DNA from: Xanthomonas arboricola pv. guizotiae | GTDB taxonomy: Bacteria > Pseudomonadota > Gammaproteobacteria > Xanthomonadales > Xanthomonadaceae | Assembly: GCF_002940205.1 (NCBI RefSeq) | Contig: NZ_MDSK01000031.1 | Coordinates: 1-64,000, forward strand | Length of the DNA: 64,000 nt | Direction: 5' to 3' | Shown here: piece after piece, positions 1 to 64,000 of the stretch | Layout: every line of letters begins with the position of its first letter | Position numbering within the stretch: position 1 is the stretch's first letter | The notes under the pieces: generated by a model | Told to the model about the DNA's origin: nothing | The model's input: only the letters and a program-made list of their open reading frames with translations | Database searches by the model: none | Program-made: the position numbers and the translations under genes

Positions 1-104
1 CCGGAAACCTTGGCCGGTTTGCACTTTGTTGTCTTCACGATTCTGATGCTTGGAAATGCAGCCACGCTCTTTCAAAGTTCATAACACGCTCTAGGCGGCC
101 GCGC

Positions 105-506
105 TCAGCGCGTCACCAGCCATTGACCGATCCGCGCACCTGCGAAGACCAGCGCCAGTCCAGCCAGCAAGGTCACCGCCAGATAGATGCCGATCATCGT
201 CGAGCGGTCGGTGCGCGCGAATACCAGGCACTCCATCATCAGCGACGAAAACGTGGTCAGCCCACCGATCACCCCAACGATCAACAAGGCCCGCAGCGGC
301 CAGCTCGATGGCCCGCGCGCATCCAGCCAGACCAGCAACACGCCGGCAACGAACGACCCGAGCAGGTTCACCGTCAGCGTTCCCCACGGGAAGACGGTAC
401 CGAAGCGTTGGATCAACGAGGCACCGATCGCAAAACGCAAACCGGATCCCAGTGCACCACCGGTCATGGCCAGCAACAGCTGTTGCCACCACACCGGTGC
501 GTTCAT
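105..506 (-). CDS. crcB: CrcB/FluC fluoride channel
   Basis: This 133-residue inner-membrane protein exports fluoride and protects the cell from fluoride poisoning. Four hydrophobic segments are visible, and the family signatures [11 protein letters not shown] (about residues 42-52) and GGLTTFSS are present; length is normal for the family. It is the last gene of a minus-strand run after rarA. A fluoride riboswitch lies in its leader (620-677), which supports the assignment independently. The ATG at 506 has only a weak ribosome-binding site and overlaps the stop of a 20-codon leader ORF as ATGA, so translation may be coupled. The 104 bases beyond the stop, to the window edge, show nothing I can identify. 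Confidence 0.95.
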
Positions 507-565
507 GCGCGTACCCCGCGACCGGAGCGTGCTTTCGAAAAAATAGTGTGCGACATCGGCGTCAT
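503..565 (-). CDS. Possible 20-codon leader ORF coupled to crcB
   Basis: A short frame, ATG at 565 and TGA at 503-505, lies between the fluoride riboswitch and crcB. A purine-rich AGGAAGG sits just before the first ATG; it is better spaced (9 bases) for a second in-frame ATG three codons further on. The stop overlaps the crcB start as ATGA, the usual arrangement for translational coupling. I see no resemblance to a known peptide. It may be a coupling leader, a regulatory leader, or chance. Confidence 0.35.
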
Positions 566-586
566 CCTTCCTGAGTCAAGAGCGAT

Positions 587-613
587 GCCGGGGCACAGGC
601 CTGCCGCCCCGGC
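587..613 (-). promoter_or_regulatory. GC-rich hairpin below fluoride riboswitch
   Basis: A perfect 8-bp stem (587-594 with 606-613, arms GCCGGGGC/GCCCCGGC, loop 11 bases) lies immediately downstream of the riboswitch aptamer in the crcB leader. No T-run follows it on the minus strand, so it is not a standard intrinsic terminator. It could be part of the switching element. The role is inferred from position only. Confidence 0.4.
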
Positions 614-619
614 GGGGGT

Positions 620-677
620 GGGCAGGCATCATCAGCGCGCGGGTGCGTGCGGTTCGAGGAGGAATGCCATCTCCTGT
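620..677 (-). promoter_or_regulatory. Fluoride riboswitch (crcB motif)
   Basis: Read on the minus strand, the segment has the crcB-motif layout: GGAG paired to CTCC around ATGGCATTC, then GAACCGC, a short GC-rich arm, and GCTGATGATGCCTGC. GGCAT near the start can pair with ATGCC near the end, as in the fluoride aptamer pseudoknot fold. It starts about 9 bases after the rarA stop codon and directly precedes crcB, the classic target gene. Fluoride binding is expected to raise crcB expression. Confidence 0.9.
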
Positions 678-685
678 GCGGCCGA

Positions 686-2059
686 TTATGCCGCGGGCTT
701 GCCGGCCTTGTCAGCCCGTGCCTGCGCGCGCGCCTCGCGCAGCCGATCGAGCTTTTCCTTCAGCTTGATCTCCATCCCGCGCGGCACCGGGTTGTAGTAC
801 ACGCGCTCGCCCATGGCATCCGGGAAGCCGGTCTGATCCAGCGCGATACCGCCCTCGGCATCATGGTCGTACTGATAATCCTGGCCGTAACCCAGCGTCT
901 TCATCAGCTTGGTCGGTGCGTTGCGTAGATGCAGCGGCACCTCCTGCGTGCCGGTGGCGCGCACTTCGGCCTTGGCCTGATTGAAGGCAGCATAGCCGGC
1001 GTTGGATTTGGCAGTGCTGGCCAGATACAGCACCAGCTGTGCGAATGCCAACTCGCCTTCCGGGCTGCCGAGGCGCTCGTAGATGTCCCAGGCTTCCAGC
1101 GCCATGCTCTGCGCGCGCGGATCGGCCAGTCCGATGTCCTCGATCGCCATGCGGGTCAAGCGACGCGCCAGATACGCCGGGTCGCACCCGCCATCGAGCA
1201 TGCGCGTCAGCCAGTACAGCGCTGCATCCGGGTTGGAGCTGCGCACGGACTTATGCAACGCCGAAATCTGGTCGTAGAACTGCTCGCCGTTCTTGTCGAA
1301 GCGGCGCGTACGGTCGGCCAGCACCTGCAGCAACGTCTGCGGCGTAATCTCGCCACCCTCGCCTGCCGCCAGTTCCGCAGCAATTTCCAACAGCGTCAGG
1401 GCCCGACGCACATCGCCGTCGGCGGCGCTGGCGATTTCCAGCAGCGAAGCTTCGCTGACCTGGATCGTCTCGGTCCCCAAGCCGCGCTCGGCATCGCGCA
1501 AGGCACGCTGCAAGGCCTCGACGATGTCCTGCGGCGACACGCCTTCCAGCACATGCACGCGGCAGCGCGACAACAACGCTGAGTTCAACTCGAAGGACGG
1601 GTTTTCAGTGGTCGCACCGACGAACAGAATCGTGCCGCGTTCGATATGCGGCAAGAACGCATCCTGCTGCGCCTTGTTGAAGCGATGCACCTCATCGACG
1701 AACAACACGGTGCGGCGGCCACCGGCAAAACGCTGCGCCGCCTCTGCCAGCACCTGCCGCACTTCCGGCAGGCCGGACAGCACGGCCGAGATCGCCTTGA
1801 ATTCGGCGTCTGCGTAGCGCGCCAGCAACAAGGCCAATGTGGTCTTGCCGCATCCCGGCGGACCCCACAGGATCATCGAGTGCACGCGCCCGGATTCGAC
1901 CGCGCGCCGCAAGGCGCTGTCGGGAGCCAGCAAGCGCTTCTGCCCCACCATCTCGTCAAGCGTGCGCGGCCGCATCCGCTCTGCCAGGGGCCCCATGGCG
2001 CTGCGATCGACATGCAGCAGATCGGGTGTGATCGAGTCGGGACGTTTGGCTTTGCTCAC
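686..2059 (-). CDS. rarA: Replication-associated recombination protein A (AAA+ ATPase)
   Basis: RarA (MgsA) is a clamp-loader-like AAA+ ATPase that acts at stalled replication forks together with SSB and the replisome. The 457-residue protein has Walker A GPPGCGKT at residues 66-73, Walker B ending in DE at 122-123, sensor-1 region GATTENP near 148 and an arginine finger in SRC near 164. The C-terminal tetramerisation region is complete. In many gammaproteobacteria rarA follows lolA directly in an ftsK-lolA-rarA order; here the plus-strand effector gene separates them. The start at 2059 gives the normal family N-terminus. Confidence 0.96.
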   Translation of the reverse strand: MSKAKRPDSITPDLLHVDRSAMGPLAERMRPRTLDEMVGQKRLLAPDSALRRAVESGRVHSMILWGPPGCGKTTLALLLARYADAEFKAISAVLSGLPEVRQVLAEAAQRFAGGRRTVLFVDEVHRFNKAQQDAFLPHIERGTILFVGATTENPSFELNSALLSRCRVHVLEGVSPQDIVEALQRALRDAERGLGTETIQVSEASLLEIASAADGDVRRALTLLEIAAELAAGEGGEITPQTLLQVLADRTRRFDKNGEQFYDQISALHKSVRSSNPDAALYWLTRMLDGGCDPAYLARRLTRMAIEDIGLADPRAQSMALEAWDIYERLGSPEGELAFAQLVLYLASTAKSNAGYAAFNQAKAEVRATGTQEVPLHLRNAPTKLMKTLGYGQDYQYDHDAEGGIALDQTGFPDAMGERVYYNPVPRGMEIKLKEKLDRLREARAQARADKAGKPAA

Positions 2060-2135
2060 CCCTTCATTCTACCGCCTGCGCCTGAGGGACGCTCCACAAC
2101 GCAGTGTTCGACCATCGCTGGCAGCGACGCCGACG

Positions 2136-2197
2136 TTCTCTTTCCAAGCGACCACTTCGCGCAGGTGCACCGCATCGAATGCGCAGCGCAATACTGT
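2136..2197 (+). promoter_or_regulatory. Imperfect PIP box with spaced -10 element
   Basis: TTCTC (2136-2140), 15 bases, then TTCGC (2156-2160) matches the plant-inducible promoter box TTCGB-N15-TTCGB except for one base. After 31 bases comes TACTGT (2192-2197), fitting the YANNNT -10 element at the known 30-32 base distance. HrpX/HrpXv activates genes with such promoters during plant infection. A perfect 7-bp inverted repeat (TGTTACT/AGTAACA, 2195-2209) overlaps the -10 region. Confidence 0.6.
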
Positions 2198-2218
2198 TAC
2201 TCAGTAACAAGTGATCGC

Positions 2219-5200
2219 ATGTCATCGCTTGCCTGCACCCGCATCGGCCGCGAGCTGCGCCAGCGCAAGCGGAACGTTCAGCGTACGGATTTCACCATGC
2301 CCCGCATTCCGCTTCGCCCCTCTGTCATCACCGCTTGCCTTCCCGGGATGGCCGAGACCATCTCGCATCCATCCAGACCTTCGGCGAAGCGGCAGACGCA
2401 CAACAAATTGGCGACTCCGGACCCATGCGCGTTCGAGGCGGAACTGATCCAGGCCCAGGACGATCCGCTGGGTTGGTCCGCGACGCTGCTTGAGCAAGCG
2501 AGACAGCCAAGCGTCTTGGAGCCCGGATTGAAGACCGCCCCCAAACGCAAACATGCTCTCCCGCGGCCCTGCAGGAAGGCCGCAGAGCGATTGGGCCTCA
2601 GTAGCGGTTCGCCAAAACCACATACGGCGCTGCTGCGCTACTCCTCGTTGCAGTGCGAGCAGGACAGACTAGCCGGTCCATCGGATCGCAACGCCGATCC
2701 CGCACGTGATCTGCGAGCGCCCCCGCTGCTGTCCAACGCCAGCCAGGATCTCAACGAGGCGCTGATCGCCCGCATGGAGCAATCCAACCTCGACTTGGCC
2801 GCACGCATCTCCCGGCGTCGCCAGGACGAACTGATCTACGCGCATGCACAAACGCTACAGGCTGCACGCGAGCAGTTGGCCTTGAGAGCCCGGCGCGCCG
2901 CCAACCTTAGCGACAGCATCCACGTGCTGACGCGCGAACGCGCCGAACTGCTGCAACAGCTGCAGGGATGTCATCTGCAAACTGATGCGGTGGCGGCCGC
3001 AATCCACGATCTCGAGTCGGACATTCTCTCCGCGCGCGCTGCATTGAACGCGCTACCGGGCGATCAGCCGTCGCGTGCTGTCGCAGCGCACGCCGGCCCA
3101 CCCTCGGCCAACGCGCAGCAGGGCGTCGATCGCTTACAGCTGCAGCGCACCTGCACTCGGCTCGAACACGCAGTGCAGCAGGCGCGTGCGCGCGGCGATA
3201 CGCTGGCCAAAGCGGTCTTTTTCGGCCGCGGCTCGGCGCAGGCAGCACAAGCAGAGCAAGCACTTGCGGATGCCAACGCGGAGATCGATCAATTGCGGAG
3301 CGCGTATGCGCAAGCGCGCGATGCGTTGCAGTCAGATCAAGCAAGCAGCTCTACCAACAGGCTGGCGCCTCGCACGCTCGGCTCGCACCTTGCTGCAGAG
3401 CGGAACCAGGAAATCGAGGCACTGCGCACACGGCTGGCACGCGACGAGAACATGCTGACCCTGCAACGCACGCATGCCGAGCGCTGTCAGCGAAATGCGC
3501 GGCGCCTACAGGAGCGCCTCGCCCAGGTCAACGCGAAACTGCAGCAGGCGCGGCATTCGTCGCGAATCAACACCGAGGAGTTGTGGCAGCACGAACAGAC
3601 GGTCAGCGCGCTGGAAGCAGCGAACGGCGACATGCAGCGCGTGGTGGAACATGCAGCCGCACATCCGCCGGCCGAAGAGGCCCGGCCCGTCGCTGCCGAT
3701 ATCGTCGCCGACACCATGGAGGCACTGATCGAGACCCTACCCGGCTTTCGCGAGGAAACCATCGACCTCGTGAGTCGACAGGTTCTACGCGCCTGGACTG
3801 ACGGTCTGCATGGCCGCAGCGCTGCGTTCGGGACCGACGCCTTGCAGCCGGTCGACGCATTGCGCATCGCCCTGCAGGCCTTGGCGATCGCCAGCGAGGG
3901 CGATGCCACGGCAGCGGCCAACGTGCTGCGACGCCTGGGCGTGGTGCGCTTGCGTGAGCTGATCCCGTCGCCACAGGTCTGCGTCGCTGCCGAGGCGGTC
4001 CAGCCGATGGAGACGGTCACCGCCTGCGTCGGCCTGTTGGCCAGCGTCCCGCGCGGCATGCAGGTTCTTTCGCACATGCTGCGCGAAGAACCCACGCCCC
4101 CCTCCAGGGAATGGCTGGAGGCAGCGCAGGTCCATCTGCGTGCCAGCCACCGGCTTGCACTGACGCCGGACGCAGAACAGGCTGAACGCACCTGGCTGGG
4201 CGATGCGCAAATGGGAGCGCGCCATGCCGTGCATGGGGACTCGCCGCTGCAGGGCCTGCAGTCTGCAACCGATGCCCAGCGCGGCGCCTTTCATGCGTTC
4301 CGCAACGGCTACGAAACCACCGCAGCAGGTTCACCCTATGCGCGCGCCAACGCATGCCTGCAGATGTTTGCGCAATGGGCGGTAGCAGGCAGCGGACGGC
4401 GCGGCAAGCGCGCCCTCAATCCCTTCAACGCCCTTGCGTTGGGAATGAAGGTCGGCGCCTCCGAAGCGCTTCCTACCGCTGAGCGGCGTGCCAACGACGC
4501 TTTTCGAGAGGCGGCCGGCCACTTGACCCGTTGGCTCGTCGCGCGCCGCCAGATCCAACTGGCGGGCGGGCGAATGCCGTCGCAGGACGAACTGGCAATG
4601 CAGGCGCTATTGGAATACGCGCAATGGCTCCCACACGAGCAGAACGCGACCGACCTGACCTTCACTGCGAAGGTGCTGGGCACGATCGAACGGCGTGCCC
4701 AGGAGCTTCAGCACTCGGTGGCTGCCTCCGTGAACGAGGCCGACGATCTGCAGCCGGCGGCGTGCCATCCGGCGATCGCGTCCGCCTGGGTTGCATTACG
4801 TGCGGGCCGCATGCGTCTGCCGGAAACGCTGCGTCTGATCCAACGCGGCCTGCTCGACCACGCCGGACAGCCGAGCGACCTGCCGGTCGGTGCAGCGCCC
4901 TTGGATGAAGAACGGGCGTCGGTCGCGCGCAACCACTTTCATCAGGCCGTTGGTCATGCCAGCCGCGTTCTGCATGAGGGCGACACCTCCCGCGTCAAGT
5001 CGCCACGCGCGCTATTCGAATGCCTGCGCAACCTGATGGAACGGCTGGAATGGCGCGACAAGCTGCGTCTCACCGAACAACGTGTGATCGGACTCAACAC
5101 GACGCCGCTGTCGGCTGCGCTTGCGATCATCCCCAGCGGCCTGGGACTGAAACTCTCCGCGGGCGGTCAGACCAGTTCCGATCGCTCGGTGGAGATTTAC

Positions 5201-6463
5201 ATGGGGCGGACCGGGTTGTCGCTGCAGATCGGGCGGCAGAAGGCGCGGCAGTTCAACGCCAGTACCGGCATTAGCGCGGGCGTGCTGCTACCGGGCACCG
5301 AGCTCGCACCGGTGGGCATTACGGGCGCAGCCGAGTGGCGCATGAAAAAGGAATCGGGCATCGAGCACGGCGTGCAGATCCGCGTACCACGGCGGGGCAA
5401 GGGCCAGGAGCTGGAGCAGCGCGCGCAATTCCTGGCCATGTTTGAACACTTGCTGCAGCTCGCCGAGCAATCCGGCGGCGACGCAGGCCGGTTGACCGAG
5501 CGCGACTTTCTGGGGGAGCTGCTGGCGCACCACCCCAGCATCACCGTCGGCTTGATCGGCCATGCCGAGCGCAACGCTTCGGCCACCGAATCCAGCCTCA
5601 GCGTCGCTGCCGGCGTGCGCGTGGGAAACATGGACGGCCGACCGCGCCGCGCCACCCTGGGGGCATCGCTCGGCTTAAAAGCACGGCGGGAAACCTCCCG
5701 TTCGCAGACGCCGATCGAAGGCTACATGACGATGGTGCTGAAGGATTCGAGCGCGCAATCCAGGGTGGAGATTGCAGGACGCGCATCGGCCAGTCTCGTC
5801 GCCCGGCAGTGGACGCACCCAAGCACCGGCAATGCGCCGCCCACCCCAGTGGCGCGGCTGTCCATGGCCACGCTCGATCTCGGCTATAGCAGGGAACTGC
5901 GCTCGGCCGGCAGCAATACGTTCTCTACCTTGTGGATGTTCAACAACGAAATCGATCCTGTGCGCACGGATCGTGGCTTCGAATTCTTCAACTTCGCCGC
6001 ATTCGAACGCGAGGTGAAACGCAACTGGCAGCTATGGACCCACTACGGAATCTCCAAGCTGCAGGGCAAGGTCGACGACCGGCGGCTCTATATGGTGGCC
6101 GAGCGCCAGTTACAGGACTTCATCGACCGGGTCCGTCTCCACATGCAAGACAACAAGTTCGCCTCGCTGATCGTGGACTGGGTGCTGCAGGCGGAGGCTG
6201 CACCGCGCCTGGACGCATTGCGCGCGCAGGCCCGGCTACTGCGGATCGCCGGATGCGAAGCGCAAGCGGCGGAAGCCGATCGCGCCTTCGATGAGCTGAT
6301 CAGCCACCCAGCCATCTGGGAACCGACCATCCTGATCCTGCGCGAGAAGGGCAAACGCCAGCGCGAACGTGGCCTCGATTTCTTCATCAAACGCCAGACC
6401 AACCAGGCAGCGGAGGCGAGTCGGACGGTTGGTCAGTGGATCCCGTACGAGCCAGTCCCGTAG
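2219..6463 (+). CDS. xopZ: Type III secreted effector XopZ (HopAS1-like)
   Basis: A large plus-strand gene encoding about 1414 residues, lying in the opposite direction to its neighbours. The N-terminus is rich in Ser, Pro and Arg and has no classical signal peptide, as expected for type III secretion. Residues from about 190 to 480 are rich in Ala, Gln, Arg and Glu with coiled-coil character; the C-terminal third has a glycine-rich, strand-like stretch (GGQTSSDRSVEIYMGRTGLS). Size and locus between rarA and lolA agree with my memory of xopZ, a core Xanthomonas effector that suppresses plant immunity. An HrpX-type promoter lies just upstream. ATG 2297 (1388 residues) is an alternative start. 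Family assignment is from size, context and memory, not from a search. Confidence 0.75.
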   Translation: MSSLACTRIGRELRQRKRNVQRTDFTMPRIPLRPSVITACLPGMAETISHPSRPSAKRQTHNKLATPDPCAFEAELIQAQDDPLGWSATLLEQARQPSVLEPGLKTAPKRKHALPRPCRKAAERLGLSSGSPKPHTALLRYSSLQCEQDRLAGPSDRNADPARDLRAPPLLSNASQDLNEALIARMEQSNLDLAARISRRRQDELIYAHAQTLQAAREQLALRARRAANLSDSIHVLTRERAELLQQLQGCHLQTDAVAAAIHDLESDILSARAALNALPGDQPSRAVAAHAGPPSANAQQGVDRLQLQRTCTRLEHAVQQARARGDTLAKAVFFGRGSAQAAQAEQALADANAEIDQLRSAYAQARDALQSDQASSSTNRLAPRTLGSHLAAERNQEIEALRTRLARDENMLTLQRTHAERCQRNARRLQERLAQVNAKLQQARHSSRINTEELWQHEQTVSALEAANGDMQRVVEHAAAHPPAEEARPVAADIVADTMEALIETLPGFREETIDLVSRQVLRAWTDGLHGRSAAFGTDALQPVDALRIALQALAIASEGDATAAANVLRRLGVVRLRELIPSPQVCVAAEAVQPMETVTACVGLLASVPRGMQVLSHMLREEPTPPSREWLEAAQVHLRASHRLALTPDAEQAERTWLGDAQMGARHAVHGDSPLQGLQSATDAQRGAFHAFRNGYETTAAGSPYARANACLQMFAQWAVAGSGRRGKRALNPFNALALGMKVGASEALPTAERRANDAFREAAGHLTRWLVARRQIQLAGGRMPSQDELAMQALLEYAQWLPHEQNATDLTFTAKVLGTIERRAQELQHSVAASVNEADDLQPAACHPAIASAWVALRAGRMRLPETLRLIQRGLLDHAGQPSDLPVGAAPLDEERASVARNHFHQAVGHASRVLHEGDTSRVKSPRALFECLRNLMERLEWRDKLRLTEQRVIGLNTTPLSAALAIIPSGLGLKLSAGGQTSSDRSVEIYMGRTGLSLQIGRQKARQFNASTGISAGVLLPGTELAPVGITGAAEWRMKKESGIEHGVQIRVPRRGKGQELEQRAQFLAMFEHLLQLAEQSGGDAGRLTERDFLGELLAHHPSITVGLIGHAERNASATESSLSVAAGVRVGNMDGRPRRATLGASLGLKARRETSRSQTPIEGYMTMVLKDSSAQSRVEIAGRASASLVARQWTHPSTGNAPPTPVARLSMATLDLGYSRELRSAGSNTFSTLWMFNNEIDPVRTDRGFEFFNFAAFEREVKRNWQLWTHYGISKLQGKVDDRRLYMVAERQLQDFIDRVRLHMQDNKFASLIVDWVLQAEAAPRLDALRAQARLLRIAGCEAQAAEADRAFDELISHPAIWEPTILILREKGKRQRERGLDFFIKRQTNQAAEASRTVGQWIPYEPVP

Positions 6464-6582
6464 CGCTGCCGGCATCGTCCCTGTGTAGGGCGTCTCGGTC
6501 GCGCCACAGCGACTGCTGCGGCCCTCACAGTCACAGCCGCTCGCTGCACCATGCCTTCATCCCGAGCGTCCCGCAGACGCTT

Positions 6583-7212
6583 CTACTGCGCGTCGCCCAC
6601 CACGTCCACGCCCTTGGCCGGCGTATAGCGGAAGGTGTCTGCAGCAAACGCCGGATTGCGCTTCCAGCCGCTGAAGCCGATCGCGGTGCGCTGGCCGACC
6701 GCGTCCACCACTTCCATCCTGGCCAGGCCTTCCCTGCCGAACCCCAGCGAGGCGATCTGGAAGCTGGCGTCGGTGTCCACCTTGGGCGTCAGCGACAACC
6801 ATTGCAGGCCGTCGCGTGGCGCGGCTTCTTCGCTGACGTCGTACTTCTTGTCCAGAAGCGCCGGGTCGATCAATGCAACAAGCGGGCTGTTCTGTTCTTC
6901 GCTGCCCTGTGCGCGCACGGTGACCTGCTCCAGATCCGGATCGAACACCCAGACCTTCTTGCCGTCGGCAACGATCAGCTGCCTGTACGGCTTGGCGTAT
7001 TCCCAGCGGAACTGACGCGGTGCGGCCAGCGCAACCCGCCCGCTCGAATTTTCCTTGACCCGGCCATTCGCATCGGAAACACGCTGGGTGAACTGCCCAT
7101 CCAACCCCTTCAAGCCACGTGTGAACGTGTCCAGTTCCTGACGCGCACCGGCAAACGCGGTGCCGGCGAACAGGGCGGTGGCAAGAACGGCATAACGGAG
7201 CTGGCGATGCAT
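6583..7212 (-). CDS. lolA: Outer-membrane lipoprotein carrier protein LolA
   Basis: LolA is the periplasmic chaperone that takes lipoproteins from LolCDE and passes them to LolB in the outer membrane. The 209-residue protein has a signal peptide (about 1-21, ending AFA). The mature part shows the family pattern: LDTFTRGLKGLDGQFTQ, then GRVALAAPRQFRWEYAKPY, then DGKKVWVFDPDLEQVTV. It is the middle gene of a minus-strand ftsK - exported protein - lolA run. The 120 bases between its stop and the end of xopZ hold no clear terminator. Confidence 0.95.
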   Translation of the reverse strand: MHRQLRYAVLATALFAGTAFAGARQELDTFTRGLKGLDGQFTQRVSDANGRVKENSSGRVALAAPRQFRWEYAKPYRQLIVADGKKVWVFDPDLEQVTVRAQGSEEQNSPLVALIDPALLDKKYDVSEEAAPRDGLQWLSLTPKVDTDASFQIASLGFGREGLARMEVVDAVGQRTAIGFSGWKRNPAFAADTFRYTPAKGVDVVGDAQ

Positions 7213-7319
7213 CGCGGTGTTCCAGAAAGGGTATGCGGGAATTCTGATACTTCCTGGATGAATGGGCGAGCGCTATTGCACAAGGCGTTCAGATCGCGGC
7301 CGCCGGCAGTCGATTCATC

Positions 7320-9263
7320 TCACTGCGCCGTCTGCCCCCTGGACAGATCGCCGTACACGATCTGCCCGCGAAAGCCGCGCCGCACCTGCTGGTAGAGCTC
7401 GCGGAACGCGCGGTAGTCCTGCGGCTGACACAGCGCCTGCGGCCCACGTACTGCCGCGCGTTGCAGGCGATGCACCGCCGTCACCGTCTGGCCCTGGCGC
7501 GTCCACTCGACCGCGTACTCGCCAGCAGCGTTGCGAAAGCGGCTGCTGCGCGGAATCGCGATGATCGGCACCGTCGCCGGGAAGCTCACCACATAGGTCT
7601 CTTCGCGCACGCTGTCGTTGCAGTAGAACGGGGTCAGGTTGTCGTCGGCCGAGGTGGTCGTATAGATGCCTCGGGTGGATTCGGCACCGGGCATATCGGG
7701 CAAGGTCATGCCGCCGACCACCGAAAAATCCACCGCATCCTCGGCCTGGAAGGAGTAGCGATAGTTGAACGGCGCATCCAGATCCAAAGGGTCGCCCTGG
7801 ATCAACAGATCGCCGGTGCCATCGAAGCCGGACTGCGCAATGATCGACTCCTCGATGCGGTTGCGGTTCTGCGCATTGAGCTGCACGAACATCGCACGCA
7901 AGCCCACTTCGCCGGTCTGCCCGCTGTCGAGCGTAGTCAGGCCGTGCAGCCCGCCCTGCGGGGTAAAGCGGTACTCGGTACGCGCGACGTAGCGGTTGAC
8001 CCTGCGGTCGTTGGGCGGGGTATGCGTGACCTTGCCGTCCAGCGTATGCACCACCGGCGCCCCGAGGTCGCCGGCCGGCAACTGGCCGAAGCGCGCGTAC
8101 GGATTGGTCGAATCCACATACAGATCGAACGCCGGGATGTAGGTGATGGCGTGATTGAAGCGGCCGAGCACCGGGATCGGCGGCAGCGTCGGCCCGCCTT
8201 CGGCACCGATCAGCACGGGGGTGCTGGCGATACCCTTGGCCGCCAGCAAGGCTTCCAGGATCACGGTGTGGTCCTTGCAGTCGCCGTAGTGGTTGGCCAG
8301 GATGCTGTCGGCGCTGTTGGGTTCCAGCCCGCCATTGCCCAGGTATACCGCCACATAGCGGATATTGCGCGCCACCCACGCGTACAACGCAGCGGCCTGC
8401 GCCCGCGGCGCGTCGATGCCGCGGGTGACCTCATCGGCCAGCGACTGGATCGCCGGCGTCACCGCCGCGGCGCGGCCGCCCTTGACGTGATAGGCCAGGC
8501 CCATCTGCGACCAGCTGTCGAAGGTACTGGCCATCAAGGTGGGGCTGAACTCCCAGGTCGCCGCGCTCCAGTTCTGGTTCTTCATCGGCGTGGCGCGCTG
8601 ATAGCGCCACTCCCAGCGCGCCTGATCGCCACGCACCACCGGCCTGGTCCCGCCCTGCAAGCCGCGCACCGACACATGCATCGGCAATGCCTTCGGCGCC
8701 ATCAGTGTGACCACCGCATCGTCGTATTGCGCGAATACGCTGAAGGTCTCCCACAGGCTGAAATAACCGGGGAAATACGGGGTGTTCTGCGCACGCCGTA
8801 CGCGATAGACGATGCGCGCGCCCGGCGCCAGATTCGGGAACACCACCACCTTGACCTTGCGATCGGCATACATCGCCGCCGCCGCGCTGGAATAGCTTTC
8901 CTGGGTGTAGATCTTGTCGGGCGCCACGTCCTGGCGCAGCCCTTCGGCGGTGACGGTGTAGGCCTGCAGCACTTCGAGCGTTTCCATCTTCTCGCTATAG
9001 CTCAGCCGCACCTGGCTGAACTGCTCCACCGCCGATTTGGTCTTGAGCAGGATCTCGTACTCGTCGGTCTCCACGCTGCTGGCGTCGGCACGCACTTCGT
9101 AGTCGGCGCGATAGCGCACGAAGCTGTAGTTGGTGTCGGCCTGCGTGCGCGCTGTGGCTGCAGCAGGCGCGGCCTTTCGCTGTGACTCGGCCTGTGACTC
9201 GGCCTGGGCAAGCAGCGGAACGGAGAGAAGCAACACGAGCAACAACGCGGGACGATGCAGCAT
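7320..9263 (-). CDS. Exported DUF3857 / transglutaminase-like protein
   Basis: This 647-residue protein has a signal peptide (about 1-21, ending AQA), an N-terminal beta-rich DUF3857 region (about residues 60-230) and a transglutaminase-like core (about 280-400). The core contains NHYGDCKDHT, holding the presumed catalytic Cys, and later FNHAITYI and YVDSTNPYA, which supply candidate His and Asp residues. The substrate is unknown; such proteins are common in Xanthomonadaceae and Bacteroidetes and probably act in the periplasm. It sits between ftsK and lolA with about 107 bases to lolA. A repeated Gln-Ala-Glu-Ser unit occurs right after the signal peptide. Confidence 0.8.
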   Translation of the reverse strand: MLHRPALLLVLLLSVPLLAQAESQAESQRKAAPAAATARTQADTNYSFVRYRADYEVRADASSVETDEYEILLKTKSAVEQFSQVRLSYSEKMETLEVLQAYTVTAEGLRQDVAPDKIYTQESYSSAAAAMYADRKVKVVVFPNLAPGARIVYRVRRAQNTPYFPGYFSLWETFSVFAQYDDAVVTLMAPKALPMHVSVRGLQGGTRPVVRGDQARWEWRYQRATPMKNQNWSAATWEFSPTLMASTFDSWSQMGLAYHVKGGRAAAVTPAIQSLADEVTRGIDAPRAQAAALYAWVARNIRYVAVYLGNGGLEPNSADSILANHYGDCKDHTVILEALLAAKGIASTPVLIGAEGGPTLPPIPVLGRFNHAITYIPAFDLYVDSTNPYARFGQLPAGDLGAPVVHTLDGKVTHTPPNDRRVNRYVARTEYRFTPQGGLHGLTTLDSGQTGEVGLRAMFVQLNAQNRNRIEESIIAQSGFDGTGDLLIQGDPLDLDAPFNYRYSFQAEDAVDFSVVGGMTLPDMPGAESTRGIYTTTSADDNLTPFYCNDSVREETYVVSFPATVPIIAIPRSSRFRNAAGEYAVEWTRQGQTVTAVHRLQRAAVRGPQALCQPQDYRAFRELYQQVRRGFRGQIVYGDLSRGQTAQ

Positions 9264-9668
9264 GGGTCTCGATCACGGCGGGCCGGAGCGCCCCTCACGC
9301 ACAGGGTAGCCGTTGTGCTTGGCAATGACAGGCATGGAATTCCAACAATGCTGCATTGCTGCGCGCCGGCCTTCGTCGATCGACAACGCATCGGCAATGG
9401 GCCGGGCTGACGCCAGGCGGCGCAGGCTTGGCGGGCGCAAGCGTTTTGATGGAACAGACGCAGCCAGAGGCAATCACTCACCTGCACGCGACAGTCGCCC
9501 TGCCCAGCAATTGCGACGTCTGAGTCCTTTTTGAATCCTCAGCTTCTACACCGTTGCAGCCTTGCCACCTCGATCCCAGCCTGGACGCGAGAGTCAGAGC
9601 CGCGTCCTGCAACACGCAGCTTCGACGCTGCAGCCCAATAACCGGACGCATGGCGACGTCGCCGACGT
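9264..9668. other. Intergenic region between ftsK and the DUF3857 gene
   Basis: About 405 bases separate the ftsK stop from the next minus-strand start. I see no convincing ORF, strong hairpin or repeat here. The promoter for the DUF3857 gene would be expected in this stretch, but I cannot point to clear -35/-10 boxes. Confidence 0.5.
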
Positions 9669-12026
9669 TTACTTCGGCGGCGGCGGCGCCAGCACGGTGC
9701 GATCGCCATTGTGCTCGGGCGGGCTGACGACACCGGCCGCCTCCATCGCCTCGATCAGGCGCGCGGCACGGTTGTAGCCGATCTTCAAGCGCCGCTGCAC
9801 GCCGGAAATCGACGCACGCCGGGTCTCGGTGACGATGCGCAAGGCTTCGTCGTACAACGGGTCCGACTCGTCGCCGCCACCGCCGCTGCTTTCCGGCAAG
9901 CCGGTCGCACCGACCACGGTGCCGTCGCCCATGGTCTGCACTTCGTCCAGCACGCCTTCGACGTAGGACACCGGTCCGCTCGCCTTGAGATGCTCGACCA
10001 CGCGATGCACTTCCTCGTCGCTGACGAAGGCGCCATGCACACGATCAGGCAATGCGGTACCCGGCGGCAGATACAGCATGTCGCCGTTGCCCAGCAGCGC
10101 TTCGGCGCCGGACTGATCCAGAATGGTGCGCGAGTCGATCTTGGAACTGACCTGGAACGCCACGCGGGTCGGGATATTGGCCTTGATCAAGCCGGTGATC
10201 ACGTCCACCGACGGCCGCTGCGTGGCCAGGATCAGATGGATGCCGGCCGCACGCGCCTTCTGTGCCAGGCGTGCGATGAGTTCTTCGACCTTCTTGCCGA
10301 CGATCATCATCATGTCGGCGAATTCGTCGATGAAGATCACGATGAACGGCAGCGTCTCCAACGGCCGCGGCGCTTCGCCCAGTTCCGGGTTCGGCTTGAA
10401 CAGCGGGTCCATCATCGGCTGGCCGGCGTCGATGGCGTCCTTGACCTTCTTGTTGAAGCCGGCCAGGTTGCGCACGCCCACCGCGCTCATCAGCTTGTAG
10501 CGGCGCTCCATCTCGGCCACGCACCAGCGCAGGCCGTTGGCGGCCTCCTTCATGTCGGTGACCACTGGCGCCAGCAGATGCGGGATGCCCTGGTAGACGC
10601 TCAGTTCGAGCATCTTCGGGTCGATCATCAGCATCCGCAGTTCCTTGTGCGAGGCCTTGAACAGCAGGCTGAGCACCATGGCATTGACCGCCACCGACTT
10701 GCCCGAGCCGGTAGTACCGGCGACCAGCAGGTGCGGCATGCGCGCCAGGTCGGCCACGGTCGGCCGGCCGGCGATGTCCTTGCCCAGGGCAAGCGTCAGC
10801 GGGCTGGCCGACTTGTCGTACTCCTTGGAGCGCAGCAACTCGGAGAGGAAGATCATCTCGCGGCTGACGTTGGGTATTTCCAGGCCGATCACCGACTTGC
10901 CAGGGATCACGTCCACCACACGCACCGATTTCACCGACAACCCGCGGGCGATGTCCTTGTCCAGCGAGCTGATCTGGCTGACCTTGATGCCCGGGGCCGG
11001 CTCGATCTCGAAACGGGTGATCACCGGGCCGGGATAGGCCCCGACCACTTGCGCCTCGATGCGGAAATCCTTGAGCTTGAACTCGATCTGCCGCGACAGC
11101 GTCTCCAGCGTCTCTTCCGAATAACCCTTGGCCTGCGGCTTGGGGTCGTCCAGCAGGGCCAGCGGCGGCAGGTCGGAGCCGTCGGTGCTCACGCCCTGGA
11201 ACATCGGGATCTGGGTATCGCGCTTGGCGCGCTCGCTCTTCTCCACCACCGGTGCCGGCGGCGGCTCGATCCTGACCGGCTCGCGCTTGGCCTGCTTGAC
11301 CGCATCGACCTTGCGCACTTCCTCGCGCTCTTCGCGCATCACGCGGGTCTGCTGCCACTCGGTGGCCTGGTGGGTCTTGCGCTGCATCAACGGCCCCAGC
11401 GCCAGCACCCAGGTGCCGATGCGCTCCATCACCGCAAACCACGACAGGCCGGTGGCCAGGGTGATCGACACCAGCAGCAGCACCAGCACGAACAGGTTGG
11501 CGCCCAAGGCCCCGAAACCGGCGCTCAGCGAATTGCTGACCAACCGCCCCAGGATCCCACCGGCGGCGGCCACGTCGCCGTTGAACAGGCGCAGATGCAG
11601 GAAGCCGGTCGAGGCGATCAGGAAACCCACCATGCCGACCAGCCGCAACGCCGGCCCCAGATCGGCCTCGGCCTGCCCTTCCTTGTCCATGCCGAACAAG
11701 GCGATCCAGGCCACCGCGCCCAGTACCACCGGCAGCAGGAAGGCCACATAACCGAACAGCTGCAGCAGCACGTCGGCCGTCCAGGCGCCGACGCGGCCGC
11801 CCATGTTGTGCACCGGCGCGACCACGCTGCCGGTCTGCGACCAGCCCGGATCGGCGCTCGAATAGGTGAACAGGCTGGCCAGCAGATACAGCAGCAGCGG
11901 CGCCACCGCGATCAATGCCAGATCGCGCCAGAGCTTCTGCCGACGCGGATTATCCGCCACCGCTGTCTTGCGCGAGGACGTCTTGCCCTCAGCGGGCTTG
12001 CTGCGTTCGGGAACCTGCTTTGCCAC
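9669..12026 (-). CDS. ftsK: DNA translocase FtsK
   Basis: FtsK pumps chromosomal DNA at the division septum and activates XerCD at dif. The 785-residue protein has four hydrophobic segments within about residues 35-200, a short linker (about 210-300), the RecA-like motor with Walker A GTTGSGKS at 437-444 and Walker B FIDEFADM, and a C-terminal winged-helix gamma domain (about 713-785, with [18 protein letters not shown]) that reads KOPS sites. The linker is shorter than in E. coli FtsK, as usual outside the enterics. It is divergent from trxB. A minus-strand terminator-like hairpin lies about 110 bases upstream. Confidence 0.97.
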
Positions 12027-12134
12027 CTGTAGCCAGACCTTAGAAAAATGCTGTTAGTGGTTGATAATAAACGACTGAGGCCACGGTTTCAGCAGTCGCA
12101 CGCGCATCGCTTGGCCATGCATGCGATGGTCAAC

Positions 12135-12157
12135 AAAAACGCCGCACGGGGCGGCGT
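12135..12157 (-). terminator. Minus-strand intrinsic terminator upstream of ftsK
   Basis: On the minus strand a 7-bp perfect stem ACGCCGC/GCGGCGT with a 5-base loop (12139-12157) is followed by five T residues. No minus-strand gene ends here: the next gene on that strand is ftsK, downstream. It could therefore end a small RNA made from the ftsK-trxB gap or act as an attenuator in a long ftsK leader. Confidence 0.6.
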
Positions 12158-12221
12158 CGATAACGCGTACTGGGTGGACCATGCCATCTGCGGTTCAAGC
12201 AGTTCCATCGCGCCGCCTTGA

Positions 12222-13277
<1,056 letters not shown>

Positions 13278-13337
13278 GGTGGCTGCTGGCCGCCGGCCGC
13301 GCCGCGCGGGCAGTGCCAAGACCAGCAGGCCGTGCGC

Positions 13338-14456
13338 ATGAGCGTCACCGCCCGCTGGTGCCGCCGCCTGGACGAGCTTGCGGCCGGCGCCTGGGACGCG
13401 CTGCACGACGGCGCGCACCCGTTCATTTCTTATGCCTTCCTGGAAGGCCTCGAGCGGGAGGGCTGCCTGCGCCCGGACTGGGGCTGGAACCCGTTGCACC
13501 TGACGCTATGGGATGGCGACACCCTGGTCGCCGCCGCGCCGGGGTACCTGAAGAACAACTCGCATGGCGAGTTCGTGTTCGACCACGCCTGGGCGCATGC
13601 CTACGCGCGTTACGGGCAGGAGTACTTCCCCAAGTGGCTGTGCGGGGTGCCCTACTCGCCGGTGACCGGACCGCGCCTGCTGGGGGCGCCGCGCTGGCGC
13701 CCGCAGTTGCTTGCGGCGATGCGCACGCTGGTGGAGCGCAGCGGGCTGTCGTCGGCGCACGTCAACTTCCACCCGGCCGACGAAGACAGCGCCTTCGACC
13801 CCGACTGGCTGGAGCGCAACGATCTGCAGTACCACTGGCACAACGCCAGCGGCTGGAGCGATTTCGAAAGCTTCCTGGCGGCGATGGACCACAAGCGGCG
13901 CAAGAACATCCGCCAGGAGCGCGCCAAGGTGCAGCGGGCCGGCGTGCAGTTGCGCGTGGTGCATGGCGATGCAGCCAACGACGCCGACCTGGAAGCGATG
14001 TACGGCTTCTATCTCAAGACCTTCAACGAATACGGCAACTCGCCGGCGCTGACGCCGGAATTCCTGCATCACCTGGCGCGGCAGCTGCCGCGCCAGCTGG
14101 TGATGTTTCTGGCCGAGCTGGACGGGCAACCGATCGCCGGCGCGCTCTGCCTGCGCGGGCGCGACACGCTGTACGGGCGTTACTGGGGCGGCGAAGCCCT
14201 TCCGGGGCTGCATTTCGAAACCTGCTACTACCAGGGCATCGAATACTGCCTGCGCGAGGGCCTGGCCCGCTTCGAGCCCGGCGCGCAAGGCGAGCACAAG
14301 ATCGCGCGCGGCTTTCTGCCGACACTGGTCCGCAGCCGTCACTGGATCGCCGACCCCGGCTTCCGCGAGCCGCTGGCGCAATGGTGCGCCGACGAGCGCG
14401 ACGCGGTGGCCCGACACGCGCGCGCGCTGTCCGAGCACAGCCCGTTTCGCGACTGA
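13338..14456 (+). CDS. GNAT-type acyltransferase (COG3146 family)
   Basis: The 372-residue product resembles the COG3146/DUF482 proteins, which carry a FemAB/GNAT-like fold sometimes called a peptidoglycan biosynthesis or recognition family. Recognisable segments are HPFISYAFLEGLE near the N-terminus, WAHAYARYGQEYFPKW around residue 75, DHKRRKNIRQER around 190 and LARFEPGAQGEHKIARGF near 310. The substrate is unknown. ATG 13338 is preferred; a GTG two codons upstream (13332) is possible. It follows trxB on the same strand. Confidence 0.8.
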   Translation: MSVTARWCRRLDELAAGAWDALHDGAHPFISYAFLEGLEREGCLRPDWGWNPLHLTLWDGDTLVAAAPGYLKNNSHGEFVFDHAWAHAYARYGQEYFPKWLCGVPYSPVTGPRLLGAPRWRPQLLAAMRTLVERSGLSSAHVNFHPADEDSAFDPDWLERNDLQYHWHNASGWSDFESFLAAMDHKRRKNIRQERAKVQRAGVQLRVVHGDAANDADLEAMYGFYLKTFNEYGNSPALTPEFLHHLARQLPRQLVMFLAELDGQPIAGALCLRGRDTLYGRYWGGEALPGLHFETCYYQGIEYCLREGLARFEPGAQGEHKIARGFLPTLVRSRHWIADPGFREPLAQWCADERDAVARHARALSEHSPFRD

Positions 14457-14699
14457 GCCGCGCGGCGGGGACCTACGCGGCAGTCGCAGTCGATCGCAGG
14501 CCCGGTCCATCGCAGCGTTCGCGGCGCTGCAGCTCACGCCATCCAACGACCACTCCTGGCCGCGCGCTAACTGCACGCCCAGCCGCAGGCGTTCGTAGGC
14601 GCATGCCACGAAACGTGGCGACCATGCTGCGCACCGCCGCGTGCCGGTGATGCTCCTCGCCCTGGGCGCGAGGTGTACGACACGCCCTACACTGCGCGC

Positions 14700-15449
14700 A
14701 TGTCCCGCGCCCTTCCCTACCTGCTGGCGGCCGATCCGGCCGCGCCGTTTCCGCCGGCCGAGTCCGCGTTGCGCGAGCCTGACGGCCTGCTCGCCATCGG
14801 CGGCGATCTGTCGCCGCAGCGCCTGCTCAACGCCTATGCCAGTGGCGTGTTTCCCTGGTTCTCGGAAGGCCAGCCGATCCTGTGGTGGAGCCCGGACCCA
14901 CGCACGGTGTTTCGCACCGATGGCGTGCGCCTGTCCTCGCGCTTCCGCCGCCAGCTGCGCAGCAGCCACTGGATCGTGCGCGCCGATAGCGCCTTCGCGC
15001 AGGTGATCGATGCCTGCGCCTCGATTCCGCGTGCCGGCCAGGATGGCACCTGGATCACCACGCCGATGCAGCAGGCCTATCTCGAACTGCATCGGCTGGG
15101 CCATGCGCATTCGCTGGAGGTGTTCGATGGCACGCGCCTGGTCGGCGGCATCTACGGCGTGGCGGTCGGCCGGATGTTCTTCGGCGAGAGCATGTTCAGT
15201 GCCGACAGCGGCGGCTCCAAGGTGGCGCTGGCTGCGCTGGCCGCGTATCTGCACTCCTGCGGCTGGCCATTGCTCGACGCGCAGGTGGAGAACCCACACC
15301 TGATGCGCCTGGGCGCGCAACGCCTGCCACGTGCAGAGTTCCTGCAGCAGGTGCGGCCGCAGGTCGGCCAGGCGGCGGCGCCGGGCAGCTGGTCCGAGTG
15401 CTACGGCGAACGGCCTGCCAGCGCGCTCGCTGACGTCCGCTTAACATAA
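14700..15449 (+). CDS. aat: Leucyl/phenylalanyl-tRNA-protein transferase
   Basis: Aat adds Leu or Phe from tRNA to proteins starting with Lys or Arg, creating N-degrons for ClpS-ClpAP. The 249-residue protein has the family motifs GLLAIGGDLSPQRLLNAYASGVFPW (abridged positions about 30-55), WWSPDPR near 64 and GGIYGVAVGRMFFGESMF around 149-166. The ATG at 14700 yields the standard MSRALPYL start; an upstream ATG at 14673 in the same frame is less likely. Its product feeds the clpS/clpA system encoded about 1 kb away. Confidence 0.95.
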   Translation: MSRALPYLLAADPAAPFPPAESALREPDGLLAIGGDLSPQRLLNAYASGVFPWFSEGQPILWWSPDPRTVFRTDGVRLSSRFRRQLRSSHWIVRADSAFAQVIDACASIPRAGQDGTWITTPMQQAYLELHRLGHAHSLEVFDGTRLVGGIYGVAVGRMFFGESMFSADSGGSKVALAALAAYLHSCGWPLLDAQVENPHLMRLGAQRLPRAEFLQQVRPQVGQAAAPGSWSECYGERPASALADVRLT

Positions 15450-15529
15450 AATTTGCGCCGCAGGGAGATGGGGCGTAAAATCCCGTCCCTTACGGCCCTC
15501 CCGGGCCAGCCGTGATTGCACAGGATTAC

Positions 15530-15748
15530 ATGTCGAAAGACGACTCCATTGAATTCGAAGGCAGCGTCTGCGAGACGCTCCCCAACACCACGTTCCGGGT
15601 CAAGCTGGAAAACGGGCACGAGATCATCGCCCACATCTCCGGCCGCATGCGCAAGAACTACATCCGCATCCTGACCGGCGACCGGGTCAAGATTGAGATG
15701 ACTCCCTACGACCTGACCAAGGGTCGTATTACCTACCGCATGAAGTAA
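15530..15748 (+). CDS. infA: Translation initiation factor IF-1
   Basis: IF-1 is an OB-fold protein that blocks the ribosomal A site during initiation. The product is exactly 72 residues, the usual length, and begins [13 protein letters not shown] with conserved [19 protein letters not shown]. The ATG at 15530 is chosen over 15512 because it gives the conserved N-terminus. It lies between aat and clpA, an arrangement common in gammaproteobacteria, and ends at an intrinsic terminator. Confidence 0.98.
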
Positions 15749-15771
15749 GCGGTTCTGGTGTGAGACGCGAG

Positions 15772-15791
15772 GCGGCCAATGGCCGCTTTTT
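15772..15791 (+). terminator. infA intrinsic terminator
   Basis: A 6-bp stem GCGGCC/GGCCGC with loop AAT (15772-15786) is followed directly by five T residues, 23 bases after the infA stop. Confidence 0.85.
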
Positions 15792-15982
15792 GTCGTGGCC
15801 GGGATTTGCGTAGCTGGATGGCAGCAGCGATCGGGTTTGTTGGCTTGCCTCACCCTCGCTTGCGCCCTTGCCGTCAGCGCTTGCCCCTTGGTGCTACATC
15901 GCCCAGCTTCGGAGGCGCAGCGTCGTGGCCGCTCGCGAGCTGCCCGGCCTCCGCAACCAACCGGGCCATGTTCCGAGGACAT

Positions 15983-16011
15983 AAAAAAACCGCTCTTTCG
16001 AGCGGTTTTTT
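15983..16011. terminator. Bidirectional terminator between infA and clpA
   Basis: The stem CCGCTC/GAGCGG (15990-15995 and 16000-16005) with a TTTC loop has seven A residues on the left and six T residues on the right. It can therefore end transcription from both sides. It lies about 20 bases past the clpA stop on the minus strand. Confidence 0.85.
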
Positions 16012-16032
16012 CGTTTCAGGACCGCAAGGCGA

Positions 16033-18315
<2,283 letters not shown>

Positions 18316-18457
18316 TGGTAACTCCGAACGGCTGTTGCCAACAATATGCGGCTTTTGTTGGGATTTACCACAACCCTATCGGATAGGCATGTTCAGACGG
18401 CGTTAGCATATGATTGCAGCCACAGTGTTGCGCTGCTGGAATGATCGGTTTGCTGCC

Positions 18458-18778
18458 TCAGGTCTGTTCCATCGTGCACAGCAGCGGGTGCTGGTTCATG
18501 CGCGAGAATTCGTTGACCTGCGCCACCTTGGACTCGGCGACTTCGCGGCTGTAGACACCGCAGACGCCGCGCCCACGGGTATGGACATGCAGCATGACCT
18601 GCGTGGCTCGCTCCAGATCGAGGTTGAAAAACTGCTGCAGCACCGTCACCACGAAGTCCATCGGGGTGTAGTCGTCGTTCAGCAAAAGCACCTGATAGCG
18701 CGGCGGTGGCGCCACTTCAGGCTTGCTGGCTTCGACCGTGAGGCCGTGATCGTGTTCGTGTGAGGTCTTCCGAGGCAT
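18458..18778 (-). CDS. clpS: ClpS adaptor
   Basis: ClpS recognises N-degrons and delivers them to ClpA. The 106-residue product has the conserved core [17 protein letters not shown] (residues 28-44), then [24 protein letters not shown]. The Asp residues of NDDYTPM form the N-degron pocket. The ATG at 18778 gives the family-length protein [11 protein letters not shown]; a further upstream ATG adds 20 unlikely residues. Confidence 0.96.
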
Positions 18779-18867
18779 CCGGGCATTATACGGTTCATCG
18801 CCGCACGCATTGGACGATTTACGCCGCGCCCCGCACAATTTGTCTCCGATTCCACGGCTGGCCCTTG

Positions 18868-19032
18868 ATGACCGATTTCCTGACCACGCCGTCGCTGGCG
18901 CCGTCGTTCACCGCCGACTTGCCCAGCTCCGTGCACCTTGCCGGGTCGCAGCGCCGCTTGACCCGGCTTCAAACCGTGCGGTTCGCCGCTAGCGCCAGCG
19001 CGGCCCCGATCACGCAGGACCTGCAGCGATGA
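18868..19032 (+). CDS. Possible 54-residue ORF overlapping nudJ start
   Basis: An ATG at 18868 opens a 54-codon frame whose TGA overlaps the nudJ start as ATGA. The predicted peptide ([14 protein letters not shown]...) has no motif I recognise, but the coupled arrangement is like that used by the following gene pairs of this operon. It may be a real small gene, a leader ORF, or chance in high-GC DNA. Confidence 0.25.
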
Positions 19033-19487
19033 GCGCTTGCGAGCAACGCTGGCATCCGGATGTCACCGTGGCCACCGTGGTGGTGCGCGACGGGCGCTTC
19101 CTGCAGGTCGAAGAAAGCATCGGCGACCGGCTGTTGTTGAACCAGCCTGCCGGGCATCTGGAACCGGACGAAAGCCTGCTCGACGCGGCGGTGCGCGAGA
19201 CCCTGGAAGAGACCGGCTGGGACGTCCGCCTGACCCACTTCATCGGCACCTACCAGTGGGTCGCTCCGACCGGCCAGTGCTTCCTGCGGTTTGCGTTTGT
19301 CGCCGAGGCCGTGACCCACCATCCCGAGCGCAGCCTGGACACCGGCGTGGTGCGCGCGTTGTGGATGACGCCGGACCAATTGCGCTGCGCGACCGAGCGC
19401 CTGCGCAGCCCGTTGGTGTGGGAAGTGGTGGCCGACTACCTGGCCGGCCAACGCCATCCCTTGGCCCTGGTGCGGCACGTCGCATGA
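19029..19487 (+). CDS. nudJ: Nudix hydrolase (phosphatase NudJ type)
   Basis: The 152-residue protein has a complete Nudix box at residues 42-64 ([20 protein letters not shown] then TGW), the Mg-binding site of pyrophosphohydrolases. The general layout, and its place directly before mnmA and hflD, match NudJ, which acts on nucleoside tri- and diphosphates and HMP-PP. Its stop overlaps the mnmA start as ATGA, so the two are very likely co-translated. Confidence 0.9.
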
Positions 19488-20620
19488 GTACGCCGCGGAT
19501 CGTCGTCGGTGTCTCCGGCGGTGTGGATTCGTCGGTGGCGGCCTGGCGGCTGGCCCAGCAGGGCGAGTCGATCGCCGGGCTGTTCATGCAGAACTGGGCC
19601 GACGACGGCAGCGGCGATTGCCGCGCCGAGGACGACCGCCGCGATGCGGTGGCGGTCTGCGGGGTGCTGGGCGTCCCGTTCCACTTCCGCGATTTTTCCG
19701 GCGAATACTGGCGCGGCGTGTTCGAGCATTTCCTGGCCGAATACGCGGCCGGGCGCACCCCGAACCCGGACGTGCTGTGCAACCGCGAGGTCAAGTTCAA
19801 GCATTTCCTGGATGCGGCCCAGGCGCTGGGCGCCGAGCGCATCGCCACCGGCCACTATGCGCGGGTGGCGTACAGCGGCGGGCGCTGGCGCCTGCTGCGC
19901 GGCGCCGACCGCGGCAAGGACCAGAGCTATTTCCTGCATCAGCTGGGACAGGCCCAGCTGGCCGCGACGCTGTTTCCGATCGGCGACATGGAAAAAAGCA
20001 CGCTGCGCCGGGTCGCCCAGGACGCCGGCCTGCCGACCCACGCCAAGAAGGATTCCACCGGCATCTGCTTCATCGGCGAGCGCGATTTCCGCGAGTTTCT
20101 GGGCCGTTACCTGCCCGCGCGCAGCGGCGAGATCCGCGATCCGCAGGGGCAGCGCATCGCCGAGCATCCGGGGGTGTTCTATTTCACCCTGGGTCAGCGC
20201 GAAGGCCTGAACATCGGTGGCGTGCGTGGGCGTGCCGCCGCGCCGTGGTACGTGGTCGGCAAGGATGTGGCGAGCAACGTGCTGTATGTGGACCAGGACC
20301 GCGACAGCCCGCTGCTGCAATCGCGCTGGCTGCAGTCCGAGCGGGCCCACTGGGTCACCGGGGCGCCGCCGGCGCGCAGCTTCGGCTGCACCGCACAGAC
20401 GCGTTACCGGCAGCCCGACGAGCCGTGCACGGTGGAGGTACAGGACGATGGCAGCGTGCAGGTGCGTTTCGAGCGGCCGCAGCGGGCGGTGACGCCCGGG
20501 CAGTCGCTGGTGTTGTATGACGGCGAGGAATGCATGGGCGGCGCGGTCATTGCCGCCACCGATGCACCGCTGGAACGCCAACTGGCGGGATCTTCCTTTT
20601 CACCTGAGGTAGTGGCTTGA
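19484..20620 (+). CDS. mnmA: tRNA-specific 2-thiouridylase
   Basis: MnmA thiolates U34 of tRNA-Lys, Glu and Gln. The 378-residue protein has the PP-loop SGGVDSS at residues 11-17, the first catalytic Cys in [11 protein letters not shown] (Cys99) and the second in [10 protein letters not shown] (Cys195). The ATG at 19484 overlaps the nudJ stop. Its own TGA overlaps the next start as TGATG, giving a compact nudJ-mnmA-hflD operon. Confidence 0.97.
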
Positions 20621-21234
20621 TGAGTTCTTCCATGGATCACCGCGTGCTGGCGCTTGCCGGCGTCGCCCAGGCCCTGCAACAGGTGCGGCGGATCGCCGAA
20701 ACCGGGCATTCGGAGGCTGCGACGGTGCGTACCGCCATGGACAGCGTGTTCCGGGTGGATGCGGCCTCGCCGGTGGCGGTGTACGGCTCGCCAGCGGACC
20801 TGGCGCCCGGCCTGCGGCTGCTGCACAACTATTTCCACAATCAGGGCCAGGACGAGGTCCTGCCGCGGCTGGCGCTGGCGGTGTTGCAGCTGGAGCGACG
20901 CTTCGTGCGCGATACCGCCACCGTGGCCACGGTCTCCAACGGCATCGAGGCGGCAGCGCGGCAGGCGCAGCAGCTGGGCGACAGCGGCCACCCGGACGTG
21001 CTGAGTTCGCTGGGAGGGCTGTATGCGCAGACCATCAGCCACCTGCGCCCCAAGGTCATGGTGCAGGGCAATCCGCATTACCTGGGCCAGGCCGGCGTGG
21101 TCGCGGAAATCCGCGCGCTGCTGCTGGCCGCGGTCCGCTCGGCGGTGTTGTGGCGGCAGATGGGTGGCAGCCTGTGGGATTTCCTGTTCGCCAAGCGCGC
21201 AATGATCGAGGCGGTGGACCGCGCGCTGCGCTAA
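20620..21234 (+). CDS. hflD: HflD-like protein
   Basis: The 204-residue protein matches the HflD family (high-frequency lysogenisation protein, a peripheral inner-membrane protein in E. coli). Family segments include [19 protein letters not shown] at the N-terminus, LRLLHNYF, and [22 protein letters not shown] near residue 145. It almost always follows mnmA, as here, with a TGATG overlap. Its cellular role is still poorly defined. Confidence 0.93.
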
Positions 21235-21326
21235 ACCAAGGACGAACCCGGCGTGCCGCACGCGTAGGCGGTCGCTGGCGCATGTCAACAAAGCTTGAAC
21301 GGGCGGGACGATGTGGCGATCGTCGC

Positions 21327-21353
21327 TAAAGACACAGGGGGTACGGCCGATAC
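21327..21353 (+). promoter_or_regulatory. Sigma-28 (FliA) promoter of the chemoreceptor gene
   Basis: TAAA (21327-21330), exactly 15 bases, then GCCGATAC (21346-21353) matches TAAA-N15-GCCGATAA at 11 of 12 positions. It lies 28 bases before the chemoreceptor ATG at 21382, which supports that start codon and places the gene in the late flagellar class. Confidence 0.85.
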
Positions 21354-21381
21354 AGCAACCGTGACTCTGCCGAGAACGCCC

Positions 21382-22572
21382 ATGTATTCACGTCCACTTA
21401 TCCGTCTGGCCGCCCCTTTGGCCCTGACCTTGCTGTTCCCCTTCGCTGTCGGATTCGACTGGCCCGCTTCGGTGCGCTGGGCGATCCTGGCGACCATGAC
21501 GCTCAGCTGGCTCGGTTTCGCTGCCTGGGTGACCTACTCCCAGTTCCGGCCCAATCCGGACCAGGCCCGCATCCTGCGCGAGCAGGACCAACTGCTCAAC
21601 GAACTGCGTACGTTCGTCAGCAACGAAGTCGACGGTTCGCGCTCGGAAGTCGAGCGTGCCCGCGAACTGATTCGCCAGGCCGTGTCCGGCCTGGGTGGCA
21701 GCTTCGAAGCGATGAATCGCAAGTCGCGCCAGCAAAGCCAGGCACTGGCCCGCATCGTCGACCGTGCCGGTGACGACGGCAGCGCCGGCGTCGACGTCGC
21801 CCGCTTCGCCCAGCACGCCAGCTCCCGCATGGAGCAGTTGGTGGAAGCGCTGGAACAGGTGAGCGGCCAGAGTACCAACACGGTGCACCACATCGATGAG
21901 ATGGCGCAGCACCTGGATGGCATCTTCGCGCTGCTGGAAGACGTCAAGTCGATCGCCGACCAGACCAACCTGCTGGCCTTGAACGCCGCCATCGAAGCAG
22001 CCCGTGCCGGTGAAGCCGGTCGCGGCTTCGCGGTGGTCGCCGACGAGGTGCGCAATCTGTCCGAGCGTTCCACCACCTTCAACGAACAGATCCGCAAGCT
22101 GGCACACAGCTCCAAGGAATCGATCGCCAAGGTGCGTGAAACGGTCTCGCAGCTGGCCTCGCGTCATATGGATCGCTCCCGCGAAGCCCGCCACGAATCG
22201 GCGGCGATGCTGGAGAACGTCGCGCAGATCAACGCCTCGCTGGGCGACGGCATGCGCGAGATCTCCGAATGCGCGCGTTCCATCGACGGTAGCGTGGCCG
22301 AAGCGGTGCGTGCCCTGCAGTTCGAAGACATCGCCACGCAGACACTGAGCGGTATCCACACCCACCTCGATCGCCTCACCGCGATCAACCGTGAAGCGGT
22401 GGCGCTGCAGGAACTGCTGCATCGCAATGGCGGCGTGTACGACAGCGACCTGGTCGCCGCGCTGGCCAAGGTGTCCAACCGCCTGCGCGACATGCGAGTG
22501 GAATGGGAGCGCCCGCCGCACAAGCCGGTGGCGCAGCAAGGCATGGGCGCCGGCACGGTCGAACTGTTCTAA
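21382..22572 (+). CDS. Methyl-accepting chemotaxis protein without periplasmic sensor
   Basis: The 396-residue protein has two hydrophobic segments close together (about 5-24 and 30-52), leaving no room for a periplasmic ligand domain. A long cytoplasmic coiled-coil signalling part follows, whose tip contains [21 protein letters not shown] and [14 protein letters not shown], the CheA/CheW contact region. The C-terminal part has [10 protein letters not shown]. It probably senses an internal or membrane signal. The ATG at 21382 is chosen because a sigma-28 promoter lies at 21327-21353, inside the longer reading frame. Confidence 0.9.
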
Positions 22573-22656
22573 GACCGATGCCCTTCCCTGCTTGATTTCC
22601 GACATTCCCCGGGCTTCCGTGGATTTGTCGTTCCGCAACAATCTGGTATTTCGCTG

Positions 22657-22941
22657 ATGACACTCCTTGCCCCGCCTACCGATGCACCCACGGCCGTGCT
22701 GGAATCAGCCGCACTGGCGGCTGCACACGCCCAGCGCATTGCGCAAAGCGACGCGGCCCGGCCCGCGCTGCGCAGCGTGCGCATGCCGGCCGCGCTGGAA
22801 CGGCTGGAGCGTGCCGCCCGTGCGGAAGTGCAGGCAATGCAGAATCCGCGCCGCAGCTGCAGCGAAGAACAACTGCTGTTCGCGACCGTGGCCTGGGACC
22901 TGGGTCTGGATGGCGCCGCTGTCGACGTATCCGGACGCTGA
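22657..22941 (+). CDS. Small hypothetical protein
   Basis: A 94-residue, Ala- and Arg-rich protein (MTLLAPPTDAPTAVLES...) encoded 84 bases after the chemoreceptor on the same strand. It has no signal peptide, membrane segment or motif that I recognise. Codon use resembles that of the neighbours, and there is no competing frame, so it is plausibly a real gene sharing the sigma-28 transcript. Confidence 0.5.
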   Translation: MTLLAPPTDAPTAVLESAALAAAHAQRIAQSDAARPALRSVRMPAALERLERAARAEVQAMQNPRRSCSEEQLLFATVAWDLGLDGAAVDVSGR

Positions 22942-23837
22942 CGTCGTTGTACGACGGCGGGGCGTGCCTCGGCAGGCGCCCCGCTGGCTGTCTCCACTGC
23001 CCGACCTTTGGCGTCCCTGCATCAGGCCGTGCCACCCGGCGTGGCTCCGAACACACAATGCCATGCGATTGCAGCACCAGGGTGAGGTCTCCCCTGCCGG
23101 CCTGCTCGACGACTTCTACGACACCACGTCGGATGTAGAGCGCCTAGCTCTGTAGCTTGGCAGCAGGGCCCTTGCCTGCCCACCGTTGCGGGACACGCCG
23201 TGAATCCGTCCCTCGATGCTCTTACTGCGGCATCCATGCCGCACAAGGTCCCGCGATGATGAGCGGGCTGCACCGGCACGACGCTACTGTTGCCCAGAAT
23301 CCCGGCGTGTACCTTTTCGGTCCTCTGGCGCGTGCTGGATCAGGTGTAGAGCGCCTGGCTTTGCAGGTTGGTTGCAGGGCCCTTGCCCGCCTACCATCGC
23401 AGGACACGCCGCAAGTACATCCATGTAGGCTCTTACGCGGCATCCATGCCGCGTAAGGTCCCGCGACGGTAGGCGGGCAAGGACCTGTCGAGATGGTCGG
23501 TGTGTGTGGTTGCAAGCAGAGCATGAGGTGCATTGTTCGGATCACCTTGCGTCCGAAAATCCTCCTCACGCAAGCCGAATAACAGGCAGGCTTTCGACAG
23601 GCAGGCTATGGACTTCTCAAAGTCTCAAGGCCTTGCAATATATGTGTCTTTGTCCGGCCACCGACCAACTCTCTGGTGCAGTGCCCCTGTCGGTTGCTGG
23701 GCCCCGAGGAGCCTCCATGAACGGATTCACGGCGTGTCCCGCAAGTGGCGAGGGCATCGCGCCCTCGACTCGCTGAGCTTCTGAGCGGCGCATTTCAATA
23801 GCCGGGCGGGCGACGCCCGGCACTGCGACAGCTTGCG
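22942..23837. repeat. Gene-free stretch with composite inverted-repeat element
   Basis: No credible gene is visible in this ~900-base stretch. A degenerate repeat copy (about 23135-23270), a well-preserved stem-loop copy (about 23346-23500) and an inverted partial copy (about 23697-23766) lie here. The 24 bases at 23186-23209 are perfectly inverted at 23721-23744. The middle copy has 15-bp outer arms (23381-23395 and 23468-23482) and an 11-bp inner palindrome (23433-23443 and 23446-23456). Related copies occur at 39.0-39.4 kb. Confidence 0.8.
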
Positions 23838-26624
23838 TCAGTTGGCGATGACCATGCGCGCGCCAAGGCGCATGCCGGCTTCGGCTTCGCGCAGCCACTG
23901 CGCCATGTCGCGCGGCGACAGCGGCCGCGAATAGAAGTAGCCCTGGATTTCGTCGCAGCCCTGCTGGCGCAGCAACGCGTCTTCCTGCACCGTTTCCACG
24001 CCTTCGGCGACCACCTGCATGCCCAGCGCGTGGCCCAGATGCACGATGGCCTGGGTCACTTCGGCGGTGTTGGCGTCGTCGAGCATGCCTTGCACGAAGC
24101 TGCGGTCGATCTTCAGACGCTGCACCGGGAAGCGGTTGAGGTAATGCAGGTTGGAGAAACCGGTACCGAAGTCGTCCACCGCCAACAGCACACCATTCTG
24201 TTCGAACAGCTCGAAGCAGCGGCGCAGCGCGTCGGAATCGCGGATCAAGGCCGACTCGGTCAGTTCCAGTTCCAGGCGTGACGGCGACCAGCTGTTGTCG
24301 CGGCAGATTTCCAGCACGCGCTCGGCAAAGCCGCGCTCGCGCAGCTGCACCGCAGACACGTTGACCGCGATGCGGCTGAAATTGAGCCCGGCGCGATCCC
24401 AGACCACGGCCTGGCGACAGGCCTCGCCGATCACCCACTCGCCCAGGCGCACGATCTCGCCACACTCCTCGGCAATCGGAATGAACTCGACCGGGCTGCA
24501 CTGGCCATGGCCGGGACGATTCCAGCGCATCAGCGCCTCGATCGCGGGCGAGGATTCGCCCACCGTATTGACCACCGGCTGATACACCAGGGTGAACTCT
24601 TCGCGTTCCAGCGCACCTTGCAGCGCGTGTTCCAGCTCCAGGCGACGCTGGGCGCGCATCAGCACGTCCTGGCTGTAGTAATGGAAGGTGTTGCGGCCCG
24701 ATTCCTTGGCGGCATACATCGCCGCATCGGCGGCGCGCAGCAGGCTGTCGAAATCCGACAAACCTTCACCCTGCAGCGCGATGCCGATGCTGGCCCCGAG
24801 CTTGAGGGTGACGTGGTCCTTGCGCAGCGGCTCGCCCAGCGCGCTGATCAGCTTGCGCGCAACATGGCCGGCATCTTCCGGCTCGGAGAGATCGCGCAGC
24901 AGCACGATGAATTCATCGTCGCTGAAGCGGCCGAACAGGTCGCTGTTGCGCAGATGCTGGTGCAGGCGTGCGGAGGCCAGCTTGAGCAGATTGTCGCCGG
25001 TGGCGTGACCGAACGAATCGTTGATGCTCTTGAAGCCATCCAGATCGATCAGCAGCATCGCCAGCACATGGCCGCGCTCGTGCGCTTCGCGAATCGCGTT
25101 CTCTGCCTGCTCGCGCAGCAGGAAGCGGTTCGGCAGACCGGTCAGGCGATCGTAGTGGGCCAGCAGCTCGATGCGCTCGTTGGCTTCGCGTTCGCGGGTG
25201 ACGTCGCGGAACAAGGCGACGAAGCGTGGCGGCAGGCCTTCGCGACGGTCCAGCTCGATCAGCACCTGGACCCAGACCCGCTGGCCGGAGTTGCGGTAGA
25301 AGCACAGCTCCAGCTGCTCGGGCAGGCCGCCGTCGGAAATGCGCAGCAGCGCCGCCTCGAAGGCGTCGCGCGAATCCTGGGTGTACAGCGACAGTGCCTG
25401 CTCCAGGGTGATGTTTTCCTTGCGCAGGCCGTGGATGCGGTAGCACTCCTCGGTCCACTGCATACGCCGGGTGTCGACCTCGATCTCGCAGCCGCCGATC
25501 TTGCCCAGCGCAGACACGCGGTTGAGCAACTCGGTGCGCCAGCGGATCAATGCATCGGTCTGGCGCTGCTCGGTGACGTTCTGCAACTGGCCTAGCAGAC
25601 GCACCATGCCGCCATTGCGGTCCAACACCGGCTGCGCCCAGACCCGCAGGTGATGCGGATTGACGCCGGCAAGCCCGTTGATTTCCAGCTCGAAATGCAC
25701 CGGCAGGCCTTCGTGCTTGATCTTGCGCCAGGCACTGCGCAGATGCGCAACCGACGGCCGGCCCAGCAGGCGCAGGATGTCGCGAATGCCCTGCAGGCGC
25801 TGCTCGGTCATGCCGAGCTGGTGCAGGAAATCCGGCGACACCCACAGCACGTCATCGAGCGTGTCCCAGCTCCAGCTGCCCATGCTGGCGATGCGCTGGG
25901 CCTCTTCGAGCTGGGCCTGCTGCTCGCGCAGCTGCTGCTCGAGCAACTTGTGGTGGTGCACATCGGTATGCGTGCCGACCATGCGCAGCGGGCGGCCGTC
26001 GGCGGTCCGCGATACCACGCGGCCGCGATCCAGGATCCAGCGCCATTGGCCATCGTGCTGACGCAGGCGGAATTCGGCGGTATAGGTATCGGTGCGGCCG
26101 TCCAGGTGGGCCTGCACGGCCGCACTGACCAGCGCATGGTCGTCGGGATGGATCAGCCCGGACAACGCGGTGAGATTGTTCGGCAGCGGCTGCTCGGAAT
26201 AACCGAGCATGCGGGTCCAGCGCTCGGAGCGGTAGACCACATCGGCTGGAATGTCCCAGTCCCACAGACCGTGATCGGCGCTGTCCAGACCCATTTCCCA
26301 GCGGCTGGTACCGTCGGCGCCCATCGGCTCGGGGATGCTCAGGGTGTAGGCCATGACCTGGCCGTGTTCGTCGCTGACCGCGCGCAGCCAGCCTTCCAGA
26401 CGCCCGCCACCGGTGCCCGGCAGCACGCAGGCGGTCATGCCGCCGCTATTGGCCACCTGGACCCGACTGCTTTCCAGGACTTCGGCATAGGCGCCAAGGG
26501 TGGACGGCAATCCCAGCGATTGCGCAACCCGGTTGGCCGCCAGAGGCTGACCATGCGCATCCAACAACACCACCGCCGAGGTCAGCGGGTGCTGCAGCAT
26601 GCTTGCAATGACGCCTGAGTCCAC
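23838..26624 (-). CDS. PAS-GGDEF-EAL cyclic-di-GMP protein, probable phosphodiesterase
   Basis: A 928-residue soluble protein with an N-terminal PAS-like region (about 1-120), three further PAS/PAC units (about 125-480), a GGDEF domain (about 490-655) and an EAL domain (about 665-920). The GGDEF signature reads SDDEF (from Ser568), so cyclase activity is doubtful. The EAL domain keeps its key residues: EAL at 696, ELTES, DDFGTG, LKIDRSF and AEGVE, so it should hydrolyse cyclic-di-GMP. By position it corresponds to the gene I remember as XC_2226 of X. campestris 8004. It is divergent from ravS and has a sigma-28-like promoter, suggesting a link to motility. Confidence 0.9.
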   Translation of the reverse strand: MDSGVIASMLQHPLTSAVVLLDAHGQPLAANRVAQSLGLPSTLGAYAEVLESSRVQVANSGGMTACVLPGTGGGRLEGWLRAVSDEHGQVMAYTLSIPEPMGADGTSRWEMGLDSADHGLWDWDIPADVVYRSERWTRMLGYSEQPLPNNLTALSGLIHPDDHALVSAAVQAHLDGRTDTYTAEFRLRQHDGQWRWILDRGRVVSRTADGRPLRMVGTHTDVHHHKLLEQQLREQQAQLEEAQRIASMGSWSWDTLDDVLWVSPDFLHQLGMTEQRLQGIRDILRLLGRPSVAHLRSAWRKIKHEGLPVHFELEINGLAGVNPHHLRVWAQPVLDRNGGMVRLLGQLQNVTEQRQTDALIRWRTELLNRVSALGKIGGCEIEVDTRRMQWTEECYRIHGLRKENITLEQALSLYTQDSRDAFEAALLRISDGGLPEQLELCFYRNSGQRVWVQVLIELDRREGLPPRFVALFRDVTREREANERIELLAHYDRLTGLPNRFLLREQAENAIREAHERGHVLAMLLIDLDGFKSINDSFGHATGDNLLKLASARLHQHLRNSDLFGRFSDDEFIVLLRDLSEPEDAGHVARKLISALGEPLRKDHVTLKLGASIGIALQGEGLSDFDSLLRAADAAMYAAKESGRNTFHYYSQDVLMRAQRRLELEHALQGALEREEFTLVYQPVVNTVGESSPAIEALMRWNRPGHGQCSPVEFIPIAEECGEIVRLGEWVIGEACRQAVVWDRAGLNFSRIAVNVSAVQLRERGFAERVLEICRDNSWSPSRLELELTESALIRDSDALRRCFELFEQNGVLLAVDDFGTGFSNLHYLNRFPVQRLKIDRSFVQGMLDDANTAEVTQAIVHLGHALGMQVVAEGVETVQEDALLRQQGCDEIQGYFYSRPLSPRDMAQWLREAEAGMRLGARMVIAN

Positions 26625-26671
26625 TCTGGAACACTCCGAAGAATCGACCCCGGCCTTCGGAGTCGCAATGG

Positions 26672-26698
26672 ATAACGGCCGTTTCCCGGATTAGTTGA
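26672..26698 (-). promoter_or_regulatory. Probable sigma-28 promoter of the PAS-GGDEF-EAL gene
   Basis: On the minus strand TCAA (26695-26698), exactly 15 bases, then GCCGTTAT (26672-26679) gives 9 of 12 matches to TAAA-N15-GCCGATAA. It lies 47 bases upstream of the start codon at 26624. The -10 is the same sequence as in the flgM promoter. Confidence 0.55.
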
Positions 26699-26783
26699 GG
26701 CGCGTGTTTCCGGCTCGACCGAACCGGGCCGAGTTGCGGCTAAGATGGTTGCATCGTCAGCACCAAAGGTCGTCCGCGGACCC

Positions 26784-28877
26784 ATGCCTCATCCTGTCGC
26801 CGCGCCCGCGTTTTCGTCCGCTCCCGTTTCCCGTCTTCGCCTCGCCAAGCGCCTGCAACAAGGTCTGTGGACCCTGACCGGGCTGTACCTGCTGGTCGGG
26901 GTGATCTGGCTGCTGCTGGGCAACCGGCTGCTGCACCTGGCCGGCGCCGCCATGCCGGAACGCTGGTCGGACGCCAGCTTCCTGCTGGTGTCGAGCATCG
27001 TCATTCATCTGGTGCTGCGCCGCTTCATGACCTTGATCGTGGACGAGCACGCGCAGCTGGCGCAGTCCGAGGCATTGCTGCAGGCCAAATTCCTGGCCCT
27101 GCCCAGCCCGGCCTTCATCTACGACCTGGCCACCATGCGCATCCTCGATGCGAATCCGGCGGCACTGGAATTCTTCGGGTGGGAACGTGACGAATTCCTG
27201 CAGCAGACGCTGCAGGCGATCTGGCCCAACGCCGATGGCGACCGGCTGGAAGAGATCATCACGCAGATCCGCGGCAAGGGCGACACCACCTGCGTATTGA
27301 ACGAAGACCTGCTGACGCGCAGCGGGCCGCGGCATGTGGAGGTGCGTAGCAATCAACTGCATCTGTCCAGCGGCCCTGCCCGCCTGGTGGTCACCGTGGA
27401 CCGCAACGAAGAGCGCCAGGCGCAGCATCTGCGCGACGAGGCGCTCGAACGCCTGGAGGAAGCGCAGAGCATCGCGCGGCTGGGCTCCTGGCAGCTGGAC
27501 CGCACAACCGGCCTGGGCCGCTATTCGCCGGCGGTGTATCGCCTGCTCGGCCGCAGCGTGCCCATGCATCGGCGCGAACATCGGCTGGAAGAGCTGCTGA
27601 CCGCCTCCGACAGCGCCACCCAGGCGCGCATCGAGCGCATGATCGAGGACATGTGCACCGGTGGCGACGTGCAGATCGATGTGCTGCTGCCGCTGACCGG
27701 CGGCGACTCGCAGCCGCGCACCGTACATCTGCGCGCCGAAAGCGTGACCAGCCCGAACGGCGCCCGGCATATCCACGGCACGCTGCAGGACGTCAGCGAG
27801 CGCGAGCAGTCGCGCCGCTTGCTGCGCGAGCGCGAGGAGCAGTTCCGCGAGCTGGTCAGGGTGCTGCCCGATGGCGTGCTGATCCTGGCCGACGAACACG
27901 TGATGTATGCCAATGCCGCCGGTTCCGTGCAATTCGGCTTCCAGGGCGAAACCATCCTGGGCGAACCGTTGCAGACCCTGGTGAGCGACGGCGACCTGCC
28001 GGTGGTGCGCGAGTACCTGCGCGCGGGCAGCGATCGCAACGAGCCGGTGTCCAGCGCACGCGCGATGCGCCGCCGCGATGGCAGCACCTTCTATGCCGGC
28101 CTGTCGGCCGGCGATATCCGCTATGGCGGACGCAGCTGCAAGTTGCTGGTGGTGCGCGACCTGAGCGAACCCGAACGCATGCGCGATGCGCTGGCCGAGA
28201 GCAATGCCGAGTTGCAGGCGATGGCCAAGCGCCTGTTCTCGCTGCAGGAGGACGAACGCCGCGCGATCTCGCGCGATCTGCACGACGACATCGGCCAGGC
28301 GATCACGGCGATGAAGCTGTCTGCGCATGCGGCGCTGGACGAGCCGGATCCTGACGCGCGCCGCGAAGACCTGCTGGAAGTGGTGTCGCTGGCCGACAGC
28401 ACCGTGACCAAGCTGCGTAACCTGTCGATGCTGTTGCGTCCGCCGCAGCTGGATGCGCTGGGTCTGGAAGCGGCACTGCGCTGGCAGGCCTCGATGCTGT
28501 TTCGCGCATCGCCGGTGCGGCTGGAGCTGGATATCCAGGCGCTGGACGTGCGCCCGGGCAACGAGATCGAGCAGGCGTGCTTCCGGATTGCGCAGGAAAG
28601 CCTGACCAACGCGTTGCGCCACGCCTGCGCCGGCGAGGTGCACATGCGGCTGTACTCGATCGACAGCGAGAGTTTCCGCCTGGAAGTCAGCGACGACGGC
28701 GATGGCTTCGAACCGGAGGGCCCGCGTGGGCTCGGGCTCATCGTGATGCGTGAGCGTGCGCAAACCGTCGGCGGTACGCTCGCGATAGAATCAGCACCCG
28801 GAGCAGGCACGCGCGTGACGTTGCGCCTGCCCTATCACCCGGTCGGCGAACCCGTCCACGACGATGGTGGACGTTAA
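26784..28877 (+). CDS. ravS: PAS-containing sensor histidine kinase RavS
   Basis: A 697-residue kinase with two N-terminal membrane segments (about 27-47 and 60-78), three PAS-like regions (about 100-480), a HisKA_3 dimerisation domain with EDERRAISRDLHDDIGQA (phosphoacceptor His500) and a NarL-type HATPase domain ending near EGPRGLGLIVMRERA. It is followed after 3 bases by the GGDEF-EAL-REC gene. That pairing, and the location beside the flagellar genes, match RavS/RavR of X. campestris, which links signals to virulence through cyclic-di-GMP. The start is uncertain: ATG 26745 is in frame, but TAAGAT at that point also looks like a -10 box. Confidence 0.8.
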   Translation: MPHPVAAPAFSSAPVSRLRLAKRLQQGLWTLTGLYLLVGVIWLLLGNRLLHLAGAAMPERWSDASFLLVSSIVIHLVLRRFMTLIVDEHAQLAQSEALLQAKFLALPSPAFIYDLATMRILDANPAALEFFGWERDEFLQQTLQAIWPNADGDRLEEIITQIRGKGDTTCVLNEDLLTRSGPRHVEVRSNQLHLSSGPARLVVTVDRNEERQAQHLRDEALERLEEAQSIARLGSWQLDRTTGLGRYSPAVYRLLGRSVPMHRREHRLEELLTASDSATQARIERMIEDMCTGGDVQIDVLLPLTGGDSQPRTVHLRAESVTSPNGARHIHGTLQDVSEREQSRRLLREREEQFRELVRVLPDGVLILADEHVMYANAAGSVQFGFQGETILGEPLQTLVSDGDLPVVREYLRAGSDRNEPVSSARAMRRRDGSTFYAGLSAGDIRYGGRSCKLLVVRDLSEPERMRDALAESNAELQAMAKRLFSLQEDERRAISRDLHDDIGQAITAMKLSAHAALDEPDPDARREDLLEVVSLADSTVTKLRNLSMLLRPPQLDALGLEAALRWQASMLFRASPVRLELDIQALDVRPGNEIEQACFRIAQESLTNALRHACAGEVHMRLYSIDSESFRLEVSDDGDGFEPEGPRGLGLIVMRERAQTVGGTLAIESAPGAGTRVTLRLPYHPVGEPVHDDGGR

Positions 28878-28880
28878 GTC

Positions 28881-30602
28881 ATGTGGAGCCCCGTAATCCC
28901 GCCCGGACTGGAAATCGTCAAACCCACCCGCCTGGGCGCGGGCAATCCCGAACTGCTGCACCTGGTGGACGCTGCCGCATCCGGCGGCCCGCCGTTGATG
29001 GTGTTCCATATCGACATCGATCACTTCGCCTCGATCAACGAGAACATGAGCGCCGAAGTCGGCGATCAGGCGCTGACGCTGGTGGCGCGCCGGCTGCAGG
29101 ATTTTCTCGGCACGCGCGGCAAGCTGTGGCGTCACGGCAGCGATGAAATGGTGGTGGTGGCGGTGCGTCGCGAAGACACCCCGCTGCCGGAGGATTTTGC
29201 CGAAGAGATCCGCCAGCAGCTGGAACTGCCGCTGTCGGTGCTGCCGTACACCTTGTTCATGACCGGCAAGGTCGGCATCAGCCTGTGTCCGGAACACTCC
29301 ACCTCGCTGTCGATCCTGCTCGACTACGCCGAAGAAGCCAGCTACCAGGCCGCACGCGAAGGCGGCAATACGGTGCGGCTGTACACGCGCAACTCGGCCA
29401 CCAACGCGCATAGCGAAAGCATCATTGCGCGGCAGATCGTCGATGCGATCCCGCATGGCGAACTGCGGCTGCGCTACCAGCCGCTGGTGAGCGCGCGCGA
29501 CGGCCGCATCGTCGGCATGGAGGCGCTGCTGCGCTGGCAATCGCCCACCCTGGGCATGCTGGTGCCGGAGCGCTTCATGCGTACCGCCGAGCGCCTTGGG
29601 GTGATCGTGCAGATCGGCGAATGGGTGCTGCAGAACGCGGTGCGCCAGGCGCGGCTGTGGCGCGACCAGGGCTTCGACGATTTCAGCATCGCGGTCAACG
29701 TCTCCACGCTGCAGCTGTTGCGCCCGGGCTTTTTCAACGAAGTGATGGCGATGCTGCAGACCGCCGGCGTGCCGGCGCAGTTCGTCACGCTGGAGATCAA
29801 CGAAAGCGCGTTGACCAACAACGTCAACTTCGTCCACGAGACGATGGCCAACCTGCGCAACGAAGGCATCAGCCTGAGCCTGGACAACTTCGGCACCGGC
29901 GATTCCAGCCTGAGCGCACTGGTGCGCTATCCGGTGGACCGGCTGAAGATCGACCGCAGCTTCATCAAGAGCGCACCGGCCGGCAGCCGCGAGGCGGCGA
30001 TTGCGCGCGCGATCATCGCGATGGGCCACCAGCTCGGCATGACGGTGATCGCCAATGGCGTGGAATCGCAGGCGCAACTGGGCTTTTTGCGGCGCAACGA
30101 TTGCGACATCTTCCAGGGCTACCTGTTCGGCGAACCGATGTCGGCCGAGTCGGCCGGCATGGCGCTACGCCGCCGCTACCTGCGTCCGGAATCGTTCGCC
30201 GAAAGCCGCCCCGACCGCACGCTGCTGCTGCTGGACGACGAAGAGAACGTGCTGCGCTCGCTGGTGCGCCTGTTCCGCCGCGACGGCTACCGCATCCTGG
30301 CCGCCGGCAACGTGCGCGACGCCTTCGACCTGCTCGCCACCAACGACGTGCAGGTGATCCTGTCGGACCAGCGCATGAGCGACATGAGCGGCACCGAGTT
30401 CCTGGGCCGGGTCAAGATGCTCTACCCCGACACCGTGCGCCTGGTGCTGTCCGGCTACACCGACCTGGCCACGGTGACCGAGGCGATCAACCGCGGCGCG
30501 ATCTACCGCTTCCTGACCAAGCCCTGGAACGACGACGAGCTGCGCGAGCATATTCGCCAGGCATTCCGCACGCATGATGAGCTGCGTAACGGCAGGGAAT
30601 AG
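28881..30602 (+). CDS. ravR: GGDEF-EAL-REC response regulator RavR
   Basis: A 573-residue protein with an unusual order: GGDEF (about 30-180), EAL (about 190-435), then a C-terminal receiver domain (about 448-570, phospho-acceptor Asp496 in LSDQRMSD, Lys in FLTKPW). The GGDEF signature reads GSDEM (86-90). In the EAL domain the EAL motif (Glu214) and LKIDRSF are kept, but DDFGTG is DNFGTG (Asn336) and AEGVE is ANGVE (Asn392), both at metal-site positions. Domain order and neighbours match RavR of X. campestris, the partner of RavS and RavA. Phosphorylation of the receiver is expected to alter the EAL output. Confidence 0.85.
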   Translation: MWSPVIPPGLEIVKPTRLGAGNPELLHLVDAAASGGPPLMVFHIDIDHFASINENMSAEVGDQALTLVARRLQDFLGTRGKLWRHGSDEMVVVAVRREDTPLPEDFAEEIRQQLELPLSVLPYTLFMTGKVGISLCPEHSTSLSILLDYAEEASYQAAREGGNTVRLYTRNSATNAHSESIIARQIVDAIPHGELRLRYQPLVSARDGRIVGMEALLRWQSPTLGMLVPERFMRTAERLGVIVQIGEWVLQNAVRQARLWRDQGFDDFSIAVNVSTLQLLRPGFFNEVMAMLQTAGVPAQFVTLEINESALTNNVNFVHETMANLRNEGISLSLDNFGTGDSSLSALVRYPVDRLKIDRSFIKSAPAGSREAAIARAIIAMGHQLGMTVIANGVESQAQLGFLRRNDCDIFQGYLFGEPMSAESAGMALRRRYLRPESFAESRPDRTLLLLDDEENVLRSLVRLFRRDGYRILAAGNVRDAFDLLATNDVQVILSDQRMSDMSGTEFLGRVKMLYPDTVRLVLSGYTDLATVTEAINRGAIYRFLTKPWNDDELREHIRQAFRTHDELRNGRE

Positions 30603-30742
30603 GGAATCGGGAATGGGGAATGGGGAATTGGTAGAGCAGATCTCTACCGCTTGATTCTCCGCGTGCCAAATCGTGCCTCAAAACCAAAGCACCAGCGCAT
30701 GCCGCTCTCCCGATTCCCTACTCCCGATTCCCCATTCCCAGC
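30594..30742. repeat. Facing arrays of a 7-base repeat, ravR-ravA gap
   Basis: Degenerate tandem copies of GGGAATC/GGGAATG (30594-30630) face inverted copies GATTCCC/CATTCCC (30706-30742) across a 75-base core. The two arrays are complementary and could form a long stem. They lie between two convergent genes and might act as a terminator. The same layout occurs at 33.6 and 37.9 kb. Confidence 0.85.
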
Positions 30743-30751
30743 GCGCCAGCG

Positions 30752-31978
30752 CTACCGCGGCTGCCGCACCGGCAGCACGATCCGGAAACTGGCGCCCTGC
30801 CCCGGGATGCTTTCGACGTCGATGCGGCCGTGGTGCTTGTTGATGATGCCGTAGGAGATCGACAGGCCCAGGCCGGTGCCGCTGCCGACCGGCTTGGTGG
30901 TGAAGAACGGGTCGAAGATGCGTTGCAGCAGGTCCGGGGCGATGCCCGCGCCGCTATCCTGGAACTGGATCCAGACATGCTCGGCCTCGTCGCGGCCGGT
31001 GGTGACGGTGATCGTGCCGCGCTCGACGATCGCCTGGCCGGCGTTGAGCAGCATGTTCATGTAGACCTGGTTGAGCTCGGACGGCAGGCACTCCACCAGC
31101 GGCAGCTCGGCATAATTGCGCTCCAGCGTGACCTTGTACTTGAGCTCGTTCCAGATGATGTTGATCGTGGATTCGAGACCGGCATGCAGGTCGACCATCT
31201 TCCACGACTCGGAACGGTCCGAATACGAGAAGTCCTTGAGGTCGCGCACGATGCGGGTGACCCGCTCGATGCCCTCGCGCGACTCGGCCATCAACTGCGG
31301 CAGGTCGCGGCTGATGAAGTCGATGTCGGCGCGGTTGCGGATCTCGTCGATCTCCGGAATGAGCGCCTTTGGGTCCGGCGCCTGCAGCGCGCGTTCGTAG
31401 GCTTCGATCAGCGTGAACAGGCTGCGCAGGTATTCCTGCAGGCTGCCGAGATTGGAGTGCACGTAACCGATCGGATTGTTGATTTCATGCGCCACGCCGG
31501 CGGCCAGCTGGCCGATGGAGGCCATCTTTTCCGACTGCAGCAGCTTGTCCTGCGCGCCGTTCAAACGCAGGTAGGCCTGGCGCAGTTCGGCATGGCGCTG
31601 CTGCAGCTCGCGCTCGTAGTCCTGCTGGCCTTCGATGTTGTGGAACAGTGCCAGGAAATGCCCGACGCCCTGCTCCTCGTTGTAGTACAGATGCGCGATG
31701 ACCACACGATCGGCCACCGGCAGGCTGCCGGTCCAGCTGCCCTTGCTGCGCGCCTGATTCAGCGCATCCGACGGCAGCACCTGCGAGATCCGCTCGCCGA
31801 GATTGCGGTCGTCGGCAGGATCTTCCTTGCACAGGCTCTGGCGGGCGATGGCGTTGGCCAGGATCAGCTGCCCGTCGGCGCGGAACAGCAGCACACCCTC
31901 GAGCATCTGGTCGCCGAAGGCGCGTAGCATGGTCGAGGACGGTAACAGGGTTTGATTGAGAAAAAACTTGGCAGTCAC
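30752..31978 (-). CDS. ravA: Sensor histidine kinase RavA
   Basis: A soluble kinase of about 408 residues with a PAS domain (about 15-130, [19 protein letters not shown]), a coiled coil, a HisKA-type H-box ([20 protein letters not shown]), and a HATPase domain with [21 protein letters not shown] and [14 protein letters not shown]. It is convergent with ravR. From position and architecture it corresponds to RavA, reported to act with RavR. The GTG start at 31978 is preferred because TATATT at 32006-32011 looks like a -10 box just upstream; ATG 31930 is an alternative. Confidence 0.75.
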
Positions 31979-32128
31979 GGGACACGGCGGCGGAGAGGAC
32001 GCTGCAATATACGCCGAACCGCCCAGGCCTCGTATTGCGCGGGTCCACGCTCTTGCACGCCGGGCAGCTCGGCGCTGCGCCACACACACCTGATCCGACC
32101 TGCGCGCGCTCGGGCGCGCGGCGGTGCT

Positions 32129-32461
32129 TCAGGCCACGGCCAGCGAACGACCGCCGCGCAGCACGCTCGATTGGCCCTTGGCGTCGTAGGACGGCGCACT
32201 CTCGGTGCGGCCCAGATGACGCAGTGCCCAGTTCACTTCGCGGCGCCGGCGTGCCAGCAGCGCGCCATTGGCACGATTGGCTTCGGCCAGTTCGCGCAGC
32301 CGCTCTTCTTCGCCCTGGGGCATTGCCGCTTCCAGCGCGCGCAGTGCCGACAGCTTGTCCTGCGTGTGGCGCATCAACCCATCGATGTCGTTCTCGAGTA
32401 ATGCCTGGCGTTCGCCGGCCAGCGCATCGCTGAGACGTTGCAGGAACTCGTTCACGTTCAT
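32129..32461 (-). CDS. flgN: FlgN, chaperone for hook-filament junction proteins
   Basis: FlgN delivers FlgK and FlgL to the flagellar export gate. The 110-residue helical protein (MNVNEFLQRLSDALAGERQALLENDIDGLMRHTQDK) fits the family in length and pattern, and it follows flgM after 15 bases. A GC-rich 7-bp hairpin (32103-32120) lies past its stop but lacks a T-run. Confidence 0.9.
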   Translation of the reverse strand: MNVNEFLQRLSDALAGERQALLENDIDGLMRHTQDKLSALRALEAAMPQGEEERLRELAEANRANGALLARRRREVNWALRHLGRTESAPSYDAKGQSSVLRGGRSLAVA

Positions 32462-32476
32462 CCTTTGGGTCGGGGA

Positions 32477-32788
32477 TTAACCCGCCAGTTGCTGATTCAG
32501 ATCCATCATGCGGCTGGCGATGGCATCCGGGTTGATGGAATAGCTGCCGTTTTGCAATGCATCCTTCACTGCCTGGACGCGACCGGTGTCGATCGCCGAG
32601 GACTGCGACAGCGTGCGCTGCAGGTTCTGCAGGTTGGTCGCCTCACCGGTCAGCTTGACGCTGTCGGTCGGCGGCAATGCGGCGATCGGGGACGCGCGAT
32701 CTTCACCGGCCGAAGCGATCTTGCTGCTCGTGGCCGCGGTGCGAAGGGTTGCAGCGGTCGGTAGATTGCCTTCGATTTTCTGGCTCAT
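32477..32788 (-). CDS. flgM: Anti-sigma-28 factor FlgM
   Basis: FlgM binds FliA until the hook is complete and FlgM is exported. The 103-residue protein has the conserved C-terminal FliA-binding part (SSAIDTGRVQAVKDALQNGSYSINPDAIASRMMDL), and its N-terminal half is low-complexity and probably unfolded. It has a sigma-28 promoter of its own at 32818-32844 and precedes flgN. Confidence 0.95.
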   Translation of the reverse strand: MSQKIEGNLPTAATLRTAATSSKIASAGEDRASPIAALPPTDSVKLTGEATNLQNLQRTLSQSSAIDTGRVQAVKDALQNGSYSINPDAIASRMMDLNQQLAG

Positions 32789-32817
32789 GTCGGGAACTCC
32801 TCTACAGGTCGTAGGGG

Positions 32818-32844
32818 ATAACGGCAGGCCAAAAAAAAACTTTA
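32818..32844 (-). promoter_or_regulatory. Sigma-28 promoter of flgM-flgN
   Basis: On the minus strand TAAAGTTT (32837-32844), 11 bases, GCCGTTAT (32818-32825) matches TAAAGTTT-N11-GCCGATAA with exact spacing and 14 of 16 bases. It sits in the 66-base flgA-flgM gap, 29 bases before the flgM start, giving the usual self-limiting FliA-FlgM loop. Confidence 0.85.
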
Positions 32845-32854
32845 TAGCGATTTT

Positions 32855-33499
32855 CTATCTGGACACCACAACGGTCCCGCTCGCTTCGACGATCCCCTGC
32901 ACCACCCGGCGCGAAGAGGAATTTTCCACCGAAACCCGCTCGTTTTCGCCGGCATCGGACAGCGCGCGCCCGCTCATGCGCACCTCCAGACCACCATTGC
33001 GCGACACCAGCGGCACGGTGTCGCCGCGCCGGACCAGCCGCTGCGTGACCAGATCGTTGGACGACAGCAGCGAGCCGGCCGGCAGGATGCGCCGGGCAGT
33101 CTTGCCCACCGCCGCCACCGGATCGGCCAGCACCGCGCCGACGATGCGCGCGGCATCGCGCTTCTCGATACTGATATCGGCCAGCGAAATGACTTCTCCA
33201 GCGCTGATGCCGCGGCGCAGCACCAATACATCCTGGTTGCGGCGCACCTTCAGCGGCACGAACAGGCGCCAGCCGGCCGGCTGCGGGCAGGCCACTTCCA
33301 CCGTATTGGTGCCGGTCGGCTGCGCCTGCAGCGCGATCGGACAGGCCGGCATGCGCAAGCCCGGATCCAGCGTGGCCTCGGCCTCGGCATCCGGGCCAAC
33401 GGTGGCCAGTGCCGCAGCGCGGATGGAATCGACAGACTGATAGCTCTGGGCCCAGGCCGGAGCGGCAGCCAACAAGATGACAAGCAGGAGCAGGCGCAT
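32855..33499 (-). CDS. flgA: Flagellar P-ring assembly chaperone FlgA
   Basis: FlgA is a periplasmic chaperone for P-ring (FlgI) assembly. The 214-residue protein has a signal peptide (about 1-17, ending AWA) and the SAF-like region with VLRRGISAGEVISLADISIEK, then the C-terminal GDTVPLVSRNGGLEVRMSGRALSDAGENERV. It is read divergently from cheV-flgB and has a sigma-54 promoter 34 bases upstream. Confidence 0.95.
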   Translation of the reverse strand: MRLLLLVILLAAAPAWAQSYQSVDSIRAAALATVGPDAEAEATLDPGLRMPACPIALQAQPTGTNTVEVACPQPAGWRLFVPLKVRRNQDVLVLRRGISAGEVISLADISIEKRDAARIVGAVLADPVAAVGKTARRILPAGSLLSSNDLVTQRLVRRGDTVPLVSRNGGLEVRMSGRALSDAGENERVSVENSSSRRVVQGIVEASGTVVVSR

Positions 33500-33532
33500 G
33501 GGACCAGATCCGGAGGGAGACGGAATAGGCAG

Positions 33533-33548
33533 TGCAAGAGGCGTGCCT
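33533..33548 (-). promoter_or_regulatory. Sigma-54 promoter of flgA
   Basis: On the minus strand AGGCACG-CCTC-TTGCA matches the consensus TGGCACG-N4-TTGCW at all but the first base and keeps the GG-N10-GC core. It is 34 bases upstream of the flgA ATG. Confidence 0.85.
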
Positions 33549-33554
33549 GTTTTT

Positions 33555-33726
33555 GAATCGGGAATCGGGAATCGGTCGGGGGCTGAGCCTTGATCGGTCT
33601 TCGCTGCTGATGTGCGATTTGCTTAGTGAACACCTTAGGTACGTCACAACACGGTCCTTCGCCTCGGGCTTGCTGCAAAAAGCCCTCCGCTTTTGCGATT
33701 CCCCATTCCCGACTCACGATTCCCGA
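33555..33726. repeat. Facing arrays of a 7-base repeat, flgA-cheV gap
   Basis: Three forward copies related to GAATCGG (33555-33576) and inverted copies based on GATTCCC (33696-33726) flank a core of about 120 bases. The region separates the sigma-54 promoter of flgA from cheV. No ORF is visible in the core. Confidence 0.8.
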
Positions 33727-33789
33727 CAGCGCCCCACGCCAACCGTAAAACCGCTCAAGTTTTCCGAGGGCGCTGTCGATATCTGCCCC

Positions 33790-34734
33790 ATGACCCACGA
33801 TCTGCTCAACCGCATCGACCAGCGCACGCGTCTGGCTGGCCACAACCGACTGGCCCTGCTGCTGTTCCGGCTGGGCGGGCGCCAGCTTTTTGGCGTCAAC
33901 GTGTTCAAGGTGCAGGAAGTGCTGCGCCGTCCGGAGCTGTTCCAGGTGCCCGGCCTGCCGACCGAGTTCGCCGGCGTGGCCGACGTACGCGGGCGCTCGG
34001 TGCCGGTGCTGGACCTGGGCCTGGCGATCGGCCACCCGGAGCGCGACGCGCACTCGGAAAGCGGCCCCGGCTACCTGGTAGTGGCCGAATTCAACCGCTC
34101 GGTCCAGGGCTTTCTGGTCAGCGGCGTGGAGCGCATCGTCAATATCGCGGTGGAAGATATCCACCCGCCGCCGGAGCTGGGTGCCGAAGCCACTTATTTG
34201 ACGGCGGTGACGCGCTTCCAGGGCGAGTTGATCCAGGTCATCGACGTGGAAAGCGTGCTCGCCGACATCGCCAAGGTCAGCAAGGACGTGCAGCTGGATC
34301 CCTCGCTGCAGCTGGTCGCCTACGACCGGCAGTTCCAGGTGCTGGTGGTGGACGACTCGCGGGTGGCGCGCCAGCAGATCCGCAGCGTGCTCGACCAGCT
34401 CGGCGTCTCGGCGACCTTGTTGTCCGACGGCCGCCAGGCGCTGGACCACCTGTTGCAGGTGGCGGCATCAGGCGAGAATCCGGCCGACCGTTATGCGATG
34501 GTCATCTCCGACATCGAAATGCCGGCCATGGACGGCTACACGCTGACGACGGAAATCCGGCGCACGCCGGGCCTGCAAGGCCTGTACGTGCTGCTGCACA
34601 CCTCGCTGTCGGGCGTGTTCAACAACGCCATGGTCGAACAGGTCGGCGCCAACGCCTTCGTGGCCAAGTACAGCGCCCACGAACTGGCCGACTATGTGCT
34701 GGCGCGCCTGAAAGTGGTCGCCGAAGCGGCCTGA
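33790..34734 (+). CDS. cheV: CheV chemotaxis coupling protein
   Basis: CheV joins a CheW-like coupling domain (about 15-165) to a receiver domain (about 180-310). Visible marks are LLFRLGGRQLFGVNVFKVQEVL near the N-terminus and QVLVVDDSRVARQQI with acceptor Asp in VISDIEMPAMDGY in the receiver. The 314-residue length is standard. ATG 33790 gives the family start MTHDLLNRIDQRTRLAGHNR. The gene precedes flgB, as in Pseudomonas. A weak sigma-28-like site ends only 7 bases before the start codon. Confidence 0.95.
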   Translation: MTHDLLNRIDQRTRLAGHNRLALLLFRLGGRQLFGVNVFKVQEVLRRPELFQVPGLPTEFAGVADVRGRSVPVLDLGLAIGHPERDAHSESGPGYLVVAEFNRSVQGFLVSGVERIVNIAVEDIHPPPELGAEATYLTAVTRFQGELIQVIDVESVLADIAKVSKDVQLDPSLQLVAYDRQFQVLVVDDSRVARQQIRSVLDQLGVSATLLSDGRQALDHLLQVAASGENPADRYAMVISDIEMPAMDGYTLTTEIRRTPGLQGLYVLLHTSLSGVFNNAMVEQVGANAFVAKYSAHELADYVLARLKVVAEAA

Positions 34735-35083
34735 GCAAGGCCAGGCGGCTGCCGGGTCGGAGCCGACGGCAGCGACAAGGCGCCGCGCCGGGCGTCCAGG
34801 AGCACGGCAACATTGACGTTGGCTCGGTATGCGTCAGCCCGCTTTCAAACTGACATCCGCCAAGGCCGGACGTCGCCGGGCAGCCCTGCGTCATGCCGAA
34901 CCTTCCGGCCTGGCGTGTCTGATTGAAGCAGCGCCGCGACCGATACGATGCCCACCGCGTTCCCGGGACGGTCAAGCTGCCGTTCGTCGGCAGCGCCGAG
35001 CATTCGCCGCGTTCCGTAGCCCGTACCACCTCGATTGGCACAAACCTTGCTTCCTCCCTTGCAACACTTCGCGGGAGAGCACC
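34735..35083 (+). promoter_or_regulatory. cheV-flgB gap carrying the flgB sigma-54 promoter
   Basis: In this 349-base gap TGGCAC (35036-35041), five bases, TTGCT (35047-35051) is a perfect match to the sigma-54 consensus, 33 bases before the flgB start. The 300 bases upstream, where FleQ would be expected to bind, show no ORF or repeat that I can support. Confidence 0.9.
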
Positions 35084-35485
35084 GTGTCCAGTCCCTTCTC
35101 TTCGTTTCTCGGCGTCCACGGCGACGCGTTGGCGCTGCGCGAGCAGCGCATGAAGCTCATTGCCAGCAACCTGAGCAATGTGGACACCCCTGGCTACAAG
35201 GCCAAGGACCTGAACTTCGAGGCGGCGCTGAAGTCGGCCCAGGGCGTACAGGATGGCGGCTCACTGCAAACCACCGACGCCAAGCATTACGAGGTGGGTG
35301 GCGGCGCCGGACTCAACCCGTTCCAGATCACCCGCGAATCCGACCAGCCCAGCCTGGACGGCAATACCGTCGATCCCGATGCCGAACGTGCTGCCTACGG
35401 CCGCGCCGCGCTGGAATACCGCGCCTCGCTGAGCTTCCTCGAATCCAAGGTGCGCTCGATGCTCACCGCGATCACCGGCCAATAA
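35084..35485 (+). CDS. flgB: Flagellar proximal rod protein FlgB
   Basis: FlgB is a proximal rod subunit. The 133-residue product starts at a GTG (35084) with GGGAGAG 5 bases upstream; this start gives the family N-terminus SSPFSSFLGVHGDALALREQRMKLIASNLSNVDTPGYKA. The next gene, flgC, starts 3 bases after the stop. First gene of a sigma-54 operon flgBCDE. Confidence 0.96.
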   Translation: MSSPFSSFLGVHGDALALREQRMKLIASNLSNVDTPGYKAKDLNFEAALKSAQGVQDGGSLQTTDAKHYEVGGGAGLNPFQITRESDQPSLDGNTVDPDAERAAYGRAALEYRASLSFLESKVRSMLTAITGQ

Positions 35486-35488
35486 GTC

Positions 35489-35896
35489 ATGAGCAATCTT
35501 CCCATCTTCGATGTGGCCGGATCGGCGCTGCACGCGCAGTCGGTCCGCCTGAGCACCATCGCCTCCAACCTGGCCAATGCGGATTCGGTCGCAGGCTCGG
35601 CCGAGGCGACCTACAAGCCGATCGAGCCGATCTTCCAGGCCCAGCAAAGTCGCCAGGACCCCAGCCTGACCTCGGTGAACGTCAAGGAGATCACCACCAC
35701 CAACGCGCCGCCGATCCGTCGCTACGAGCCCGGCCACCCGCTGGCCGATGCCGATGGCTACGTGTTCTCGCCGGACGTGGACCCGGTCTCGCAGATGGTC
35801 AACATGATCTCGGCCTCGCGCAACTACCAGGCCGGCGTGGAAATGCTCAACACCGCCAAGGAACTGGCGCTCGCCACCCTGACCATGGGTCGCTGA
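35489..35896 (+). CDS. flgC: Flagellar proximal rod protein FlgC
   Basis: The 135-residue rod protein has the N-terminal rod signature ASNLANADSVAGS and the C-terminal NMISASRNYQAGVEMLNTAKELALATL typical of FlgC. It lies 3 bases after flgB and 37 bases before flgD. Confidence 0.97.
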   Translation: MSNLPIFDVAGSALHAQSVRLSTIASNLANADSVAGSAEATYKPIEPIFQAQQSRQDPSLTSVNVKEITTTNAPPIRRYEPGHPLADADGYVFSPDVDPVSQMVNMISASRNYQAGVEMLNTAKELALATLTMGR

Positions 35897-35933
35897 CCCG
35901 CCTAGCTGACCCTTCCCTTACGGACCCTTTCAC

Positions 35934-36605
35934 ATGAGCACGATCGGTAGTGACCTCTACACCAGCCTCGGGCTGACCTCCAGCAGCGCCGCAGCGACCA
36001 AGAAGAAGGAGGAATCGCTCGGCCAGGCCGACTTCCTCAAGCTGATGACCGAGCAGCTGCAGCACCAGGACCCGCTCAAGCCGATGGAAAACAGCGCGTT
36101 TCTGGGCCAGTTGGCGCAGTTCTCCACCGTCCAGGGCATCGGCGACCTCAATACCAAGGTCAGCAGCTTCTCGGCAGCGCAGAGCAGCGATCAGGTGCTC
36201 AAGGGTGCCGCGCTGGTCGGGCACAACGTGCTGGTGCCTTCCGCGCAGCTCGCCATCGATGCCACCAACTCGGCCAAGGGCGTGGTCGCCGCGACCTCGG
36301 CCGGCACCGTCAATTTCGAAATCACCGATGCCAACGGCGCCTTCGTCAAACAGCTCAGCGTGCCGGCCAGCGCCGCCGGCGAAGTGGCGTTTGCCTGGGA
36401 CGGCACCGATGCCAACGGCAACCGCATGGCCGCCGGCAAGTACGGCGTGACCGCCACCCAGACCGACACCGCCGGCTCCAAGAGCAAATTGTCCACCTAT
36501 GTCGACGCACCGGTGGACAGCGTCACGATCGGCTCGGACGGCCTGTATCTCAACCTGACCGGGCTAGGCACTTCCCCGCTCGCCAACGTGCTCCGCGTCA
36601 GCTGA
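35934..36605 (+). CDS. flgD: Flagellar hook cap protein FlgD
   Basis: FlgD is the scaffold on which hook subunits polymerise. The 223-residue protein has the N-terminal export and assembly region LGQADFLKLMTEQLQHQDPL (about 28-47), then the Tudor/FnIII-like C-terminal part with VNFEITDANGAFVKQL and FAWDGTDANGNRMAAGKYGV. Confidence 0.97.
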   Translation: MSTIGSDLYTSLGLTSSSAAATKKKEESLGQADFLKLMTEQLQHQDPLKPMENSAFLGQLAQFSTVQGIGDLNTKVSSFSAAQSSDQVLKGAALVGHNVLVPSAQLAIDATNSAKGVVAATSAGTVNFEITDANGAFVKQLSVPASAAGEVAFAWDGTDANGNRMAAGKYGVTATQTDTAGSKSKLSTYVDAPVDSVTIGSDGLYLNLTGLGTSPLANVLRVS

Positions 36606-36636
36606 GCCGGCAACCGACACTCAAAGGACCTCATCC

Positions 36637-37860
36637 ATGGCTTTCAATACCTCGTTGTCCGGCATCAACGCAGCCAATGCCGATCTGAACGTCACCTCCA
36701 ACAACATCGCCAACGTCAACACGACCGGTTTCAAGGAATCGCGTGCCGAGTTTGCAGACATGTTCCAGAGCACCAGCTATGGCCTGTCGCGCAATGCGGT
36801 GGGTTCGGGCGTGCGCGTCAGCAACGTGGCGCAGCAGTTCTCGCAGGGCAATATCGATCCGACCGGGCGCAGCCTGGACCTGGCGGTGTCCGGCGAGGGC
36901 TTCTTCACCGTGACCTCCAACGGCGCCAAGATGTACACCCGCGCCGGCAACTTCCAGACCGATGCCAACGGCTATGTGATCAATCCGCAAGGCGCGCGCC
37001 TGCAGGTCTTCGCCCCCAATCCGAGCGGCAACGGCTTCGACGTCGGCCGCCTGTCGGACCTGCAGCTGCTGACCACCGACAGCCCGCCCAAGTCGACCTC
37101 CACGGTCAACCTGGCCTTCACCCTGCCCGGCAATGCCACCGCCCCGTCGGTGACCCCGTTCAGCCCGGCCGACGACAAGACCTACAGCCACTCCACCGGC
37201 GGCATCAACGTCTACGATTCGCTGGGCGTCAGCCATGTGCAGACCTCCTACTTCGTCAAGACCGCCAACCCGAACGAGTGGCAGGTGCACAACTACGTGG
37301 ACGGTACTGCGGTCGGCGCGCCGACCACGCTGCAGTTCTCCGATACCGGCGCGCTGACCACCCCGGCCAACGGCATCATCACGATGGACCCGTTCACCCC
37401 GAGCACCGGGGCCGGCGTACTGAACATGCAGCTCAACGTCAGCGGCTCGACCCAGTACGGCGAAGCCTTCGCGCTGCGCGACACCCGCCAGGACGGCTAT
37501 GCCAGCGGCAAGCTCAACGAGATCAGCATCGACACCAGCGGCGTGGTGTTCGCGCGCTACTCCAACGGCGCCGACAAGCCGCTGGGCCAGGTCGCGCTGA
37601 GCACCTTCGTCAATCCGCAGGGCCTGCAGTCGCAGGGCAACAACATGTGGGCCGAAAGCTATACCTCCGGCGCCGCCCGCACCGGCGCACCGGACACCTC
37701 GGACCTGGGCCAGATCGAATCCGGCTCGCTGGAATCGTCCACGGTGGACCTGACCGAGCAGCTGGTGAACATGATCGTGGCCCAGCGCAACTTCCAGGCC
37801 AACTCGCAGATGATCTCGACCCAGGATCAGGTCACCCAGACGATCATCAATATTCGTTAA
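36637..37860 (+). CDS. flgE: Flagellar hook protein FlgE
   Basis: FlgE builds the hook. The 407-residue protein begins MAFNTSLSGINAANADLNVTSNNIANVNTTGFKES and ends with EQLVNMIVAQRNFQANSQMIST, the conserved D0 pieces. It closes the flgBCDE run; the next gene follows after 150 bases containing a 7-base repeat array. Confidence 0.97.
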   Translation: MAFNTSLSGINAANADLNVTSNNIANVNTTGFKESRAEFADMFQSTSYGLSRNAVGSGVRVSNVAQQFSQGNIDPTGRSLDLAVSGEGFFTVTSNGAKMYTRAGNFQTDANGYVINPQGARLQVFAPNPSGNGFDVGRLSDLQLLTTDSPPKSTSTVNLAFTLPGNATAPSVTPFSPADDKTYSHSTGGINVYDSLGVSHVQTSYFVKTANPNEWQVHNYVDGTAVGAPTTLQFSDTGALTTPANGIITMDPFTPSTGAGVLNMQLNVSGSTQYGEAFALRDTRQDGYASGKLNEISIDTSGVVFARYSNGADKPLGQVALSTFVNPQGLQSQGNNMWAESYTSGAARTGAPDTSDLGQIESGSLESSTVDLTEQLVNMIVAQRNFQANSQMISTQDQVTQTIINIR

Positions 37861-37864
37861 CGGC

Positions 37865-38003
37865 TGGGAATCGGGATTGGGGAATGGGGAATCGTAAGAG
37901 CTGGCATTGCGTGTATCGGATGCCGGCCTTGCTTCCCTCTTCCAGTCTCCAGCAATCCCGCCTTTGCGATTCCCGATTCCCGACTCTCCATTCCCCAATC
38001 CCG
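37865..38003. repeat. Facing arrays of a 7-base repeat, flgE-flgF gap
   Basis: Forward copies of GGGAATC/GGGATTG/GGGAATG (37865-37893) face inverted copies (37968-38003) across a core of about 75 bases. The right array ends 7 bases before the flgF ATG, so any stem would take in the flgF ribosome-binding region. Confidence 0.8.
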
Positions 38004-38010
38004 GTGCCTC

Positions 38011-38766
38011 ATGGACAAAGCTCTCTACGTTGCGATGACCGGCGCCCGCGCCTCCCTGCAGGCGCAGGGCACCGTGTCGCACAATCTCGCCAACGTCGAT
38101 ACGGTGGGGTTCAAGGCTGCGTTGGCCAATACCGAGGCGTTCAAGATCCAGGGCAAGGGCTATCCGTCGCGGATCGATGCGCTGCATGTGGACCAGGGCT
38201 TCGACCGCAGCCAGGGACACCAGAAGGTCACCGGCAACCCGCTGGACGTGTCGCTGCAGCAGGACCGCTGGCTGGCGGTGCAGTCGCCCGACGGCAGCGA
38301 GGCCTATACCCGCAACGGCGAATTGGCGCTCACCGCCAATGGCCAGCTGGTGACCGCCAACGGGCACGCCGTGCTGGATGAGGGCGGCAACCCAATGACG
38401 ATCCCGCCGCACCAGGCGATGGAGATCGGCAGCGACGGCAGCATCTCGATCATTCCGCAGGGCGAAGGCCCGCAGACCATGGCCATCGTCGGCAAGATGA
38501 AGGTGGTCGACGCCCCCGCCGACCGTTTGACGCGGCGCCCGGACGGGCTGATGCGCAACACCAGCACCGACCCGGCGCAGGCGTTTGCGGTGGCCACCGG
38601 CAAGACCATCAACAGCGGCATGCTGGAGGGCAGCAACGTGGACGCCGCCGGCGCGCTGGTGGAGATGATCCAGCTGCAGCGGCAGTTCGAAATGCAGGTC
38701 AAGATCATCAAGAACGGCGACGACAACGCGCAGTCGGCCAATTCGCTGCTGCGGGTCAGCGGCTAA
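38011..38766 (+). CDS. flgF: Flagellar basal-body rod protein FlgF
   Basis: The 251-residue proximal rod protein begins MDKALYVAMTGARASLQAQGTVSHNLANVDTVGFKA and ends with VEMIQLQRQFEMQVKIIK, both rod-family marks. There is no clear Shine-Dalgarno: the bases before the ATG belong to the 7-base repeat array. It is followed by 880 bases without a gene. Confidence 0.96.
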   Translation: MDKALYVAMTGARASLQAQGTVSHNLANVDTVGFKAALANTEAFKIQGKGYPSRIDALHVDQGFDRSQGHQKVTGNPLDVSLQQDRWLAVQSPDGSEAYTRNGELALTANGQLVTANGHAVLDEGGNPMTIPPHQAMEIGSDGSISIIPQGEGPQTMAIVGKMKVVDAPADRLTRRPDGLMRNTSTDPAQAFAVATGKTINSGMLEGSNVDAAGALVEMIQLQRQFEMQVKIIKNGDDNAQSANSLLRVSG

Positions 38767-39580
38767 GCGTCACTGGCGCCCGCTGCGGCACCGCCGGTTG
38801 GCTTGCCGCGCTGCCGAGCACCTGGATGGCGGCCGCCCGGGGGACGTGGCTCGCGAGCGAAGTGACATGTCGTTCGACTCTGACTCCTGCGGTCTCGCGG
38901 GTGGTTTGTACGCGCTTGACGCTGACTACCGATGGTTTGTCGGTCAGGTGTGTGCGGTTGGCAATGCTGTTGATCTGGGCCTTCGCTGCAGAGCGGCTGG
39001 TTTGTGACTTGGCTGCAGGGCCCTTGCCCGCCCACCCTCGCGGGACACGCCGCAAGTACGTCCGTGTAGGCTCTTACGCGGCATCCATGCCGCGTAAGAG
39101 CCCGCGACGGTGGGCGGGCAAGGACCTGTCGAGATGGTCGGCGTGCATGGCGCAAACAATGCCTGACGTGGGTTGCTTGGATAACGGCGCGTCCAATGAT
39201 CTTCTCAATGCAAGCCGAGCAATGGACAAGCTTTAAGAAAGCAACCTTCAAACTCTCTGGTGCGGTGGCCTCGCCGATTGCGGGACCGTGTGGCGGCATG
39301 GATGCCGCCACCGAGCCTACATGGACGTACTTGCGGCGTGTCCCGCGGGCGGTGAGGACACCGCGCGCTCCCAAGAACCCTTCCGCACGCAGCGCCAAGG
39401 GTTCACACGTCGTCGCACATATCGCTGACCGGGGAACGATCTAGCGCACCTGATCTGCCGCGCAGGTGTCCACCGCTTCCGCTTCGCCGCTGCCTGTCCG
39501 CCGCCACCCCTGCCCCGCGCAGGCCGCCGCGCCCGCTTCGCGTGATCCAGTGCACAGCCGGCAAAAATCCGACGCGGGTT
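38767..39580. repeat. Composite inverted-repeat element between flgF and flgG
   Basis: This gene-free stretch splits the usual flgF-flgG pair. A stem-loop unit has perfect 15-bp outer arms (39022-39036 and 39109-39123) and a perfect 14-bp inner palindrome with a 2-base centre (39071-39084 and 39087-39100). About 170 bases on, an inverted partial copy lies at about 39276-39352; the 35 bases at 39039-39073 match 39313-39347 in reverse complement with one mismatch, and a 9-bp palindrome sits at 39291-39310. The short frames inside look like chance products. Related to the element at 23.1-23.8 kb. Confidence 0.85.
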
Positions 39581-39596
39581 TGGCACGGCACGTGCA
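39581..39596 (+). promoter_or_regulatory. Sigma-54 promoter of flgG
   Basis: TGGCAC-GGCAC-GTGCA keeps the GG-N10-GC core and matches TGGCAC-N5-TTGCA except for one base. It lies 52 bases before the flgG ATG, so the second hook-basal-body operon has its own start point downstream of the repeat element. Confidence 0.8.
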
Positions 39597-39648
39597 TATC
39601 CCCACCCGTACCCGGAACACGTCCCCGGGTCTAACGAGGAATCGGGTC

Positions 39649-40434
39649 ATGAATCAGGCTTTGTGGGTCGCCAAAACCGGACTGGATGCGCAGCAGACGC
39701 GCATGTCGGTCATTTCCAACAACCTGGCCAATACCAATACCACCGGCTTCAAGCGCGATCGTGCGGCGTTCGAAGACCTGTTGTACCAACAGGTGCGTGC
39801 GCCGGGCGGTTCCACCTCCGCGCAGACGCAGCTGCCGACCGGCCTGCAGCTGGGTACCGGCGTGCGGGTGGTCTCCACCTTCAAGGGCTTCGACCAGGGC
39901 AGCCAGCAGCAGACCGGCCGCGCGCTCGACGTGATGGTCAACGGCCGCGGCTTCTTCGAAGTGCAGATGCCCGACGGCACCTCGGCCTATACCCGCGACG
40001 GCACCTTCCAGATCAATGCGCAGGGCGAGCTGGTCACCAACAGCGGCTACCCGCTGCAGCCGGGCATCCAGATCCCCGAAGGCGCGCAGTCGCTGACCAT
40101 CGGCAACGACGGCACCATCAGCGTGACCCTGGCCGGCCAGGCCGCCGCGCAGGAAATCGGCGCGTTGACGCTGACCGACTTCATCAACCCCTCGGGCCTG
40201 CAGTCCAAGGGCGAGAACCTGTTCGTCGAAACCACCGCCTCCGGCCCCGCGCAGAACGGCACCCCCGGCCTCAACGGCCTGGGCAACACCGTGCAGGGCG
40301 CGCTGGAAGGCAGCAACGTCAACACGGTGGAAGAACTGGTGAGCATGATCGAGACCCAGCGCGCCTACGAAATGAATGCCAAGGCGATCTCCACCACCGA
40401 CTCGATGCTCGGTTACTTGAACAACAACGTCTGA
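39649..40434 (+). CDS. flgG: Flagellar distal rod protein FlgG
   Basis: FlgG forms the distal rod. The 261-residue protein begins MNQALWVAKTGLDAQQTRMSVISNNLANTNTTGFKRDR and contains LPTGLQLGTGVRVVS and the C-terminal TVEELVSMIETQRAYEMNAKAISTTD. ATG 39649 is chosen because it gives the family N-terminus and follows the sigma-54 site. First gene of flgGHIJKL. Confidence 0.97.
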   Translation: MNQALWVAKTGLDAQQTRMSVISNNLANTNTTGFKRDRAAFEDLLYQQVRAPGGSTSAQTQLPTGLQLGTGVRVVSTFKGFDQGSQQQTGRALDVMVNGRGFFEVQMPDGTSAYTRDGTFQINAQGELVTNSGYPLQPGIQIPEGAQSLTIGNDGTISVTLAGQAAAQEIGALTLTDFINPSGLQSKGENLFVETTASGPAQNGTPGLNGLGNTVQGALEGSNVNTVEELVSMIETQRAYEMNAKAISTTDSMLGYLNNNV

Positions 40435-40472
40435 TCGGCCCGCCGGTCGCTGCCCTCTCAGGAATCCACGCC

Positions 40473-42294
<1,822 letters not shown>

Positions 42295-42295
42295 C

Positions 42296-43486
42296 ATGCG
42301 TATCGCAGCCTCGCCCATTGATCTCAACCCGAGCACCAAGGCCGATCCCGCCAAGATCGACAAGGTCTCCCGTCAGCTCGAAGGCCAGTTCGCGCAGATG
42401 CTGGTCAAGAGCATGCGCGATGCGAGCTCCGGCGACCCGATGTTTCCGGGCGAAAACCAGATGTTCCGCGAAATGTACGACCAGCAGATGGCCAAGGCGT
42501 TGACCGAGGGCAAGGGGCTGGGACTGTCGGCGATGATTTCCAAGCAGCTGAGTGGCGACACCGGCGGCCCGGCCTTGAACACCTCGTTGAATACCGCCGA
42601 AGCGGCCAAGGCGTATGCCCTGGTTGCGGGCAGGCGCGATGCCTCGTTGCCGCTGCCTGCCCGCGATGGCGCCGCAGGCAGTGTCGGTGGGGCGATCGGC
42701 AGCCTTGTCGGCGCGGCTGCAGGTCTCGGCGCAGGCGCTCTGGGCGGCATCGGCATGAGTCAGGTGCTGGATCTGATTGCCGGGCGTAGCGGCGGTGGCG
42801 AATCCGGCAGCGACGATGCGGCCGCACTGAACTGGCCCTCGGCCAACGATCGCTGGGCCGATGTGGCTGCCAGCGACGCGGCCGACGCCAACGCCGCGGT
42901 CACTGCGAGCGCCGCCAGCAGCGCGGCGGCCAGCCTGGGCGAGCGGACCCCGGAAGGCTTCGTCGCCAAGATCTGGACGCATGCGCAGAAAGCCGCGCGC
43001 GAACTGGGCGTGGATCCGCGCGCGCTGGTGGCACAGGCCGCACTGGAAACCGGCTGGGGCCGGCGCGGTATCGGCAATGGCGGCGATTCCAACAACCTGT
43101 TCGGCATCAAGGCCACCGGCTGGAGCGGCGACAAGGTCACCACCGGCACCCACGAATACGTCAATGGCGTCAAAACCACCGAAACCGCCGATTTCCGTGC
43201 CTACGGCTCGGCCGAGGAGAGTTTTGCCGACTACGTGCGGCTGCTGAAGAACAACAGCCGTTACCAGCCCGCGCTGCAGGCCGGCACCGATATCAAGGGT
43301 TTTGCACGCGGCTTGCAACAGGCTGGGTACGCCACCGATCCGGGCTACGCGGCCAAGATCGCGGCGATCGCCAACGGTCCGACCATCGACCGTGCGGTGG
43401 CCGCAATTGGCAACGCGGCGGCCGACCTGTCCAACCGCTACGCCAGCACCGCCGAGCCGGCCGGGCTCGGCACCATCCGTCGTTGA
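42296..43486 (+). CDS. flgJ: FlgJ, rod scaffold with muramidase domain
   Basis: FlgJ caps the growing rod and cuts peptidoglycan to let it through. The 396-residue protein has the rod-binding region (about 15-90, QLEGQFAQMLVKSMRDASSGDP), a long Ala/Gly/Ser-rich linker (about 110-215) and a C-terminal glucosaminidase-type domain (about 220-370) with ALVAQAALETGWGRR and SNNLFGIKATGW. The linker makes it longer than the 313-residue Salmonella protein. Confidence 0.97.
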   Translation: MRIAASPIDLNPSTKADPAKIDKVSRQLEGQFAQMLVKSMRDASSGDPMFPGENQMFREMYDQQMAKALTEGKGLGLSAMISKQLSGDTGGPALNTSLNTAEAAKAYALVAGRRDASLPLPARDGAAGSVGGAIGSLVGAAAGLGAGALGGIGMSQVLDLIAGRSGGGESGSDDAAALNWPSANDRWADVAASDAADANAAVTASAASSAAASLGERTPEGFVAKIWTHAQKAARELGVDPRALVAQAALETGWGRRGIGNGGDSNNLFGIKATGWSGDKVTTGTHEYVNGVKTTETADFRAYGSAEESFADYVRLLKNNSRYQPALQAGTDIKGFARGLQQAGYATDPGYAAKIAAIANGPTIDRAVAAIGNAAADLSNRYASTAEPAGLGTIRR

Positions 43487-43497
43487 GGTAAACGCCC

Positions 43498-45372
43498 ATG
43501 TCCATCATGTCCACCGGGACCAGCGCGCTGATCGCCTTCCAACGGGCGTTGTCGACCGTTAGCCATAACGTCGCCAACATCAATACCGAAGGCTATAGCC
43601 GCCAACGTGTGGAATTCGCAACGCGCACGCCCACCGACATGGGCTACGCGTTCGTGGGCAATGGCGCCAAGATCACCGACGTGAGCCGGGTGGCCGACCA
43701 GCTGGCCACCTCGCGCCTGCTCGACAGCGGCGGCGAGCTGTCGCGGCTGCAGCAGCTGTCCTTGCTGTCCAACCGCGTCGACAGCCTGTACTCCGACACC
43801 GCCACCAACGTGGCCGGGCTGTGGTCGAACTTCTTCGACTCCACCAGCGCGGTGTCGTCCAATGCCTCGTCCACCGCCGAGCGCCAGAGCATGCTCGACA
43901 GCGGCAGCTCGCTGGCCACGCGCTTCAAGCAGCTCAACGGGCAGATGGACAGCCTGAGCAACGAGGTCAACAGCGGCCTGACCTCCGCGGTGGACGAGGT
44001 CAATCGCCTGACCCAGCAGATCGCCAAGATCAACGGCACCATCGGCAACAGCATCGACAGCGCCTCGCCCGACATGCTCGACCAGCGCGACGCGCTGGTG
44101 AGCAAGCTGGTCGGCTACACCGGCGGTACCGCGGTGATCCAGGACGGCGGCTTCATGAACGTTTTCACCTCCGGCGGCCAGGCCCTGGTGGTGGGAACCA
44201 CCTCGTCCAAGCTGACCACCGTCGCCGACCCGTACCAGCCGAGCAAGCTGCAGGTGGCGATGCAGACCCAGGGCCAGAACGTCAGCCTCAGCGCCAGCTC
44301 GCTGGGCGGGCAGATCGGCGGCCTGCTGGAATTTCGCAGCAGCGTGCTGGAACCGACCCAGGCCGAACTCGGCCGCCTGGCGGTGGGCATGGCCAGCACC
44401 TTCAATGGCGGTCACGCGCAAGGCATGGACCTGTACGGCGCGATGGGTGGCAATTTCTTCAACATCGGCTCGCCCACCACCGCCGCCAACCCCGGCAACA
44501 CCGGCAGCGCGTCGCTGAGCGCCAGCTTCAGCAACATGGCGGCGGTGGATGGGCAGAACGTCACGCTCAGCTTCGACGGCACTGCGTGGAAGGCCACCAA
44601 TGCCAGCACCGGCTCGGCGGTGCCGATCAGCGGCACCGGCACCCCGGCCAATCCGCTGGTGCTCAACGGCGTCAGCCTGGTGGTCGGCGGCACGCCGGCC
44701 AACGGCGACAAGTTCCTGCTGCAGCCCACCGCCGGGCTGGCCGGCACCTTGTCGGTGGCCATCACCGACCCCTCGCGGATTGCCGCGGCCACCCCGGTCA
44801 AGGCCTCCGCCACGCTCGCCAACCTGGGCACCGGCAAGATCAGCGACGTCAAGGTCACCAATGCGCAGAATCCGGCGCTGCTGACCCCGGCGTCGGTGGA
44901 GTTCATCGACGCCAACCAGTACACCATCGACGGTACCGGACCGTTCGCCTACACCGCCGGCCAGACCATCAGCGCCAACGGCTGGAGCTTTGCGCTGGAC
45001 GGCGCGCCCAAGGCCGGCGACAGCTTCGGCGTCGGTCCCACCGGCGCCGGCTCCAGCGACAACGGCAACGCCAAGTTGCTGGCCAATCTCGACGATGCCA
45101 AGGCGCTCAGCGGCGGCACGGTCACGCTCAACGGCGCACTGTCGGGCCTGACCACCTCGGTGGGCTCGGCCGCGCGTGCGGCCAGTTACGCCTCGGATGC
45201 GCAGAAGGTCATCAACGACCAGGCACAAGCCAGCCGCGACTCGATTTCCGGCGTCAACCTCGACGAGGAAGCCGCCAACATGCTGAAGCTGCAGCAGGCC
45301 TACCAGGCCGCCGCACAGATGATCTCCACCGCCGACACCATCTTCCAAGCCATCCTGGGTGCCGTACGCTGA
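43498..45372 (+). CDS. flgK: Hook-filament junction protein FlgK
   Basis: FlgK (HAP1) is the first junction protein. The 624-residue product starts MSIMSTGTSALIAFQRALSTVSHNVANINTEGYSRQRVEF and ends with GVNLDEEAANMLKLQQAYQAAAQMISTADTIFQAILG, both conserved. Its stop overlaps the flgL start as TGATG. Confidence 0.97.
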   Translation: MSIMSTGTSALIAFQRALSTVSHNVANINTEGYSRQRVEFATRTPTDMGYAFVGNGAKITDVSRVADQLATSRLLDSGGELSRLQQLSLLSNRVDSLYSDTATNVAGLWSNFFDSTSAVSSNASSTAERQSMLDSGSSLATRFKQLNGQMDSLSNEVNSGLTSAVDEVNRLTQQIAKINGTIGNSIDSASPDMLDQRDALVSKLVGYTGGTAVIQDGGFMNVFTSGGQALVVGTTSSKLTTVADPYQPSKLQVAMQTQGQNVSLSASSLGGQIGGLLEFRSSVLEPTQAELGRLAVGMASTFNGGHAQGMDLYGAMGGNFFNIGSPTTAANPGNTGSASLSASFSNMAAVDGQNVTLSFDGTAWKATNASTGSAVPISGTGTPANPLVLNGVSLVVGGTPANGDKFLLQPTAGLAGTLSVAITDPSRIAAATPVKASATLANLGTGKISDVKVTNAQNPALLTPASVEFIDANQYTIDGTGPFAYTAGQTISANGWSFALDGAPKAGDSFGVGPTGAGSSDNGNAKLLANLDDAKALSGGTVTLNGALSGLTTSVGSAARAASYASDAQKVINDQAQASRDSISGVNLDEEAANMLKLQQAYQAAAQMISTADTIFQAILGAVR

Positions 45373-46577
45373 TGACCGACCGTATCTCCACCAGCATGAT
45401 GTACAGCCAGTCGGTGTCGTCGATGACGGCCAAGCAGTCCCGGCTGAACCAGATCCAGGCCCAGCTCGCCAGCGGGCAGCGCCTGGTCACCGCCAAGGAC
45501 GACCCGGTCGCCGCCGGCACTGCGGTCGGCCTGGATCGCGCCCTGGCGGCAATCACAAGGTTTGGCGAAAATGCCAACAATGTGAAAAATCGGCTCGGTT
45601 TGCAGGAAAACGTGCTGGCGCAGGCCGGCGACGCCATGGCCCGCGTCAACGAACTGACGATCCAGGCCAACAGCTCCGCGCTGGCGCCCGACGATCGCAA
45701 GGCGATTGCCTCGGAACTGACCGCGCTGCGCGACAGCATGGTGAGCCTGGCCAACAGCACCGACGGCACCGGGCGCTACCTGTTCGGCGGTACTGCCGAT
45801 GGCAGCGCACCGTTCATCAAGAGCAGCGGCGGCGTCACCTACAACGGCGACCAGACCCAGAAACAGGTCGAAGTGGCGCCGGACGCCTTCGTCAGCGATA
45901 CCCTGCCCGGCAGCGAAATCTTCATGCGTATCCGCACCGGCGACGGCACCGTGGATGCGCACCCCAACACCGCCAACGCCGGCACCGGACTGCTGCTGGA
46001 CTTCAGCCGCGATGCCAGCACCGGCAGCTGGAACGGCGGCAGCTACAGCGTGCAGTTCACCGCCGCCGACACCTACGAGGTGCGCGACAGCACCAATACG
46101 GTGGTTGGTACCGGCACCTACAAGGATGGCGAAGACATCAACGCGGCCGGCGTGCGCATGCGCATCAGCGGCGCACCGGCGGTGGGCGACAGTTTTCAGA
46201 TCGGCGCCTCCACCACCAAGGACGTGTTCTCCACCATCGACGACCTGGTCGGCGCGCTCAACTCCGACACGCTGACCCAGCCGCAGAAGGCGGCGATGAT
46301 CAACACGCTGCAGTCCTCGATGCGCGACATCGCACAGGCCTCGTCGAAGATGATCGATGCGCGCGCCTCCGGCGGTGCGCAGCTGTCGGCGATCGACAAC
46401 GCCAACTCCCTGCTCGAGTCCAACGAGGTCACCCTCAAGACCACCCTGTCGTCGATCCGCGATCTGGACTACGCCTCGGCGCTTGGGCAGTACGAACTGG
46501 AGAAGGCCTCGTTGCAGGCCGCTCAAACGATTTTTCAGCAGATGCAGTCGTCGTCGTTGTTCAACCTGATCCGCTGA
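45372..46577 (+). CDS. flgL: Hook-filament junction protein FlgL
   Basis: FlgL (HAP3) is the second junction protein. The 401-residue product has the flagellin-like N-terminus RISTSMMYSQSVSSMTAKQSRLNQIQAQLASGQR and C-terminus YELEKASLQAAQTIFQQMQSSSLFNLI. ATG 45372 is fixed by the overlap with flgK. An 8-bp hairpin (46584-46605) follows but lacks a T-run. Confidence 0.97.
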   Translation: MTDRISTSMMYSQSVSSMTAKQSRLNQIQAQLASGQRLVTAKDDPVAAGTAVGLDRALAAITRFGENANNVKNRLGLQENVLAQAGDAMARVNELTIQANSSALAPDDRKAIASELTALRDSMVSLANSTDGTGRYLFGGTADGSAPFIKSSGGVTYNGDQTQKQVEVAPDAFVSDTLPGSEIFMRIRTGDGTVDAHPNTANAGTGLLLDFSRDASTGSWNGGSYSVQFTAADTYEVRDSTNTVVGTGTYKDGEDINAAGVRMRISGAPAVGDSFQIGASTTKDVFSTIDDLVGALNSDTLTQPQKAAMINTLQSSMRDIAQASSKMIDARASGGAQLSAIDNANSLLESNEVTLKTTLSSIRDLDYASALGQYELEKASLQAAQTIFQQMQSSSLFNLIR

Positions 46578-46894
46578 TTTGCAGCAGAAAACCGGCGTTT
46601 TCTGCACTCCTGCGCACCAGCACTTGCGCAGGCCGACGGAGTTTATTCGTCGAAATTTATACCAACGCTAAAGATCTACGGGGTGCTGCCGAATAAACCA
46701 AACCCCTTGATACACAACGCTTCCGTATTTCGTCCCGCGGCAGAAAGACAGTAAAAAAACACTGGATTTCGCTAAAGGTTCCCGACGCAACGCCGTTATT
46801 CATCTCAGCAGCGGCAACGGCCAACTTGATGGCCCCCCTGCGGAGGCTCCGGGCAAGTCCCCCTTGCCGGAAAAATCGCTTAGGAGAAATCAAA
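46578..46894 (+). promoter_or_regulatory. flgL-fliC gap with fliC sigma-28 promoter
   Basis: A perfect 8-bp hairpin GCAGAAAA/TTTTCTGC (46584-46591 and 46598-46605) after flgL may end the flg operon. TAAAGATC (46669-46676), 11 bases, GCCGAATA (46688-46695) is a sigma-28 promoter with exact spacing. About 190 bases of leader separate it from the fliC ATG, a long 5' untranslated region with room for post-transcriptional control. Confidence 0.8.
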
Positions 46895-48094
46895 ATGGCA
46901 CAGGTAATCAACACCAACGTAATGTCGCTGAACGCTCAGCGTAACCTCAACACCAACAGCTCCAGCTTGGCGCTGAGCATCCAGCAGCTTTCGTCGGGCA
47001 AGCGCATCACCAGCTTTGCCGTAGACGCGGCCGGCGGCGCAATCGCCGAGCGCTTCACTACCCAGATCCGCGGCCTGGACGTTGCCTCGCGCAACGCCAA
47101 CGACGGCATCTCGCTGTCCCAGACCGCCGAAGGCGCGATGCAGGAAATCGGCAACAACCTGCAGCGTATCCGCGAGCTGTCAGTGCAGTCCGCAAATGCA
47201 ACCAACTCGTCCACCGACCGCGAAGCGCTGAACTCCGAAGTCAAGCAGCTGACCAGCGAAATCGACCGCGTCGCCAATCAGACCAGCTTCAACGGCACCA
47301 AGCTGCTTGACGGCTCCTTCTCTGGCGCGCTGTTCCAGGTCGGCGCCGACGCCGGCCAGACCATCGGCATCAACAGCATCGCCGACGCCAACATCGATAC
47401 GCTGGGCAAGGCCAACTTCGCCGCCGCCGTTTCCGGCGCTGGCGTCACCGGCACCGCCACCGCGTCTGGTTCGGTCAGCGGCATCAGCCTGTCGTTCAAC
47501 GACGCCAGCGGCGCGGCCAAGAGCGTCACCATTGCCGACGTCAAGGTCGCTTCGGGCGACACCGCTGCCGATGTCAACAAGAAGGTGGCTGCGGCGATCA
47601 ACGACAAGCTCGACCAGACCGGCATGTACGCCTCGATCAAGACCGACGGGACGCTGCAGATCGAATCGCTCAAGGCTGGCCAGGACTTCACCTCGCTGTC
47701 GGCTGGTACCTCCAGCGCTGCTGGCATCACCGTCGGCGCCGGCATCACCACCGCTTCGGCCGCTTCGGGCTCCACCGCTTCGACCCTGGGCAGCCTGGAT
47801 ATCTCCACGTTCTCGGGCGCACAGCAAGCACTGGAAATCGTCGACAAGGCGCTGACTACGGTCAACTCCTCGCGCGCCGATATGGGTGCGGTGCAGAACC
47901 GCTTCACCTCCACCATCGCCAACCTGAGCGCAACCTCGGAAAACCTGTCCGCCTCACGTAGCCGGATCGCCGATACCGACTACGCCAAGACCACCGCAGA
48001 ACTGACCCGCACGCAGATCCTGCAGCAGGCCGGTACTGCGATGCTGGCCCAGGCCAAGTCGGTTCCGCAGAACGTGCTGAGCCTGCTGCAGTAA
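46895..48094 (+). CDS. fliC: Flagellin FliC
   Basis: The filament subunit, 399 residues. The N-terminal D0/D1 part [21 protein letters not shown] and the C-terminal part with [29 protein letters not shown] are conserved; the centre (about 175-310) is Ala/Ser/Thr/Gly-rich, with many possible O-glycosylation sites. The flg22-equivalent stretch (about 30-51) carries Val at residue 43, a site where Val/Asp variation in X. campestris is reported to decide recognition by FLS2. GGAG lies 9 bases before the ATG, a strong ribosome-binding site. Driven by sigma-28. Confidence 0.98.
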
Positions 48095-48145
48095 CCTGTG
48101 CAGTCAGCTGCCGCCGCAATGCGGCAGTGCTGCGCAGCAAGTACA

Positions 48146-48171
48146 AAGCCCCTCTTCGGAGGGGCTTTTTT
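48146..48171 (+). terminator. fliC intrinsic terminator
   Basis: An 8-bp stem AGCCCCTC/GAGGGGCT with a stable TTCG loop (48147-48166) and a T-run to 48171 follows fliC by about 50 bases. Confidence 0.95.
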
Positions 48172-48231
48172 GTGGCCGCAGCCTGCCGCAGATGCCTGCA
48201 CAGTTTATTGACGCGAACCATCACCTTCGGT

Positions 48232-48247
48232 GGGCATGGAATTTGCA
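48232..48247 (+). promoter_or_regulatory. Sigma-54 promoter of fliD
   Basis: GGGCATG-GAAT-TTGCA keeps the GG-N10-GC core and matches the consensus except for two bases in the -24 box. It lies 120 bases before the fliD ATG and after the fliC terminator, so fliD is transcribed separately from fliC. Confidence 0.75.
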
Positions 48248-48366
48248 TCGCTACATTTCGTGAGCGTGACGAATCGCTGCCGCTAAAGTCCTCGCGGACG
48301 CGGCCGATATCCGTCACGTAATCCCATGCGTCCGTCTGTTTCGGACGCCCAGACGAGGAATGCAAC

Positions 48367-49692
48367 ATGGCATCGGTGATCAGCACTTCCGCCTCCGGGT
48401 TGGACATCCCTACCGTGGTGTCCACCCTGGTGTCCCGGCAGAAAGACCCCGAGCAGGCACGCATCAACAAGGCCGGCACCGCCGCGACCACGCAGCTGTC
48501 GGCGATCAGCCAGATCAAGAGCAGCATGACCACGCTCAAGTCTGCGCTGGACAAGGTCATCAGCAGCGCCGACACCAACGCCTACAAGGCCACGCTGCCG
48601 ACCGACGCCGGTTTCACCGCCACCACCACCAGTTCGGCCGCGCCCGGCAACTATTCGGTGGAAGTGGTTTCGCTGGCCAGCGCGCAAAAGCTCGCCTCCG
48701 GTGCATTCGTCGCCGATGCCACGGTCGGCAGCGGCACGCTGACGATCGGGTATGGCGACAAAAGCATCACCGTGGACATCAGCGGCACCGACAAGCTCAC
48801 CGACATCGCCGCCGCCATCAACAAGGCGGCCGGTGGCAAGGGCGTCACCGCCAGCGTGGTGGCCGCCAACGACGGCCAGCACCTGGTGTTCAACGCGGTC
48901 GACACCGGTACCAAGGGCGCATTGACCGTCAGCGCCAGCGACCCCAGCCTGAGCAGCCTCACCTACGGCCCCGGCGTCAGCGGCGGCCTGACCCAGTCCG
49001 TGGCGGCAACCGACGCGCTGGTGCGCGTGGACGGCTTCGAACGCACCTCCAGCTCCAACACCATCACCGACATCGTGCCGGGTGTGGTGCTCAACCTCAC
49101 CAAGGCCGCCGAAGGCACCAAGGTCACATTGGGCGTTGCAGCCGACACCAGCGGCCTCAAGGGCAATCTCACCGCCTTCGCCGCTGCCTACAACACCGCC
49201 AACACGCTGTTGAAGAACAGCAGCAGCTATAACACCACCACCAAGACGGCCTCGGCGTTGACCGGCGATTCGCTGGTACGCAGCTTGCAGCAGCAGCTGC
49301 GTAGTCAGTTCAGCGGCAACGTCAATGAACTCAAGGCGCTGGGCCTCGCCATAGATAAGGATGGCGTGATGAGCTTCGATGGCGGCAAGTTCGATACCGC
49401 CCTCGCCGCCGACGGCGGTGCCGCCACCGACGCGCTTGGCAAGGACAGCAAGTTCGGCTCCGGGATGACCAAATTGCTGGAAAGCAATGTCAACGTCACC
49501 ACTGGCACGCTGACCTTGCGCTCGGACAGCCTGAACAAGCAGATCAAAGGCTACGAGGCCGATCTGGACGATCTCGATGCACGTATGGTGAAGTTCAGCG
49601 ACCGCCTGACCGCGCAGTTCACCGCGATGGAAGCCATGGTCAGCAAGCTGCAAAGCAGTAGCAGTTCGCTCAGTGGCCTGCTGACAAGCTGA
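48367..49692 (+). CDS. fliD: Filament cap protein FliD
   Basis: FliD caps the filament and folds incoming flagellin. The 441-residue protein starts MASVISTSASGLDIPTVVSTLVSRQKDPEQARIN and ends with the coiled-coil region RMVKFSDRLTAQFTAMEAMVSKLQSSSSSLSGLL. The central part is typical in length. Confidence 0.96.
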   Translation: MASVISTSASGLDIPTVVSTLVSRQKDPEQARINKAGTAATTQLSAISQIKSSMTTLKSALDKVISSADTNAYKATLPTDAGFTATTTSSAAPGNYSVEVVSLASAQKLASGAFVADATVGSGTLTIGYGDKSITVDISGTDKLTDIAAAINKAAGGKGVTASVVAANDGQHLVFNAVDTGTKGALTVSASDPSLSSLTYGPGVSGGLTQSVAATDALVRVDGFERTSSSNTITDIVPGVVLNLTKAAEGTKVTLGVAADTSGLKGNLTAFAAAYNTANTLLKNSSSYNTTTKTASALTGDSLVRSLQQQLRSQFSGNVNELKALGLAIDKDGVMSFDGGKFDTALAADGGAATDALGKDSKFGSGMTKLLESNVNVTTGTLTLRSDSLNKQIKGYEADLDDLDARMVKFSDRLTAQFTAMEAMVSKLQSSSSSLSGLLTS

Positions 49693-49710
49693 TTTCCGTG
49701 ATCGCAGTCC

Positions 49711-49788
49711 TCAAGTCGTACGTCGGTGTTGCCGATACAAGTAGTACCTATCGTGATGTCGGCCTTGCCTCTTGGCAGGAGCGTTGTC
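49711..49788 (+). promoter_or_regulatory. Candidate sigma-28 and sigma-54 sites before fliS
   Basis: TCAA (49711-49714), 16 bases, GCCGATAC (49731-49738) has a near-perfect sigma-28 -10 but spacing one base long. TGGCAGG-AGCG-TTGTC (49773-49788) has a good -24 box but GT instead of the near-invariant GC. Either could serve fliS; each is weaker than the other sites in the window. Confidence 0.4.
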
Positions 49789-49843
49789 GCAGGAGCACCC
49801 CGCTCCGGGACCCGCGAAGGCCAGCCAATTGAGGGAGTCATCC

Positions 49844-50257
49844 ATGTACGGTTCCAATCGTCAGTATGCCGAGCAATACCGCAAGGTCGGCGTGTCCACC
49901 AGCGTGACCGAAGCCGACCCGCACAAGCTGGTGTCGCTGCTGTTCGCCGGTGCCTGCCAGCGCATCCGTCTGGCCCAGGCCTGCCTGGCGCAGGGCGACC
50001 AGGCGCGCAAGGGCAAGGCCATCGGCGAAGCCTGCGCGATCGTCGGTCACTTGAACGGATCGCTGGATCACGAAGCCGGTGGCGAGATCGCGGGTAACCT
50101 GTCGGCGCTCTACGACTACGTGATGCAGCGGCTGACTGCCGCCAACCTGCACAACGACGAAACCGCGTTGACCGAAGCGCTGGACCTGCTCAGCGAGATC
50201 GACTCGGCGTGGAATTCCATTCCCCTGGACCAACGCGGCCTTTCTGCCGTTTCGTGA
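49844..50257 (+). CDS. fliS: Flagellin export chaperone FliS
   Basis: FliS binds the C-terminus of unfolded flagellin. The 137-residue helical protein has QYRKVGVSTSVTEADPHKLVSLLFAGACQRIRLAQACL (about 9-46) and the C-terminal ETALTEALDLLSEIDSAW. ATG 49844 follows GAGGGAG. It is followed after 8 bases by the fliT-like gene. Confidence 0.96.
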   Translation: MYGSNRQYAEQYRKVGVSTSVTEADPHKLVSLLFAGACQRIRLAQACLAQGDQARKGKAIGEACAIVGHLNGSLDHEAGGEIAGNLSALYDYVMQRLTAANLHNDETALTEALDLLSEIDSAWNSIPLDQRGLSAVS

Positions 50258-50265
50258 GTCATACC

Positions 50266-50559
50266 ATGCATAGCGCGCAGAGCCTTCAGGCCGAAATTGC
50301 CAACATCCGCCTGGCCATGGCGCAGGAGGAATTCGAGGTGATGCCGTTCATGCTGGACGCCCACGATCTGCACTTGCGCGAGTACGCGCAGCAGGCGGAC
50401 CTGAGTCAGGACCGCGACGCGTTGCAGACGCTGCAGGTCATGCAGCAGGACCTGATGCGGATGATGCTCGAGCGTCGGCGCAAGCTACTGGATCTGATCC
50501 GCGCGCAACGCACGTCCTCCTCGGCCAGCCGCGCCTACGCACGGGTCGGACGGATCTGA
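50266..50559 (+). CDS. FliT-like flagellar chaperone (FliTX type)
   Basis: A 97-residue all-helical protein in the usual fliT position after fliS. It has little evident similarity to enteric FliT but matches by place and size the gene I recall as fliTX of X. oryzae, needed for motility and controlled by RpoN2 and FliA. Its stop overlaps the next start as TGATG. Confidence 0.7.
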   Translation: MHSAQSLQAEIANIRLAMAQEEFEVMPFMLDAHDLHLREYAQQADLSQDRDALQTLQVMQQDLMRMMLERRRKLLDLIRAQRTSSSASRAYARVGRI

Positions 50560-51125
50560 TGTCCGCGCTCGGCACACTCGCGGCATCGGCCGATGCCGCG
50601 CTGTTCGCCGACACGCTCAGCTGCGAGGTACGCCTGCCGGCCGGCTTCCGTGTCGGCAGCGACGCCGGCACGCATGGCGCCGCAGAGACCCTGCTGCGCA
50701 GCCTGGGCCAGGTCGAAGACCTGCGCAGCGAGGACACCAGCGAAGACCGTGGCGAGCTGCCGCTGCTGGTGCAGCGCATGGACGCCAAGCTCGACCTGAT
50801 GCTGGCCCTGATCGGTCGCCTGATGCGGCAGGGCGACACCGGACTGATCCAGGCGAGCGTGCACTGGTCGGTGCGCGGCATCCGCCTGAGCTGCGCAAGC
50901 AGCCATCCACCAGGTACCCAGGGCAGCGTTTGCCTGCAACCCTCCGACTGGCTTCCTGAACTGGTACAGCTTCCTGCCGAGGTCCTGGCAAGCGCAAGCG
51001 ATGGCCACGATCACTGGCTCTGGCTGCGGTTTGCGCCGCTTTCCCCAGGCTTGCAGGAGGCGCTGGAACGTCATCTGTTCCGCCTGCATCGCCGTCAGAT
51101 CGCCGACGCCCGCCGCCAGCGCTGA
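50559..51125 (+). CDS. PilZ-type protein (XC_2249-like)
   Basis: A 188-residue protein at the position of X. campestris XC_2249, one of the PilZ proteins tested for motility and virulence. The PilZ cyclic-di-GMP motifs are degenerate: the second motif D/NxSxxG appears as HWSVRG (about 113-118), with His replacing the acidic residue, and no convincing RxxxR precedes it. It may therefore act without the ligand or bind it differently. A helical segment (RMDAKLDLMLALIGRLMRQ) precedes the PilZ-like part. Translationally coupled to the fliT-like gene. Confidence 0.7.
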   Translation: MSALGTLAASADAALFADTLSCEVRLPAGFRVGSDAGTHGAAETLLRSLGQVEDLRSEDTSEDRGELPLLVQRMDAKLDLMLALIGRLMRQGDTGLIQASVHWSVRGIRLSCASSHPPGTQGSVCLQPSDWLPELVQLPAEVLASASDGHDHWLWLRFAPLSPGLQEALERHLFRLHRRQIADARRQR

Positions 51126-51134
51126 TAGCGCCTG

Positions 51135-51163
51135 TTGGCGTGGGGCGCCGGGTCGGCTAAGGT
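51135..51163 (+). promoter_or_regulatory. Possible sigma-70 promoter of the response regulator gene
   Basis: TTGGCG (51135-51140), 17 bases, TAAGGT (51158-51163) lies in the gap between the PilZ gene and the response regulator gene, 31 bases before its start. It would make the regulator and rpoN2 independent of flagellar sigma factors. Confidence 0.35.
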
Positions 51164-51194
51164 GCCCTTTACTGAAAAAGGTCTCTTCTGCGCC

Positions 51195-51827
51195 GTGCGA
51201 GTCATCATCGTCGACGATCACACCCTTGTCCGTGCCGGCCTGTCCAGGCTGCTGCAAACCTTCGCCGGCATCGATGTCGTGGGTGAGGCCAGCAACGCCC
51301 AGCAAGCCCTGGACATGACATCCCTGCACCGGCCTGATCTGGTGTTGATGGACCTGTCCCTGCCCGGCCGCAGCGGCCTGGATGCGATGACCGATGTGTT
51401 GCGCGCTGCGCCGCGTACCCACGTGGTGATGATGTCGATGCACGATGACCCGGTACACGTGCGCGACGCGCTCGATCGCGGCGCGGTCGGCTTCGTGGTC
51501 AAGGATGCGGCGCCGCTCGAGCTGGAATTGGCATTGCGTGCAGCCGCGGCCGGCCAGGTGTTCCTGAGCCCGCAGATTTCGTCCAAGATGATCGCGCCGA
51601 TGCTGGGCCGGGAAAAACCGGTCGGTATCGCCGCCTTGTCGCCGCGCCAGCGCGAGATCCTGCGCGAGATCGGCCGCGGCCAGAGCAACAAGGAAATCGC
51701 CGCCGACCTGGGCATCAGCGTCAAGACGGTCGAAACCCACCGCGCGCGCATGATGGAATCGCTCGGTTGCCGCCGCGCCAACGACCTGGTGCTGCTGGCC
51801 GCCAAGCACCACAACGAACTGGTCTGA
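51195..51827 (+). CDS. NarL/FixJ-family response regulator
   Basis: A 210-residue regulator with a receiver domain (acceptor Asp in LVLMDLSLPGRSG, about residue 54; VIIVDDHTLVR at the start; Lys in FVVKDAAP) and a LuxR-type HTH (about 145-208, LSPRQREILREIGRGQSNKEIAADLGISVKTVETHRARMM). Start GTG 51195 gives the canonical receiver N-terminus. No kinase is adjacent; RavS, 24 kb away, has the right kinase type, but a link is only a guess. It precedes rpoN2. Confidence 0.9.
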   Translation: MRVIIVDDHTLVRAGLSRLLQTFAGIDVVGEASNAQQALDMTSLHRPDLVLMDLSLPGRSGLDAMTDVLRAAPRTHVVMMSMHDDPVHVRDALDRGAVGFVVKDAAPLELELALRAAAAGQVFLSPQISSKMIAPMLGREKPVGIAALSPRQREILREIGRGQSNKEIAADLGISVKTVETHRARMMESLGCRRANDLVLLAAKHHNELV

Positions 51828-52047
51828 GCAAGCCGCTGCGCCGACCGAACATGGCCGCCAGCGACGAAAACAGTGACGGAATTCCGGCGGGCACGCTTGA
51901 GTCCGTATTGAACGTCAGGGAATTCCCCACACCCTGTCAGGAAAATCACGAATTGCCTCGCGCGATTCCCTGATTAGAAACCCGTCGCCTTGTCCTGCAA
52001 GATGCGTTCCATCGCTGCCACGTGCGGCGCCTTCCGGAAGCGCTTCG

Positions 52048-53448
52048 ATGAAGACGACCATTTCCGCCCAGCTTGGCCAGCAACTGCACCTGACCCCGCA
52101 GTTGCTGCAGTCGATCCGTCTGTTGCAATTGGACGGCATGCAGTTGGAACTGGAAATCCGTCGCGCGCTGGAAACCAATCCGCTACTGGAACTGGAAGAA
52201 CTGGCCGACAGCGACGCCGCCGCGACCAGCGACGATGGCGCTTCCGATGTCGCCGCCTTCGATGAACTGCCGGAAAGCACGATGTGGGACGTGCAGGGCA
52301 GCAGCTGGAACGGCGACGACGACGACCGCATGCAGCGCGTGGCAGCCGGCGAATCCACCGACCCGCACGTGCGCATCCTGCGCGCTCTGGCGCTGGACCT
52401 GGACGAGGCCGCATTGGGGGCCGCCGCGTTCTGGCTGGAGCAGACCGACGACGCCGGCTATCTGACCGAGGCCATCGCGACGCTGCAGCAGCTGGGTGCC
52501 ACCCGTCTTGGTATGACCGTGCAGGCAGTGGAAGTGGTCCGTCAGCGCCTGCTGCACGGCGACCCGGCCGGCCTGGCCGCCTGCGACCTGCGCGAGTGCC
52601 TGCAGGCCCAGCTGAGCACCCTGCCCGGCCGCGTGCCGGCGCGTCATCTGGCCGCGCGCATCCTTGCCGGCGACCTGGACCTGCTGGCCAGCCACGACTA
52701 TCCGCTGCTGGCGCGCGCACACGATGCCGAGGTGGACGATGTGCGCGAAGCGGTACGGCTGATCCTGTCGCTGCAGCCGCGCCCCGGCGACGACCTGTTG
52801 CAGGAAAGCAACGCCAGCGTGATTCCCGACGTACTCGCCTGGCATGCCGATGGCAGCTGGCGGGTGGCGTTGAACCCGGCCACCACGCATCGGGTGAGCA
52901 TCAACCCCGTGCATGAGCGCGCACTGGCCGAGGCCGGCGACGCCGCCCAGCCGCTGCGCGACATGCTGCAGGAAGCGCGCTGGCTGACCCGCGGCCTGTC
53001 GATGCGCTACGAGACCCTGCTGCGCGCCACGCGCGCCATCGTCGAACGCCAGGCCGCCTTCCTGGTGCGCGGCGAAGAAGCGATGGCACCGCTGACGCTG
53101 AAGGAAATCGCCGATGAGATCGGCATGCACGAATCGACGATTTCGCGCATTACCACCGGCAAATACATCCAGACCCCGCGCGGCACCTTCGAGCTCAAGC
53201 ACTTCTTTGCGGTGCGCCTGGAAGGCGCCAGCGTCTCCGGCCAGGCGGTCAAGGCGATGGTGCGGCGACTGATCGAAAGCGAGCCGGCCGGGCGGCCGCT
53301 GGCCGACGAAGCCATCGCCGGGCTGTTGTCGCGCCAGGGCGTTAATATTGCCCGTCGCACTGTGGCCAAGTACCGCGAACAACTCGACATCGCCCCGGCA
53401 CGCGAGCGCCGCCGCATCAACAAACCGCTGCTTGCCCGGGCAGGATAA
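52048..53448 (+). CDS. rpoN2: RNA polymerase sigma-54 factor RpoN2
   Basis: The flagellar copy of sigma-54; Xanthomonas carries a second rpoN elsewhere. The 466-residue protein has the activator-interacting region I (MKTTISAQLGQQLHLTPQLLQSIRLLQL), an acidic region II (about 50-100), the core-binding domain, and the RpoN box ARRTVAKYRE near residue 440. It is shorter than typical RpoN. It precedes vemR by 8 bases and should recognise the GG-N10-GC sites listed in this window. Confidence 0.95.
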   Translation: MKTTISAQLGQQLHLTPQLLQSIRLLQLDGMQLELEIRRALETNPLLELEELADSDAAATSDDGASDVAAFDELPESTMWDVQGSSWNGDDDDRMQRVAAGESTDPHVRILRALALDLDEAALGAAAFWLEQTDDAGYLTEAIATLQQLGATRLGMTVQAVEVVRQRLLHGDPAGLAACDLRECLQAQLSTLPGRVPARHLAARILAGDLDLLASHDYPLLARAHDAEVDDVREAVRLILSLQPRPGDDLLQESNASVIPDVLAWHADGSWRVALNPATTHRVSINPVHERALAEAGDAAQPLRDMLQEARWLTRGLSMRYETLLRATRAIVERQAAFLVRGEEAMAPLTLKEIADEIGMHESTISRITTGKYIQTPRGTFELKHFFAVRLEGASVSGQAVKAMVRRLIESEPAGRPLADEAIAGLLSRQGVNIARRTVAKYREQLDIAPARERRRINKPLLARAG

Positions 53449-53456
53449 GGACTACT

Positions 53457-53832
53457 ATGAGCAAACTCACCGTGCTGCTGGTCGACGACCACGAGGGCTT
53501 CATCAACGCTGCGATGCGTCATTTTCGCAAAGTGGAGTGGCTCGATATCGTGGGCAGTGCCGCCAATGGACTGGAAGCGATCGAGCGCTCTGAGTCGCTG
53601 CGCCCCAATGTCGTGCTGATGGACCTGGCCATGCCGGAGATGGGCGGGCTGCAGGCAACGCGTCTGATCAAGACGCAGGACGATCCGCCGTATATTGTCA
53701 TCGCGAGCCACTTCGACGATGCAGAGCATCGTGAACATGCTCTTCGCGCGGGTGCTGACAATTTTGTTAGCAAGCTGTCCTATATCCAGGAAGTCATGCC
53801 AATCCTGGAGGGCCTGACGGAAGGAGCCAGGA

Positions 53833-53840
<8 letters not shown>
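53457..53840 (+). CDS. vemR: Single-domain response regulator VemR
   Basis: A 127-residue stand-alone receiver with acidic pocket Asp10/Asp11, acceptor Asp56 in VLMDLAMPEMGG and Lys in FVSKLSY. Its place between rpoN2 and fleQ and its size match VemR of X. campestris, which affects virulence, exopolysaccharide and motility and is reported to work with RpoN2 and FleQ. Its end overlaps the fleQ start by 8 bases. Confidence 0.93.
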
Positions 53841-55317
<1,477 letters not shown>

Positions 55318-55344
55318 GCGGGCCGATCTCCTGGCCCGGCTCGC

Positions 55345-55360
55345 TGGCATAGCGCTTGCT
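55345..55360 (+). promoter_or_regulatory. Sigma-54 promoter before the glycan cluster
   Basis: TGGCATA-GCGC-TTGCT keeps the GG-N10-GC core and a perfect TTGCT, with two differences in the -24 box. It sits 27 bases after the fleQ stop and 75 bases before the aminotransferase start, so the cluster is likely co-regulated with flagellar genes by RpoN2 and FleQ. Confidence 0.75.
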
Positions 55361-55435
55361 TCAGCAGGATCGCCCCGTCCGCAGCCGTCGGCTGCGGCGG
55401 AATCCCGACATTCACCAGCACCTGCCGAGGCATTG

Positions 55436-56545
55436 ATGCCCATCCCTGTCACCAGTCCGCTGCTGCCGCCGCTGGAAGAATTTCTGCCCTATCTGGAGCA
55501 GATCTGGTCCAGCCGCATTCTCAGCAATGGCGGTGACATGCATCACGCGTTCGAACGCGCGTTGTGCGAATACCTGGGCGTGCCGCACCTGGCCTTGCTC
55601 ACCAACGGCACCACCGCGTTGATCACCGCGCTGCAGGCGCTGCGCATCACCGGGGAGGTCATCACCACGCCCTACTCGTTCGTGGCCACCGCGCATTCGC
55701 TGCTGTGGAAAAGCATCACGCCGGTGTTCGTGGATATCGACCCGCTGACGCTCAACATGGATCCGTCCAAGATCGAGGCGGCCATCACCCCGCAGACCAC
55801 CGCCATCATGCCGGTGCACTGCTACGGCACCGCCTGCGATACCGCTGCCATCACGCGCATCGCCGACATCTACAACCTCAAGGTGATCTACGACGCGGCG
55901 CATGCCTTCGGCGTGCGCGATGAGGGTGGCTCGATCCTGCGTCATGGCGACCTGAGCGTATTGAGCTTCCATGCCACCAAGGTGTTCAACACCTTCGAAG
56001 GTGGCGCCATCGTCTGCCCGGACGAAAGAACCTATCAGCGCATCGGGCATCTGAAGAACTTCGGCTTCGTCGATGAGACCACGGTGGTGGCGCCGGGCAT
56101 CAACGGCAAGATGAACGAAATCAGCGCGGCCTTCGGCCTGCTGCAGCTCAAGCACATCGATCACGCCATCGCCCAGCGCAGCGCCATCGATGCGCAGTAT
56201 CGGCAGCGATTGAGCGATGTTCGCGGCGTGCGCTGCGTGGCGCGGCCCGATCACGCCAGTGCCAACTACGCGTACTTTCCGATCCTGGTGCAGGACGACT
56301 ACCCGCTGTCGCGCGATGCGCTGTACCAAGTGATGCGCGAGCACGGCATCCTGGTGCGGCGGTACTTCTATCCGTTGATCAGCGATTTCCCGATGTATCG
56401 CGCCCTGCCCTCCTCGGCGCCGGCATGGCTGCCGGTCGCGCGCTCAGTGGCCGCACAGGTATTGTGCCTGCCAATCTTTCCTGGCCTGACCCGCGACCAG
56501 GTCGATACCATTGCCGATCTGATCGCCGGCGCACAGGCAACATGA
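55436..56545 (+). CDS. DegT/DnrJ/EryC1-family sugar aminotransferase
   Basis: A 369-residue PLP enzyme of the type that makes amino sugars from nucleotide-linked keto-sugars. Marks are TNGTTALITALQAL (55-70), DAAHAFGV (153-160) and the PLP Lys182 in FHATKVFNTFEGG. The fold resembles VioA/FdtB, which act on dTDP-4-keto or 3-keto-6-deoxyhexose. ATG 55436 gives the usual N-terminus. First gene of the cluster that follows fleQ; its product is likely the sugar part of a flagellin glycan. Confidence 0.9.
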   Translation: MPIPVTSPLLPPLEEFLPYLEQIWSSRILSNGGDMHHAFERALCEYLGVPHLALLTNGTTALITALQALRITGEVITTPYSFVATAHSLLWKSITPVFVDIDPLTLNMDPSKIEAAITPQTTAIMPVHCYGTACDTAAITRIADIYNLKVIYDAAHAFGVRDEGGSILRHGDLSVLSFHATKVFNTFEGGAIVCPDERTYQRIGHLKNFGFVDETTVVAPGINGKMNEISAAFGLLQLKHIDHAIAQRSAIDAQYRQRLSDVRGVRCVARPDHASANYAYFPILVQDDYPLSRDALYQVMREHGILVRRYFYPLISDFPMYRALPSSAPAWLPVARSVAAQVLCLPIFPGLTRDQVDTIADLIAGAQAT

Positions 56546-56609
56546 TCGCAACACGCTGCAGCTGCATTCCAGACTCCCATCTCTTCAACAGGCAACCAGG
56601 CGAGCTCGC

Positions 56610-56834
56610 ATGACCCAGGCAACGTTTATCGAGAACTTCCTCTCCGCCACCGACTTCCAGGAGCCGGTGGAGGTCACGCTGGACACCGTGCTGCTGGAAT
56701 TGCCGGAGTGGGATTCGCTGGCGGCGCTGGGGGTGATCGTCATGTTCGACATGGAGTACGGCAAGACCATTACCGGCGAAGATCTCACCGCTGCCATCAC
56801 CGTCGGCGATCTCTACAAACTGACCGAGGCGTAA
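56610..56834 (+). CDS. Acyl carrier protein of the glycan cluster
   Basis: A 74-residue acidic helical protein with the phosphopantetheine site WDSLAAL (Ser36). It is distinct from the housekeeping AcpP in sequence and is placed directly before a KAS III-like gene, 5 bases away. It probably carries the acyl group built by the next enzymes. Confidence 0.9.
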   Translation: MTQATFIENFLSATDFQEPVEVTLDTVLLELPEWDSLAALGVIVMFDMEYGKTITGEDLTAAITVGDLYKLTEA

Positions 56835-56839
56835 GCACC

Positions 56840-57880
56840 ATGCCGACCTCCACGCTGCACAACGTCCGCTTTGCCGGCATGGCGACATGCGTGCCCAAGC
56901 GGGTGGTGTCCAATCTCACCGACTGCCGGCCGCAGATCCGTTCCGAACGCGAGCGCCTGGTGCGCAACATCGGCATCGAGACGCGCCGTATGGCCGCGGA
57001 GTGGCAGTGTTTTTCCGACCTGGCCTTCGATGCGACCGAAGTGCTGCTCGAGAAGCTGCAGTGGAAGCGCGAGGAGATCGATGCACTGATCGTGGTGACG
57101 CAGTCGCCGGACTATCCAATTCCGGCCACCGCAATCATCCTGCAGGACCGGCTGGGGCTGTCGCATGCCACCGTCGCCTTCGACGTCAACCTGGGCTGCT
57201 CGGCCTACCCGTTCGGCATCAACCTGCTCGGCTCGATGATCGCCGCCGGCGGCGTCAAGAAGGGCCTGCTGCTGGTCGGCGACCGCAGCGCGAACCTGGA
57301 AGACCCGATCTTCTCTGACTCCGGCACCGCCACCGCGCTGGAGTTCAGCGCCGACGCGCCGCCGATGTACTTCGACCTCAACAGCGATGGCAGTGGCTAC
57401 AAGGCGATCATCCTGCCGGTGGGCGGCCAGCGCGAGCCGGTGACCCTGCAGCACCTGATCCCGTTCCGCGAAGAGCCCGATGGTCAGTGGCGACGTGCAA
57501 CTGACCTGATCCTGGACGGCGTGGCAGTGTTGAGCTTCTCCACGCAACGTATCCCACCGGCGGTACAGAAACTTCTCGACTACACCGGCGTATCCAAGGA
57601 TGAGATCGATTACTTCGTGTTCCATCAAGCCAACCGCATGATCAACGAGACCATTCGCAAGAAGCTCGGCCTGCCAGTGGAAAAAGTTCCTTCGACGCTG
57701 CGCGACTTCGGCAACACCAGCGGCGCCTCACTGCCGGTGACCATGACCGCGCGCATCAACAGGGAACTCGAATCCGGGCCCAAGCGTGTGTTGTTGTGCG
57801 GATTCGGTATCGGCTTGTCGTGGGGCACGTGCCTGCTGGATATCGACGGTGCTGTGTTTCCTGATTTGATTGAGTCATGA
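56840..57880 (+). CDS. 3-oxoacyl-ACP synthase III-like protein
   Basis: A 346-residue FabH-like condensing enzyme with the catalytic set Cys120 (NLGCSAYPFG), His262 (VFHQANRM) and Asn292 (FGNTSGAS). These spacings match FabH, so it should be active. Within an amino-sugar cluster such enzymes (for example VioB-type in Pseudomonas syringae) make a short 3-oxoacyl unit for N-acylation. It overlaps the next gene as ATGA. Confidence 0.92.
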   Translation: MPTSTLHNVRFAGMATCVPKRVVSNLTDCRPQIRSERERLVRNIGIETRRMAAEWQCFSDLAFDATEVLLEKLQWKREEIDALIVVTQSPDYPIPATAIILQDRLGLSHATVAFDVNLGCSAYPFGINLLGSMIAAGGVKKGLLLVGDRSANLEDPIFSDSGTATALEFSADAPPMYFDLNSDGSGYKAIILPVGGQREPVTLQHLIPFREEPDGQWRRATDLILDGVAVLSFSTQRIPPAVQKLLDYTGVSKDEIDYFVFHQANRMINETIRKKLGLPVEKVPSTLRDFGNTSGASLPVTMTARINRELESGPKRVLLCGFGIGLSWGTCLLDIDGAVFPDLIES

Positions 57881-58644
57881 CGGCTACACCTGCAGCAACT
57901 ACCGACGCGTTCGGACTGCAACGCAAGACCATTCTGGTGACCGGCGCTTCGTCGGGCATTGGCGCTGCAGTTGCTACGCTGTGCGCGCGTCTGGGCGCGA
58001 GCGTGGTGCTCACCGGGCGCGATACCGCACGGCTGGATGCGGTTGCCGGAGCAATGCAGGGCAGCGGGCATGCAGTGGTGGCCGGCGATCTGACTGAAGA
58101 AGACACCCGCACACGCCTGCTGCATGCCGCCGAGCGGTATCACGGGCTGGTGTCCTGCGCAGGCGTCGCCGCGTTGGTGCCGTTCCGCATGGCCGCAGAA
58201 AAGCATCTGCAACAGATGCTGTCGGTGAACTATCTGGCACCGATCGCGCTGACGCAGCAGTTGCTGGTCAAGCGCCGCCTGAGCGACGGCGCATCGCTGG
58301 TCTATATTTCGGCATTGTCTGCGCGTGCAGCGCCTCAGGCCGCCGCAGGCTATGCAGCGTCAAAGGCTGCGCTGGAAGCTGCGGTCCGCACGTTGGCGCT
58401 CGAACAGGCCAAACACGGCATCCGCGCCAACTGCATCGCGCCAGGCTACGTGGACACGCCAATGCTGAAGAAATTGGGCACTGCAGCAGATATGGACGAC
58501 AAGATCGGGTTGACGCCGCTGGGGCGCATCGACCCGGATGACATCGCCAAAGGCGCGGTGTATCTGCTGTCGGCCGCCAGCCGCTGGATTACCCGCAGCA
58601 CCTTGACCATTGATGGTGGGATTTCCCTGCCTATCCGCCTATGA
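57877..58644 (+). CDS. Short-chain dehydrogenase/reductase, first copy
   Basis: A 255-residue SDR with the Rossmann motif GASSGIG (23-29) and catalytic Ser145, Tyr159 and Lys163 (YAASK). It is probably a 3-oxoacyl-ACP reductase acting on the product of the preceding KAS III, though sugar reduction is possible. Coupled by ATGA overlaps on both sides. The next gene encodes a diverged second copy. Confidence 0.9.
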   Translation: MTATPAATTDAFGLQRKTILVTGASSGIGAAVATLCARLGASVVLTGRDTARLDAVAGAMQGSGHAVVAGDLTEEDTRTRLLHAAERYHGLVSCAGVAALVPFRMAAEKHLQQMLSVNYLAPIALTQQLLVKRRLSDGASLVYISALSARAAPQAAAGYAASKAALEAAVRTLALEQAKHGIRANCIAPGYVDTPMLKKLGTAADMDDKIGLTPLGRIDPDDIAKGAVYLLSAASRWITRSTLTIDGGISLPIRL

Positions 58645-59420
58645 GCATCGACACCACCATGGCAGCAGACGATACCGTTTCGGCGCTGCTGCACGATATG
58701 TATGGCCTGCACGGCAAGACCGTATTGGTCACTGGCGCATCCAAAGGTATCGGCGAAGCGGTCGCGTGCGCATGCGCGGCTGCGGGGGCGCACCTAATTG
58801 TGACCGGGCGCGATGCGGGGCGTCTGCAAACCACGCTTGCATCGCTACAGGGCGATGGCCATCGCCTGTTTGCCGGCGATCTGAGCGATGCAGCTGTCGT
58901 GCAGCAACTCGCTGCAGAATGCGGCCCCGTCGATGGCGTGGTGCACAGCGCCGGCATTCGCGGGCTGTCGCCGATGAAACTGGTCAGCGAGAAATTCCTG
59001 CGCGAGGTCATGGATATCAATTATCTGGCGCCGGTGATGCTGACCCGCCACCTGTTGGCGCGGCAATCGCTGAAGCCTGGGGGTTCGGTGATCTTTCTGT
59101 CATCCATCGCCGCACTGACCGGTACAGTAGGCGTAGGTCCCTACGCTGGCTCCAAGGCCGCGCTGGTCGGCACGCTGCGGCCGTTGGCGCTGGAGCTGGC
59201 GCGTCGCAAGATCCGCGCGAACGCACTCTGCCCCGGCTTGGTCGAAACCTCATTGATCAATGAGGACAAGGCTTGGTTTGAAGAAAGCCGTAAGCGCTAT
59301 CCATTGGGCATCGGACAACCGGACGACGTAGCGATGGCCTGCCTGTATTTCCTTTCCGATGCCAGCAGCAAAGTGACCGGACAGGCTTTCAGCATGGATG
59401 GAGGCGTTGAGTTCGCATGA
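58641..59420 (+). CDS. Short-chain dehydrogenase/reductase, second copy
   Basis: A 259-residue SDR with GASKGIG (32-38), Ser154, Tyr168 and Lys172 (YAGSK). It shares the overall plan and segments such as ITGRDAGRL/LTGRDTARL and SVNYLAPI/DINYLAPV with its neighbour, which suggests an old tandem duplication. The two may reduce different keto groups. ATGA overlaps link it to both neighbours. Confidence 0.9.
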   Translation: MSIDTTMAADDTVSALLHDMYGLHGKTVLVTGASKGIGEAVACACAAAGAHLIVTGRDAGRLQTTLASLQGDGHRLFAGDLSDAAVVQQLAAECGPVDGVVHSAGIRGLSPMKLVSEKFLREVMDINYLAPVMLTRHLLARQSLKPGGSVIFLSSIAALTGTVGVGPYAGSKAALVGTLRPLALELARRKIRANALCPGLVETSLINEDKAWFEESRKRYPLGIGQPDDVAMACLYFLSDASSKVTGQAFSMDGGVEFA

Positions 59421-60076
59421 CGGCCGAAGCACTTGTTCCGCCCTATCACCTGCTAATCGTTGGCGCGGGCGGCTTCGCAAGAGATATCGCATCGCTGGCG
59501 TACCACGAGGATCCGGCGCACGGCGTTGAATGGGATATCAAAGGTTTTCTAGACGACCGCACGCATCTGCAGGGCACGTCGCGCTGGCCGATTGTAGGCG
59601 ACCCTGCTACCTATCAACCGGTGGAAGGCGACATCTTCATCTGCGCAATCGGTGACCCTGCATCGCGGCGACACTACGCCCGCGCGCTTATAGACAAGGG
59701 TGCGGATTTCATCGTATTCCACCCGCCACCGTCGCGCGAAGCGGCTGCCGGCTACATCGGTCGTGGCGGCGTTTTCGATTCACGGGTATCCATCGGCTCT
59801 GGCAGTCGGCTCGGCGAATTCGTCACCGTGCTGTCTACCTCAATCATCGCGCATGAAGTCAACATCGGCGACTACGTGCAGATCGGCAGCTTCGTATTTA
59901 TCGGCGGAGGCGTAGTGATCGGCAACGATGTGACGATCCACCCGCACGCAACCATCATTCCCGGCATTCACATTGGTGACGGCGCCATTGTCGGCGCCGG
60001 CAGCGTTGTCGTGAAAGACGTGCCCTCCAACAGCACGGTGGCCGGCAATCCTGCGCGTGTCATCTTCACCCGGTGA
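59417..60076 (+). CDS. NeuD/PglD-like hexapeptide acyltransferase
   Basis: A 219-residue protein with an N-terminal nucleotide-sugar binding region (LLIVGAGGFARDIASLAY, residues 11-28; GFLDDR) and a left-handed beta-helix of hexapeptide repeats (about 110-215). His at IIPGIHIGDGA and HEVNIGDYV are candidates for the catalytic base. PglD-type enzymes N-acylate UDP-4-amino sugars. Here the donor might be the cluster's own acyl-ACP instead of acetyl-CoA; that is inference. Confidence 0.85.
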   Translation: MTAEALVPPYHLLIVGAGGFARDIASLAYHEDPAHGVEWDIKGFLDDRTHLQGTSRWPIVGDPATYQPVEGDIFICAIGDPASRRHYARALIDKGADFIVFHPPPSREAAAGYIGRGGVFDSRVSIGSGSRLGEFVTVLSTSIIAHEVNIGDYVQIGSFVFIGGGVVIGNDVTIHPHATIIPGIHIGDGAIVGAGSVVVKDVPSNSTVAGNPARVIFTR

Positions 60077-60107
60077 AGCGGACACGCTGCATTTCAGGAC
60101 CCAGGAC

Positions 60108-61247
60108 ATGACTCGCCACGCACTCGACGTCAAGCACTACACCAGCGCGCAGACCTTTGAACTGGAACAGGTGCGATTATTTGGTCGGCTGTGGAACTTT
60201 GTGGGGCTTTCTTCGCTGGTTGCCGAGCGCAATCAGTTCTTCGCACGCCAGGTGGCCGGCGTCCCGGTGCTGGTGCAGCGCACAGACGCCGGCATCCGCG
60301 CGTTCATCAACCAGTGCCCGCATCGGCAGTCGGCGATCCAGATCAACGGCCACGGCAGGCGCCCATTGGTGTGCCCGTACCACGCATGGTCGTTCGGGCC
60401 GGAAGGCGAATTACGTGGCTTGCCCAATCCGGGCCTCTACCAATTCACTGCCGAAGAAAAAGAAGCCATCTGCCTGCGCAAGTTGCATCTAGCGCAGGTC
60501 GGCCAGCTGCTGTTCGTCAACTTCTCCGAGCAACCGCTATCACTGACCGAACAGTTTGCGCCCGAGTATCTGGAGCAGCTGAGTGATGCATCCTCCCACC
60601 TAGATACGCATATCATCTACAGCTGTCATCGCGTGCGTTACAACTGGAAGTTGAACATGGAGAACGTCAAGGACTACAACCACGTTCCTTTTGTTCATCC
60701 CAAGACCTTCGGTCCTTTGATGACTACCACGGACAAGGCTGCCAGCTCGCAGGAAACCGTGCCAGACACTGCGTCGCCGGTAAAACAACTCTTGCAGGTG
60801 CAGACCGTACCGGCACTGAGCGAGCTCAGCTTTCCGGTGAAGGCGCAGATTACGGCCCAAGACAGCTGGTTTCGTGCGCTGTGCGATCGCTATGGCGAAG
60901 ATGAGGCGTACTACAACTGGTTCGTCTATCCCAACGTGAACTTCTGTAGCGTGCGTGGCGACTATTTTCTGCTGCAGCAATACGACCCGGTCTCGCCATC
61001 GGAAACCGACTACCATCTTTGGGTGATGACGGCACAGCGCAAGCACACGCGTACCGACTTCACCGCGCTACTGAGCGATTTGATCCGAGGCGAGCGCACC
61101 GTCATTGCGGAAGACACCGCTCTGTTGGAACGCATGCAGGCCGGTTTTGGGCCGCACTCGGGCGCAATCATGCACGGTGATTACGAGATTCAACTGGTGC
61201 GCCAGCACCGTTGGTATCGCAAAGCAGTGCTGGAGGATGTGCCGTGA
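60108..61247 (+). CDS. Rieske non-heme iron oxygenase, alpha-subunit type
   Basis: A 379-residue protein with a Rieske centre Cys70-x-His72 and Cys89-x2-His92 (CPH and CPYH) and a C-terminal catalytic domain with the mononuclear iron motif DYNHVPFVHPKTF (Asp-x2-His-x4-His). No ferredoxin or reductase gene is adjacent, so electrons would come from elsewhere. Enzymes of this class hydroxylate, desaturate or demethylate. In this cluster it may oxidise the acyl chain or the sugar. ATG 60108 is chosen over an upstream frame start that overlaps the previous gene. Confidence 0.88.
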   Translation: MTRHALDVKHYTSAQTFELEQVRLFGRLWNFVGLSSLVAERNQFFARQVAGVPVLVQRTDAGIRAFINQCPHRQSAIQINGHGRRPLVCPYHAWSFGPEGELRGLPNPGLYQFTAEEKEAICLRKLHLAQVGQLLFVNFSEQPLSLTEQFAPEYLEQLSDASSHLDTHIIYSCHRVRYNWKLNMENVKDYNHVPFVHPKTFGPLMTTTDKAASSQETVPDTASPVKQLLQVQTVPALSELSFPVKAQITAQDSWFRALCDRYGEDEAYYNWFVYPNVNFCSVRGDYFLLQQYDPVSPSETDYHLWVMTAQRKHTRTDFTALLSDLIRGERTVIAEDTALLERMQAGFGPHSGAIMHGDYEIQLVRQHRWYRKAVLEDVP

Positions 61248-61900
61248 CGTCGCTCATCCTGCTAGGCCAGGACCAGGCGCTTTCCCAAGCAGAACACACG
61301 GCGCGCGCTTGTGGACTTGCGCACAGCGTCATCGCTTTGGAATCGGCAGACCGGCATAACTTTGACCTAAGCAATTTTTTTGGGCGCTTTTCGGCAGCCA
61401 GCACTGAGGTCTTCGTTGCGCTGGACGCACGGGCGGTGAACTATGCACGCCACAAGTTGATCGCACAGCTGCGGCTTGCCGGGTATCGATTGGCGAACCT
61501 GGTTTCCCCAGCGGCAATCGTCGACGACGATGTGCGCTTGATGGGCAATGTGCATATCGGACCTGGCTGCAATGTGGCAGCTGGCGTGCGTATTGGCGTT
61601 GGCAGTTGGCTCGATCGCCAAGTCGTGATCGAACAAGATGTATGCCTTGGCACCTGTGTCACATTGCAGGCACGTGTTTTGATTGGGAACGGCGTGCAAA
61701 TCGGCCAAGGCAGTACGCTCGGTAGTGCCAGCATCGCGACTGCCAACACCAGGGTTGGCAGGCATTGCGAATGGCTTTTACCGACCGTGCTGCCGAGCAA
61801 TCTATCGGACAGATCTTTCCATGACGCACTGATGCCTGAAGGTGCACGCATCCTGCGAGCGACCGAACCATCCAAGCAAATCCAAATGCAAATTTGCTGA
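61244..61900 (+). CDS. Second NeuD/PglD-like hexapeptide acyltransferase
   Basis: A 218-residue protein that starts at GTG 61244, overlapping the Rieske stop as GTGA. An N-terminal part (SLILLGQDQALSQAEHTARACG) lacks the clear GxGGF loop of PglD, and a hexapeptide-repeat helix follows (about 90-190). It is related in plan to the acyltransferase two genes upstream but clearly diverged. The putative acceptor-binding domain is altered, so the substrate may differ. Base composition is less GC-rich than upstream. Confidence 0.75.
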   Translation: MTSLILLGQDQALSQAEHTARACGLAHSVIALESADRHNFDLSNFFGRFSAASTEVFVALDARAVNYARHKLIAQLRLAGYRLANLVSPAAIVDDDVRLMGNVHIGPGCNVAAGVRIGVGSWLDRQVVIEQDVCLGTCVTLQARVLIGNGVQIGQGSTLGSASIATANTRVGRHCEWLLPTVLPSNLSDRSFHDALMPEGARILRATEPSKQIQMQIC

Positions 61901-61922
61901 CCCGAATTATAGAGAGCACGTG

Positions 61923-63152
61923 ATGTCACTAGATGAGCACCTCCGAATCACGACCAATCCCAACGGAGACGAGCGTGTCCTGCGCGAATGCCTTGCCCGT
62001 TACGCGGATGCATTCGCGGGTGAGCCGGACTTCTGCGTGCCACCCCAGGCCCGTCGATTACTCGATCAGGAAGGCGCGACCCTGCAGGTAGTGCTGCTCG
62101 GCAGCAAGCTCTTCGGCAGCGTGTTCGTACGAGAAGCCGCAGCTCGTGTAGAGATTATTGGCGTGGTCGACGACTACAAGGTCGGCAGTGGGCAAACATT
62201 TCATGGTATTCCCTTTATCAGCTCCGCCACCTTGATCCAATGGGCAAACTCGCGCCCGATTGTCTGTGTAAACACGTGTCGGTTCGACTACTCGCGTCGC
62301 TACTTCAAACACCTGGCACTCACCCACCGGATTCCGTTACTCAACTACGAGCAGGCCATCCGCTGGCTTGGCATTACTGCGTGCCTTGATCATCGTGTCG
62401 AAGATTGGGGTGGCTACATCGTGCGTAACCTGCCGCGCTTCGATGCATTGGCTGCCCGCCTCGGCGACCCTTATTCGCGCTTTACTTTGTTTAGCGTGCT
62501 ATTGGCGCATTTATCCTGCGATCCAGAGTGGATCCTTCATGCAGCTAAGCCCTACTCGAGCTTGTATTTTCGCTCGGGCCTTTTCGCGCCGGGCTTGAAC
62601 GAATGCTTCGCCGATTGCGGGGCATCTATCGCCGAGTCGAGCCGCGCCTTTCTCGACAGCGTGGATGAAAGCTTTGAAAAGATTTGGATGATTGAGCCAG
62701 ACCACTTCAACGGCGAGACGCTAAAGGAATTTATTCGCGGCCGTGGTCTCCAGCCTGCCAGGGAAGGCCAGATAGAGTTGATCGCCTGTGCATTGGGAGA
62801 GGCTGACGGTGAGCTACCATTTTTGCATGAAGGTGGACACGGTGGCCAACTACTTCCGATGCCATCTGGGCAGTCTCACTGCCACAATGTGGCCGTGCGC
62901 CGGCTGGATGACCTGCTTGACCGCACTCCTACGTTGATCAAGATGGACATCGAAGGAGCCGAACTAGCTGCGTTACGTGGTGCCAGTGCACACATTGTCG
63001 CGGGACGTCCGACGCTTGCGATCTCAGCCTATCACCGTTCTTCGGACCTGCTCGAATTGGTAGACGCAGTGGAGAATATGCGTGATGACTATCGTATTGG
63101 TTTGCGTCACAACACCGAAGACCGCTGGGATACCTGCCTTTATTTTTACTGA
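61923..63152 (+). CDS. FkbM-type methyltransferase with N-terminal extra domain
   Basis: A 409-residue protein in two parts. Residues about 40-150 look like a nucleotide-binding domain (QVVLLGSKLFGSVF, then IIGVVDDYKVGSG), similar in plan to the first part of PglD-like proteins. Residues about 215-409 match FkbM methyltransferases (FADCGASIAESSRAF, IWMIEPDHFNGETL, LIKMDIEGAELAALRGA). FkbM enzymes O-methylate sugars, and flagellin glycans are often methylated. Start ATG 61923 is 23 bases after the previous stop. Confidence 0.82.
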   Translation: MSLDEHLRITTNPNGDERVLRECLARYADAFAGEPDFCVPPQARRLLDQEGATLQVVLLGSKLFGSVFVREAAARVEIIGVVDDYKVGSGQTFHGIPFISSATLIQWANSRPIVCVNTCRFDYSRRYFKHLALTHRIPLLNYEQAIRWLGITACLDHRVEDWGGYIVRNLPRFDALAARLGDPYSRFTLFSVLLAHLSCDPEWILHAAKPYSSLYFRSGLFAPGLNECFADCGASIAESSRAFLDSVDESFEKIWMIEPDHFNGETLKEFIRGRGLQPAREGQIELIACALGEADGELPFLHEGGHGGQLLPMPSGQSHCHNVAVRRLDDLLDRTPTLIKMDIEGAELAALRGASAHIVAGRPTLAISAYHRSSDLLELVDAVENMRDDYRIGLRHNTEDRWDTCLYFY

Positions 63153-63357
63153 CTTGATTGTCTCGCGACCTCGAAGGTAGGCAATCCAAGGGCAGCGAAG
63201 AAGAGAGATGTCCTTGCGCTGGGGAGGTGGGTCGGTTGGTGGCTAGGTCTACCATGACGTAAACAAAGCCAACTGATCGGCAGTGAAATCAGCTTCGCAA
63301 ACCAAAGACGCATCTGCCGCACATGTTATGTGTGGTCAAGGATAGGAGTTCATCACC

Positions 63358-64000
63358 ATGGCGCTAGCCACCGGCTCGCTTGATCGAGCCCGTATCAAAT
63401 ACCCGGACTTGGATCTGAGCCGAACCAAGCTGATCGGCTGGGGAGCCGGACAATTCTTCCGCGACTTCTATCCTGCTATCGCTTCGCAATTGAGCCTGGC
63501 GTACACCATCTGCCCGCGGCGTGAGAATCAGGGCATCAATCTGCATGGCGTGCAGGTGATGGCTCCGTCCGCTCTGCTGGACGAATCCATAGACAATGTA
63601 CTAATCGTCATCTTTTCCAATCACTCGCCAGAGGTAATGAACCAGATCACCCAGGCGCATGGGCGATTTCGCACAGTGCGCGCGGTGGACTACGATCAAG
63701 GCAGCGTTGCGCTGCTGCAGGAGCTGCAGGACGTCTCCGGCTTGCTCCCGGAACTGCAGCTATCGCGTCGGCTGACGGCGCCGGATACTGGCATCTTCGT
63801 ACAGGGACTCGCATTCGAATTCACGCCATTGGTGTTGGCCTGGAATCGCCTGCACTTTCCGTGGGCATATCAGTGCATGGTGACCTGGGATCATCAGTCC
63901 AGCGCCCTACTGGATCGTTGTCGACCGTGGCTGGATGCACTGATTCTGGTCCCCCAGCCAGACAATGTGGGCCTGCATTACCGTAATACCGTGTTGCGTT
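63358..64000 (+). CDS. Partial gene at window end, probably glycan related
   Basis: An ATG at 63358 with AGGAG 10 bases upstream opens a frame that runs without a stop for 214 codons to the window edge. The N-terminal part contains LIGWGAGQFFRDFYPAI, a nucleotide-binding-like loop, and later VLIVIFSNHSPEVM. I do not recognise the family; the C-terminal part is missing. A 205-base gap without a clear promoter separates it from the FkbM gene. Position suggests a role in the same glycan pathway, possibly a transferase. Confidence 0.6.
   Translation, partial: MALATGSLDRARIKYPDLDLSRTKLIGWGAGQFFRDFYPAIASQLSLAYTICPRRENQGINLHGVQVMAPSALLDESIDNVLIVIFSNHSPEVMNQITQAHGRFRTVRAVDYDQGSVALLQELQDVSGLLPELQLSRRLTAPDTGIFVQGLAFEFTPLVLAWNRLHFPWAYQCMVTWDHQSSALLDRCRPWLDALILVPQPDNVGLHYRNTVLR

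What the first reader, a model, noticed from the sequence alone, without database searches (positions are those of the whole stretch)
55345..63152. Flagellin-glycan cluster that seems to build its own oxidised acyl group on an amino sugar
Directly after fleQ lie a sugar aminotransferase, a private ACP, a KAS III with an intact Cys120/His262/Asn292 set, two SDRs, two PglD-like acyltransferases, a Rieske oxygenase and an FkbM methyltransferase, most joined by ATGA or GTGA overlaps. Together they read as a pathway: make a 3-oxoacyl-ACP, reduce it to 3-hydroxyacyl, transfer it to a 4- or 3-amino-6-deoxy sugar, oxidise and O-methylate it. A viosamine-type modification is known in P. syringae flagellin, and a glycosylation island is known at this site in Xanthomonas. 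The Rieske step and the doubled SDR and acyltransferase genes imply a more complex group than the known one.
Basis: partly seen in the sequence, partly recalled or inferred. Interest (0 to 1): 0.85.

Follow-up and report, generated by a model that had tools for sequence, protein, structure and literature searches.

The report
Oxygenase cassette in flagellin sugar island
This Xanthomonas flagellar gene cluster very probably makes an acylated amino sugar for decorating flagellin, and it carries an extra oxygenase plus a degenerate acyltransferase-like partner that together look like a swappable add-on changing the final sugar.

Summary
The genes are real and in the order described. They form a flagellin-glycosylation island between fleQ and a VioT-like glycosyltransferase/fliE, the site of the published gigX1-10 island of X. 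oryzae. Aminotransferase-ACP-KASIII-SDR-NeuD match the P. syringae viosamine pathway; the closest solved relatives (DesI, VioB) point to a 4-amino sugar. Added here are a Rieske oxygenase and a second PglD-like protein (Hex). (1) Hex lacks the NeuD family's GNPA motif (0 of 42, NeuD 42 of 42) and has His at the catalytic column in only 3 of 42 (NeuD 42 of 42), though 27 of 42 have some His within four columns; it is probably not an ordinary acyltransferase. (2) Rieske and Hex are adjacent at 50 of 53 places, come in two matched types, and are exchanged as one block with breakpoints at gene borders. (3) In 35 genus genomes, Rieske and KASIII are present together in 31 and missing together in 4. 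The two SDRs are old, intact paralogues, not a recent doubling. Best reading: dTDP-N-acyl-viosamine is hydroxylated by the Rieske enzyme with Hex as partner. Oxidation site, product and the role of Hex are inferred.

The parts
46892..48094 (+). fliC flagellin, the presumed acceptor (context)
   Evidence: Flagellin_N 145.6 bits, Flagellin_C 97.4 bits
53833..55317 (+). fleQ, left border of the island (context)
55345..55360 (+). sigma-54-type promoter match TGGCATAGCGCTTGCT
   Evidence: two mismatches to a consensus recalled from memory; core form at 33 of 39 junctions against 33 of 4000 control stretches
55436..56545 (+). DegT/DnrJ aminotransferase, VioA/DesI-like
   Evidence: PF01041; best PDB match 2po3, 224 bits (printed there as '4-dehydrase', the name DesI is recalled; DesI family model 279 bits, below its cut-off of 650)
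56610..56834 (+). dedicated acyl carrier protein, serine 36
   Evidence: no Pfam hit; weak AcpM/ACP hits; DSL/DSM motif in 47 of 47 ORFs scored, own included
56840..57880 (+). 3-oxoacyl-ACP synthase III, C120/H262/N292
   Evidence: PF08541; residues
57877..58644 (+). SDR reductase 1
   Evidence: PF13561; Tyr and Lys in 33 of 33 first-of-two SDRs; own clade
58641..59420 (+). SDR reductase 2 (the clade that includes the single SDRs)
   Evidence: PF13561; Tyr and Lys in 33 of 33 second-of-two SDRs
59417..60076 (+). NeuD/VioB-type N-acyltransferase with conserved His 146
   Evidence: TIGR03570 over cut-off; VioB 7txp first PDB hit, 76 bits; His 42 of 42
60108..61247 (+). Rieske non-haem iron oxygenase, type 1
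   Evidence: PF00355 and PF00848; metal-site residues conserved; model matches CntA best
61244..61900 (+). Hex: PglD-like left-handed beta-helix protein without the NeuD acyltransferase signature; Rieske partner
61923..63152 (+). FkbM methyltransferase with an N-terminal extension (variable module)
   Evidence: PF05050, TIGR01444
63358..64000 (+). WavE-like gene, runs off the window (424 aa in L003)
   Evidence: PF07507 23.4 bits, below its cut-off of 27

Best explanation
This is a flagellin-glycosylation island of the viosamine type with an added oxidation cassette. Inferred by homology: RmlB-made dTDP-4-keto-6-deoxyglucose is aminated at C4 by the aminotransferase to dTDP-viosamine; the ACP and KASIII make a short 3-oxoacyl-ACP; an SDR reduces it; the NeuD protein puts the 3-hydroxyacyl group on N4. 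Inferred here: the Rieske oxygenase then hydroxylates the acylated nucleotide sugar, most likely on the N-acyl chain. Hex, which keeps a sugar-nucleotide-binding-like N-terminal domain but not the acyl-transfer signature, works with it, probably by holding the substrate. FkbM methylates, and the VioT-like glycosyltransferase caps the flagellin glycan. Reductase and ferredoxin for the Rieske enzyme come from elsewhere in the genome.
For: Flagellar position. The acyl-sugar genes parallel vioA/acp/vioS/vioR/vioB of P. syringae, where loss of vioR removes the modified viosamine and loss of vioM its methyl group (PMC3927599). DesI and VioB are the first PDB hits. RmlB is over its cut-off in the own genome. 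Rieske metal-site residues: bridging Asp and mononuclear-iron set in 46 of 46 distinct sequences, cluster ligands in 45 of 46, the one gap being a row cut short by my trimming. The model's best folds are CntA and quaternary-amine/stachydrine demethylases, which oxidise aliphatic carbon. Rieske and Hex: adjacent at 50 of 53 places; types matched at the 48 scored by BLAST; pairwise identities correlate at 0.87 against 0.57 for Rieske-NeuD, 0.01 for Rieske-KASIII and 0.08 for Rieske-aminotransferase. DNA identity to three strains stops just before the Rieske gene, and to another resumes at its start codon (60108) and runs through most of Hex. KASIII and Rieske present together in 31, absent together in 4, of 35 genus genomes.
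Against: No glycan structure from a strain with this island was found (search listing only). By sequence alone the first PDB hits of the Rieske protein are ring-hydroxylating-type oxygenases (9o71 and 7yls, about 91 and 90 bits) ahead of CntA (80 bits), and the first NCBIfam hits are anthranilate dioxygenase and glycine betaine monooxygenase, both far below their cut-offs. The type-1 Rieske-Hex pair goes with two different upstream acyl modules, which could mean that it acts on the constant sugar. No reductase was found in the island. The Rieske-Hex correlation is partly linkage, since the genes are neighbours. One relative (L019) has a Rieske gene without Hex. 27 of 42 Hex proteins have a His within four columns of the NeuD catalytic column, so the absence of a usable His is not certain for all of them.
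Confidence: 0.6

Rival explanations
1. The Rieske enzyme oxidises the sugar itself (ring carbon or C6), not the N-acyl group; the acyl chain stays as in P. syringae.
For: Type-1 Rieske-Hex occurs with two different SDR-NeuD modules, so its target may be the constant part of the molecule.
Against: None of the 35 genus genomes has the Rieske gene without KASIII, which suggests that the acyl group is needed. The two acyl modules could also make the same or similar acyl groups.
Confidence: 0.2
2. Hex is an active acyltransferase with unusual catalysis that acylates the hydroxyl made by the Rieske enzyme.
For: The fold is that of PglD/LpxD acyltransferases (perosamine N-acetyltransferase 80 bits). 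QdtC is recalled to work without a catalytic base. 27 of 42 Hex proteins have a His near, though not at, the catalytic column. Co-exchange with Rieske fits an enzyme that acts on the Rieske product.
Against: No His at the column in 39 of 42 and no GNPA motif in 42 of 42; TIGR03570 scores far below its cut-off. The window's own Hex has no His within four columns.
Confidence: 0.33
3. A plain P. syringae-type viosamine island; Rieske and Hex are decayed or serve another pathway.
For: P. syringae makes its modified viosamine with seven genes and no Rieske (PMC3927599).
Against: Catalytic residues kept across 46 sequences; strict co-occurrence with KASIII; GTGA overlap with Hex.
Confidence: 0.08
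4. The amino sugar is 3-amino-3,6-dideoxy (Qui3N or Fuc3N) rather than viosamine.
For: Same aminotransferase superfamily; QdtB and QdtC are among the hits.
Against: DesI outscores QdtB by 86 bits; VioB is ahead of QdtC (76 against 63 bits); no 3,4-ketoisomerase family was hit by the ten window proteins scanned (the rest of the genome was not searched for one).
Confidence: 0.08

Closest known systems
P. syringae pv. tabaci viosamine island (vioA, vioM, vioT, vioS, vioB, vioR, acp)
   Same: Aminotransferase, ACP, KASIII, 3-oxoacyl-ACP reductase, VioB acyltransferase, a methyltransferase, a 1173-aa glycosyltransferase; flagellin cap (PMC3927599)
   Different: No Rieske and no Hex; one SDR; different methyltransferase; different genome site. 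P. californiensis (L015) has Rieske-Hex in an island beside a glutamine synthetase and an MFS gene, as at the P. syringae site.
X. oryzae gigX1-10 flagellin glycosylation island (Yu et al. 2018; primary paper not held)
   Same: Downstream of rpoN2-fleQ control (PMC8657755 passages). PMC3826837 Table 5 records lower-identity orthologues of the Rieske, Hex, acetyltransferase and SDR genes, and orthologues of KASIII, ACP and aminotransferase, in Xoo PXO99A.
   Different: That strain probably carries the type-2 Rieske allele (inference from the '1*' entries); the role of each gene could not be read here
P. aeruginosa PAK orfA-orfN island
   Same: orfA/B/C/D/E/G/N correspond to vioA/acp/vioS/vioR/vioB/vioM/vioT, at 12-52% identity (PMC3927599 Table 1)
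   Different: Presence of a Rieske gene there could not be checked
CMP-Neu5Ac hydroxylase (CMAH), recalled
   Same: Works like: a Rieske-type enzyme that hydroxylates the N-acyl group of an activated amino sugar
   Different: Different Rieske architecture and host; resemblance by recall only, no sequence test made
CntA and stachydrine/quaternary-amine Rieske oxygenases
   Same: Nearest solved folds (Foldseek E about 1e-23, 18-22% identity)
   Different: Their substrates are quaternary or tertiary amines; nothing suggests that here. By sequence other ring-hydroxylating-type oxygenases score higher

Membership tests
Viosamine-type flagellin glycosylation island | VioA-type 4-aminotransferase | tested here: met
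   2po3 (DesI) first PDB hit; VioA itself was not at hand
Viosamine-type flagellin glycosylation island | ACP, KASIII, SDR and VioB-type acyltransferase with intact catalytic residues | tested here: met
   (window proteins)
Viosamine-type flagellin glycosylation island | VioT-like long glycosyltransferase at the end | tested here: met
   1183-aa protein in L017 with two GT2 stretches; own copy on contig C13, 87% identical to it; no direct comparison with VioT
Viosamine-type flagellin glycosylation island | Flagellin carries N-(3-hydroxybutyryl)-2-O-methyl-viosamine | not testable with these tools
   needs mass spectrometry or NMR
Rieske non-haem iron oxygenase | CxH...CxxH cluster ligands, bridging Asp, 2-His-1-carboxylate | tested here: met
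   C70 H72 C89 H92 in 45 of 46 (one row gapped by trimming); D189 H192 H197 D336 in 46 of 46
NeuD/PglD/VioB acyltransferase (for the protein at 61244-61900) | TIGR03570 score over cut-off | tested here: not met
   71.3 bits, cut-off 160.8
NeuD/PglD/VioB acyltransferase (for the protein at 61244-61900) | catalytic His and GNPA motif | tested here: not met
   His at the column in 3 of 42 (27 of 42 have one within four columns, the window's own does not), GNPA in 0 of 42; NeuD 42 of 42 for both
X. oryzae gigX island | same ten genes at the same site | tested here: inconclusive
   site and most genes agree with PMC3826837 Table 5; primary paper not held

The most novel reading that the evidence does not exclude
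Rieske and Hex form a two-part, exchangeable tailoring cassette: an oxygenase that hydroxylates the N-acyl group of a nucleotide-bound amino sugar, with a former acyltransferase, now without its catalytic signature, serving as substrate-holding subunit. Strains swap type 1 for type 2, or carry both in tandem (L017), and so change the outermost group of their flagellin glycan.
Probability: 0.27. Interest if true: 0.72.

Novelty: new variant of a known kind. Interest (0 to 1): 0.5.

Why it matters
If true, it is a bacterial route to oxidised N-acyl amino sugars on flagellin that uses a Rieske enzyme, and an acyltransferase fold reused as an oxygenase partner. It would also explain how xanthomonads vary the end of the flagellin glycan by swapping one two-gene block while the first part of the pathway stays constant. 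The prediction is sharp: loss of Rieske and loss of Hex should give the same mass shift.

Tried and rejected
Second, ordinary acyltransferase step by Hex: doubtful after the residue counts. Recent doubling of the SDRs: rejected, since first and second SDRs form two separate clades (support 0.993 and 0.983, midpoint-rooted; eight loci that repeat a genome or are partial were left out). A reductase in the island: none in the ten window proteins; six Fer2 matches in the genome, on contigs other than C31 and C13. A wide spread: Rieske (E up to 1e-35) in 1 of 369 sampled genomes of the class, the own one; Hex (E up to 1e-10) in 3 of 369, two of them weak matches of 28-29% identity. Structure of Hex: model pLDDT 75 and Foldseek matches weak (best E 0.096), so no ligand-site claim is made from it. 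Sigma-70 promoter scan: none found. PHROGs for Hex: three families, all of unknown function. My first YxxxK pattern missed 23 of 76 SDRs because it was too narrow; one search corrected it by alignment column for 73 SDRs (the three of L020 were not counted). KASIII patterns failed to match in 14 of 47 relatives for one residue each and were not refined, so intactness is claimed for the window protein only.

Literature searches for a Rieske enzyme in flagellin glycosylation: searches gave no paper; one search gave seven, of which the one opened (PMC3826837) lists the gene in a table; the other six were seen only in the listing. Papers seen: PMC3927599 parts 1-2 of 5 of the text; passages only of PMC3826837 (including Table 5 rows), PMC8657755, PMC7970052, PMC6859632, PMC4875605 and PMC3958885.
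Full report
Place and content. The window is the first 64000 bases of a 65039-base contig. It is a Xanthomonas: by its Rieske protein the nearest named relatives are X. hortorum, X. euvesicatoria and X. cannabis (90, 89, 89%). fliC lies at 46892-48094 and fleQ at 53833-55317. A sigma-54-type promoter match at 55345-55360 precedes them; the core form is found at 33 of 39 fleQ-aminotransferase junctions (5 of the 39 repeat a genome already counted) against 33 of 4000 random 160-base stretches. It fits the published control of the X. oryzae genes gigX1-10 by RpoN2/FleQ (PMC8657755, passage).

Rest of the island. Beyond the window come a WavE-like gene, a kdsB-like gene cut by the contig end, and then, on another contig of the same genome (C13), the remainder of kdsB, an FkbM gene, the VioT-like glycosyltransferase (87% identical to that of L017) and fliE. 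Of 39 loci with fleQ, 36 reach the glycosyltransferase and 27 fliE within the stretch held (five of the 39 repeat a genome).

Acyl-sugar steps. The aminotransferase matches DesI (2po3, 224 bits) and perosamine synthetase (167) better than QdtB (138 bits), and the first acyltransferase has VioB as its first PDB hit. The name DesI and the products are recalled. The genome has an RmlB over the curated cut-off. KASIII C120/H262/N292 and ACP serine 36 are intact, and the SDRs keep Tyr and Lys (66 of 66 paired, 7 of 7 single; the three of L020 were not counted). In P. syringae the same gene set makes N-(3-hydroxybutyryl)-2-O-methyl-viosamine: loss of vioR removes the sugar and loss of vioM removes the methyl group (PMC3927599). 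I therefore put the amino group at C4.

Two SDRs. A midpoint-rooted tree of 76 SDRs puts the first members of pairs in one clade (34 sequences, support 0.993) and the second members with all seven single SDRs in the other (42 sequences, support 0.983). They are old paralogues with probably different tasks. Single-SDR loci also carry the type-1 Rieske-Hex pair, so the first SDR is not needed for the Rieske step.

Rieske. Cluster ligands are present in 45 of 46 distinct sequences (one row was cut short by my trimming) and the mononuclear-iron set with the bridging Asp in 46 of 46. The model (pLDDT 85.8) matches CntA and quaternary-amine or stachydrine demethylases best, which suits oxidation of an aliphatic carbon. 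Against this, the first PDB hits by sequence are ring-hydroxylating-type oxygenases (about 91 and 90 bits) ahead of CntA (80 bits). Neither names the substrate.

Hex. The protein after the Rieske gene has the PglD/LpxD fold by profile, but TIGR03570 scores 71 bits against a cut-off of 161. At the column of the NeuD catalytic His, 42 of 42 NeuD proteins have His and 3 of 42 Hex proteins do; 27 of 42 Hex proteins, mostly of type 2, have some His within four columns, the window's own does not; GNPA occurs in 42 of 42 and 0 of 42. Residues invariant in the 24 Hex proteins aligned include D61, N66 and R69 in the N-terminal domain and G172 and E176 further on. That the N-terminal domain still binds a sugar nucleotide is an inference from the alignment. 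Lack of the His does not prove inactivity: QdtC is recalled to work without a base.

Pairing. Of 53 Rieske places examined, 48 have Hex directly downstream by BLAST and two more, in Bordetella hinzii, by profile. The three exceptions are L025 (contig end), the middle Rieske gene of L020, which is followed by another Rieske gene, and L019. The 53 include six rows from five genomes fetched twice (L047-L051); without them it is 44 of 47. Types, assigned by the best-scoring seed, match between Rieske and Hex at the 48 BLAST-scored places; for L018 and L021 the assignment is loose (52 and 48% identity of Rieske, and L018 sits beside the type-2 clade in the tree). L017 has both pairs in tandem.

Modular exchange. 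Over 31 genus loci the pairwise identities of Rieske and Hex correlate at 0.87, SDR and NeuD at 0.75, Rieske and NeuD at 0.57, Rieske and KASIII at 0.01 (Hex was held for 30). Linkage between neighbours contributes. Eight loci were compared with the own island by DNA. To L034, L031 and L028 identity runs at 84-89% to 60024-60065 and then stops before the Rieske gene. To L027 it stops at 57880, the KASIII stop, and resumes at 60108, the Rieske start codon, to 61854. To L022 and L030 the continuous match stops at 57880, with short matches after it and, for L022, a further long one from 63357. To L050 and L049, which share the type-1 pair, it runs on to 63148-63152. From the 31 loci fall into four combinations: SDR1/2-NeuD1 with type 1 (5, one of which also has type 2), SDR1/2-NeuD1 with type 2 (4), single SDR with type 1 (3), another SDR pair with type 2 (19). 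So Rieske-Hex is exchanged independently of the acyl module. GC content falls from 0.62-0.65 over 55-59 kb to 0.56-0.58 from 60 kb on, in line with exchange.

Distribution. KASIII (E up to 1e-60) and Rieske (E up to 1e-20) are each found in 31 of the 35 genus genomes held, the same 31; the window-type Rieske in 8, the other type in 24, one genome having both. The four without them keep fleQ and the glycosyltransferase; one has only about 230 bases between the two, and two carry an aminotransferase-like gene (65 and 54% identical) with other genes. In the class sample the Rieske family is rare (1 of 369, the own genome), but it occurs in islands of Pseudomonas, Massilia, Oxalicibacterium, Pseudogulbenkiania and Bordetella. 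In Pseudomonas sp. 8AS the island lies between flgI-J-K-L and fliC, independent evidence for flagellin as target. In P. californiensis it lies beside a glutamine synthetase and an MFS gene, as the viosamine island of P. syringae does.

What is in print. PMC3826837 Table 5 lists the cluster in X. campestris pv. vesicatoria 85-10 (XCV2000-2014) with XCV2007 'Rieske 2Fe-2S family protein' and XCV2006 'hypothetical protein' (Hex by position); 12 of 15 other genomes, Xoo PXO99A included, have an orthologue or a lower-identity one of the Rieske gene. The ten-gene gigX island is reported to determine flagellin glycosylation in X. oryzae (PMC6859632 passage); the primary paper is not held. In the library searched I found no paper on the function of the Rieske or Hex gene.

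Verdict. The island is a known kind of system; what is new here, as far as these searches go, is the Rieske-Hex cassette, the missing catalytic signature of Hex, and the block-wise exchange. Shown: gene content, residues, pairing, exchange pattern, flagellar context. Inferred: substrate, oxidation site, role of Hex, order of steps.

Noticed in passing
L003 1358-2948; own contig C31 64676 to end; L070: A WavE-like, kdsB-like, FkbM set forms another variable module; the genome has a separate kdsB over the cut-off on C5. It hints at a second, ulosonic-acid-like sugar on flagellin in some strains.
   Followed up: partly
end of C31 (L003) and end of C13 (L070): In this genome the kdsB-like gene is cut at both contig ends beside similar inverted-repeat-like sequence, and the next FkbM frame is split by about 0.7 kb, both looking like insertion elements.
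   Followed up: no
L020 4067-13965: Bordetella hinzii has three divergent Rieske genes (32-33% identity) among KASIII, SDR, NeuD and Hex-like genes.
   Followed up: partly
L017 10001-13559: Xanthomonas sp. 3793 carries both Rieske-Hex types in tandem.
   Followed up: yes
L069 1560-1792: A genus member with almost no island: fleQ is followed after about 230 bases by the glycosyltransferase and then fliE.
   Followed up: partly
L043 9671-11047: A polysaccharide pyruvyl transferase stands next to the FkbM gene in L043; ORFs of the same length occur there in L044 and L045.
   Followed up: no
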